DNA of 37,325 nt from a virus, in the IMG/VR virus record IMGVR_UViG_3300035698_007828, positions 1-37,325 of that record; one strand, 5' to 3'. Made by a program: the position numbers and the translations under genes. The notes under the pieces were generated by a model that worked only from the letters and a program-made list of their open reading frames with translations, was not told the origin of the DNA and did not search any database. This document shows, one piece after another, positions 1-37,325 of this stretch. Within the stretch, counting starts at the first letter, position 1, and each line of letters starts with the position of its first letter.

Positions 1-2
1 AG

Positions 3-31
3 AAGCTAGATCAAACGATCTGGCTTTTTTT
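3..31 (+). terminator. Rho-independent terminator (plus strand)
   Basis: A 10-bp stem (3-12 with 17-26, one G-U pair) has the loop aaac and is followed by a run of seven T (25-31). It lies 3 nt after the reading frame ending at 37199 on the circle. It is the first canonical terminator downstream of the rightward CAP-domain gene, so it should end that transcript. The same site is duplicated at 37201-37229. Confidence 0.85.
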
Positions 32-46
32 GTGTGTCCAATAATA

Positions 47-73
47 AACAAAAGGGACAGCCTAAGCCATCCC
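47..73 (-). terminator. Rho-independent terminator (minus strand), end of late operon
   Basis: On the minus strand, GGGATGGC (73-66) pairs with GCTGTCCC (61-54), 8 bp including two G-U pairs, loop TTAG, followed by TTTTGTTT. It lies about 70 bp after the last late gene and should end the leftward late transcript. With the plus-strand terminator at 3-31 it insulates two converging transcripts. Confidence 0.8.
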
Positions 74-142
74 TCCGTCTATTAAAATCAAAATAAACAA
101 AATCATCTATATAGTAATAACTATATATTTTATTGTCAATTT

Positions 143-322
143 CTATTTCTTCTTGAAATTGTCTTGATCTACTTTAAAATATTTAGCTGCAAGAACTAAA
201 CAACCAGCTAAAAGACAAATCAAAGCACCGTAGTAATTCTGGTCTGTTACAAGCGGCACAATTGCCCCCAATAAAGTTGTTCCCACAACCATCAAACTCA
301 TTCTTTGGATGTTACTATTCAT
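143..322 (-). CDS. Small membrane protein, holin candidate
   Basis: This 59-residue protein reads MNSNIQRMSLMVVGTTLLGA at its start. It has two hydrophobic segments (about 8-25 and 30-46) separated by a short polar turn containing QNYY, and a charged tail ending DNFKKK. The size, two membrane segments and position at the end of the lysis cassette fit a class II holin, but small holins have no diagnostic motif. The start follows the context TAAACACTATG that recurs in this genome. It is the last gene before the late terminator. Confidence 0.65.
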   Translation of the reverse strand: MNSNIQRMSLMVVGTTLLGAIVPLVTDQNYYGALICLLAGCLVLAAKYFKVDQDNFKKK

Positions 323-327
323 AGTGT

Positions 328-462
328 TTATGTTAAATAATCAATTAATAAACTAATAAAATAAAAAGCAAACAAAAAACCTATGAACATGCAAATTAAT
401 CCGCCGGCATCTGTTTGCTTAAAAAAGTGTTTAAGTCTTTTCTTAAACTGATAATAAGTCAT
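328..462 (-). CDS. Small single-pass membrane protein of the lysis cassette
   Basis: A 44-residue protein with a basic N-terminus (FKKRLKHFFKQ) and one strongly hydrophobic segment (about residues 20-42). It lies 5 bp upstream of the holin candidate and 24 bp downstream of the peptidase gene, so it is probably co-transcribed. It could be a second holin, an antiholin or a lysis regulator; the sequence does not decide. Confidence 0.55.
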   Translation of the reverse strand: MTYYQFKKRLKHFFKQTDAGGLICMFIGFLFAFYFISLLIDYLT

Positions 463-485
463 TCGCTTTAGTTAATAATACGAAC

Positions 486-1052
486 TTACTTGAGATATTT
501 TTTATAAAGTCTATGTAAAATTACACATAGTTCTTTATCGGTTTTGGGTTGCCCTGTTATTACAGTAATAAGGCCTGTTTCTTCACAAAACTTAATAGCT
601 TTGATCATTTCACTATCTACCACTGGTTTTTTTTCATGAAACTTGCGATAAGTAACTACTTTATAAGTATTCTTTTTCCAGCCTATTTTATTTGGTTTAT
701 CCCAAGGATCTAATATCATGTCTTGATCGTGACTAACCGTTCCCCTCGGTGCGAATACTACAAAATGCTGTGAATTATATAACTTTACTTCTGCTCCACA
801 AATATATTCAGGTTTGATAAATCCTTTCCCTTCATAATCTAATCCTAACAATTCCGCTGCTCTTTTTGAGTTAACCATACATTGATTTGAATATCCATAA
901 TTATCTCTAAGCAATTGATTAACTTCTACAGGGTCTTTATATGAAAGCATACTCAAGACCATACAAAAACATCCTTGACTGTAAAGGGTGTAATTTGACG
1001 TGCCTAGTTTTACGTTTTTGTAATTTGGATTGCGTTGCGAATAATAATTCAT
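486..1052 (-). CDS. C39-like cysteine peptidase, probable endolysin
   Basis: 188 residues. The start YSQRNPNYKNVKLG is followed by GCFCMVLSML and matches the N-terminal pattern of peptidase C39-like (Peptidase_C39_2) phage lysins. Likely catalytic residues are C28, H96 (in SQHFVVF) and D115 (in ILDPWD), with Q6 or Q26 as the oxyanion residue. The C-terminal part (about 146-186, AIKFCEETGLI then LHRLY) resembles an SLH-like repeat, which would anchor the enzyme to the cell wall. There is no signal peptide, so export would need a holin, and holin candidates flank it. The cleaved bond in the wall peptide is inferred. Confidence 0.75.
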   Translation of the reverse strand: MNYYSQRNPNYKNVKLGTSNYTLYSQGCFCMVLSMLSYKDPVEVNQLLRDNYGYSNQCMVNSKRAAELLGLDYEGKGFIKPEYICGAEVKLYNSQHFVVFAPRGTVSHDQDMILDPWDKPNKIGWKKNTYKVVTYRKFHEKKPVVDSEMIKAIKFCEETGLITVITGQPKTDKELCVILHRLYKKYLK

Positions 1053-1054
1053 GT

Positions 1055-1351
1055 CTATTTAGTTATAAAATCAATTACTCCTCCTAACAATTTGACACCA
1101 ACTCCGCCCATCAATAACATCAAAAGACTCCATGTCCATTTGGCTTTAATACGATATGCTGTATTAATAGGTAAATCTTCTGTAATTCTACGCTTATTTA
1201 CCGTTATAAATTCTTTATGTTTAGCTACCGAATGATTAAGTTCTTTTAAATGGCATTCAATTGCAGCTAACCGTCCGTCCGTCATTGCGTGCAAAGAAGA
1301 AATCTTTTGCATTATTAATTCTGATTGTAGGTCTTTCTCAAATTCAGCCAT
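1055..1351 (-). CDS. XhlA-like coiled-coil/membrane lysis protein
   Basis: 98 residues: a charged, helical N-terminal half (about 1-60, with HLKELNHSVAKHKEFI) and one C-terminal membrane segment (about 70-93, rich in L, M and G). This matches the layout of the XhlA/haemolysin-type proteins that act with holins in phage lysis, though no specific motif proves it. It lies 2 bp upstream of the peptidase gene. Confidence 0.55.
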   Translation of the reverse strand: MAEFEKDLQSELIMQKISSLHAMTDGRLAAIECHLKELNHSVAKHKEFITVNKRRITEDLPINTAYRIKAKWTWSLLMLLMGGVGVKLLGGVIDFITK

Positions 1352-1377
1352 TAGGAATGATTATTAAAAAACGAGTA

Positions 1378-2124
1378 TTACGAGGGTGCATTTGTCGACG
1401 CTGCTATCCACGCATCTACCCCATTGACTTTAATTTTAATATGATTAGTGGTAGCTCCTGAAGTTGTTCTGGTGTCTATTGTGCTACCCGATCCGGCCGT
1501 ACCTTGATAGTCAATTAAAGCAAAATCAGTATCGTCTTGATCAACAACCAAACAAACTTCTTGTCCTGTAGTATGATCTTGTCTTATTAAGACAACGCCA
1601 TTTCCGCTGCCAGCCGCTGAATTATCACGTATAAAAAACGCTGCTCCTTGTGTCCCGTCTTGTGTAACATATAATACTGTTTGGTCAAAAGCTACATTAG
1701 TAGCAATATGTTGTACTAAGGGGGTCGTTTGTGTTGCCCCTTGATCACTTATTACATATAACGCGTTGCTAGTCCCACCTGTATTGATTATTTCTAAACC
1801 TCTACGAAGACCATCATTAGTAATTGTTAAAGCATTTTGGTCAAAAGCTGGATTATCAACTTTAATTTCTACTAATGGGTCATTTGATCCTGCAGCCATA
1901 TCAGAATAAACATAAATCCCCTGATCGGCGTTTAAAGTATTAACTACATACAAAGCGCCATTTGCTACGTTTCCGACCGTCGTTATTGGAAATGAACTGT
2001 GAATTCTTCCGTTGGTGCCATCATGTAAATGACCAGTACTTGTATCTAATACATCCTCCCTAAGATCATTATATTGTGATGCTATAGCGTCATCGCCTTG
2101 GCTTACATCTGAACTATTTGCCAT
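1378..2124 (-). CDS. Tail fibre / receptor-binding-type structural protein
   Basis: 248 residues. The start MANSSDVSQGDDAIASQYND and the segment TGHLHDGTNGR are typical of fibre proteins in environmental siphoviruses. The rest is a series of beta-rich segments with recurring phrases (FDQNALTITNDG, FDQTVLYVTQDG, ALYVISDQG), consistent with a fibrous trimer shaft. Its place at the distal end of the tail module, just before lysis, suggests host contact. The receptor is unknown. Confidence 0.6.
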   Translation of the reverse strand: MANSSDVSQGDDAIASQYNDLREDVLDTSTGHLHDGTNGRIHSSFPITTVGNVANGALYVVNTLNADQGIYVYSDMAAGSNDPLVEIKVDNPAFDQNALTITNDGLRRGLEIINTGGTSNALYVISDQGATQTTPLVQHIATNVAFDQTVLYVTQDGTQGAAFFIRDNSAAGSGNGVVLIRQDHTTGQEVCLVVDQDDTDFALIDYQGTAGSGSTIDTRTTSGATTNHIKIKVNGVDAWIAASTNAPS

Positions 2125-2143
2125 GTTTATGTAGATTAATTAT

Positions 2144-2626
2144 TTATACGATTGTAATAGCGATTTGCACGGTTAAATTTGTCGCACTTGTTTTAGGTTC
2201 ACTTATACTTGCATGGCTGAATAAAACACCAGAATCCGCAGAAGACGTTGCCGTGCTTGCACTTCCATTCCCAAACGCTGCCGCTTCTGTCAATGTTCCG
2301 TTCCCCGTTGCGCTATTAAAGAAAGCTTGGATTGTAGCTACATTAGAGGCCGTTGTATCGCTTGAATTCGCTACTCTAGCAAGTTCTGTAAACATTGTTG
2401 TTTCGGTACCGTCAAAAGTGCCTGTCCCCGTTCCTACTGCTAAATACGTAATACTTAAAGTAACACTTTCTTCATTTGCTAATTGATCCGCTATCGCATC
2501 CTTTCCCACATTACAAATTATATTATCGTATTCTGATACTCGAGTTATTTCATTAGTTTTAGCATCTCGAAACGTGAATTTATAATGTCCTGTCAGTTTG
2601 CAGGTGTCTTTTATTTCTATTTTCAT
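2144..2626 (-). CDS. Minor tail/baseplate protein
   Basis: 160 residues, beta-rich and T/S/A-rich. It begins MKIEIKDTCKLTGHYKF and contains YLAVGTGTGTFDGTETTMFTEL, a pattern I associate with small phage tail-tip or fibre-attachment proteins. It lies between the large baseplate protein and the fibre. The upstream 70 bp hold a 12-bp direct repeat (AAAATTATGATA-like) next to the start codon. Confidence 0.5.
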   Translation of the reverse strand: MKIEIKDTCKLTGHYKFTFRDAKTNEITRVSEYDNIICNVGKDAIADQLANEESVTLSITYLAVGTGTGTFDGTETTMFTELARVANSSDTTASNVATIQAFFNSATGNGTLTEAAAFGNGSASTATSSADSGVLFSHASISEPKTSATNLTVQIAITIV

Positions 2627-2695
2627 AGTAAAATTATGATAAAATTATGATGTTTTTATTGTAAACTAAATTGTTGACAATAAATTAATTGTAAC

Positions 2696-4876
2696 CTATC
2701 CCCATTCTGCAAAACCCCATTCTCTTTCGTCAGCATCAGCCCCCCATTTCCATACCTTATCTGTTAACGTTGTCGTTGTTACTTCACTAAGTGTAATCGT
2801 CTCATTAATCGTTTGGATTAATCCCACTTCTTGCCCTACATCTATCTCTAAATCTTCGTCTAATAGTTTTTTGAATAACTCTACAATACCATAAAGAGTA
2901 GTGGCCGCTGTTACGTGGTATTCTATCACATCGCTATTACTTTTAACATTTGAATAAATTCTTTGTATTAAGAACTCTTCATTGGTATAACCAAAATCGC
3001 TATTAGTGAAAGATATAATTTGACCAACTTCTAATCCGTGATATTCAGTAACAAAAGCCAAGGCAACTAAAGCGTTCCCATATTTAACTATATGAGCATT
3101 AGCATATTCAAATGCTTGAGTTGTACTTTTGATTTCAGGGTTTTTAATAGCGTGTTCGATAATTCCATCGCCGCCGATTAAAGCCTTCATACTTGCTATA
3201 CTTGGCCCGTCTTCTGCTTTAGCTAAGATGGGTTTATTAAATGTATATGTCCTTTTAATTAAATCCCCTGAATTTGGAGTATAATCTAAAGCCTCAATAT
3301 ACTTTTCTTCTGGATTTAATAAAAAATCATAACTTGCAGTGTCTAGATTAACAATGCCCCACGTTTTACTTACATACCCACCACCCGAATCAACTGCCAC
3401 AGCAAAGTCATATTCTGCCCTCCCAAGTTCGGCTGAAAACCCAATTGTTCTTGGCGCTTCTTTAACATAATAAACAGTATCAGTATTATTATTAAGCTCA
3501 ACAATATCGTTCTGCTCGGAACTAGGTTCTGTCGATCCCACGACATAAACAGAATTAGCAAGTTGACTAATATCTGGTGTAACACTTAAATTCCCATAAT
3601 TTTTACTTGTGCTTGTAAGCGCAAAAGGAGAGGTTTCTTTGTTTTCTTCAAAAACTTTAACAACCTTATTATAATCAATATACCAATTCCACCCCACCAA
3701 ATTAACCAGTTTTTCCATTACTAAACTCGCTTCTTTAAAAGAAAACCTTACGTCATCAACAGTTGGATTGCTGGAATCAATATCTAAAGTAAAATAATTA
3801 TCAGCCATTACTCTAATTCCATCTACCGTAATATTAGAATCGGCCGTTTCCGTTACCGTAAAATCTAAATAATCCATCGCTGTCCAATCTGGCGTTCCCG
3901 TTTCGCTTCCATCTGCTAAATCTAATTCTACATATTGAAAATTGTCATTCCCTAAAACTGTATAGGTAACTGTTGTATAATTACTTGGATCTGATCCTAT
4001 TTTAAATGCTACAGTACTTAATTTAGTATTATCATCAGGCTTTAACCAACAAATAAAAGTCCCATTTGAAGGCGCGCCCGAACTTGATCCCGTGAAATCA
4101 CTTATATCATAACTTGTTGGCGTGGCGCTAAAAGTTGCTGTCCCGCCTGAATGAGTCCAAGGGAAAACCGCTGCGATGTCGCCTTCCACAAATGTCCCCG
4201 CCGTGGTGGCCCTAGTCGGATCGTCACCGTCTCCACTCTCAATCCATTCTGCTCTTAAATCACCTACACTTGCATACTCAAAGTTTTCTATTTCATAATT
4301 ATAATTGACATATCTATTTAATATATCGATACATATATATTCTAAACTTCTATCTTGATACACGTTATTTACTAGCTTACGATCAAACTTCTTGGTCCAA
4401 TCAACACAATTTATATTATATATAATATAGTAATTATTAAACTGCAATTCCGTTGCTTTTACCGCATTTATCGTACCACCAAATATTTTATGTCCCACAA
4501 AAACAGGGGCAGTATGATTATTACTTAAACTATCTACCGTCACGCCAGAACTACTAACCACTGTGATTTCTGCAGTCTCTTCGTTCGCAGTAGCAGGTCC
4601 CACCACTACAGTTTGGCCAACTCTATACGTTGTCCATTGATTAAATAGTGTGCTTTGCGGATATTCTAAAGTAATTGTTTTATTATTTCCACTTGTTACA
4701 TCACTTGCCGAAGCAAACCCAAACCAAAGCCCAACTTCTTGACCTGCCGTAGGTTTGAAATCATTTAGCACAAAAGAACAAGTATCTACTTGCGAATTTA
4801 AAGCTTGATTTATTTTTGATGTATCACGCTCTAAAAAAGCCGTTTTGTCAACGCTGTTGATTGAAAGTTTTATCAT
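2696..4876 (-). CDS. Large tail-tip/baseplate protein
   Basis: 726 residues. The N-terminus (MIKLSINSVDKTAFL, then CSFVLND) resembles distal-tail/baseplate-hub proteins of siphoviruses. The middle (about 200-350) reads like a beta-sandwich, possibly carbohydrate-binding, and residues 370-660 contain a tail-protein-like region. The last residues are unusually rich in W (KWGADADEREWGFAEWG). Its start overlaps the tape measure stop by 4 bp (ATGA), so translation is coupled. No protease motif is evident. Confidence 0.65.
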   Translation of the reverse strand: MIKLSINSVDKTAFLERDTSKINQALNSQVDTCSFVLNDFKPTAGQEVGLWFGFASASDVTSGNNKTITLEYPQSTLFNQWTTYRVGQTVVVGPATANEETAEITVVSSSGVTVDSLSNNHTAPVFVGHKIFGGTINAVKATELQFNNYYIIYNINCVDWTKKFDRKLVNNVYQDRSLEYICIDILNRYVNYNYEIENFEYASVGDLRAEWIESGDGDDPTRATTAGTFVEGDIAAVFPWTHSGGTATFSATPTSYDISDFTGSSSGAPSNGTFICWLKPDDNTKLSTVAFKIGSDPSNYTTVTYTVLGNDNFQYVELDLADGSETGTPDWTAMDYLDFTVTETADSNITVDGIRVMADNYFTLDIDSSNPTVDDVRFSFKEASLVMEKLVNLVGWNWYIDYNKVVKVFEENKETSPFALTSTSKNYGNLSVTPDISQLANSVYVVGSTEPSSEQNDIVELNNNTDTVYYVKEAPRTIGFSAELGRAEYDFAVAVDSGGGYVSKTWGIVNLDTASYDFLLNPEEKYIEALDYTPNSGDLIKRTYTFNKPILAKAEDGPSIASMKALIGGDGIIEHAIKNPEIKSTTQAFEYANAHIVKYGNALVALAFVTEYHGLEVGQIISFTNSDFGYTNEEFLIQRIYSNVKSNSDVIEYHVTAATTLYGIVELFKKLLDEDLEIDVGQEVGLIQTINETITLSEVTTTTLTDKVWKWGADADEREWGFAEWG

Positions 4877-7524
4877 TCTGCGTATCTTATATTTTGTTTA
4901 ACTTGATTTGCTATTAAGTCCCCTATTTTCTCGGCAAACTCTCGATTGTCACCGTAAAAATTAGCACCGGGGATATTAACCGTTACTGAATTGCCTCCGC
5001 TTTTATATGTATCTCTATATGTACTTATAAGGCTATTAGCCTCGGAATATCTACCCGAAGATCGTAACGCATTTATATCATCCATCATTTTTTCTTTCTT
5101 ATCCTCAAACGATTCTTTCCCTTGTATTTTACCCTCTAATATATCTATGTTTTTAAACAGCTCTTCATAGCCATCAATCATATTATTAATATTGCTAATA
5201 ACCATCTTACTTTCTGCCTCACGATCAGATTTGAATTTCTTACTGAATAAATTATCCTTTTCGATTATATCTGTATAATATTTGTCATAAAGATTATTTA
5301 ACTCTTTTAAAACTCCTTCCTCAGTGCTAAGTTGTTCGTTTATTCTAGCGTTCTTTAACTCAAAGGCAGCATTAAGTTCTGTAAGCTCAAACAATGATTG
5401 TTCTTTAATCTTTAGTTTCTCCTCATTATACTTTTCATTCAACATTCCTCTTTCTCTTTTCGCATTATATAAAATTAATTCAAAAGCATTTAGACTAGCC
5501 ACTTTTCTAGCTTCTGCCACTTCTTTATCCATATTAATTTGGCCTTTCTTTGAACTTCTAAGAATTTCGTCCATCCCACCGATAAGGGTTTCGATCTCTT
5601 TTATTTCGTCTCTCTTTTGATTCAATTTATTTCTAGATGATTCTATATCTGATTTAGTGTCCGCAGTTCTTTTGTCTTTTCTAAGATCATGCGCTTCTTC
5701 TTCAAGCCCAGTTAATTTTTCAATTAACTCTTCTCGCTTCCCTTCCGTATCAACAACCAACTTGGCTGCTTTCTCTGCAGTTGATAATTTTAAATCACTC
5801 AATGCTTCTAAATGTTCTTTTTCTGCCTCTAAATCTTCTTTTCTATAATCCGCTTGCACTTCGGCATATTCCTTAACGTAAGCCGTTGAAACTTCTTTTA
5901 AGTTCTTGCGAATATCTAAAATCTCTTTGCTAACAGATTCCACTTCTGATTTATTCTGTTGCGCGAACCTTATAATTACATCTGAAAACTCTTTGTATTT
6001 CAATGTACCAAAATCAATATATTCTTTCATTTTTTCCATTTGTTTGTCTTCAAGATCTTCCCTTATTTTTGATTCTTGAATTTTAAGTGCTGTCCGTTCT
6101 CGCTCCCAATCCATAATATCGGCTGTAAGCTCTTCGTTTATGAGCAATTCTTCCTCCGCTGCCGTTTCCGCTGCTAAGACTCTCTCTGCTTCTTCACCTT
6201 TGTATTTATTAGTCATATCCTCATGCCTTTGCGCAAAAGCTTTAGTATGAGTATCTAAAGCATCTATTTGAGAAAAGGTAAAAGTATTCACAAGATCCAA
6301 TGCCTTTGCATAAAACGCATTAATTTCTGTAAGGTAAGCATGCCATATTTTAGGTCCGTTATCATTTAACCAGTTTAAGAATGAAGTATTAGTCTCAACA
6401 AAATCTTCTGCTACTGGCGCGAGTTCGTCACCGATCGTTATTTTTAATTTCTTATATTCATTCTTCATTAATGTAATTTTCGATTCCAGTGTTTCATATC
6501 TTTTAGAAGCTTCTTCTGTTAATGCTGTATTTTCTTCATAAGCAATATTTGAATCAATAACCGCCCTTTCTAGCTGCTCATACCCAGCCGCAGCCTTAGC
6601 AACAACCTGATATTCTCTAATACTTTTTATTCCTAATTCGTCTAACATCGCGGACATACTTTCTCCTGCTTCTCTATTATCTTGTAATCCCTTAAAAACT
6701 AATAACAGCGCCTCATTAACATCTTCGTCAAATACCCGGGCAAATTCCTTCCCACTCAATCCCGCAGTTTTAGCAAATTTGTCTAAATCCTCGCCGCCTT
6801 TTGATACCGCCTTCTCGATCTTTATAGTAAATCTTTGAAAAGCAGAAGCTCCCATTTGTGCGGTTACTCCAAGCGAACTCAAGCCCGCTGCCCAGCCCAT
6901 AAGATCGGCAGAAGACATTTGAAATTGTTTTCCCATTCCGGCTAATCTAACAGTAAGCTCGGATATTTCTGTCTCAGTGGTAGCAAAATTATTCCCTAAA
7001 TGAACTATTGAACTACCCATATTATCGAACGTATCTTGGCTTTCACCTACCACGTTGGCAATTCGAGCGAAATCAGTAGCCGCTTGCTCATACGTTAAAT
7101 TTGTTGTAACTCCTATTTCTGCAATAGTCTTTTCAAATTCAGTTAGATTTTCTGCCGCTATTCCAAGTTGCCCTCCAAGTTCACCAATCTTTGCAATTTC
7201 TGTTGCCGCTAATGGTATTTGTGTACTTAAATCAAGCAATTCGTCTTTAAGCCTAGCATACTGTATTTCGGTTGCTTCCACTGTTTTCCTGATACCTGCA
7301 AAAGCAGATTCAAATTCTATCGAAGCATTAACAAATTCCATCATTGTTCCTCCTACCGCTTTAAAAACAGCTTGAACTCCTTTAAATGCTACCATTAAAC
7401 CTAAAGCTTGCGAGGTTGTTATCCCTAACGGCTTTAATAGACTATCAAATTCTGATCTAATGCTTCTAAATGCCGCTTGACTCTCATTTCTGGCATTTAT
7501 TACAATTGTTTCTTCTGTCTTCAT
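4873..7524 (-). CDS. Tape measure protein (TP901 family)
   Basis: 883 residues. A hydrophobic stretch near residues 43-66 precedes the TP901-type core (about 70-330; motifs ESAFAGIRKTVEAT, ELGGQLGIAAENL, SSLGVTAQMGASAFQRF). A long coiled coil rich in E, K and L follows (about 450-800). The family sets tail length; at about 0.15 nm per residue this predicts a tail near 130 nm. It is placed as expected, directly after the G/GT chaperone genes and before the baseplate genes. Confidence 0.93.
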   Translation of the reverse strand: MKTEETIVINARNESQAAFRSIRSEFDSLLKPLGITTSQALGLMVAFKGVQAVFKAVGGTMMEFVNASIEFESAFAGIRKTVEATEIQYARLKDELLDLSTQIPLAATEIAKIGELGGQLGIAAENLTEFEKTIAEIGVTTNLTYEQAATDFARIANVVGESQDTFDNMGSSIVHLGNNFATTETEISELTVRLAGMGKQFQMSSADLMGWAAGLSSLGVTAQMGASAFQRFTIKIEKAVSKGGEDLDKFAKTAGLSGKEFARVFDEDVNEALLLVFKGLQDNREAGESMSAMLDELGIKSIREYQVVAKAAAGYEQLERAVIDSNIAYEENTALTEEASKRYETLESKITLMKNEYKKLKITIGDELAPVAEDFVETNTSFLNWLNDNGPKIWHAYLTEINAFYAKALDLVNTFTFSQIDALDTHTKAFAQRHEDMTNKYKGEEAERVLAAETAAEEELLINEELTADIMDWERERTALKIQESKIREDLEDKQMEKMKEYIDFGTLKYKEFSDVIIRFAQQNKSEVESVSKEILDIRKNLKEVSTAYVKEYAEVQADYRKEDLEAEKEHLEALSDLKLSTAEKAAKLVVDTEGKREELIEKLTGLEEEAHDLRKDKRTADTKSDIESSRNKLNQKRDEIKEIETLIGGMDEILRSSKKGQINMDKEVAEARKVASLNAFELILYNAKRERGMLNEKYNEEKLKIKEQSLFELTELNAAFELKNARINEQLSTEEGVLKELNNLYDKYYTDIIEKDNLFSKKFKSDREAESKMVISNINNMIDGYEELFKNIDILEGKIQGKESFEDKKEKMMDDINALRSSGRYSEANSLISTYRDTYKSGGNSVTVNIPGANFYGDNREFAEKIGDLIANQVKQNIRYAE

Positions 7525-7528
7525 TGTA

Positions 7529-8112
7529 TTATAAGGTTTCTAAATATGATAAATAATTGAACAAGTTTGCTTTTTTAGCTGGAAACGTTGGATCGTATAT
7601 TTGTAATCCAAATTGTTTAAATAATATATATTCGCGTACGTCTATGTCTTCAGGTGTATCTAATGCTTTTTCATTTCGCCTCTTTCCTCTTAATGCTCTT
7701 CTGTATTCGCTCTTTTTTTTTGATCGATTACAGCTTCCCCGTCTTTTATAACTACATCAGGACGGTTACGGTTTTCTGTATATTGCCTTAATACTTCTTT
7801 TTCGATAACTTCGTAATCTTCGGCTTTAAAGTTTCGTAAGTTATCCCAATTTAATTCGTCATTTAATTCGTCTTTGTCGTCCCATTTCTTAATCCCATAA
7901 AGTAAAATAGTTTTCTTGAACTCTTTTCTTGCATCTAAGGAATCAACAATGAATTGTGATTGTTCGTCTTTTTTAGTGTCTTCAGCTTTTGAATAAAAAG
8001 CATTCATAACTGCCCACGCTCTTTGAATCTCTAATTCGTCAAATAGATTTAAGCCTATTTCAAGAGTGAGCTTGCTTACCGGTAACAATATTTTCGTTGT
8101 AGGTAATTGCAT
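7529..8112 (-). CDS. Tail assembly chaperone GT, made by -1 frameshift
   Basis: The G frame (start 8112) can shift -1 on a run of nine A on the minus strand (forward 7713-7721; G codons CAA AAA AAA AGA). The -1 frame then reads KSEYRRALRGKRRNEKALDT and continues 61 residues to a TAA at 7529-7531, giving a 194-residue G-T fusion. The extension ends 4 bp before the tape measure start, exactly where T is found in lambda-like phages. G/GT proteins bind the tape measure during tail assembly. The slip site matches A AAA AAA, but frameshifting is inferred, not shown. Confidence 0.85.
7690..8112 (-). CDS. Tail assembly chaperone G
   Basis: 140 residues, ending VIDQKKRANTEEH when no frameshift occurs. 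It is acidic and helical, with no membrane segments. It is called from position (between tail tube and tape measure), size and the slippery A-tract at its 3' end, the standard arrangement for phage tail chaperones. Sequence similarity among G proteins is usually too low for direct recognition. Confidence 0.8.
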   Translation of the reverse strand: MQLPTTKILLPVSKLTLEIGLNLFDELEIQRAWAVMNAFYSKAEDTKKDEQSQFIVDSLDARKEFKKTILLYGIKKWDDKDELNDELNWDNLRNFKAEDYEVIEKEVLRQYTENRNRPDVVIKDGEAVIDQKKRANTEEH

Positions 8113-8157
8113 AATAATTGATTTAAAGTTTTTTTTTGGAGAAAGTTTTTTCGAAAG

Positions 8158-8214
8158 CTGGCAGTAACCAGGAAAAACTTCAGCTTAGAGCATGAAAAAC
8201 CTCACTACTGCCAG
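8158..8214 (-). promoter_or_regulatory. Long hairpin between tail tube and chaperone genes
   Basis: On the minus strand CTGGCAGTA (8214-8206) pairs perfectly with TACTGCCAG (8166-8158). An inner stem joins TTCA(T)GC and GCTGAA around a TCTAA loop. It begins 5 nt after the tail tube stop codon. No uridine run follows, so it is probably not a simple terminator. It could be a partial attenuator or a 3' stabiliser that keeps tail tube mRNA above chaperone mRNA. Confidence 0.6.
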
Positions 8215-8218
8215 TTTA

Positions 8219-9424
8219 TTAAGCGTAGCTAACAACCTTATTGACTAATACGATCCTACTTTCATAAACAGCTGTTGAGTCATTGAATACTTTTAGTTCA
8301 CGATCTTCATTCAATATATCATCTTGTCCTAAGTTAGGAGTCGGATCTTTTATATTTCTTACGTCTGGTAACAAAATTCGGAGAGAAGCATAGTCAGTAG
8401 TGGCCCCTGCTAAATCGTTACAAGTAGCGGTAACGTCAATTGCTCCTTGCGCTCCAAATTGGAATAAATCTTGTTGTTGTTCGTCTGTCCAGTATCTACC
8501 TAACGTAACGCTTGCCTCATATCCTTTGTCTACAATCGCAGTTGCATAATAATTTACTTCTACGTTAGCCGTTGCTGTTGTTCCGTGTCTTACTTCCACA
8601 TCGTTCTTTAATGTGAATGAAAAGGTTTCCATTGCCTTACTTGCCACTGATCCAATTAGTAATCCTTCTTTATAAACTGTATTTCCAATCCATGTAAGTT
8701 TACTCAATTGAACATAACTTGGAATTGCTTGTTTCTTAATTGTTATTTCGTCCACGTCTGCCGTGTGAGTCAATGTCATTGTACTTACTGTCAATTGAGT
8801 CTCTGAAGTTACAGTTGTAACTGTTGCATCTTCGTCATTAGCTGCACTTTGCGGGCTCAAAATAAGAGTATCGTCTGTTGTTATTCCAGTCGTTTGATAA
8901 AGAACTAAAGTTGTTCCGCTGTCCACCGTTGTTTTTACCCTTGTTGTAATGAACTGGTATTGAGCAGTTACATCAACAACTACTTGCCAAACATTCTCTA
9001 CAATATTAAATGTAACTCCGTGGAATTTACATCCTACATATCTTCTTACAAAATCATCACTACCCATTGCTAAATCTAATGTGAAAGTAGCTAAAGAGGC
9101 AGTTACATATGGTTGAGTAAAGGTATGGGTGTATGCTGTTGTATCAGCTGGTGCGGAAGTTGAAGGCAGACCATAAGCTCCAGATAGGAAATAACCTATT
9201 GTGTCAGGTTCTACTTCTAAAGTGATTTGACCCGCTATTGTAGCGGCTCCTCGATTTACATGTAAGTTTTTGCTCCGTGATCCGTAGACTGGACTACTTG
9301 AAACCAAAGGTTTTTCTGATGTGATTGTGTCGGATATGAGTTCAAAATAAGTGTCTGGCTGAACTGCAGTCCCAGCCGTTGTTTCTTTTTTAAACGCGCC
9401 ATACCCCTGTTTGCTATAAGACAT
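8219..9424 (-). CDS. Major tail (tube) protein
   Basis: 401 residues, beta-rich. The start (YSKQGYGAFKKETTAGTAVQPDTYFEL) and the segment GQITLEVEPDTIGYFLSGAYG are characteristic of the phage tail tube family with an added domain, in which residues around 160-225 look like an inserted Ig-like unit. It lies directly upstream of G/GT and the tape measure as in other siphoviruses. No sheath gene neighbours it, so the tail should be non-contractile. Confidence 0.85.
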   Translation of the reverse strand: MSYSKQGYGAFKKETTAGTAVQPDTYFELISDTITSEKPLVSSSPVYGSRSKNLHVNRGAATIAGQITLEVEPDTIGYFLSGAYGLPSTSAPADTTAYTHTFTQPYVTASLATFTLDLAMGSDDFVRRYVGCKFHGVTFNIVENVWQVVVDVTAQYQFITTRVKTTVDSGTTLVLYQTTGITTDDTLILSPQSAANDEDATVTTVTSETQLTVSTMTLTHTADVDEITIKKQAIPSYVQLSKLTWIGNTVYKEGLLIGSVASKAMETFSFTLKNDVEVRHGTTATANVEVNYYATAIVDKGYEASVTLGRYWTDEQQQDLFQFGAQGAIDVTATCNDLAGATTDYASLRILLPDVRNIKDPTPNLGQDDILNEDRELKVFNDSTAVYESRIVLVNKVVSYA

Positions 9425-9445
9425 AAGGATTAATTAGTTAATTAT

Positions 9446-9652
9446 TTATTTTTTAAGTTCTTCTTTCTTTTCTTCCTTTTTGATTGCTTTGAGTTCCATT
9501 TTCGGTTCTACTTTCTTGTCGACTTCTTGCAGGTCAGGATGTGATAAGACTATTCCAGCTTGAAAATCAGTTATTTCGGTTGGAACTTTTGGTTTGAATT
9601 CCGGTATATCGGGAAACCAAACCGTCGAATTTGACTTGTTAATTACTTTCAT
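9446..9652 (-). CDS. Small protein with charged lysine/glutamate tail
   Basis: 68 residues: a short folded N-terminal part (STVWFPDIPEFKPKVPTEIT) and a highly charged K/E C-terminus from about residue 45. Its 3' neighbour is the tail tube gene and its start overlaps the end of the glycosyltransferase by 14 bp. Probably a small structural or assembly protein; the function is unknown. Confidence 0.55.
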   Translation of the reverse strand: MKVINKSNSTVWFPDIPEFKPKVPTEITDFQAGIVLSHPDLQEVDKKVEPKMELKAIKKEEKKEELKK

Positions 9653-10274
9653 GGTTTTTATAGATTAAATTATTAATATATGTAAAATTCATTGTATGAT
9701 AATGGTCTGCTAGAAGTCCGGTATCTACATAAGGTTGATAATCCAGCTCCTTCGCTCTTTTAAAGAATTCGTAATCTTCCCCAAAGGCTATTTGACCATT
9801 TTCGTGAAATGTAGTCTTGCAGAACGTTTTATGTTTTGCTAAAACGTCTTCAATGACTTTTCGTTTTATTAAACAACACCCCAACCCCATTGCATCACAT
9901 TTTTCTAAGCTATTTGGTTTACTGTCTTTCTTAACAACGTAAACTCCTTTTTCGTCTTTAACCATAATCAATGGAAAGAAATTTAATTCTTGGAAAGCAT
10001 GATAAACGCCTCCAACAATATCTTTATCGTGATACATCAGTTTTTCTAATGTCCCCGCTTTAGGAACAACGTCAGAATCTATAAAGAATAAATATTCACA
10101 TTCGCTTGCTATAAATTCGTCTACTATTCTATTTCGGTTCCAATCTACTGGAATACCGCTGCGGATACATAATTTGAAATCAGGATTGTTTTTAAGGAGC
10201 GTAATCAGATATTTACATAACTCGGCTCTGATAATGCCGGTATGAGGTATCCCCACAAATAGTTTTTTTGTCAT
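9639..10274 (-). CDS. GT-A family glycosyltransferase
   Basis: 211 residues. The N-terminus LFVGIPHTG and VDWNRNRIVDEF, then FFIDSDVVP (DxD-type DSD at 66-68, which binds metal and nucleotide sugar), then MGLGCCLIKRKV, GEDYEFF (165-171) and ADHYH (189-193) are the ordered motifs of GT-A (GT2-like) glycosyltransferases. There is no membrane segment, so it should act in the cytoplasm. It sits inside the tail module, between tail completion and tail tube genes, suggesting that the acceptor is a virion protein. Donor sugar and acceptor are unknown. Confidence 0.8.
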   Translation of the reverse strand: MTKKLFVGIPHTGIIRAELCKYLITLLKNNPDFKLCIRSGIPVDWNRNRIVDEFIASECEYLFFIDSDVVPKAGTLEKLMYHDKDIVGGVYHAFQELNFFPLIMVKDEKGVYVVKKDSKPNSLEKCDAMGLGCCLIKRKVIEDVLAKHKTFCKTTFHENGQIAFGEDYEFFKRAKELDYQPYVDTGLLADHYHTMNFTYINNLIYKNHESN

Positions 10275-10285
10275 AGTGAATATGA

Positions 10286-10768
10286 TTAAGTTGGCCTGGT
10301 GACTCTTAATACTAATTTGAATCTTATCTCCGCTCCTGTTTTCATGCTTTCTGGATCTACAATATAAGTAACTCTTAAATTATCTAAAAACGCGATATTA
10401 TTATCTAAAGTGACATACTTTTTAATTGCTCCAATAATTGTGTCGCTTCTTAAAGCTCCCGTATCCAAATCCTCTGCTACAGTATTCATTACTTCTACCA
10501 GAGGCCCGTCTTCGTCACAAATATTAGGATTAATCGTTCCCCTTATATCGTGAACTAAACTTATAATCACAAAACATTCTAAATTATCAGTTCCTCCAGG
10601 CCCGACTCCTAATGATTTGTCTGTTAGTTCGTCGGGTACAATTAAAATACACGGTAAACTACTTTGAGGGAATTCTTGGGGTGGAGTTATATATATCTTC
10701 TTGATACCCCTAGCTTGTTGTACCTGGTTTTCCAGAATGTCCTTGATTTCGAGGATTAAGTTGTTCAT
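10286..10768 (-). CDS. Probable tail terminator/completion protein
   Basis: 160 residues, mixed alpha/beta. The opening helix (NNLILEIKDILENQ) is followed by a strand pair and the segment PCILIVPDE. Size and place between the gpG-like protein and the tail tube fit the tail terminator (gpU/gp17-like) slot. It overlaps its upstream neighbour by 4 bp (TAAATG region). The call rests mostly on gene order. Confidence 0.6.
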   Translation of the reverse strand: MNNLILEIKDILENQVQQARGIKKIYITPPQEFPQSSLPCILIVPDELTDKSLGVGPGGTDNLECFVIISLVHDIRGTINPNICDEDGPLVEVMNTVAEDLDTGALRSDTIIGAIKKYVTLDNNIAFLDNLRVTYIVDPESMKTGAEIRFKLVLRVTRPT

Positions 10769-11190
10769 TTAATGGTTTTAATATAATCTCTAAATATTTG
10801 CAGAATATCGGTTTTAAGTTTTTCATTTAAGTGTAACATCGGTCTTCTAGCTAGATTAGTTTTTCTTTTAGCACTACTTTGATGATATTTGAAATATGGT
10901 ACTTTGTTCTGAATAGTGACCTTATCTTTTGGGTTGTATGGACTCCAACTAAACCCACGTCTCATTCTTCCTGTTTTCTGTAATATCGGCCAAGGATATT
11001 TCCCTAATCTTTTCGGCCAAGGAGTCCCTAGGTTTGAGCCCTTTGTTCCCCACTGTTTATCAGTTTCTTTTAAAACTAAATCTTTACTTTTTAGCAGTGG
11101 CTTCCTTAGATCATTTAATCCCTTTTCAAACCTCTTCATTCTTCTTCTCACTCTTTGATCATCGTATTGTATATCTAAAACAAAACTCAT
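10765..11190 (-). CDS. Mu gpG-like virion morphogenesis / tail completion protein
   Basis: 141 residues, very basic. Helical N-terminus, then GTPWPKR, ILQKTGRMRRGFSW and the C-terminal RRPMLHLNEKLKTDILQIF are the pattern of the Phage_tail_S/virion morphogenesis family (Mu gpG, P2 gpS), which acts at the head-tail joint. Start and stop overlap its neighbours by 1-4 bp, showing tight coupling. Confidence 0.75.
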   Translation of the reverse strand: MSFVLDIQYDDQRVRRRMKRFEKGLNDLRKPLLKSKDLVLKETDKQWGTKGSNLGTPWPKRLGKYPWPILQKTGRMRRGFSWSPYNPKDKVTIQNKVPYFKYHQSSAKRKTNLARRPMLHLNEKLKTDILQIFRDYIKTIK

Positions 11191-12128
11191 TAGAATGGTT
11201 GGTCAGTAAAACTTAATTCAATTTTAGAATCGTAATCTGAAGTACTGCTATCGTTAGGTACAAATGACGGTTGCTGAGTCTCCGTTTGAGCCAAAACATT
11301 CCCTTCACTATCCGCTAATAACAATTCCTTTTTAGCTAATTTGCTTAAAATTTTACGTGCTTCTACTACTTTTTTATAACCATCCTTATCGGTATTCCTT
11401 GCGTCTGGTCCGTATTCGTCAATAAGTAAATACCCGCTTGCAAGTAAAGAAGTGACTGTTTTTACTAATTCAGGGATGCTTGCTAATGGCAAAGTGTAGA
11501 TATTCACTAAATAAGCATTTACCTCGCTTTCAGCTCTTACTCTTTTTTGATTAATAGCAAAGTCACTAATATCAGTATTATTCATAAATCCGCTTTGTCT
11601 TCTAACATCCTCTAAAGTAGCGTATTTCCCCAAATCTGTTACTTGCTCCTCGGTCCGTTCTGCTTGAAAAACAGGCGCATCCGCTTGAGAAGTCTCAACC
11701 GCTGTTTGCTCATTATAATAAGTACACTTGAAATAAGTATAAGTTATCCCTGTATCTTCCACATAAGTTCCCAAAGGATTGTCTACAGTAATATCAAATG
11801 TTTCAATTAAAGTGTACGTACCTGTTGAAGTTGTAGCGCCATATAATTTTCTTTGATTATAAAGCATTAATCTAATCGGCTCGTTCTTTTTATGCGCGAA
11901 TGTAACCGTGTCACCTGTAAAATCTAAAGTTACCGAATCGGTTACTGTATTGATTTGATTTAAAGTAGCTTGTTCTTGCCCTTCATATCCAATCATTACA
12001 TACTTATCCGCTGCAAATCCATTAGTATTCTTAACTGTTAAGCTCGAAGCGGCTGCCAAAGAAGCCGTACTAATTCTAGTTTTATCAGTGAATATGAACC
12101 GTTCGTTTGGTATGTATTGTCTTAGCAT
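11190..12128 (-). CDS. Head-tail connector, Mu gp36-like (DUF1320) with extra N-terminal domain
   Basis: 312 residues. Residues from about 165 (YATLEDVRRQSGF, then INQKRVRAESEVNAYLVNIYTLP) match the DUF1320/Mu gp36-type connector. The first 160 residues are a beta-rich extension that is not part of the usual family (DUF1320 proteins are about 140 residues). The extension might decorate the neck, or be a fused adaptor. Confidence 0.7.
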   Translation of the reverse strand: MLRQYIPNERFIFTDKTRISTASLAAASSLTVKNTNGFAADKYVMIGYEGQEQATLNQINTVTDSVTLDFTGDTVTFAHKKNEPIRLMLYNQRKLYGATTSTGTYTLIETFDITVDNPLGTYVEDTGITYTYFKCTYYNEQTAVETSQADAPVFQAERTEEQVTDLGKYATLEDVRRQSGFMNNTDISDFAINQKRVRAESEVNAYLVNIYTLPLASIPELVKTVTSLLASGYLLIDEYGPDARNTDKDGYKKVVEARKILSKLAKKELLLADSEGNVLAQTETQQPSFVPNDSSTSDYDSKIELSFTDQPF

Positions 12129-12143
12129 TTTATTTTATTTTAA

Positions 12144-14123
12144 TTATCCGCATTTGACTGCTTGTAATTCACAAACCCAATGGATGGTTGCATTAGCCAC
12201 TCCAGTTACTTCAATCGCTGGCATTTCATTAGTATCATCAGCCGTTAATGTTACATCCCAATTGGCATTGTCTTCCGCAATTACTGTTTTATCAATTGAG
12301 CCAACTATAACCGTACTATTTGATCCATCTCGTTTTATACAAGCATTAATTATATAAGCTCCAGAATCGCCAACCGTTCCACCTCCTGCAGTAGCAGTCT
12401 GCCTTCCTGATACTTTTGCAGTTACTAACCAAGTTCTATTCGCAATTATACTTGGCTTATAACTTGCATTGTTATCTATATACATAGTTTCCTGAGTAGC
12501 ATCGGTAGTATCAGCTCGTAGCATGAATTGCGAATACTGAGCATCCCCATCACTTGAAAACTCACCCGCTGATCTTGCATATTCAGCATATATATCAGCT
12601 ATAGCGTCATATCCAGTGGCAGCGGCAACCTCGGCGCTTGAACCCACTTCGCAATTTCTACCTTGTACAAATGAATGCTCCCCGTCTCCCTTACATCCGC
12701 GTCCTGATACAAGATTGTTGTCTCCGTCAGATTCACAATCATACCCACCAACCAAACTAAAGTTGCCTTTAGAATGAGTCCATTTCCCAAATACTGCCGT
12801 TGCGGCTCCTCTATTTGCAGCATTCCATTCCGATAATAACGGCTCACCAGCCATAAACGTACCGAGACTTTTATCAAAAATCATTTTAATGTCATGGTCT
12901 GCTACAGTATCATCATCAAGGCTTCCACTACCAAAGACAAAGTCATCAGTTGCTAAAGTACCAGGTGTATTTGAAGTTATATTGCTAGCAGTTGAAAAAG
13001 CGCCAGAACTAGCCGCAGCCCATTCGGGAGCTGTAGCGCCGCCATTCATTACAAGAACTTGCGCGGCTGTTCCTTTTGCTAATCTAGTTAATTTATTTGA
13101 ACTTCTATAATAAATATCCCCATCAGCGTCACTTCCTAAAGTCATTGTTACGTCTGCCAAAACTGCTCCAGTACTTAATGCTCCACTTGTTACGGTTCCA
13201 ATTGTAGTCAAAGCCGAACAAGTTGTAATTGAGCCTTGAGTCGCTTGAGTGGTAGCAGTATCAGGAGCAAGGCCTGTAATTGTCGAAACAGTTCCGGCAT
13301 TTCCTGTTACCGAGCCTGCAATTGCGTTTGTTACTGTCATATCCGTTACCCAAATTTCTGTTGCTCTTGCACCAGTTAATCCGATTTTAGCTAGATTAGT
13401 TAAATCTTTACTATCGCAATCTAAAGTCCCACCTAAAGTTGGTGAGGTATCTTCAGATAAGTTACTCATTATTATGCTTCCGCTGTTTCTTGTAACGGCA
13501 GAACTTAAATCCATTGTTGGAGTATTCCCCGCCGTTAAAGTTGCAAAAGTAATATAGCCTGGTCCTGTATCATTATCATAGGCTTGTAAAAGTAACGTAT
13601 CACTTGCCGTTGTTCCTGTTTTTAAAGCTTGTCCATTACTTACAACTATATCATTAGCACCTGTTGTATTTCCTAAAGCTAATATTTCACTTAATGAATT
13701 TACCGTCCCGACTTGACTGTCAACATAAGCCTTAATCGATTCGGCACTTGCTAAAGTTACATCAGTGGCACTTGCAAAAGTATCGTCATCTAAAAAGGCC
13801 GTTCCTGATACGCTCGTTGTAAAAATCGGAGTAGTTAAATCCGCAGAAGTAAATGCGGGACTACTTGCAATTACTACACTTTGATCTATATAGGAATGAC
13901 TTGCACCCGTAGCACTCACGTGCGAATAAGCTGTATCCCATTCAGTTTGTTTTGCTGTTGTTGAAATTGCATAGCCTGCAGTCAATGCAACTGCTAAAGT
14001 TCCCGAAGTTGAAATTGGAGACCCTGTCGTGGTTAATCCTGTTGGGGTAGTTAAAGCAACGCTTGTTACTGTTCCGGTACCGCCACCTCCGCCTCCGCCC
14101 GTTGGTCTTTCTTTTCCTGGCAT
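12144..14123 (-). CDS. Large fibre protein with YadA-head-like repeats
   Basis: 659 residues. It starts with a seven-glycine run (MPGKERPTGGGGGGG) and then T/S/A-rich, beta-prone repeats. Residues about 440-520 carry repeats such as HSKGNFSLVGGYDCESDGDNNLVSGRGC, like the left-handed beta-roll units of YadA-type trimeric adhesin heads found in phage fibres. It lies in the head/connector block rather than at the tail tip, so a head or neck fibre is more likely than a receptor-binding tail fibre. Cysteines recur within the head repeats. Confidence 0.6.
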   Translation of the reverse strand: MPGKERPTGGGGGGGTGTVTSVALTTPTGLTTTGSPISTSGTLAVALTAGYAISTTAKQTEWDTAYSHVSATGASHSYIDQSVVIASSPAFTSADLTTPIFTTSVSGTAFLDDDTFASATDVTLASAESIKAYVDSQVGTVNSLSEILALGNTTGANDIVVSNGQALKTGTTASDTLLLQAYDNDTGPGYITFATLTAGNTPTMDLSSAVTRNSGSIIMSNLSEDTSPTLGGTLDCDSKDLTNLAKIGLTGARATEIWVTDMTVTNAIAGSVTGNAGTVSTITGLAPDTATTQATQGSITTCSALTTIGTVTSGALSTGAVLADVTMTLGSDADGDIYYRSSNKLTRLAKGTAAQVLVMNGGATAPEWAAASSGAFSTASNITSNTPGTLATDDFVFGSGSLDDDTVADHDIKMIFDKSLGTFMAGEPLLSEWNAANRGAATAVFGKWTHSKGNFSLVGGYDCESDGDNNLVSGRGCKGDGEHSFVQGRNCEVGSSAEVAAATGYDAIADIYAEYARSAGEFSSDGDAQYSQFMLRADTTDATQETMYIDNNASYKPSIIANRTWLVTAKVSGRQTATAGGGTVGDSGAYIINACIKRDGSNSTVIVGSIDKTVIAEDNANWDVTLTADDTNEMPAIEVTGVANATIHWVCELQAVKCG

Positions 14124-14141
14124 ATTATTGAAAGTTAGATA

Positions 14142-14438
14142 TTAATTAACATAAATTGCATAACTGCTATTTACCCCGTCATGGATCAAATAAATTGCTG
14201 AGACTTGCTGTCCATCAAGGTTGAATATATCCCCAGCTGACATCGTGATCGCTTTGTCTCCAGTAGAGTTTAATTTGAAAGTGAAATCATCAGCAGCATG
14301 AGTATTCTCGATTGATCCACCAACTGATTTTCTACCTAAATCCGTTAGGATATCTAGCGTTGTATTTGTCGTTAACGTCCCTTCATAGTTTTCGTATTCA
14401 GCACGTGGAGTTGTAGTTTTTGTAAATTGTCTGCCCAT
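14142..14438 (-). CDS. Small beta-rich virion protein
   Basis: 98 residues, predicted mostly beta strand (GTLTTNTTLDILTDLGRK, SAIYLIHDG), no membrane segment. It lies between two long fibre genes and is probably a minor capsid or fibre-associated protein. No family recognised. Confidence 0.55.
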   Translation of the reverse strand: MGRQFTKTTTPRAEYENYEGTLTTNTTLDILTDLGRKSVGGSIENTHAADDFTFKLNSTGDKAITMSAGDIFNLDGQQVSAIYLIHDGVNSSYAIYVN

Positions 14439-14448
14439 TTTAATTAAG

Positions 14449-14706
14449 TTAAATTCTAAAGTTAGCTAAAATATCAAATACGTCTGTTGCTACATCTTTT
14501 CGGTTAATCACTGTTCCTTTTGGATAGTTTTTCCCGTTATGCTTTACGTTTTGTTCCATGGTAAAAGCAGCTACAGGCTTACCTTTCTTTTCCTTTTTTG
14601 GTGCTTTTTCTTGTTCTTCTAATATTGCCGCTACTCTTCCAGTTTTAGCATCCTTACGTTCTGTTGAAATCATAAGTTTATGGTTAATTTTTAATTTTCT
14701 ATCCAT
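14449..14706 (-). CDS. Small basic protein of the head module
   Basis: 85 residues from the ATG at 14706; an in-frame TTG at 14736 could add ten residues but overlaps the upstream stop. The C-terminal half (KHNGKNYPKGTVINRKDV) resembles small phage proteins that begin an SH3-like fold. A lysine-rich linker (KAPKKEKKGK) precedes it. A small hairpin (ggggattaaatcccc) lies just before the ATG and could affect initiation. Function unknown. Confidence 0.5.
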   Translation of the reverse strand: MDRKLKINHKLMISTERKDAKTGRVAAILEEQEKAPKKEKKGKPVAAFTMEQNVKHNGKNYPKGTVINRKDVATDVFDILANFRI

Positions 14707-14736
14707 GAGGGATTTAATCCCCCATAGGATAAACAA

Positions 14737-14946
14737 TTAAGCTTTATCTTCCTCTTTTTTTTCTTCTTCTTTTGGTAAACTGTCTTGATGTTTACGCAAT
14801 GCTTCTCCTAACTTCGCTTTAGTTATTAATAACAACGTGGCGGCACCTTCTCCTCTTATGTCAACCTTCTCCGTAATTGCGAAGATAAAGTTACATACCT
14901 CTACTTGCAATGATAGGTCGAGGAAAACCTTTTCTTTTTCTTCCAT
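14737..14946 (-). CDS. Small acidic protein of the head module
   Basis: 69 residues, helical, with a K/E-rich tail (EEEKKEEDKA). It ends one base before the possible TTG start of the next gene. No family recognised; its place suggests a structural or assembly role. Confidence 0.5.
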   Translation of the reverse strand: MEEKEKVFLDLSLQVEVCNFIFAITEKVDIRGEGAATLLLITKAKLGEALRKHQDSLPKEEEKKEEDKA

Positions 14947-14967
14947 AAAGTTTTTTTAAGTTAATTA

Positions 14968-16977
14968 TTAAGCTAATTTGGCGATTCTAATGAAGATGTA
15001 AGCATCTAAAGCTCCACCTCCGTCAAATACTATTGAAAGCGATCCCGACGCTGCAATTGCAAATGCGGCATCGTCAATGGTAGTTACTCTGTCAATATCT
15101 TTATCGCTAGCGGCTACGGTTACGACATCAGTAATGTCAGTACCTGCCCCAGCGGCTCCGTTGTTAAGTTTCCACGTTCCACCGTCCGAACTAATGTTTA
15201 CTGACCATGCGTCAAGTACAACAAAAGCGTAGGGAGCGTTTGAACTATAAATATTGAAGTTCGTGGCGTTGTTAGCAACTTTTGCCATGATAAGACCTTC
15301 CATAATAGTAACATTGTTACCATCGGCGGCAGGTATTGTATTGGAATCTAATTCGGCGACATTAACGTTAGTCAAAACATTTCCAGTTCCATCACAATCA
15401 AATGATTTGTTGGTGAAAACATCGGCCGTTGCTTTTCCAGTCAATGTATCTGTAGCGTCTGGCAAAGTTAGACTTCTGTCGTCTGTTTGACTTGAAACAA
15501 TAGTCATTGTCTTTGCAGTGGTAGCACCGTTCAATTCAAAGTTTAAATCTTTTGTTGGATCAGTACCATCAGCCACATAAACATTTCCTGTAGCTTTACC
15601 ATATAACAACAAGTCAATATTAGCATCGTCTCCAGCCGCTGTCACGCTTGGCCCGACACCTGTGTCGGCGCTTGTAACATTAATATAGTTTACTGGAGTG
15701 GCCGATTCAGTAAAGATTATATATTCGTCTCCACCTCCATCAAAAAGTCCGTCAGTAGTGGCAATTTTAGCAGCCACTAAAGTTTTTGTACTTAATGATT
15801 CCGATCCAGCTAGAGTTGATAGTGTTCCTGTCACTGGAAGGGTCAAAGCTGTATTGCTTGTTGTAGTAATATCAAGAGTATGCGCTCCAGTTTGCGTCCA
15901 AGCTCCCGTGGTAGTTAAAGCACCCGCTAAGGTAACGTCTCCACTAATATCGATTGTTCGATCTGTATCGTTAATCTTAACATTTAAGGTTTTGGCACCT
16001 GTCAAAGTCTCGTTTAATTTAAGATTCATTGCGTTTGAATCGCCACCTTTCAAGTAAAGAGTAGTTTGATCAAATGTTTTATTAGCACTGACGTTTTCTG
16101 CTTCGTTTATGAAAGAGAAAGTTCTAGCACCACTTACCGCAGGGACGGTCAAAGTATAAGCACCTCCGGCAGTTCCGAAAGCTAAAGTATAATCAGATCC
16201 ACCCGCTTCGCAAGTAACACTATTTGCCAAAGTGCTTGCAGTTGCTACGGCAGGAGCGCCCCAATATGGATTACTTCCAGCACCCGCAGTTACTAATCCT
16301 TCGCCAGCACTTCCGGCCGCTAATCTTATCCAATTTGTACCGTTAAAAAATAAAACATCGCCTTGCGCTTCGCTTGCAATTGTTAAATCAGTAACCGTTG
16401 TTGCTCCAGCATTATCTAAAGTACAATCGCCTGATACTGATACGCTTGTAACTGTAGTGGCGTTTCCTACCATGATTTTACCGTCTCCAGAAGCATCAAG
16501 TAAACTTCCTAAAGCAGAAGCATCGCCAACTGTTATGTTTCCTTCTGTAAAAGAAGATAATACGGTGACTGTAGGTTCGGTATATTCCAAAGCAGTTGCT
16601 CCCGTATTCACTCGCACTAGTTTCAACCCAGCGGCTGTAAAGTTTGCAGGGGTATCGGTTAAAGCGACAAAAGTTGTTGCTCCGCCTCCACCTGATCCAA
16701 TTGTATCGAAATTACAACTTGTATTTGTACCTACATTTTCATAAACACCAGTTGTTCCCGCAGTTACATCCGTCTTTATATAAAGACATCCTTTTGCATA
16801 TCCAGAACCTGTATCCGTTACGGTAACCGTACCACTACAACGCAATACGTCTCCGTCAGTATCTTCTTCTAATACTGAGACAGCTTGTGAATTAATTGTT
16901 TTTGAAAATCCGCGCGTCTTTGTAGCAGCTACATTGATCTTGCGTCTGAATTTTCCTAAATATGGTTTATTAGCCAT
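14968..16977 (-). CDS. Large head-associated fibre protein
   Basis: 669 residues with a basic N-terminus (KPYLGKFRRKINVAATKTRG), a tetraglycine (about residue 97), then many T/A/G-rich beta repeats (SLTLPDATDTLTGKATAD, GDVLFFNGTNWIRLAAGS). These phrases are common in phage fibre and head-decoration proteins. It directly follows the capsid gene, so a capsid fibre is favoured. It shares style but not clear sequence with the 659-residue fibre at 12144-14123. Confidence 0.6.
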   Translation of the reverse strand: MANKPYLGKFRRKINVAATKTRGFSKTINSQAVSVLEEDTDGDVLRCSGTVTVTDTGSGYAKGCLYIKTDVTAGTTGVYENVGTNTSCNFDTIGSGGGGATTFVALTDTPANFTAAGLKLVRVNTGATALEYTEPTVTVLSSFTEGNITVGDASALGSLLDASGDGKIMVGNATTVTSVSVSGDCTLDNAGATTVTDLTIASEAQGDVLFFNGTNWIRLAAGSAGEGLVTAGAGSNPYWGAPAVATASTLANSVTCEAGGSDYTLAFGTAGGAYTLTVPAVSGARTFSFINEAENVSANKTFDQTTLYLKGGDSNAMNLKLNETLTGAKTLNVKINDTDRTIDISGDVTLAGALTTTGAWTQTGAHTLDITTTSNTALTLPVTGTLSTLAGSESLSTKTLVAAKIATTDGLFDGGGDEYIIFTESATPVNYINVTSADTGVGPSVTAAGDDANIDLLLYGKATGNVYVADGTDPTKDLNFELNGATTAKTMTIVSSQTDDRSLTLPDATDTLTGKATADVFTNKSFDCDGTGNVLTNVNVAELDSNTIPAADGNNVTIMEGLIMAKVANNATNFNIYSSNAPYAFVVLDAWSVNISSDGGTWKLNNGAAGAGTDITDVVTVAASDKDIDRVTTIDDAAFAIAASGSLSIVFDGGGALDAYIFIRIAKLA

Positions 16978-17055
16978 TTGATTTTTTGTTATATTATTTT
17001 TTTAAGGAGTTGCGAGGAGGAAATTAATCCTCCTCAAAGTCTCCAAATATTTCAC

Positions 17056-18003
17056 CTAGGCTACTGCCGCGGTGATTAAATATCCACAATTAGAATCAAC
17101 AATCACTTGATCGTAAGCTTCGTTAACTTGAATATACATAGCTTTCATTTGTAGAAGTTTGGAATCGCTATTAAGAGGCTTAACAGATACTTCTCTATTA
17201 ACCTTTTGAGCGTATGTATAAGCAAGAGTTCGAGATTTTAGAGTTGGTCTTGGTTCGATATAAGCAAGAATAACATTCTTACCCCATACGTCTGCTTTTG
17301 TAGCACTTACTCCTTTTGCGGCTGAGTTATAAACAGCACTTCCAACGATAACATCTTGAATACCGAAGATTGATCCTAAAGCACTTGCTAATTGATCTTT
17401 TGTAATCACTTGAGCACCTGGAAACATAGCAACGATGTCAGGATGATACATTAATTTTTGCATTACAGCCCATCCGAGCGACATTGTATTCACAATTTTA
17501 CCAAAAGCATTATCTCTAACACTTGCAATTCCAGTAGTAATATCATCAAGAGGATCTGAATTATTGTAATCAGACCATTGACTTGTACCAGAAAGGGTTG
17601 TGTAGTTAGTCAAGACGGAAGTGTCAGTTAAAGAAGTTGCCAAAGCATATTCTTTTCCTAAAGCAATAACGTCCATTAGATTTTCAGTTGTATCGATTTT
17701 AGGTTTGAGTGGGTTTTCGGCATTATCTAGAACCTCTTTTGCGATATATTCACCAATTTGATGATCTTCAATGAAATAATGATCTGCTACACTAACAGAA
17801 CTATCCATTATATATCCAGAAGCACCTTCTGCTTTAATTGTGTTTACGATTCTTAAATGATCAGAACCGTAGGTCATTATTTTACCCGATTGATTTTTTA
17901 CAGGTACGGTTGGGGCTAATATCCCATTAATCATGTTACCTGGCGAATAGCGTAAACTTACATTTTGTAATCTTTTGCTATCGTATGTATTTGTTGAAAT
18001 CAT
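17056..18003 (-). CDS. Major capsid protein
   Basis: 315 residues with the layout of the HK97-fold 'major capsid protein E'-like group: an extended N-arm (SLRYSPGNMINGILAPTVPVK), a long helix region (IGEYIAKEVLDNAENPLK), and a conserved C-terminus (AYTYAQKVNREVSVKP). Context is decisive: it follows the protease/scaffold and decoration genes. The N-arm contains no obvious protease cleavage signature. Confidence 0.85.
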   Translation of the reverse strand: MISTNTYDSKRLQNVSLRYSPGNMINGILAPTVPVKNQSGKIMTYGSDHLRIVNTIKAEGASGYIMDSSVSVADHYFIEDHQIGEYIAKEVLDNAENPLKPKIDTTENLMDVIALGKEYALATSLTDTSVLTNYTTLSGTSQWSDYNNSDPLDDITTGIASVRDNAFGKIVNTMSLGWAVMQKLMYHPDIVAMFPGAQVITKDQLASALGSIFGIQDVIVGSAVYNSAAKGVSATKADVWGKNVILAYIEPRPTLKSRTLAYTYAQKVNREVSVKPLNSDSKLLQMKAMYIQVNEAYDQVIVDSNCGYLITAAVA

Positions 18004-18036
18004 ATCATTAAAAAGTTAGTTAATAGGTTGGATTGT

Positions 18037-18432
18037 TTAGCTACCAGTTAGAATTGAGTATTCTACAGGTTCGATAATTGTAACAGCTCCAATTTCACCT
18101 GCGGAAACCGTTGCGCCTGCAATTGCACAAACTAGATTTGTTCCTGTAGTAGTAGTCAACAAAACACCGGCAGTACTTGGAGTCAAAGCGTCTCCTAATG
18201 TCCATCCACCAGTATCAGCGATTGCATAGGCATCGCCTGCGGTAACAACGGCAACTGGATAACCAGCGCTTGTTGCTGTTGAATTAGTAACTCCAATACA
18301 TCTTTCAGTAGCAGCGGTTGAAACCACTACGTTTCCTGCGGTAGTGTCTGCTTTTACAGCAGTGTAAAGGGTTGTTAGGGCTGCAGTTGCGGTATAAGAA
18401 TCAACTGTTCTTCGGCCTTCATGTAAACTCAT
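18037..18432 (-). CDS. Capsid decoration protein (DUF2190-like)
   Basis: 131 residues, A/T/G-rich, beta-prone (YPVAVVTAGDAYAIADTGGW, LGDALTPSTAGVLL). Size, composition and place immediately before the capsid gene match DUF2190/gpD-like capsid stabilising proteins. Confidence 0.7.
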   Translation of the reverse strand: MSLHEGRRTVDSYTATAALTTLYTAVKADTTAGNVVVSTAATERCIGVTNSTATSAGYPVAVVTAGDAYAIADTGGWTLGDALTPSTAGVLLTTTTGTNLVCAIAGATVSAGEIGAVTIIEPVEYSILTGS

Positions 18433-18454
18433 AGGTTTAAATGTTAAATAATTA

Positions 18455-19057
18455 TTATTCTATTACTTCTAATAAAGCATCGCTAAATCCTATGCCTTTT
18501 TCTTTGGCTAGTTTTTCAGCAGCTTGAGTCTCGACTTTTACTTGATCTTCTTCGGTTTCGGGTTTAACTTCTTCTGAATGTCCTTCTTCTTCAAATTGAT
18601 CTGCCATACTTGGTAAATCCTCTAAGATAGCGTAAAAACTAGCTCTCTTTTGAGTTGAAAGACTTCTAGCGTGGTTAATAACCTTCTCTTTCGTTTTAGG
18701 TAAAATCTTACCCGCTACGTTTTGAGGCGATAAAACATATTTACATACCTCCTTAGTAACTTCCTCTTCTTCAATCTTATCGGACATTTTGTCCATTGTA
18801 GATTTGAGGCTTTTCATATCCTTTTCGTAAGTTGAAACCTTGTCTTCAAGTTCTTTGTTACGAACTTTTAAGACCTTGGCAAACTTAGCTGCCGTTTCCT
18901 CTTCCTTTTCTTCTTCCTTTTCTTCTTCTACCTTCTTCTTTTCTTCTTCTTCCTTCTTCTTTTCTTCTTCTTCGTTAAGAACTTCTGGAGTCTTTTCGAC
19001 TTCTTCATTAACTGGAGTTTCTTCTTTGGTTTCTTCAACCTTTTCTACTTCTGACAT
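18455..19057 (-). CDS. Scaffold protein from an internal start (nested)
   Basis: The in-frame ATG at 19057 (MSEVEKVEETKEE) is preceded by TTAACTACACCACTATG, matching the start context used by many genes here. It falls exactly between the protease domain and the E/K-rich coiled coil, and would give a 200-residue scaffold. Lambda C/Nu3 and several other phages use the same nested arrangement. Inference from context; not proven. Confidence 0.65.
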   Translation of the reverse strand: MSEVEKVEETKEETPVNEEVEKTPEVLNEEEEKKKEEEEKKKVEEEKEEEKEEETAAKFAKVLKVRNKELEDKVSTYEKDMKSLKSTMDKMSDKIEEEEVTKEVCKYVLSPQNVAGKILPKTKEKVINHARSLSTQKRASFYAILEDLPSMADQFEEEGHSEEVKPETEEDQVKVETQAAEKLAKEKGIGFSDALLEVIE

Positions 19058-19576
19058 AGTGGTGTAGTTAATAATTATATTATCCGATTCTAAGGTATTA
19101 GCTTGAACCTGGACGTTATCAAGGGATGTTAAATTAGTAAATATATAAATTTCAGAATCCTCGCTGCCTCTGCTAAACATCAATGGTCTTAATTTAAAGA
19201 ATGGCGCGCTAGATCCAAGCAACGCTAATCCAACGATTTCTCCGTTAGGCATAATCTCAATTGATCTATTAGGAAAATCTTTGAATGTTTCCAACTTGTC
19301 CTTTCCAATTCTAATAATATCAGCATACACTTTCTCTCCAATCAATTTTAAATTATCTAATAATCCAAAGACCGGCCGTTCTTGTTTATCGTCATGTCCT
19401 ATAAATACCGTTGGACTATATCCGCTTTTCTGTTTATCAGCTTCGTGGATTTCAATTGCTTTAACAGCACGCTTTTTACTTATAGCACGTTTACCACCCT
19501 CCTCCACTTCAAATATATCTACATTTTTTAATATAAACGTATCGCCGTCTTTTATTAGTTCCATCTTAGGTTCCAT
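18455..19576 (-). CDS. Mu-I-like prohead protease fused to scaffold
   Basis: 373 residues. Residues about 50-125 carry the pattern of the Mu I protein/prohead protease family: PTVFIGHDD (H61), RPVFGLLDNLK, RSIEIMPNGEIVGLALLGS (S105, E107). From about 174 the protein becomes a long E/K-rich coiled coil typical of scaffolds, ending IGFSDALLEVIE. Family knowledge: the protease domain cleaves scaffold during capsid maturation. A nested start at 19057 probably makes scaffold alone. Catalytic residue assignments are tentative. Confidence 0.75.
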   Translation of the reverse strand: MEPKMELIKDGDTFILKNVDIFEVEEGGKRAISKKRAVKAIEIHEADKQKSGYSPTVFIGHDDKQERPVFGLLDNLKLIGEKVYADIIRIGKDKLETFKDFPNRSIEIMPNGEIVGLALLGSSAPFFKLRPLMFSRGSEDSEIYIFTNLTSLDNVQVQANTLESDNIIINYTTMSEVEKVEETKEETPVNEEVEKTPEVLNEEEEKKKEEEEKKKVEEEKEEEKEEETAAKFAKVLKVRNKELEDKVSTYEKDMKSLKSTMDKMSDKIEEEEVTKEVCKYVLSPQNVAGKILPKTKEKVINHARSLSTQKRASFYAILEDLPSMADQFEEEGHSEEVKPETEEDQVKVETQAAEKLAKEKGIGFSDALLEVIE

Positions 19577-19605
19577 AGTATTTTAAATTAATGTTTGTTT
19601 TCTTT

Positions 19606-19635
19606 AAAATAGATCTTTTACTTGCTTTATGTCAA
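19606..19635 (-). promoter_or_regulatory. Possible promoter before protease/scaffold gene
   Basis: TTGACA (35635-type box at 19635-19630), 18-bp spacer, TATTTT (19611-19606), ending about 30 bp before the protease start. The -35 is perfect but lies in the last codons of the portal gene and the -10 is 4 of 6. Confidence 0.4.
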
Positions 19636-21915
19636 TTTTTCATTTAATAGCCGTCGTTGTTCTCTAGCAATTTCCTCTTCTTCTTCTAAATCGTCTTCCG
19701 TTATCGGGAAATAGTATTCTTTCGAGTTGTGATGAATACTAAATCCCATTGGATTAGCAACTGCGTCCTCTCTTCTTTTACTCCACCAAAGTAACGTGCC
19801 AATCATAAATAAATTCTTTGCCGTATCGCCTGCGGGTTTTATTTCTTTTACTGTTGATGGGATTAAAAACTTATAATGAGTATATCCATCTTTCCCTGCT
19901 TTGCTTTCAATAGTTTGTTTAAACAATCCCCTTGGATGGGTAACTGTTGATAGTTTTGCCGTGTTACGATTAAATGCTACCAAATCAGTATTATCAATTA
20001 TATTTCTGATAGGTGCTTCTGATCCGAAGTTTTCCCATACTCCTTCCACTGTTTGGCGTTCTGTATTATATACTACGCCGTCTCCTAAGTTTGAAATATA
20101 ACCGTCTACATACGAATTAAATGTCCCGATTGGTACTTCAACTTGTATCGCGTATTTATCAGTATCTTTTTGTAATTCTTTATATGTCCTCGCAGCTTTA
20201 TTAACCGCATTAGCCATTATCTTTTTAACAAAATCACGATCAGCAATCTTATCACTTAAGTTTTGCATTATAAGGTTAACGCCTTTCTTGATTTTTATTT
20301 GAACAGCGTAATTGCCGATTTTACTTATTCTTTCAATTCCGCCTCTTCTTTCTGTTTTAGCTTGCCGATAACATTTCTTTAAAAAAGCACGTAACTTTAT
20401 TTCATGCTTTGAAATTTCACCTTCAACTTTATCCCATAATACTTCTAACTCTTTTTCGTATTCAGTTATTCCATTAATAAAATGTCGTTCACGTTTACTG
20501 ATACCTTTTTTTTTTGCTTCCTGATACTTTTGCATCGCTTCTTGTCCTTCTATCTTTTCGTCCTCTTCTTCAGATTTTTCTTTCGGTATTTCCTTAGGAA
20601 CTTCCTTAGGTTTTTCCGTTGGCGTTTCCTTAGGAGGCTCTTCGGGCATTTCTTTTTCTTCTGGTTTTTCAGGTAGATCTACCATATTCCTTATATAATC
20701 TTCTAGTGGAGCATCGGCAGTTATCAATCCAGATTTAGTTAACCGTTCAAGTCCAAGTGAGAATAAATTAATATCTAATTGACCTATTTCTGAAGTCTTT
20801 AGTCTTGGATATTTCTCAGGTTTATCAAAATTCAAATCTATTAATTCTTTAACCATTGCATTCCAAGCGGGTAAAATAGACCGCTTTAGAAATCCGTCAA
20901 TACTCAAGACCATGTTTTCTTTCAATGTCACTCCAAGCGCTTGAGTTCCTGAATCTCTTCCTAATAACAATAAGGTCATTAACATCGAAGCTGCCATTTG
21001 CCAGTCGTGTTCTCTTATACTTGGGATTAAATCTCTAGTTTGTGATTGACTCCCTCCTGTTAGTATTTCAATTTCCCATTCAGGATTTGGCAAGACTATA
21101 TAAGCACCTTCATTTGCTCTTATATTCTTAGCCATTTCTACAGCTTTTATTCTATCGGCTGGCGTAGAGTTAGCGGGTAACTTAACAATCGGGATTCCTA
21201 TACCCCATCTTTCTGCAGCGCTTGCATCAATTCGCATTAATAATCTTTTCATATACCAGTTCCCATAACAAGGTCGTAAAATACTCCGACCCCAATAATC
21301 GTCTCCTTCTCTATTGACCCAAAATATTGCTAACTTATCCCAAGGGATTTGAGATTGTGTTTTACCGTCTTCAGGAGTAGGTAACTGTTGAACTAATCCT
21401 TTTTTCCCATTATCTAATTCCCATTTATAATATGAACTTGGTGCGCGATACGCATATTTATAAAATACGACATCCCTTTTAAACTCTTCATCATAAGTAA
21501 CTACCTTAACCTTTTCTAATGCTGTTACCCCATAATCTAAACAAAATAAACTATTCTCAAATGCCTTATCAAAGTTTTGTACTGGATTTTCTAATAGATA
21601 TTTCTCTATAAATCTTTTATGTTCTTCATATTCAGGATTGTCTTCTCCTTCTGCTTGTTCTATAAACTTTTTAGCTTGTAAAGCTGGATTCTTATATTGA
21701 GTAAGCAACCCCGCTACAATTGCATCGGTGTTCTTCATTTTATAATATTTCTCAATCCCATTTGTACCATCTAAATCAGAATTGAATTCTGTCGTTACTA
21801 TCCCATCATAAATAGGTGTTCCTGAGGCTCCAATCTCTTTTTTGGTTCCCATGATACCAGGTTCTTGAGTTTTCTTTTTTGCATATAAAGATTTGATACG
21901 ATCAAATGCAGCCAT
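19627..21915 (-). CDS. Portal protein with C-terminal head-protein extension
   Basis: 762 residues. Residues about 30-410 fit the Mu gp29-like (DUF935) portal family: YGVTALEKVKV, WGRSILRPCYGNWYMKRLL, GIGIPIVKLP, and a conserved late segment (DINLFSLGLERLTKSGLI). A P/E/K-rich linker (about 415-455) joins a helical and mixed C-terminal domain (460-762) absent from typical 450-500-residue portals. The extension may be a fused gpF/gp7-like minor head protein, or a new domain. It follows the terminase as usual. Confidence 0.85.
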   Translation of the reverse strand: MAAFDRIKSLYAKKKTQEPGIMGTKKEIGASGTPIYDGIVTTEFNSDLDGTNGIEKYYKMKNTDAIVAGLLTQYKNPALQAKKFIEQAEGEDNPEYEEHKRFIEKYLLENPVQNFDKAFENSLFCLDYGVTALEKVKVVTYDEEFKRDVVFYKYAYRAPSSYYKWELDNGKKGLVQQLPTPEDGKTQSQIPWDKLAIFWVNREGDDYWGRSILRPCYGNWYMKRLLMRIDASAAERWGIGIPIVKLPANSTPADRIKAVEMAKNIRANEGAYIVLPNPEWEIEILTGGSQSQTRDLIPSIREHDWQMAASMLMTLLLLGRDSGTQALGVTLKENMVLSIDGFLKRSILPAWNAMVKELIDLNFDKPEKYPRLKTSEIGQLDINLFSLGLERLTKSGLITADAPLEDYIRNMVDLPEKPEEKEMPEEPPKETPTEKPKEVPKEIPKEKSEEEDEKIEGQEAMQKYQEAKKKGISKRERHFINGITEYEKELEVLWDKVEGEISKHEIKLRAFLKKCYRQAKTERRGGIERISKIGNYAVQIKIKKGVNLIMQNLSDKIADRDFVKKIMANAVNKAARTYKELQKDTDKYAIQVEVPIGTFNSYVDGYISNLGDGVVYNTERQTVEGVWENFGSEAPIRNIIDNTDLVAFNRNTAKLSTVTHPRGLFKQTIESKAGKDGYTHYKFLIPSTVKEIKPAGDTAKNLFMIGTLLWWSKRREDAVANPMGFSIHHNSKEYYFPITEDDLEEEEEIAREQRRLLNEKLT

Positions 21916-21939
21916 ATTTGTTTTTATTATGCTACTTTC

Positions 21940-21969
21940 AAAGTACCACTTTTCTTTTTACACTGTCAA
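21940..21969 (-). promoter_or_regulatory. Possible promoter before portal gene
   Basis: TTGACA (21969-21964), 18-bp spacer, TACTTT (21945-21940), just before the portal start. Perfect -35 with a weak -10; it would give the head genes a second promoter. Confidence 0.4.
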
Positions 21970-21970
21970 T

Positions 21971-23359
21971 CTAGAAGAGTTTAGTCAAAACATTATCAAT
22001 ATTTATTCCAATTAAATCAGAATCCTTATATTCTTTACCTAAAGTTTGTTTAGTTCCGAGATAAGAAGGTTGAGATTGATTGTTACGTACGAAATTACAG
22101 ATTGCCAAGGCATCAGCTAAATCGGGAGAATGACCTAATCTTTTTTTAGCTTCTTTTTTAGGTTCAATTATAATTTGTTTTTCAGGTACGTCATATTTAA
22201 TTTGTAATAGCTCGTTAGTAAGTTCTCGAAGATAAGGTTTATCCCAAAGTATAATATTATTATTTTCTAGATCTTCCCTTAACTGCCAGAATATTTGCGC
22301 CCTTAGATTTCTAAACGTAAAATGTCCTGATTTTTGAGTTGCGGATTTCCCCACATTAACAGCTCTAACTTTCATGTCTTTTGACCATAAATGATCCACT
22401 ACCCCCGCTCCAATTCCAACAGAATCAATCCCAATATCTTCATACCCGACATTTAACTCTTTTGATAAATTGATTATCTTTTCAGCTATTACATCAGTAC
22501 GGTTTTTAGTAATGATTTTCATATCAGTTAAAACATTGTCTTGCATAACAGCAATTGCAGTTTTGTCGTTTCCTAACCAAGCAGGATCACATCCTATTAC
22601 TATTCTTTTAGCTTTTTTAAGCTGTTGATTATCGATACAATTCTTAATCCATCGGTAGGTTATAAGTTGGTCAGGCGATTCAGCGTGGTGCCAGTCTCCC
22701 AAAACATACGTTCTGTATTCACGTTCTGGCATGTGAGTAAGTGATTTGAGATATTCAGGCGGGTTCCAAGGATTGTCTTGAGGTAGCGCTTGCATAAAAT
22801 AATACGGTGCTTCCAAAGTATTATCTTCCCATTTATCGTAAAACCTTTCTTTGACCCAAGTTTGAGAAGGATTACAAGTCATATAAATTAATGGAAACTC
22901 TTTATTAAAGTTAACCGTTCCAACACGTCCCATTAAAGTATTAAATACTTGTTCTGATACTTCATTACATTCGTCTACCATCGCAGCCGTTAAATCCAAC
23001 CCTCTCAATTTATTAAGATCAGGGTCTTTCCCAATATCCGCCTCCAAGAAATGTATTTCAGACCCATTCTCAAAATACCAAACTAAATCACTTTGGTTTT
23101 CCCTAAACTTAAAATTATATCTAGCCGCTGCCTTCTTAAAAACTTTATAAGTTGTTCTTTTCAAAACACTTCTTTCTTTTCTAAAGATCCCGTATCTGGT
23201 ATTTGGTTGATTATAAGCAAAATTGAGAAAGATGATCGCTCCTAACCAAGTTTTGGCCCCTTTAATTCCACCCCCATATAACATATATTGATACATCTTA
23301 CTTTGAAGATCATATATGAATTGAGATTGCTTCTTCGATAATTTAAGTTTTATTTCCAT
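21971..23359 (-). CDS. terL: Terminase large subunit
   Basis: 462 residues from ATG 23359 (an in-frame TTG lies one codon upstream). Walker A YGGGIKGAKTWLG (about 28-40), Walker B AAMVDECNE, and an RNase H-like nuclease with acidic residues in IGCDPAWLGNDKT, DIGIDSVGIGAG and SPDLADALA. It packages DNA into the prohead, cutting concatemers. The start overlaps the stop of a 28-codon ORF as TGATG. Confidence 0.95.
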   Translation of the reverse strand: MEIKLKLSKKQSQFIYDLQSKMYQYMLYGGGIKGAKTWLGAIIFLNFAYNQPNTRYGIFRKERSVLKRTTYKVFKKAAARYNFKFRENQSDLVWYFENGSEIHFLEADIGKDPDLNKLRGLDLTAAMVDECNEVSEQVFNTLMGRVGTVNFNKEFPLIYMTCNPSQTWVKERFYDKWEDNTLEAPYYFMQALPQDNPWNPPEYLKSLTHMPEREYRTYVLGDWHHAESPDQLITYRWIKNCIDNQQLKKAKRIVIGCDPAWLGNDKTAIAVMQDNVLTDMKIITKNRTDVIAEKIINLSKELNVGYEDIGIDSVGIGAGVVDHLWSKDMKVRAVNVGKSATQKSGHFTFRNLRAQIFWQLREDLENNNIILWDKPYLRELTNELLQIKYDVPEKQIIIEPKKEAKKRLGHSPDLADALAICNFVRNNQSQPSYLGTKQTLGKEYKDSDLIGINIDNVLTKLF

Positions 23360-23445
23360 CAAATATGATTAGCTACCATTGAACTTAAAAAAAGATCGGT
23401 TAATATTGTCCCATCATTATATTTTACACGGATGTATTTTTTCAT
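23359..23445 (-). CDS. Short ORF coupling small and large terminase genes
   Basis: 28 residues (MKKYIRVKYNDGTILTDLFL...). It starts 9 bp after the small terminase stop in an A-rich context and its TGA overlaps the large subunit ATG (TGATG). It reads like a short beta-hairpin protein. It may be a real small protein or a leader that feeds ribosomes to the terminase. Confidence 0.45.
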   Translation of the reverse strand: MKKYIRVKYNDGTILTDLFLSSMVANHI

Positions 23446-23453
23446 TCCTTTTT

Positions 23454-23774
23454 TTACTTCTTGCCCTTCTTTTTTTTAGGTATTTCGGCATTCATAATAT
23501 CCAACGTAACAGTTACGTCTTGCCTTATTTCTCCGCTATGCTCACTCTTGATCTCGTTCTTATTAGCGTATAACTTATCAACTAATTTATTAATAGCTTT
23601 CATATCGCCACTTGCAATAGCAGTTCTAAATTGAACCAATCCACATTCCATCCAAATACTATTAAGTTGCTGGAGCGTAGCTTCTGCTTTTATCATTCCA
23701 GCTATCTCTTCAGCTTTGGTTTTTCTTCCTCCTCCTTTGTTGCCTGGATTCCCTTCTTTTCTTCCTCTAGGCAT
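23454..23774 (-). CDS. terS: Terminase small subunit
   Basis: 106 residues. The start MPRGRKEGNPGNKGGGRKTKA is the classic phage small-terminase opening, followed by helices and a lysine-rich tail (IPKKKKGKK). It should recognise the packaging site. It is the first gene after the late promoter; its start context is TAAACTACTATG. Confidence 0.8.
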   Translation of the reverse strand: MPRGRKEGNPGNKGGGRKTKAEEIAGMIKAEATLQQLNSIWMECGLVQFRTAIASGDMKAINKLVDKLYANKNEIKSEHSGEIRQDVTVTLDIMNAEIPKKKKGKK

Positions 23775-23828
23775 AGTAGTTTAGTTTAAACTTATTTTAT
23801 TTGGCTTGCTTTAGCCTCTTATATTTCT

Positions 23829-23858
23829 ATTATAACAATGTTTTTGCGGAATTGTCAA
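23829..23858 (-). promoter_or_regulatory. Late (structural) operon promoter
   Basis: TTGACA (23858-23853), 18-bp spacer, TATAAT (23834-23829): both boxes are perfect. It lies between KilA-N and the small terminase genes and should drive the late transcript. The -35 lies immediately downstream of the KilA-N stop codon. Confidence 0.8.
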
Positions 23859-23861
23859 TCG

Positions 23862-24536
23862 CTAGATTATTATTGCATAGAATTTAACAAAGTTCTCACA
23901 TTCTTTTCCTCTTAAAGAAAATGAAATACCTTTATTTATTAAATGAGCGTTGTATTTCTGTAACTTATTTAATAGGTCTAATTGCTCTTGTGTAGCCTTG
24001 TCTCTTTGCCCTTTATCTTTTCCAAACACTATATTATTAATCATTTTAGCCTCCTTAGCATAGTCTCGTGGACTTGCTGCGCCACTTAGCTTTAGCGCCT
24101 TTGTCATTTCTTTGAAATTGTCACCTGCTTCATTCCTGATCTTAATCAATTTGTCTTCAATAATACTCATTGCCCATAACTTGAATTTTGGATTTAACCA
24201 CATAGCAAAATCTAAAAACAAATAAGGATGTACCCAAGTTCCCCCATTTCTTCCTCTTTTGGTTTCAATCACTTTGACGGGTTCTATTAGTGGTATTATT
24301 AAATCCCCCTTTTTAGTGGTATTTTGTTTTATGGCTTCCAACTCTGATTCTCTAATAGTTTCAGAAAATTCCTTTGTTTGTTTCATGTTTATATATCTAT
24401 CAATGCTTTTCCATGCCTTCTCGCTTTCTCCTTGATAACATTCCATTAAATCATTCAGGTTTAAAAACCCAGTTTTTGAGTTTTGCCTTATAATCTTTCC
24501 ATTAAATTGGCGTTGCATTACTACAGCCGTTTTCAA
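23862..24536 (-). CDS. KilA-N domain protein, probable regulator
   Basis: 224 residues. The KilA-N domain spans about 20-125: FLNLNDLM, then GRNGGTWVHPYLFLDFAMWL and WAMSIIEDKL. KilA-N proteins bind DNA and are common phage regulators or antirepressors. The C-terminal 100 residues are helical with no second family recognised. It has its own promoter with palindromes over it, and sits directly upstream of the late promoter, so control of the early-late switch is likely. Confidence 0.8.
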   Translation of the reverse strand: MKTAVVMQRQFNGKIIRQNSKTGFLNLNDLMECYQGESEKAWKSIDRYINMKQTKEFSETIRESELEAIKQNTTKKGDLIIPLIEPVKVIETKRGRNGGTWVHPYLFLDFAMWLNPKFKLWAMSIIEDKLIKIRNEAGDNFKEMTKALKLSGAASPRDYAKEAKMINNIVFGKDKGQRDKATQEQLDLLNKLQKYNAHLINKGISFSLRGKECENFVKFYAIII

Positions 24537-24547
24537 AAGATGTAATT

Positions 24548-24567
24548 GTTAATACTAGTCTATTAAC
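24548..24567. promoter_or_regulatory. Palindromic operator at KilA-N transcription start
   Basis: GTTAATA-CTAGTC-TATTAAC: 7-bp perfect arms with a 6-bp centre, directly downstream of the -10 box, covering the expected transcription start. Likely repressor site; KilA-N protein is the obvious candidate ligand (inference). Confidence 0.6.
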
Positions 24568-24596
24568 ATTATATACCTCTTGATCTTGTTTTTCAA
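24568..24596 (-). promoter_or_regulatory. KilA-N gene promoter
   Basis: TTGAAA (24596-24591), 17-bp spacer, TATAAT (24573-24568). An imperfect palindrome (24573-24583 with 24593-24603, 10 of 11 pairs) spans the spacer and -35, and a second palindrome follows the -10. Confidence 0.75.
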
Positions 24597-24641
24597 GGGG
24601 TATATTTTATTGATTTACCTTATACTCTCCCTAGATTAATT

Positions 24642-25127
24642 TTAAGCTGCCCCAATTTCCTTTAGATCTATTATTCTAGTTCTACAGTTTGGGAGTTGTT
24701 CTTTTAGTTTTGATCTACTTATATCAGCAATTATCTTTCCTCTTAGACTGTAAAGGTATTTTTCAAACTCTAAATCATTACGTGCTATTAATCCCCATAC
24801 CTTGGCTCTTGTTCCTCTTAGAATATTAGTTTCTGATTCAAAAGGGTTTTCTTTTATTCTTATATTGAGGTCTGCGATTGTTTTGTAATAGGTAGCATAT
24901 TTCTTGTCGTATGATCCAGTCTCCTGTTTTACTACACCGTTTATTTCTTGTCTTAGATTTGAAAGTTCATGGTGATATTCAAATAGGTTGTATCTGTTGG
25001 CGTTCCTATCGAATTCAGGATTATATTTTAGCTTTATGTTTTTAAGTTTTTCTCTTTGTTGGTCTTCTTTGCTTGCCTCTTTAGGTTTATGAAAGTAGTT
25101 CTTTATTTTGTTTATAAATCCAAACAT
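24642..25127 (-). CDS. Hypothetical protein, helical
   Basis: 161 residues, charged and helical, with a basic N-terminus (MFGFINKIKNYFHKPKEASK) that may form an amphipathic membrane-binding helix. No family recognised. It is the last gene of the middle operon, before the KilA-N promoter. Confidence 0.6.
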   Translation of the reverse strand: MFGFINKIKNYFHKPKEASKEDQQREKLKNIKLKYNPEFDRNANRYNLFEYHHELSNLRQEINGVVKQETGSYDKKYATYYKTIADLNIRIKENPFESETNILRGTRAKVWGLIARNDLEFEKYLYSLRGKIIADISRSKLKEQLPNCRTRIIDLKEIGAA

Positions 25128-25165
25128 ATATTCTATTTAATGGCTTGTGTATTATACATTATAAT

Positions 25166-25396
25166 TTATCTAAAGGAATTATCTAATTCCTTTAATTTTA
25201 TCAAACAATCAGGACATTTAATTTCTTCCAGACAATGAGCAATACTAATTAAAAACATCTTTGCGCTTTCGTCTATTGGTGCATTGCCTGTAACCTGCCA
25301 TTTGCCGTCTTTGAAATCAAGATTTAATTCTTTTCCTTCTTTTGTTTTGATTGCTATTGTTGGTGCTGGTTTAATAATTTCTCCTCTTTTATCCAT
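25166..25396 (-). CDS. Hypothetical protein with CxxC motif
   Basis: 76 residues. A beta-rich first half (TIAIKTKEGKELNLDFKDGKW) and a helix carrying C-x(8)-C-PDC (HCLEEIKCPDC). The start (TATAAAACACTATG) fits the recurrent context and lies 43 bp inside the preceding gene. Function unknown. Confidence 0.6.
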   Translation of the reverse strand: MDKRGEIIKPAPTIAIKTKEGKELNLDFKDGKWQVTGNAPIDESAKMFLISIAHCLEEIKCPDCLIKLKELDNSFR

Positions 25397-25986
25397 AGTG
25401 TTTTATAGTTATTTTGTTTTAAATAATAACGAAGGTATTCAATGCGGTCTTCTCGCATAACTAACCTCTTAAGGTTATAAAACAGCTTAGTTTCTCCCCC
25501 GCTATTAGGCTCTTCCTCTAACGTGAATAAAGCTGTGGCAAAATCTAAATTAAATATTAAATCTTCTAATGATATTGAAATTTCAAAGTCTTTTGTTCTA
25601 ATAAGTACAATACTAGTATAAGATTCCTCTGGTGGATCGTATTCTATTTCTTCAATATATTTGTCTTCAGGATGATTTTTATCCAATAAATACCCATTGT
25701 CAATGGCTATTTCTATACATTTCTTTATTACTTGTTCTTCTGTGAGTTCTTTTTGTTTAGTAATGCCATCAAGCTTCTTTGGATCATATCCTATAGCATT
25801 ACTAAGTAAATCTTCTCCTTCAAATCCTTCCTGTGATTCTTTTAGTTTATCTACTCCCCCTTTTTGTTCTTCTATCCAGTCGATTATTTCGTTTTGGTTG
25901 GCCACAACCTTTAATATTCCGATTTCTTTAATCTTCTTATGCAGATCATCGTCTAAAGAAAAATCTTGTTTTGTTATTTTTTTCAT
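25354..25986 (-). CDS. Hypothetical acidic protein
   Basis: 210 residues from ATG 25986; a longer form beginning at 26037 would overlap the preceding gene and lacks the A-rich leader. Acidic with a helical N-terminal third and a C-terminal part rich in beta and helix (SIVLIRTKDFEISISLEDLI). No recognised family. Confidence 0.6.
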   Translation of the reverse strand: MKKITKQDFSLDDDLHKKIKEIGILKVVANQNEIIDWIEEQKGGVDKLKESQEGFEGEDLLSNAIGYDPKKLDGITKQKELTEEQVIKKCIEIAIDNGYLLDKNHPEDKYIEEIEYDPPEESYTSIVLIRTKDFEISISLEDLIFNLDFATALFTLEEEPNSGGETKLFYNLKRLVMREDRIEYLRYYLKQNNYKTLWIKEEKLLNQHQQ

Positions 25987-25997
25987 AGGGTTTTTTA

Positions 25998-26183
25998 TTA
26001 AATTGATATAAAAGTACAACCAGAGTCTTTGCGGCATTCTTTACATATCTTTGTACCATCATCAAACTCGAACCAATCTTTTAAGTTCTCTTTTCCGCAT
26101 TCATTGCATTTAAAATTATGAGCTGGCGAGCCACATCCATCGCCGAGAGAATGAGTTTGCCTTTGTTTTGATTCTTTAAACAT
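25998..26183 (-). CDS. Zinc-ribbon protein
   Basis: 61 residues with CNEC (26-29) and CKEC (47-50), the two knuckles of a zinc ribbon, around a small beta unit (DWFEFDDGTKI). Extra C and H residues lie at GCGSPAH. Probably binds nucleic acid or protein; target unknown. Confidence 0.65.
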   Translation of the reverse strand: MFKESKQRQTHSLGDGCGSPAHNFKCNECGKENLKDWFEFDDGTKICKECRKDSGCTFISI

Positions 26184-26196
26184 TATTATTTAGTTA

Positions 26197-26246
26197 AATA
26201 ATAGGTATAAAATAGGTAAGAAATAGGTATACATAGACCTATTATT
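26197..26246. repeat. Inverted repeat enclosing three direct repeats
   Basis: AATAATAGGT (26197-26206) pairs with ACCTATTATT (26237-26246). Between them the 9-mer AAATAGGTA (or TAATAGGTA) occurs three times at 12-13-bp intervals (about 26200, 26210, 26221). It fills the only gap between two zinc-binding protein genes and may be a protein-binding site or an mRNA hairpin. Confidence 0.55.
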
Positions 26247-26256
26247 ATCTTTTTAG

Positions 26257-26523
26257 TCATGAAAGTATCATGAAGAAAAGTTCTTTTAATCCTAACATTT
26301 TTCTTGGTTTATAATCTCTCATAAAACCAAACTCGGTGTGACTATTTTTGTAAAGTATACTGTAACAAGCTGGACACGCTATTTCATTGTATCTACCACA
26401 TGGAGTTTTTATTTCAAATTCTATTTCGTTTTTACAAAACCCTAAAATATTTAGCGAAACCATCTTGCAATTTACATATTTTTCTAAATGTTTACATTTA
26501 TCACAAAATATCTTTTTCTCCAT
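26257..26523 (-). CDS. Cysteine-rich zinc-binding protein
   Basis: 88 residues with CDKC (7-10), C19, C30, C42 and CPAC (50-53), so several pairs that could bind two zinc ions. No known family. It starts in an ATG overlapping the previous gene's stop (TAATG). Confidence 0.6.
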   Translation of the reverse strand: MEKKIFCDKCKHLEKYVNCKMVSLNILGFCKNEIEFEIKTPCGRYNEIACPACYSILYKNSHTEFGFMRDYKPRKMLGLKELFFMILS

Positions 26524-26684
26524 TATTCTTTAATTAATTTATATTCGTCTGCGTACTGTATCCATTCAAATGGTTCTAGTTCTCCAACCCATTCTTCAAA
26601 TCCGTCTGGTAGATCATCATCTAAAATTTCAGGGCTTTCTATCATATACTGTTCCATTAGGAAGTCTTCAAATGTTTTTTTCAT
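26523..26684 (-). CDS. Small acidic protein
   Basis: 53 residues, strongly acidic (MKKTFEDFLMEQYMIESPEI...), with 14 D/E in its central part. Its start has the recurrent context ATTAAACAACTATG and its TAA overlaps the next ATG. Such small acidic proteins are often inhibitors of host enzymes, but nothing here shows that directly. Confidence 0.55.
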   Translation of the reverse strand: MKKTFEDFLMEQYMIESPEILDDDLPDGFEEWVGELEPFEWIQYADEYKLIKE

Positions 26685-26696
26685 AGTTGTTTAATG

Positions 26697-27080
26697 TTAC
26701 CCTTGATAGTCAAGGTCTTTATTAATCTTGGCTATATTTAAACTATTTCTACCGTTAAGGAATGTTTTGGTAGCGAGTAAAGTATCATAGTCTGATTCTG
26801 CTTGTAGTGCGTTCTTAACGATGGTCTCGTGTTCTCCTATATAATCCTTATATTCTTTTGTTCCCCTAGCTAGACGGTCAAGCTTTGCCTCTGTTAGCGG
26901 CTTCCCTCTTTGATCGTATTTCAAGGGTTCGGTAATACTTTCTTTTTCAATCTTATTCATTATTTCAGCTATTATTACTTTACGTGAATAATCTGATGCT
27001 TTCATTTTAGCAACGTTCTCGGCTCTTTCTTCTCCTTTAGTCTTTATTTCTTCTATAAGAAGTTCGGGGTTTTTAATCAT
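26697..27080 (-). CDS. Hypothetical helical protein
   Basis: 127 residues, helical and charged. The layout (helix, RGKPLTEAKLDRLARGTKEYKDYI, then a long helix with LQAESDYDTLLATKTFL) resembles small phage proteins found near recombination genes, but I cannot name the family. Confidence 0.55.
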   Translation of the reverse strand: MIKNPELLIEEIKTKGEERAENVAKMKASDYSRKVIIAEIMNKIEKESITEPLKYDQRGKPLTEAKLDRLARGTKEYKDYIGEHETIVKNALQAESDYDTLLATKTFLNGRNSLNIAKINKDLDYQG

Positions 27081-27097
27081 TTTTGGTCGTTTTTTTG

Positions 27098-27427
27098 TTA
27101 TTTTAATTTACAATATGATGGTTTTAGGTTTGGTGCTATTACTTGACCATTTTGCATTAATCTATAAGCTACTTTCCCGCAACGAGTTGACCGCCATTTC
27201 TTTTTTTCATTAATTACTACCTCTTTTTCGCATGCTATTAATTCACTAGGGAACCTGAAAACAAGTTTAACTTTTTGCCCTTGATAATCTAAAATCCTTT
27301 CTTCATAGATTGTTTTACCTTGTTTATTAATCTTTATTTCATAGTCCATTTCTGATATTGAATAAGGTAACTGGCAAGGGGTTACAAGGGGAGCAAGTAA
27401 GATAGTGAAAAGTATTTCAGTAATCAT
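27098..27427 (-). CDS. Secreted or lipid-anchored protein with four cysteines
   Basis: 109 residues. The hydrophobic start ILFTILLAPLVTPC could be a signal peptide or a lipobox-like site ending at C18. The mature part is beta-rich and has C71, C84 and C106, so disulfides are possible outside the cell. A surface protein made early could block superinfection (inference). It overlaps its upstream neighbour by 4 bp. Confidence 0.5.
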   Translation of the reverse strand: MITEILFTILLAPLVTPCQLPYSISEMDYEIKINKQGKTIYEERILDYQGQKVKLVFRFPSELIACEKEVVINEKKKWRSTRCGKVAYRLMQNGQVIAPNLKPSYCKLK

Positions 27428-27633
27428 AATTTGTAATCCTTAAGTAATTTCATTCTTTCAACTCCGAATATATAATCTGAAATATTACAACCGTGTTTTA
27501 CTTGTTCTTTTTCAATCTCAAGTTGTCTAATGATTTGCTCTTTTCTTAACGGTTTGGATTTACACAATTTACAATATTTAGTTTGACCTATCCCCTGCTC
27601 ACCGCAGAATTTACATTGATATACATTAGCCAT
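27424..27633 (-). CDS. Zinc-ribbon protein
   Basis: 69 residues, with CKFCGEQGIGQTKYCKLC (7-24) forming two CxxC knuckles, then a helical tail. Probably a small nucleic-acid-binding or adaptor protein. Confidence 0.6.
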   Translation of the reverse strand: MANVYQCKFCGEQGIGQTKYCKLCKSKPLRKEQIIRQLEIEKEQVKHGCNISDYIFGVERMKLLKDYKL

Positions 27634-27666
27634 AAATTTAATCTTTAAGTATTTTGTTATTTAGAT

Positions 27667-27732
27667 TTAAAATAGTTCTTTTATAAGCCATATTAATAAT
27701 AATCCTTTAATTATTCCATCAATAAAAGCCAT
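27667..27732 (-). CDS. Very small hydrophobic peptide ORF
   Basis: 21 residues (MAFIDGIIKGLLLIWLIKELF), nearly all one membrane-length helix. It fills the gap between two genes. Coding status is uncertain because it is so short. Confidence 0.35.
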   Translation of the reverse strand: MAFIDGIIKGLLLIWLIKELF

Positions 27733-27739
27733 TATGTAT

Positions 27740-28234
27740 TCAGTTTTCATTATTATCTTTATTCGTTAATTTTAACATCTCACTTCCATGAGGATTAGCA
27801 GACATTAATATTCCTTTTATATCTGCCATTCCAATGGCTACTTTTCCATCATCAAAATTATCTTTATAGAATTTAATGCGTTCTTCTAAAACCTCCCTAT
27901 CTTTTTTTAAGATAATATTTTCTGCTTTAATTTCTGCTACAATCTGATTTGCTAAATTCTCAGCTTGCATTTTTACACGATCTTTTTCTAGCCTTAAATG
28001 TTCCTCAAGCATTTTTTCATATTTAGAGAAGGCACGTGCATCTGTCTCGACTAATTTGTCATTTACATTTTCTAGTTTTTTTTCTAATTTTGTTACTTCT
28101 TCCTCTAACCTTTCGCGTCTTTCCTCCTTAAACCGAAGCTTTGTTTCTAATTCGTCGTATTGTTTTTCTAGTTTTTCTTCTAATTTTATTACTTCTTCCT
28201 CTAATAGAGAGTAGGCTTTTTTCCTTTTGAACAT
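27740..28234 (-). CDS. Coiled-coil protein
   Basis: 164 residues; about 10-140 is a continuous E/K/L coiled coil with a repeated segment (LEEEVIKLEEKLEKQ and LEEEVTKLEKKLENV). The C-terminal 30 residues (GMADIKGILMSANPHGSEML) look like part of a PAS-like fold or a small cap. Function unknown. Start context AATAAAACTATG. Confidence 0.6.
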   Translation of the reverse strand: MFKRKKAYSLLEEEVIKLEEKLEKQYDELETKLRFKEERRERLEEEVTKLEKKLENVNDKLVETDARAFSKYEKMLEEHLRLEKDRVKMQAENLANQIVAEIKAENIILKKDREVLEERIKFYKDNFDDGKVAIGMADIKGILMSANPHGSEMLKLTNKDNNEN

Positions 28235-28238
28235 AGTT

Positions 28239-28448
28239 TTATTGTTTAAGTATCTTTTTAATTTCTTTAATATCTTTTATTAATTTAGCGACACAGCTAG
28301 AATTTACGCTAGCACATGGCCGTGCACCAACGTAATTACATATTGTCAATATATTTGTTGCGTTACTTTTAGAATACCCAGAATCATGATCGTGGAAATA
28401 ATATTTACCATTTTTAAATTCTAAATCTTTTAATGTGGACTTTTTCAT
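28239..28448 (-). CDS. Hypothetical small protein
   Basis: 69 residues, basic, with C33, C41 and C48 and the segment FKNGKYYFHDHDSGYSKSNATNILTIC. Overlaps the HNH gene by 4 bp (ATGA-type). No family recognised. Confidence 0.5.
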   Translation of the reverse strand: MKKSTLKDLEFKNGKYYFHDHDSGYSKSNATNILTICNYVGARPCASVNSSCVAKLIKDIKEIKKILKQ

Positions 28449-28855
28449 AGTTTGTAATCTTTAAGTAGTTTGGTATATTTTTCAATAAGGGTTTCCATAT
28501 ATTCTACTGTAAGCGATTGCGGTGTTCTTGCTTTAATTTTTAATGTTTCCCGCCATTCTTTCCCTCTATATTCGTCAATCCAATCAGTAAACTTACTTGG
28601 CGATAAATGAGCCGAAAAACCCGAACTTCTTCTATGATGAGCGGGACATAATGCAATGCCATTATCTATCTCGTATCGTGTACTCAATCCTCTTCTAACA
28701 TATACATGATGGGCGTTTAGCGTTGGATGGGGGATACCACATTTCTCGCATTTATTCTTTGCTTTCTTCTTCACTGCTAGGGGCCACAGAATATCTAATT
28801 GCTTTTTTAATTTCTTTATTTTCTTTTGATACGGTGTTTTGGTTTTCTTCAGCAT
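28445..28855 (-). CDS. HNH endonuclease
   Basis: 136 residues. HNH core: CEKC (36-39), LNAHHVYVR (HH 49-50), NGIALCPAHH (N65, C70, H73-H74). The CxxC and C-x2-H pairs bind a structural zinc and H49/H50 with the distal H form the metal catalytic site. It is small and lies in the early region rather than next to the terminase, so it could be a free-standing homing or recombination nuclease, or a host-DNA nicking enzyme. Confidence 0.8.
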   Translation of the reverse strand: MLKKTKTPYQKKIKKLKKQLDILWPLAVKKKAKNKCEKCGIPHPTLNAHHVYVRRGLSTRYEIDNGIALCPAHHRRSSGFSAHLSPSKFTDWIDEYRGKEWRETLKIKARTPQSLTVEYMETLIEKYTKLLKDYKL

Positions 28856-28898
28856 ATATATGCAAATTTATTTCATTTAAATAATCTAATATATCCAT
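28752..28898 (-). CDS. Short ORF overlapping the HNH gene start
   Basis: 48 codons (MDILDYLNEINLHIYAEENQ...) in another frame, starting 2 nt after the previous gene's stop and overlapping the HNH gene by about 100 bp. The HNH gene has no good start context of its own, so this ORF may be translated and may control it, but it could be chance. Confidence 0.3.
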   Translation of the reverse strand: MDILDYLNEINLHIYAEENQNTVSKENKEIKKAIRYSVAPSSEEESKE

Positions 28899-28900
28899 AA

Positions 28901-29275
28901 TTACTGATTAAGAAATTCATATAAACTTCCTGCAAGTTCCTTAACGGACTGACTAAGGGAAGGATCAGTTACAATCCCAATCTTAATTTGAGCTGCTATT
29001 AAATTAGAAGCACAATTCATTGCGGTCTGCTTTTTACTTAACTCTTCATTAAAACTAGATTTGAAAGCTGGCTTAACTGGCGGAACTGGAATAGCTGATT
29101 GAGTAGGTTGAGCTGGTTGAGAAGGCGCAGTTTGACCAGGAACAGCGTCCCATTCACTAATATTAAATCCCTTATGATTTTTACATTTATTTGGACAAAA
29201 CATCGTAGGCCCGTTTGGCTTAATATATTCTGGTTTTTTTTGCTGCAATTCGTTATTGCATATTGGGCAAAGCAT
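28901..29275 (-). CDS. Zinc-finger protein with P/Q linker
   Basis: 124 residues. N-terminal zinc site CPIC (3-6) and FCPNKCKNH (27-35); a proline/glutamine-rich linker (about 49-75, PSQPAQPTQ); and a C-terminal helical segment (MNCASNLIAAQIKIGIV, VKELAGSLYEFL). The zinc-linker-helix layout resembles phage proteins encoded near single-strand annealing functions, but no partner is present here. It is the first gene of the promoter at 29303. Confidence 0.55.
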   Translation of the reverse strand: MLCPICNNELQQKKPEYIKPNGPTMFCPNKCKNHKGFNISEWDAVPGQTAPSQPAQPTQSAIPVPPVKPAFKSSFNEELSKKQTAMNCASNLIAAQIKIGIVTDPSLSQSVKELAGSLYEFLNQ

Positions 29276-29302
29276 AGTTTTTTATTAATTATTTATATAT
29301 TA

Positions 29303-29330
29303 ATTATATACAATTGTAATACTTTGTCAA
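29303..29330 (-). promoter_or_regulatory. Early/middle promoter
   Basis: TTGACA (29330-29325), 16-bp spacer, TATAAT (29308-29303); both boxes perfect. It drives the block from 29275 leftward. Confidence 0.8.
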
Positions 29331-29533
29331 GACAGCCCTCTCCTTCTTGCTGATTGTTTTCTCCCAGTAGTAAAAGCGATAAACTCCGACTTTAATTCTT
29401 TAATTTTAATACTTTTCTTTAATTCTTTGTTCCGTTCATAGTGTTTATATCTAGCTTGAAGATATAAATTATCGCCAGCTAATTCTTGAAGTTCTTCTAG
29501 TGTTTTACAGCTTTTAATGTGTCTAGGTTCCAT
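29327..29533 (-). CDS. Hypothetical small basic protein
   Basis: 68 residues, helical, ending in an R-rich tail (TTGRKQSARRRGLS). It contains LQARYKHYERNKELKKSIK, and could bind nucleic acid. Its last codons include the promoter at 29303-29330. Start context CTAATACTATG. Confidence 0.55.
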   Translation of the reverse strand: MEPRHIKSCKTLEELQELAGDNLYLQARYKHYERNKELKKSIKIKELKSEFIAFTTGRKQSARRRGLS

Positions 29534-29541
29534 AGTATTAG

Positions 29542-29901
29542 TTATTTAATTATATCTTGATCTGTTGTTCCGAACAGTTGATGGACCATTTTAATCTTAT
29601 CCTCAGGGACCACAGGCTTAGTTTCAGGGAATGTCTTTTCAAATATAATAGCTAGAGAGGTTTTTAAATTTGAATCGCTTAGACCTACATAATTTACCCA
29701 ACGTCGGCATGAGGTATCAAATTGTTTCATAGTGATATTATTTTCTAATAATCTTTTTTTATCTAGTTTTAAAAAGATCCTTGCACGTTCAAAGCGTTCT
29801 TCTTCAGTTAATTCTTTATGCGTATAAGGGTTGGCTTTAACTTCTTGCATAATAGGTTTTTCTTTAGTGTGATATATCTCTTGAATATCATCGGGTTTCA
29901 T
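29542..29901 (-). CDS. Hypothetical helical protein
   Basis: 119 residues, helical and charged, with segment TEEERFERARIFLKLDKKRLLE and a conserved-looking CRRWVNYVGL. No recognised family. Start context AATAACCACTATG. Confidence 0.55.
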   Translation of the reverse strand: MKPDDIQEIYHTKEKPIMQEVKANPYTHKELTEEERFERARIFLKLDKKRLLENNITMKQFDTSCRRWVNYVGLSDSNLKTSLAIIFEKTFPETKPVVPEDKIKMVHQLFGTTDQDIIK

Positions 29902-29919
29902 AGTGGTTATTTATATAAT

Positions 29920-30540
29920 TTAAATTAAATTTAAAGATGTTGCGGACTCTCTGCTTATATATGTGTCTCTTCCTTCGATAGTTATTTTAACCTTATCATT
30001 ATTTAATTTCTTTCCTGTGATGTCTTCTACTAATTTACTTGCTTCCTCATCCCATATATCTAGTTTTGTAAGTGACTCTAAATCCTCAAAATCTATCTGG
30101 TCAACCAATTCTTCATATTGTTTTTCTGTATATTGCTTGTTGAAAAGCATATAACTCTTTCCTGTTTGATCCTTACAGAAACTACACTTATACATTCCTT
30201 TACAATCTTTCAGATAATAACAAGCATACAAACCTTTTGATTCTGTGTTTTCACTTGAACGATAAAGTCCGCATGAGGTTGTGTTTTCATTTGAATAATA
30301 AAGACCCCGTGAGTCTGTGTTTTCATCTGAACAAGAAAGCCCGTATGCGGTTGTGTTTTTATTGGAACCATAAAGCCCGTATGCGGTTGTGTTTTTATTG
30401 GAAGCAGAAAGTCCGCATGCGGTTGTGTTTTCATTTGAAGTAGAAAGTCCGAATGAGTCTGTGTTTTTTTTGGAGCTATAAAGTCCGTATGAGCTTGTGT
30501 TTTCGTTTGAATCAGAAAGTCCGAATGAGTCTGTGTTCAT
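29920..30540 (-). CDS. 12-residue tandem-repeat (beta-solenoid-like) protein
   Basis: 206 residues. Nine tandem units of 12 residues (about 2-109) follow the pattern N-T-x-S/A-x-G-L-x-x-S-x-E/K. Such short G/N/S/T repeats predict a beta-solenoid stack. Next comes a cysteine-rich turn (CYYLKDCKGMYKCSFCK, 110-126) and a C-terminal domain that contains MLFNKQYTEKQYEELVDQ. I recall similar NKQYT segments in uncharacterised candidate-phylum bacterial proteins but could not check. It could bind a host surface or mimic DNA, as pentapeptide-repeat proteins do (speculation). Confidence 0.7.
   Translation of the reverse strand: MNTDSFGLSDSNENTSSYGLYSSKKNTDSFGLSTSNENTTACGLSASNKNTTAYGLYGSNKNTTAYGLSCSDENTDSRGLYYSNENTTSCGLYRSSENTESKGLYACYYLKDCKGMYKCSFCKDQTGKSYMLFNKQYTEKQYEELVDQIDFEDLESLTKLDIWDEEASKLVEDITGKKLNNDKVKITIEGRDTYISRESATSLNLI
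30237..30537 (-). repeat. 36-bp tandem repeats inside the repeat-protein gene
   Basis: About eight imperfect 36-bp units with the shared core GTCTGTGTTTTC or GGTTGTGTTTTT on the plus strand. They encode the 12-residue units. Repeat number is likely to vary between strains by slippage or recombination. Not a CRISPR: no spacers. Confidence 0.8.
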
Positions 30541-30728
30541 AGTGGTTTAGTTATGTTATTTAATCTTGATAGTTTTATAACTTTGTCTGTTGATTCAATA
30601 TATCCTAATAGTAAAAAAACATTAGAATGACAAGGACAAGTTTCTTCATTAACACACCTAGCATAATATTTTAAATTTCTTAACCAGCTAATCGGTACGT
30701 TTATCATTTCTACAGGCTTTTTACTCAT
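30537..30728 (-). CDS. Hypothetical small protein
   Basis: 63 residues, with CVNEETCPCHSNVFLLLGYIE (C25, C31, C33, H34), a possible metal site, and a basic N-terminus. Overlaps the repeat-protein start by 4 bp. Its transcript arises in or upstream of the structured region at 30740-31437; a perfect TATAAT lies at 30763-30758 but with a poor -35. Confidence 0.5.
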   Translation of the reverse strand: MSKKPVEMINVPISWLRNLKYYARCVNEETCPCHSNVFLLLGYIESTDKVIKLSRLNNITKPL

Positions 30729-31437
30729 AATGAGTTAGTTATTGTTTTGAATATAAAATTATAGTAAATGTAGTTAGTAATATTTAACACTCATTCCCCT
30801 CTACCTCTCAAGGGTTAGGGGTAGCCTTAGGCGATGACACAGTTTTTATACTTGTCAACCTTATTGCTAAGACTTGTTAATAATTTAGTGATCCCTTGTT
30901 ATCGTTTCCTTTTATATATTCCCCCCTACGGATCTCCGACACCGTAATCGCTCAATGGGAATATTTAGAGATTATCCTTATTGCCTCTAAATTGATCGGA
31001 CGGAGCCTCTTGCTCCTTTGTATTAACATTTTAATCTTTAAAGCCCATAAATGAACTAGATCTTAAGGTATTGAGACTGGGATCGCCTGTTCGGCCTCAA
31101 TAATTAATACTCTGTAAAGTCGCCTACCCTGCACGACTGCAAAATATAATATAATTTCTATAATCCTTGGTTCTTTCTACATATTCCTTCATAGAGCTGC
31201 CTCCACTAAAGTTTCACAAGATTTGAATGTACGGTTTTGGATCAATCGGCTATGGCACGATTTACTTACTTGATCCATGTTTTGGGTATAAAGAAAAACC
31301 CTAGGTCAGAAGTGAATGGTGCATATTAAGGTGAGGGTTTCTCTCCTCTCCATACACCCCTGACCCGGGGCTTTTGTTCTTAATATGCCTTTCCACTATA
31401 CTTTATTATTTTATAAAAGTAAAGTAGTGTTTATTGG
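30729..31437 (-). ncRNA. Candidate large structured non-coding RNA
   Basis: About 700 bp with no credible long gene. Inverted repeats in order along the minus strand: 31428-31395 (9 bp, bulged), 31388-31379/31330-31321 (10 bp), crossing 31366-31360/31309-31303 (7 bp), 31276-31270/31245-31239 (7 bp with inner 4), 31138-31134/31122-31118, 31102-31096/31075-31069 (7), 31016-31012/31006-31002, 30991-30985/30970-30964 (7), 30964-30957/30923-30916 (8, inner ACGG/CCGT), 30832-30824, 30821-30796. This density resembles large phage RNAs such as GOLLD or ROOL in style only; I cannot match it to a family. Strand inferred from neighbours. Confidence 0.55.
31303..31388 (-). promoter_or_regulatory. Pseudoknot with U-tract, start of the structured region
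   Basis: On the minus strand GCATATTAAG pairs with CTTAATATGC (10 bp) and GGGTCAG with CTGACCT (7 bp, one G-U) in crossing order, an H-type pseudoknot. The 3' arm is followed by AGGGTTTTTCTTT. AAACCCT (31340-31334) can instead pair with AGGGTTT (31302-31296), a terminator-like alternative. It resembles the pseudoknot at 32148-32202. Confidence 0.5.
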
Positions 31438-31442
31438 TTAAA
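31425..31442. repeat. Intergenic leader repeat (copy without a start codon)
   Basis: TAGTGTTTATTGGTTAAA occurs at 31425-31442 and again at 31656-31673, with a relative at 31758-31774 (TAGTGTTTAAAGGTTAA). On the minus strand it reads TTTAACCAATAAACACTA; in the upstream copies it ends in the ATG of a gene, but here the ATG is missing (ACTACTTTA). The two exact copies flank the gene 31438-31656. Confidence 0.7.
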
Positions 31443-31656
31443 TGATTTCTTTAGATTTGATCGTATTAGATTTTTTATAGTTCTTGCTTTGCTCAATCCA
31501 CTCTTCTGCCTCTTTTATAGTATTATAGTTTAATGAGGAGCTTGCTCCTCCTTGATAATACTTTATACAATCAAACCATAAAAATAAGACTTTCTTTTGA
31601 GGACTAAAATACATTGATCCATCCATCATTGTCACTTTTTTTATTCTATATTCCAT
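31438..31656 (-). CDS. Hypothetical small protein
   Basis: 72 residues. MEYRIKKVTMMDGSMYFSPQ, then a W/F-rich strand and EAEEWIEQSK, the pattern of small uncharacterised phage proteins that display a query-like beta fold. Flanked by exact 18-bp direct repeats. Start context AATAAACACTATG. Confidence 0.55.
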   Translation of the reverse strand: MEYRIKKVTMMDGSMYFSPQKKVLFLWFDCIKYYQGGASSSLNYNTIKEAEEWIEQSKNYKKSNTIKSKEII

Positions 31657-31668
31657 AGTGTTTATTGG

Positions 31669-31758
31669 TTAAAAAATAATATATAGAAATATCCATAATG
31701 CAATCCCCCACAGAATATATTTAATTACCCATAATACTTCGACCGCTTCGGCTTCCAT
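31669..31758 (-). CDS. 29-residue membrane peptide
   Basis: MEAEAVEVLWVIKYILWGIA...: a short acidic N-terminus and one hydrophobic helix (about 9-29). The recurrent start context TTTAAACACTATG strongly supports translation despite the size. Possible small regulator of the membrane or of another protein. Confidence 0.55.
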   Translation of the reverse strand: MEAEAVEVLWVIKYILWGIALWIFLYIIF

Positions 31759-31763
31759 AGTGT

Positions 31764-31889
31764 TTAAAGGTTAAGTAATTCTTTTAGTTCTTTTAACTTT
31801 GTAAGCAACTCGCTTCTGTTCTTAGTGCCATATTTACCTGATAGAACTTCTTTGATTAATATGTCTAAAAGGCCTTTCCTTCTTTTCAC
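31764..31889 (-). CDS. 41-residue basic helical protein
   Basis: Starts at GTG 31889 (VKRRKGLLDILIKEVLSGKY...), helical and basic, ending LKELKELLNL. No ATG is available in this frame because the upstream frame has a stop. It fits neatly between neighbours (8 bp each side), so it is probably real. Confidence 0.45.
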   Translation of the reverse strand: MKRRKGLLDILIKEVLSGKYGTKNRSELLTKLKELKELLNL

Positions 31890-31896
31890 ATGATGT

Positions 31897-32124
31897 TTAG
31901 TTATTAGTTTTTTTTAAATATGCAATTAAGTTTTCAAAAAACTTTTCTTTGTTTCCTTCTCTTAAATCCCCGTATTTCATGCCGATAGAAAATCCATCCA
32001 CTATCTCATTGATTATTACTTTCTTTTGTAACTCCAATAAACTCCTTAAGTCTGCTTTGAATACTTGCATTGAACCCTCATGCCAGTATGTCTTTGCTAA
32101 TCGGTCAATCTCTTTTTCTATCAT
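31897..32124 (-). CDS. Hypothetical small protein
   Basis: 75 residues, helical: MIEKEIDRLAKTYW, LRSLLELQKKVIINEIVDGF, YGDLREGNKEKFFENLIAYL. No family recognised. First gene after the promoter and pseudoknot leader at 32148-32258. Confidence 0.55.
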   Translation of the reverse strand: MIEKEIDRLAKTYWHEGSMQVFKADLRSLLELQKKVIINEIVDGFSIGMKYGDLREGNKEKFFENLIAYLKKTNN

Positions 32125-32141
32125 AATAATAATTTATTAAA

Positions 32142-32202
32142 TAAAAAGCACTGGCGTTTCCCAAGCATAATGCCCCACCAGTACTCTTCAAGTTTGGGAA
32201 AC
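32142..32202 (-). promoter_or_regulatory. Leader pseudoknot / attenuator
   Basis: On the minus strand GTTTCCCAA (32202-32194) pairs with TTGGGAAAC (32164-32156), 9 bp, and GTACTGG (32184-32178) pairs with CCAGTGC (32154-32148), 7 bp with one G-U. The helices cross, forming an H-type pseudoknot, with a small GCA/TGC hairpin inside. TTTTTATTT follows at once (32147-32139). It lies in the 5' leader between promoter and gene: a likely termination-control element or riboswitch-like RNA. No known class matches from memory. Confidence 0.65.
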
Positions 32203-32228
32203 TTATAGGGCGAAACTACTTCATATTA

Positions 32229-32258
32229 ATTATATAGTATTTTGTATAGTTTAGTCAA
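32229..32258 (-). promoter_or_regulatory. Promoter for the 32124-leftward operon
   Basis: TTGACT (32258-32253), 18-bp spacer, TATAAT (32234-32229). Its -35 abuts the terminator-like hairpin at 32258-32293. Confidence 0.7.
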
Positions 32259-32293
32259 ATAGCCCGCCTTAAGTATTTCTCAAGGGGGCTATT
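32258..32293 (-). terminator. Long GC-rich hairpin, probable terminator of the upstream operon
   Basis: AATAGCCC pairs with GGGCTATT (8 bp) and, after one mismatch, CCTTaAG with CTcAAGG: nearly 16 bp of stem with a 5-nt loop. It lies just after the 54-residue gene. No strong U-tract follows, only TGACTAAAC, so termination may be partial. Confidence 0.5.
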
Positions 32294-32306
32294 CATAACA
32301 AGTTGA

Positions 32307-32471
32307 TTACTTTACACCGTACATTTCTAAAATCTTTACATTTATTGTTTTGTTGATTTTTCTCAACTTACTTTTTAATTTAATCTTTTCTAGAATGTTT
32401 TTAGTTGCACCGATCCTTTTTAATAGGATTGTTCTGGTTTCCACTAAAGTATTTAAGCTTCGGTTACTCAT
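32307..32471 (-). CDS. 54-residue basic helical protein
   Basis: Begins MSNRSLNTLVETRTILLKRI and is rich in K/R (KIKLKSKLRKINKTINVKIL), so probably binds nucleic acid. Its ATG overlaps the previous gene's TGA (ATGA). No family recognised. Confidence 0.6.
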   Translation of the reverse strand: MSNRSLNTLVETRTILLKRIGATKNILEKIKLKSKLRKINKTINVKILEMYGVK

Positions 32472-32638
32472 TTCTTTGCCCCTTCTTCTAGTTCAAGTTC
32501 GATTGTTATGTCATTCAATCTTTGCATTATATCAAAAGCGTCTTCGTCTTTTACAAGATCGATACCTGCCTCTTGATATGTTCTCAAGCTTTGCTCTAGA
32601 ATTCTTTTCATTGCATGTAATGTTCCTGCTTTTCCCAT
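32468..32638 (-). CDS. Hypothetical small acidic protein
   Basis: 56 residues from ATG 32638 (MGKAGTLHAMKRILEQSLRT...), helical with an acidic C-terminus. A TTG at 32695 would give a 75-residue form that fits the promoter better (leader of about 35 nt instead of 90). The choice cannot be made from sequence alone. Confidence 0.5.
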   Translation of the reverse strand: MGKAGTLHAMKRILEQSLRTYQEAGIDLVKDEDAFDIMQRLNDITIELELEEGAKK

Positions 32639-32734
32639 GATGTCATCCTTAAGTTGAATGTTTGGCGCTATAATCCGCTTCTTGTTAAGTTGCAATTTTA
32701 TATATTCTTGTATTACAAAAACATATAAGGTTAT

Positions 32735-32763
32735 AACTTAGCATAAAACACGAATATTGTCAA
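32735..32763 (-). promoter_or_regulatory. Early promoter with extended -10
   Basis: TTGACA (32763-32758), 17-bp spacer, TGC-TAAGTT (-10 at 32740-32735) with the TGn extension. It overlaps the stop codon region of the lysozyme-like gene. Confidence 0.6.
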
Positions 32764-33377
32764 TAGGTCAAATCATAAATAACTTTATTAACAGTATTGA
32801 CCCAACTTTGCGAATAATGACCGACGTATCGCGAAACCATTTGTTCGGGGCTGCTTGCCCAGCTCAAATAGCCTAAACTCATTCCCTCTATATAGAGACT
32901 CCAAAAATGATCCCACGAATCAAATCGCTGTAAATAAAACCCTTGTGAATCTGGAATTGGAGTTTGCGGCGGGCATTTATCCCCTAAAGATTTAGAACAT
33001 CCTTTCATTCCTGCAGGATTAAAATAGGTAAGTCCCAATTCGTCATCTCTAAAACATCCGCGGCCGACGATACAACGCCGATATACAGTGCCGAATTGTG
33101 ATTCTCTAGAAGTAATCCCTATAGGTAGATAACATTGCTTAGAAGTTAATCCATACATGTCACAGTACCCAATTATATCTATATGGCTAAACGGCGAGTT
33201 CTTTGATTCTAGGTATTTTTGTAATTTGATTTTTCTTGGATCTATTATTTCAGGTTTGATATATTTCACATAAGCATTCGCACCAGACAAATCAATCCAA
33301 TCTTTTTGGAAGTGTCCTTTTGTGGAAGCGTGTACTTGCGTTGGAATTATAAGTAACAAAATTAATAAAAGTTTCAT
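32760..33377 (-). CDS. Secreted lysozyme/lytic-transglycosylase-like protein
   Basis: 205 residues. Signal peptide 1-17 (LLLILLLIIPTQVHA). The mature part has GITSRESQFGTVYR with E92 as likely catalytic acid, then a NPAGMKGC segment, like glucosaminidase/lytic transglycosylase folds that cut peptidoglycan glycan strands. Six cysteines (72, 82, 102, 108, 127, 135) suggest three disulfides, so it works outside the membrane. It is in the early region, far from the lysis cassette, so wall remodelling, superinfection exclusion or an export-linked endolysin are all possible. Confidence 0.65.
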   Translation of the reverse strand: MKLLLILLLIIPTQVHASTKGHFQKDWIDLSGANAYVKYIKPEIIDPRKIKLQKYLESKNSPFSHIDIIGYCDMYGLTSKQCYLPIGITSRESQFGTVYRRCIVGRGCFRDDELGLTYFNPAGMKGCSKSLGDKCPPQTPIPDSQGFYLQRFDSWDHFWSLYIEGMSLGYLSWASSPEQMVSRYVGHYSQSWVNTVNKVIYDLTY

Positions 33378-33638
33378 TTAGATTAAATTATCTAATCGTT
33401 CATTAATCATTTCGCTCAAGCGGTTCATTTTAATCTTATGTAACATCCTTTCTTCATAGAATATTTCTAAACGTCTTTTCATAATATTATATTGACCATG
33501 TTCCACGCAAAATTCCATTGCGTTTTCTAATGATTCAATATCTTTAGCGTGTTTATAAGGGTCTTTATAATAATGCGAAAATATTAGTTTCGACAATTCT
33601 ATTAAATCACAATACAAATCCCCTTGATCTAGGTCCAT
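33378..33638 (-). CDS. Hypothetical helical protein
   Basis: 86 residues from ATG 33638 (an in-frame TTG lies two codons upstream). Helical: MDLDQGDLYCDLIELSKLIF, then KRRLEIFYEERMLHKIKM. It overlaps the previous gene by 10 bp and abuts the lysozyme-like gene. Unknown function. Confidence 0.55.
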   Translation of the reverse strand: MDLDQGDLYCDLIELSKLIFSHYYKDPYKHAKDIESLENAMEFCVEHGQYNIMKRRLEIFYEERMLHKIKMNRLSEMINERLDNLI

Positions 33639-33838
33639 AAACAATTATCACATTGGTAAATTACTTCTGTTAATTCTCCAGGCAATGAAAATTTCTTATC
33701 TGTTAATTCTCCCCTAATGTCTTTTTTAATTGCCATCCAATAATCCTCTTCTTTTCTTAATCCTAAATAAATTAACCTATATTTTGGCCTGTTTATTTCT
33801 AATGGATAATCAATATATGTTATTCCAACGGTTGTCAT
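33629..33838 (-). CDS. Hypothetical small protein
   Basis: 69 residues, beta-rich start (TTVGITYIDYPLEINRPKYRLIYL) and a C-terminal CDNC pair (64-67). Overlaps its upstream neighbour by 4 bp. Unknown function. Confidence 0.55.
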   Translation of the reverse strand: MTTVGITYIDYPLEINRPKYRLIYLGLRKEEDYWMAIKKDIRGELTDKKFSLPGELTEVIYQCDNCLWT

Positions 33839-34158
33839 TTTTTTAAATAATCAATGATCTGATTTATTTTGTTCATTATTGATTTAGGTTTAGCGTTCTC
33901 AATCTTTTCAGGAATTTTACTACCCGCCCGCAGTATATCAAATCGCGTATCTCTTTCCACTAAATAATATCTTTTGTTTACTTTGTCAAACTCTATAAAT
34001 CCCCTTTTAACTAATTGCAATAAATGATGTTTAACAACTGCGGGATGTTTAATATCTGCTAAATCCCCAATCTTTCGTAATGACAACCCTTCAATCTCTC
34101 CTCCTTTGGATTTTAATAGTTTAAGTAATCGTTTTTGTCTAGCGCATAAAGAAATCAT
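33835..34158 (-). CDS. Winged-helix DNA-binding regulator
   Basis: 107 residues from ATG 34158, which overlaps the preceding stop as ATGA (a longer GTG-started frame from 34197 lies inside the preceding gene). Residues 4-65 form a winged helix: RQKRLLKLLKSKGG, LSLRKIGDLADIKHPAVVKHHLLQLVKRG, then wing strand FIEFDKVNKRYYLVE, like the N-terminal domain of LexA-type repressors. No protease or ligand domain follows. It is the best candidate for binding the palindromes upstream of the operon (inference). Confidence 0.7.
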   Translation of the reverse strand: MISLCARQKRLLKLLKSKGGEIEGLSLRKIGDLADIKHPAVVKHHLLQLVKRGFIEFDKVNKRYYLVERDTRFDILRAGSKIPEKIENAKPKSIMNKINQIIDYLKK

Positions 34159-34277
34159 ACTAATATTTTTAAAATTATATATATCGTGAGAAAACACAAA
34201 GCTATTATTTGAAATACGAAAGCTAAATACATGACTATATATTTAAACCTATCCGCATTTGATTCTTCAAACATCAT
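34155..34277 (-). CDS. 40-residue membrane protein
   Basis: MMFEESNADRFKYIVMYLAF... has one long hydrophobic segment (about 13-38). Start overlaps the previous gene and its TGA overlaps the next ATG, so it is embedded in a translationally coupled series. Missed easily because of size. Confidence 0.55.
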   Translation of the reverse strand: MMFEESNADRFKYIVMYLAFVFQIIALCFLTIYIILKILV

Positions 34278-34698
34278 TGAATTCATTTACTATTTTTCTA
34301 AGAATTTTATCCATCCCCTCTTTAACAATTAATCTCTTATTTTTTATTTGTTCCCTTAACTCCTTTTCAGTCTCTTCTAACAAATGGTCTTTACAGAAAC
34401 GTTGCCCTTCAACCGCTTTGTTTTTACATGCAAAACAGTTGTCTACATCTTTACCATAACACAAATAATCTGCGTCTGTCCTAGCTTGTATATAATTCTC
34501 AGCTCTTTCAACTCTTCTATTTTTATGAAAACTGCAATCAGCTAACATCACTTCCATTTCGTCACTTGGCCCTTTTTTTAATGCTTCCCCTAAAACTTCT
34601 AAACATTGATCTATTTGAAATAAATCCGCCTTCTCAGGATCAAAATTATCTAAATAGTCATTGATCGCATCAGTGTAATTGTCGTTTGGATTACTCAT
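34267..34698 (-). CDS. Hypothetical protein with zinc-binding segment
   Basis: 143 residues, acidic N-terminal half; residues about 80-105 have C80, C87, CKN C90 and RFCKDH (C99, H102), a probable zinc site; a charged helical C-terminus follows. Unknown function. Confidence 0.55.
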   Translation of the reverse strand: MSNPNDNYTDAINDYLDNFDPEKADLFQIDQCLEVLGEALKKGPSDEMEVMLADCSFHKNRRVERAENYIQARTDADYLCYGKDVDNCFACKNKAVEGQRFCKDHLLEETEKELREQIKNKRLIVKEGMDKILRKIVNEFNDV

Positions 34699-34700
34699 GG

Positions 34701-34856
34701 TTATTTAGTTATTGCTTTGTTATATATATTCATTCTTGAAATAGCGAAATCACTATCATTGTATTTTCCCAAGTTTCCAAGTATCTCTCCAATTTCATTT
34801 ACCACTACCACAATGTATTTCTTGGTATATTCGTTATAATAATATTTTGCTTCCAT
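34701..34856 (-). CDS. Hypothetical small protein
   Basis: 51 residues from ATG 34856 (MEAKYYYNEYTKKYIVVVVN...), chosen because TTACTTTAAAACACATG precedes it; the longer frame from 34946 overlaps the previous gene. Beta-hairpin-like with a query-type pattern seen in small phage proteins. Confidence 0.5.
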   Translation of the reverse strand: MEAKYYYNEYTKKYIVVVVNEIGEILGNLGKYNDSDFAISRMNIYNKAITK

Positions 34857-34861
34857 GTGTT

Positions 34862-35101
34862 TTAAAGTAATAGAGTTGGAGCCTCGCAGAATTTTCCCTG
34901 TAATATATAAAGAGCTAATAAGATTATAGGGTATAAGAATAAACAAATGACCATAAATACATGATGTTTCAAAACAGCCACGAGCAAGTCCCCCATTAAT
35001 TCCCTTATTTTTAAATTTAGATCATCCATTTGTCCTTCCAGTGTTTTATCCCTAACCTCCACTCCTTTCAAATATCCTTTTTGATATTCTTTAGATTTCA
35101 T
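34862..35101 (-). CDS. Early membrane protein, first gene of the leftward operon
   Basis: 79 residues: charged helical N-terminus (1-38) and a hydrophobic segment (about 46-70, FMVICLFLYPIILLALYIL). First gene behind the promoter at 35124-35151; start context AACAAAACACTATG. Could alter the host membrane early in infection. Confidence 0.55.
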   Translation of the reverse strand: MKSKEYQKGYLKGVEVRDKTLEGQMDDLNLKIRELMGDLLVAVLKHHVFMVICLFLYPIILLALYILQGKFCEAPTLLL

Positions 35102-35123
35102 AGTGTTTTGTTATTTCTTATAT

Positions 35124-35151
35124 AATATAATACGTTGTATACTTTTGTCAA
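35124..35151 (-). promoter_or_regulatory. Main early leftward promoter
   Basis: TTGACA (35151-35146), 16-bp spacer, TATATT (35129-35124), about 23 bp before the first early ATG. It diverges from the promoter at 36017 across the palindrome array. Confidence 0.7.
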
Positions 35152-35175
35152 GCTTTAAAATATAGCGCAGCATTA

Positions 35176-36004
35176 GCCTTGTACAAGCCACAATCGTTTT
35201 AGGGCCTAACACAAGCCATTTTTGCAAAAGCAAGAACACCAAATCAGGCGTTTAGAGCTTACACTAGCGGTAATCTAGGTTTGATTTGTGATGCTCTAGT
35301 GCGCTTGTATAAGGCCAAAAGCATGGGTTGTTTTGCTTGTTGGTAAGCCCTGGAGAGCGTCGGCCCCCTGTTCTGCGTGGCTTGTACTAGCGGTGCGCAA
35401 AGAAAAACGCCCTTGTTGTGGGCTTATATAAGCGCATAAAAAACTGAAAATGGAAAAACTTTGGGCTTGTATAAGGGCACAACTCCATTTCTCTCTTTTT
35501 GACCTCCAAAAATCAATGTTTTACCCTGTTTTTGAGGTCATTTCTCTAACCTGCGCACTCCTCCGTCTAGTATGTTACGTTTTAAGCATACTTAATTTTA
35601 TAGATATGTTATCTGATAGAAATCTTCAATACTTGAAACTGCGGGCTAATAAACATGTTCCCGAGGCTTAGATAAGCGATTTATGTACACAAGATTTATA
35701 CAGTTTTTTCACGTAGTAGTGTTTTGGTACCCCAACGATTATGGCTTGTACAAGCGCGACTTGGGTTCTTGTTTTTAGGCCCTATGCACAGATTGAATTC
35801 TCTCGCGTTTTTATCCAAAAGAAGATACACGGTGCCCCTTTTTGTACTTCATGGGTAGACAACTCACTATATGGCCCCCAAACACTATCTATTGGGTGAA
35901 ATGTATGCCTGTTTTGCACCACTTATGCACCGCAAAATAGCGACACGCTAGTGCGTATATACAAGCCCTTGCTAGCCTCGAAAAAAGAAATGGCTTACTT
36001 AAGC
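35176..36004. repeat. Array of dispersed 12-14-bp palindromes (candidate origin/operator region)
   Basis: At least ten imperfect copies of GCTTGTAYAAGC: 35176, 35257, 35303, 35335, 35380, 35422, 35464, 35666, 35744, 35993, and inverted at 35955-35967; a looser copy is at 35203-35216. Examples: GCTTGTACAAGCGC, GCTTATATAAGCGC, GCTTGTACTAGCGG. Near-consensus DnaA boxes lie at 35782-35790 (CTATGCACA) and 35923-35931 (TTATGCACC). No gene is evident in 35102-36343. The region is more GC-rich than its neighbours. Function inferred. Confidence 0.75.
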
Positions 36005-36016
36005 CCTGCGAATCTA

Positions 36017-36045
36017 TTGACAAAATACGATGGCTATGGTATAAT
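36017..36045 (+). promoter_or_regulatory. Consensus sigma70 promoter for the CAP gene
   Basis: TTGACA (36017-36022), 17-bp spacer, TATAAT (36040-36045): a perfect consensus promoter, pointing right. The ATG lies about 290 bp downstream, leaving a long leader (36053-36343). Confidence 0.9.
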
Positions 36046-36343
36046 GATAGTACAAGGTAGAAACAGGCGCCAAGTTGGCATACAGAAGCTCTAAAATAAA
36101 AGACAAATCCTCATGTTCCTTAAAAATCAGGGGCAAACAAAAAAACGAAGAGATGGATCACTGGCTGATCTAATTTTGGTAATCGTCTAATGTCATCAGT
36201 TATTCCACTGACATCCAAGTCAATACATATTCTGAAATCGTAATGGACTAATCCTATTTATAGGCACGGTTGAATCAGTTTGGCTATTAGAAAAGTTACA
36301 ATCCACGCTCATTATATATACTTCGAATCATTAATTTGAATTA
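36046..36343 (+). promoter_or_regulatory. Long 5' leader of the CAP gene
   Basis: About 290 nt with no convincing gene. A bulged hairpin joins 36190-36200 and 36207-36214 (ATGTC/GACAT plus AGT/ACT) and a small one is CCTA-TTTA-TAGG (36252-36263). Such a long leader may hold a regulatory RNA; I recognise no riboswitch class. No SD precedes the ATG. Confidence 0.4.
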
Positions 36344-36832
36344 ATGAAAAAGTTTACAAGGCTATTAATAGCTTTGTTGCTAGGCCTCACACTGTTGGGG
36401 CCGGTACTCATTCCTGTTCCTGTTTACGCAGCTACAGGCTATCGAGGCAATTACGTCGCCGCTTTAAATGTAAAACGTGCAAATCATGGTCTCCCAGCTT
36501 TAACTGTTAAAGGCACGCTCGTTACAAAAGCCGCAGGTGCTTATAACCTTTTAGGCCTTAAGTACACCTACCTTCGCAACTTTGCAGACTACGCAAATTT
36601 CCATAATCTAAATGGTTTTATCGTAGCACCGCATACAGTTAGAGTTCCCCATACTGGAGGAGCCACTAAGTTCGTCATTCCTCCTACAGGAAACGCAACT
36701 TATATCGTCAATGGAAGTGCATATGCTGATTACGTTCTTGGAAACTACAAGTACGTTGGAGCTTATGGCGATACTGAATATCGAGGATTGGGTAGCGCTC
36801 ATGGCGTCGTCGTTGTTGTCTTTGGCAACTAG
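36344..36832 (+). CDS. Secreted CAP/SCP-like domain protein
   Basis: 162 residues; the only clear rightward gene. Signal peptide 1-29 (LLIALLLGLTLLG, ending VPVYA). The mature protein begins NYVAALNVKRANHGLPALTVKGTLVTKAAGAY, the helix-1 pattern of the CAP (SCP/PR-1) domain, followed by G/Y-rich strands (GNYKYVGAYGDTEYRGLGSAHGVVVVVFGN). CAP proteins are secreted and often bind lipids, sterols or surfaces. The usual paired catalytic-like H/E residues are not obvious. Its strand, perfect promoter and composition differ from the rest of the genome, so it is probably a moron expressed from the host RNA polymerase, perhaps acquired from a host. Confidence 0.7.
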   Translation: MKKFTRLLIALLLGLTLLGPVLIPVPVYAATGYRGNYVAALNVKRANHGLPALTVKGTLVTKAAGAYNLLGLKYTYLRNFADYANFHNLNGFIVAPHTVRVPHTGGATKFVIPPTGNATYIVNGSAYADYVLGNYKYVGAYGDTEYRGLGSAHGVVVVVFGN

Positions 36833-37198
36833 GCTTGATGGAGTCGCTGAAAGAAGAGTTCAGATTCACACCTGAAATTTCTCTCCGACAACCAGGCAAT
36901 AGGGGAGGCAATCCTCCCCTCTAAAAACAATGAAACTTTACATACTAATTAATTAAATACATCAAATGATTTATCTCTGTAAGTATTGCTTAAGGCAAGC
37001 CGTTCGCAGGTTTATCAGTAATAAACACAAAATCAATCTTCTTTATACTCAAGAAATAGTAAAGCGTGTTAACTTAATAGCATTTAAGCTATCTAAAACG
37101 GTCTTCGCCCGCTGTAAGAGTGGACAGTTAAGAATTGTGTACGAGAAATCCGCCTCCGGGCAAGCGCAAGGTAATCCCCCCTTTAAACGGATAATATA
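36833..37198 (+). other. 3' region of the CAP transcript; possible small gene or RNA
   Basis: No canonical terminator until 37201. A strong hairpin at 36901-36920 (AGGGGAGG/CCTCCCCT, loop CAAT) lacks a U-tract. Smaller hairpins: 36988-37000 (GCTT/AAGC), 37010-37026 (GTTTAT/ATAAAC), 37077-37092 (ATAGC/GCTAT). A 77-codon frame (36966-37199) ends 2 bp before the terminator; its composition is not convincing as a protein. A terminated small RNA is equally possible. Confidence 0.35.
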
Positions 37199-37325
37199 AG
37201 AAGCTAGATCAAACGATCTGGCTTTTTTTGTGTGTCCAATAATAAACAAAAGGGACAGCCTAAGCCATCCCTCCGTCTATTAAAATCAAAATAAACAAAA
37301 TCATCTATATAGTAATAACTATATA
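37199..37325. repeat. Second copy of the circularising overlap
   Basis: Identical to bases 1-127, including the plus-strand terminator (37201-37229) and the minus-strand terminator (37248-37271). Confidence 0.95.

Follow-up and report, generated by a model that had tools for sequence, protein, structure and literature searches.

A 709-bp stretch without genes in a phage genome folds more stably than shuffled sequence on the strand of the phage genes, and it opens with a strong local hairpin element in which two interleaved helices compete ahead of a U-rich tract. Our preferred, though tentative, reading is that of a structured non-coding leader whose opening conditional terminator would control transcription into the small-gene operon running from 30728 downward. 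The window, by which we mean the whole stretch of DNA analyzed, is a 37,325-base viral record (IMGVR_UViG_3300035698_007828, positions 1 to 37,325). Its first 127 bases recur at the right end, as in circular phage assemblies, and its minus strand carries head, tail, portal, and terminase genes together with a long run of small early genes.

The gap (30729–31437, minus strand) is flanked by the minus-strand genes 31438–31656 and 30537–30728 and contains no open reading frame of note. Across its exactly 709 bp, no stop-to-stop frame of the minus strand exceeds 38 codons, and none of the seven translated frames matched PHROGs. The first-pass annotation, which had described about 700 bp of gene-free sequence, was right on this point; as far as one genome allows, there was also no sign of the conserved reading frame that it had set against an RNA. 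A small frame at 31127–31195 (MKEYVERTKDYRNYIIFCSRAG) with GGAGG in front was disbelieved; the phage's other genes have no such Shine-Dalgarno sites upstream, and many stand behind an A/T-rich leader ending in AACACTATG. The gap itself opens with a 17-nt exact copy (TTAACCAATAAACACTA, 31425–31441, minus strand) of the leader that precedes the ATG of the upstream gene (31656–31672), here with no ATG after it. Among the neighboring coding sequences, a 29-aa minus-strand frame (MEAEAVEVLWVIKYILWGIALWIFLYIIF, window positions 31672–31761) lies behind the same TAACCNNTAAACACTATG leader and probably encodes a short membrane peptide, at a length that the usual ORF cut-off misses. The minus strand at 29920–30540 encodes a protein of 206 aa; a unit of about 12 residues (GLYxSNENTT-like) is repeated in tandem through its first half.

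The annotation erred in stating that the gaps of this genome otherwise measure tens of bases. There are further gaps of about 1.2 kb (1,242 bp, 35102–36343), about 0.5 kb (493 bp at the right end, joined in the circle by 142 bp at the left end), 240 bp, and 182 bp. The 1.2-kb stretch has no clear genes and contains, at 35176–36006, about 10 quasi-palindrome copies like GGCTTGTAYAAGCS, which resemble iteron or operator sites. A 162-aa plus-strand frame at 36344–36832 has a signal-peptide-like start and lies in higher-GC DNA on the strand opposite to the other genes; it matched neither Pfam nor any of 362 Patescibacteria genomes. At 32140–32258 (minus strand), inside the 182-bp gap, a good promoter match (TTGACT-18-TATAAT, 11/12) is followed by a hairpin stretch of about 85 nt with a strong stem that ends in UUUUU. 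It is a candidate gene for a small RNA, with both promoter and terminator of its own, and no relative was found in the phage collection.

Perfect inverted repeats are more numerous in the 709-bp stretch than expected. We counted eight perfect stems of at least 7 bp against a mean of 2.83 in dinucleotide shuffles, and eight strong stems (at least 16 hydrogen bonds) against 2.26; in both cases, none of 200 shuffles reached eight. This bears out the earlier description of the region as hairpin-rich. The hairpins said to abut exactly do so, the 8-bp arms 30916–30923/30957–30964 and 30963–30970/30985–30992 overlapping at bases 30963–30964. The minus-strand fold of the 709 nt reached −176 kcal/mol (z −3.27), and none of 160 shuffles was as good, so that the comparison with shuffled sequence proposed by the annotation returned an excess. 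The plus strand gave z −1.1, and the minus-over-plus energy difference of −16.9 kcal/mol was reached by 0 of 120 shuffles. Among 105 other 709-base windows, after GC correction, only four equal its minus-strand fold; the region is thus high but not unique. Interleaved strong helices numbered five against 0.71 in shuffles (3/150), a modest excess located mostly within 31285–31397. Together, the folding beyond that of shuffles, its dependence on the strand, and the surplus of stems support a structured RNA on the gene-direction strand.

The folding signal sits at the 5′ end of this RNA. In a sliding 110-nt analysis, the excess was found at 31397–31288 (z −3.8), and no other stretch went beyond −2. 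Taken alone, 31285–31397 scored z −3.9 on the minus strand, where 0 of 100 shuffles were as stable, and z −3.3 on the plus strand. The other ~555 nt (30729–31285) gave a fold z of −1.0 (18/100 shuffles) and no strand effect (difference reached by 27/100), while strong perfect stems were still in excess there (5 vs 1.65 in shuffles; 1/100). As a yardstick, the genuine tmRNA of a related phage (G001) scores only z −1.7 (6/100); thus, a weak energy score is no proof against structure.

The 5′ element (31285–31397, minus strand) consists of two competing helices followed by a U-rich tract (GGGUUUUUCUUUAU). Helix A (31321–31388) joins the perfect 10-bp arms GCAUAUUAAG (31388–31379) and CUUAAUAUGC (31330–31321). 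Helix B (31294–31375) is interleaved with A and comprises 20 bp, with the arms 31375–31368 plus 31366–31355 and 31314–31303 plus 31301–31294. Because the 5′ arms of the two helices are only 3 nt apart, pseudoknot geometry suggests on steric grounds that A and the full B could hardly coexist. On a nascent prefix ending before the 3′ arm of B, helix A dominates (−26.4 kcal/mol). On the full-length element, enforcing A gave −36.1 kcal/mol and enforcing B in full −40.9 kcal/mol, and the unconstrained optimum (−42.0 kcal/mol) uses most of helix B. By these energies, a mutually exclusive alternative helix forms earlier on the nascent chain, as in an attenuator. Helix B is directly followed by UUUUUCUUUAU, as the stem of a terminator would be; some of these U residues are paired with AAAA. 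Directly before the element lies a promoter-like TTTACT-17-TATAGT (31395–31423, minus strand; 9/12 of the consensus), a match at chance frequency, as 13 of this quality were found and 13.6 expected. A terminator scan did not list the minus-strand hairpin, owing to its long loop, and listed one on the plus strand (31358–31370).

The predicted anatomy is what an attenuator or conditional terminator would show, as would a plain strong terminator in which helix A is a coincidence. Like the intrinsic terminators and attenuators found in the leaders of bacteria and phages, the element has a long stem followed by a U-rich tract and an upstream competing helix that forms earlier; unlike them, it has stems inside a large loop and no close relative in sequence, and its termination is a candidate function. 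The likeness to a working attenuator is therefore one of anatomy only.

The computations show that genes are absent, that stems and minus-strand folding exceed those of shuffled sequence, and that two helices of the stated energies compete; from this we infer a scheme in which promoter use, transcription, termination, and switching would regulate the operon. The stretch is non-coding and would be read, if at all, on the minus strand, which is the direction of the phage genes. The transcript would start with the bistable element of about 110 nt (31397–31285), on which helix A would form first. The 20-bp helix B, more stable by about 5–6 kcal/mol and followed by its U-rich tract, could then replace A and end transcription like an intrinsic terminator. 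If A were favored, be it through a protein or ligand, through translation, or through the speed of the polymerase, read-through would follow across a hairpin-bearing leader of about 490 nt into the small-gene operon starting at 30728. This scheme draws on the stability of the element (z −3.9), the better folding of the whole region on the gene strand, the interleaving of the perfect helix A with B and the energies of both, and the promoter-like site and U-rich end that bracket them. It is weakened by the lack of a homologue, and hence of covariation, by the chance frequency of the promoter match, and by the terminator scan, which lists a hairpin here on the plus strand and not this one on the minus strand. 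Moreover, plus-strand folding of the element is good too, which a bidirectional terminator would also show, and a plain terminator of the upstream gene requires no switch.

The alternative that we place next, while considering it unlikely, is such a strong and perhaps bidirectional intrinsic terminator behind gene 31438–31656, followed by about 490 nt of neutral spacer or lost-gene remains. The confinement of the excess to the first element agrees with it, as does the presence of other long gaps in the genome. The best argument for a lost gene is the 17-nt leader copy without a start codon, which is what the loss or replacement of a gene would leave behind, and the best argument against it is the stem excess of the ~555 nt, where only 1 of 100 shuffles held as many strong perfect stems. 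A neutral half-kilobase would also be costly in a compact phage genome, and helix A would have no role in a plain terminator.

The hairpins beyond the 5′ element, all on the minus strand, were located by stem analysis. They comprise an 8-bp hairpin UGGAUCAA/UUGAUCCA (31238–31277), a 9-pair hairpin UAUUGAGGC/GUCUCAAUA (31069–31102), a GC-rich 5-bp hairpin GGAGC/GCUCC (31002–31016), an 8-bp hairpin AUUUAGAG/CUCUAAAU (30963–30992), and, abutting it, an 8-bp hairpin AUAUUCCC/GGGAAUAU (30916–30964) with an inner ACGG/CCGU stem. In the 3′ group (30796–30898), whose helices were named from the sequence, CAAGGG/CCCUUG surrounds AGUCUUAG/CUAAGGCU, and CCCCU (30821–30817) may form a pseudoknot with AGGGG (30800–30796). 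The terminator scan found no terminator at the 3′ end of the gap on the minus strand.

The stretch belongs to no RNA family in Rfam that we could recognize. A scan that included introns, at gathering and permissive thresholds, returned nothing above threshold and weak matches at chance level only, in agreement with the annotation, which had been unable to match the region to GOLLD or ROOL. These two are phage and prophage RNAs that often lie near tRNA islands, the proximity of GOLLD to tRNA being frequent but not universal, and ROOL forms a homo-oligomeric cage (PMC12286853). The GOLLD model (RF02032), which in Rfam covers the conserved 3′ region, had no match up to E 10 in the record or in the permissive scan. 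The ROOL model (RF03087) had none in the record, the ROOL-only run being weak alone as the control genomes were also without it. Group I and group II intron covariance models were likewise unmatched in the record. The phage has no tRNA genes, and there is no tRNA island near the gap. The gap resembles GOLLD as a large non-coding stretch of a phage genome with many hairpins and possible pseudoknots, and differs from it in the missing model match, the lack of tRNA genes nearby, and an energy excess restricted to the first ~110 nt. With ROOL it shares the phage location and a similar length (the model has 574 positions), but neither a model match nor a tRNA island. Membership in either family is not supported.

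We rejected a tmRNA reading, as there are no tRNA-like ends, ARAGORN and Rfam (RF00023) were negative, and permissive ARAGORN made only implausible overlapping calls. The gap does have in common with the tmRNA of G001 that it would be a multi-helix RNA with pseudoknots in a phage with a related capsid gene. That tmRNA (IMGVR_UViG_3300047496_000100, L009 19396–19847; tag AGRDLVLA) lies directly beside a tRNA-Met, and another relative, G035, has a weaker tmRNA call (L120 18159–18579). A further capsid relative, G013, contains an 827-nt gap (L134 17020–17846) with a fold z of about −6.6 (0/40 shuffles); it had no Rfam match and no relative among the collected loci, and its excess does not lie in the 17060–17360 part.

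Searches for relatives of the 709-nt sequence gave none. DNA searches were negative in phage and plasmid collections, in about 53–55 viral records related by capsid (MCP), and with nhmmer --max over the collected loci. We also built single-sequence covariance models of the 3′ group (R1) and the 5′ element (R2), neither of which found a homologue among the relatives. DNA search and R1 found no homologue in 80 loci related by terminase (TerL) or in 380 Patescibacteria genomes. The two best R1 matches and a shared stretch near 551–591 were rejected, as the scores were low and the stretches in L311 and L316 lie in or next to protein-coding sequence; an R2 match in L072 is a repetitive inverted repeat with no relation to the element. 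The exact pattern CTAACCCTTGAGAG occurs in 84 loci, none with wider similarity, and protein queries with the early genes returned no useful relative. The capsid relatives are scattered (35–53% identity), and the closest annotated terminase, that of Flavobacterium phage 11b, is 30% identical. The two best capsid relatives, L015 and L016 (MCP 52% and 48%), and the best terminase relative, L321 (TerL 44%), are fragments too short to include the corresponding region. The failed search covers the collections named here and does not thereby establish that close relatives are absent.

As to the host, the genes of a 44.7-kb capsid relative (G006; IMGVR_UViG_3300028595_000022, L128–L130) have open frames only when TGA codes for an amino acid, which suggests that TGA is recoded in its host. 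Because of this relative, and because Patescibacteria assemblies contain two of the capsid relatives, the host may be a member of the Patescibacteria.

Doubtful, and ranked after the terminator with spacer, is a trans-acting RNA of about 600–700 nt that would fold as one object, GOLLD- or ROOL-like (self-assembling or a scaffold), in a new sequence family. The whole-region z of −3.27, the eight strong stems, and the five interleaved helices all speak for it, and so do the five strong stems kept by the 3′ ~555 nt, whose weak energy score is compatible with the z of the multi-pseudoknot G001 tmRNA. However, the excess in energy and the strand difference are lost once the first 110 nt are removed, and such an RNA has neither a 3′ terminator, an Rfam match, nearby tRNA genes, nor a second copy in any phage searched. 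Less probable again is a new family of large (~650 nt) structured phage RNAs, unrelated in sequence to GOLLD, ROOL, or OLE, with a pseudoknot or bistable opening domain, in a phage that maybe infects Patescibacteria. Of the large ~700-nt RNA that the annotation had proposed, the structured RNA on the gene strand stands, by fold, strand, and stem excess, whereas its full length draws no support from an energy excess limited to the first ~110 nt, from the Rfam result, or from the homologue search. Because no relative of the sequence was found, a giant phage RNA over the whole 709 bases is neither demonstrated nor excluded. Finally, a DNA-level element (an operator array, replication origin, or recombination site) with inverted repeats acting as DNA is improbable. 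The several perfect inverted repeats, among them the 10-bp GCATATTAAG/CTTAATATGC pair, speak for it; against it, the one-strand folding advantage, unexpected for such an element, favors an RNA read in the gene direction, and the repeats share no common sequence, unlike the iteron-like set at 35176–36006.

At present, what has been found is one strong local hairpin within an orphan region of non-coding sequence, for which the searches found no relative. The best reading is a possible RNA or leader that is structured, does not code, and would begin with a conditional terminator; an orphan large RNA is less likely. Should the conditional terminator prove real, a phage lineage that has no cultured members would offer a candidate regulatory switch. 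If the whole stretch is one folded RNA, the class of large phage RNAs, whose role has yet to be explained, would gain a further member.
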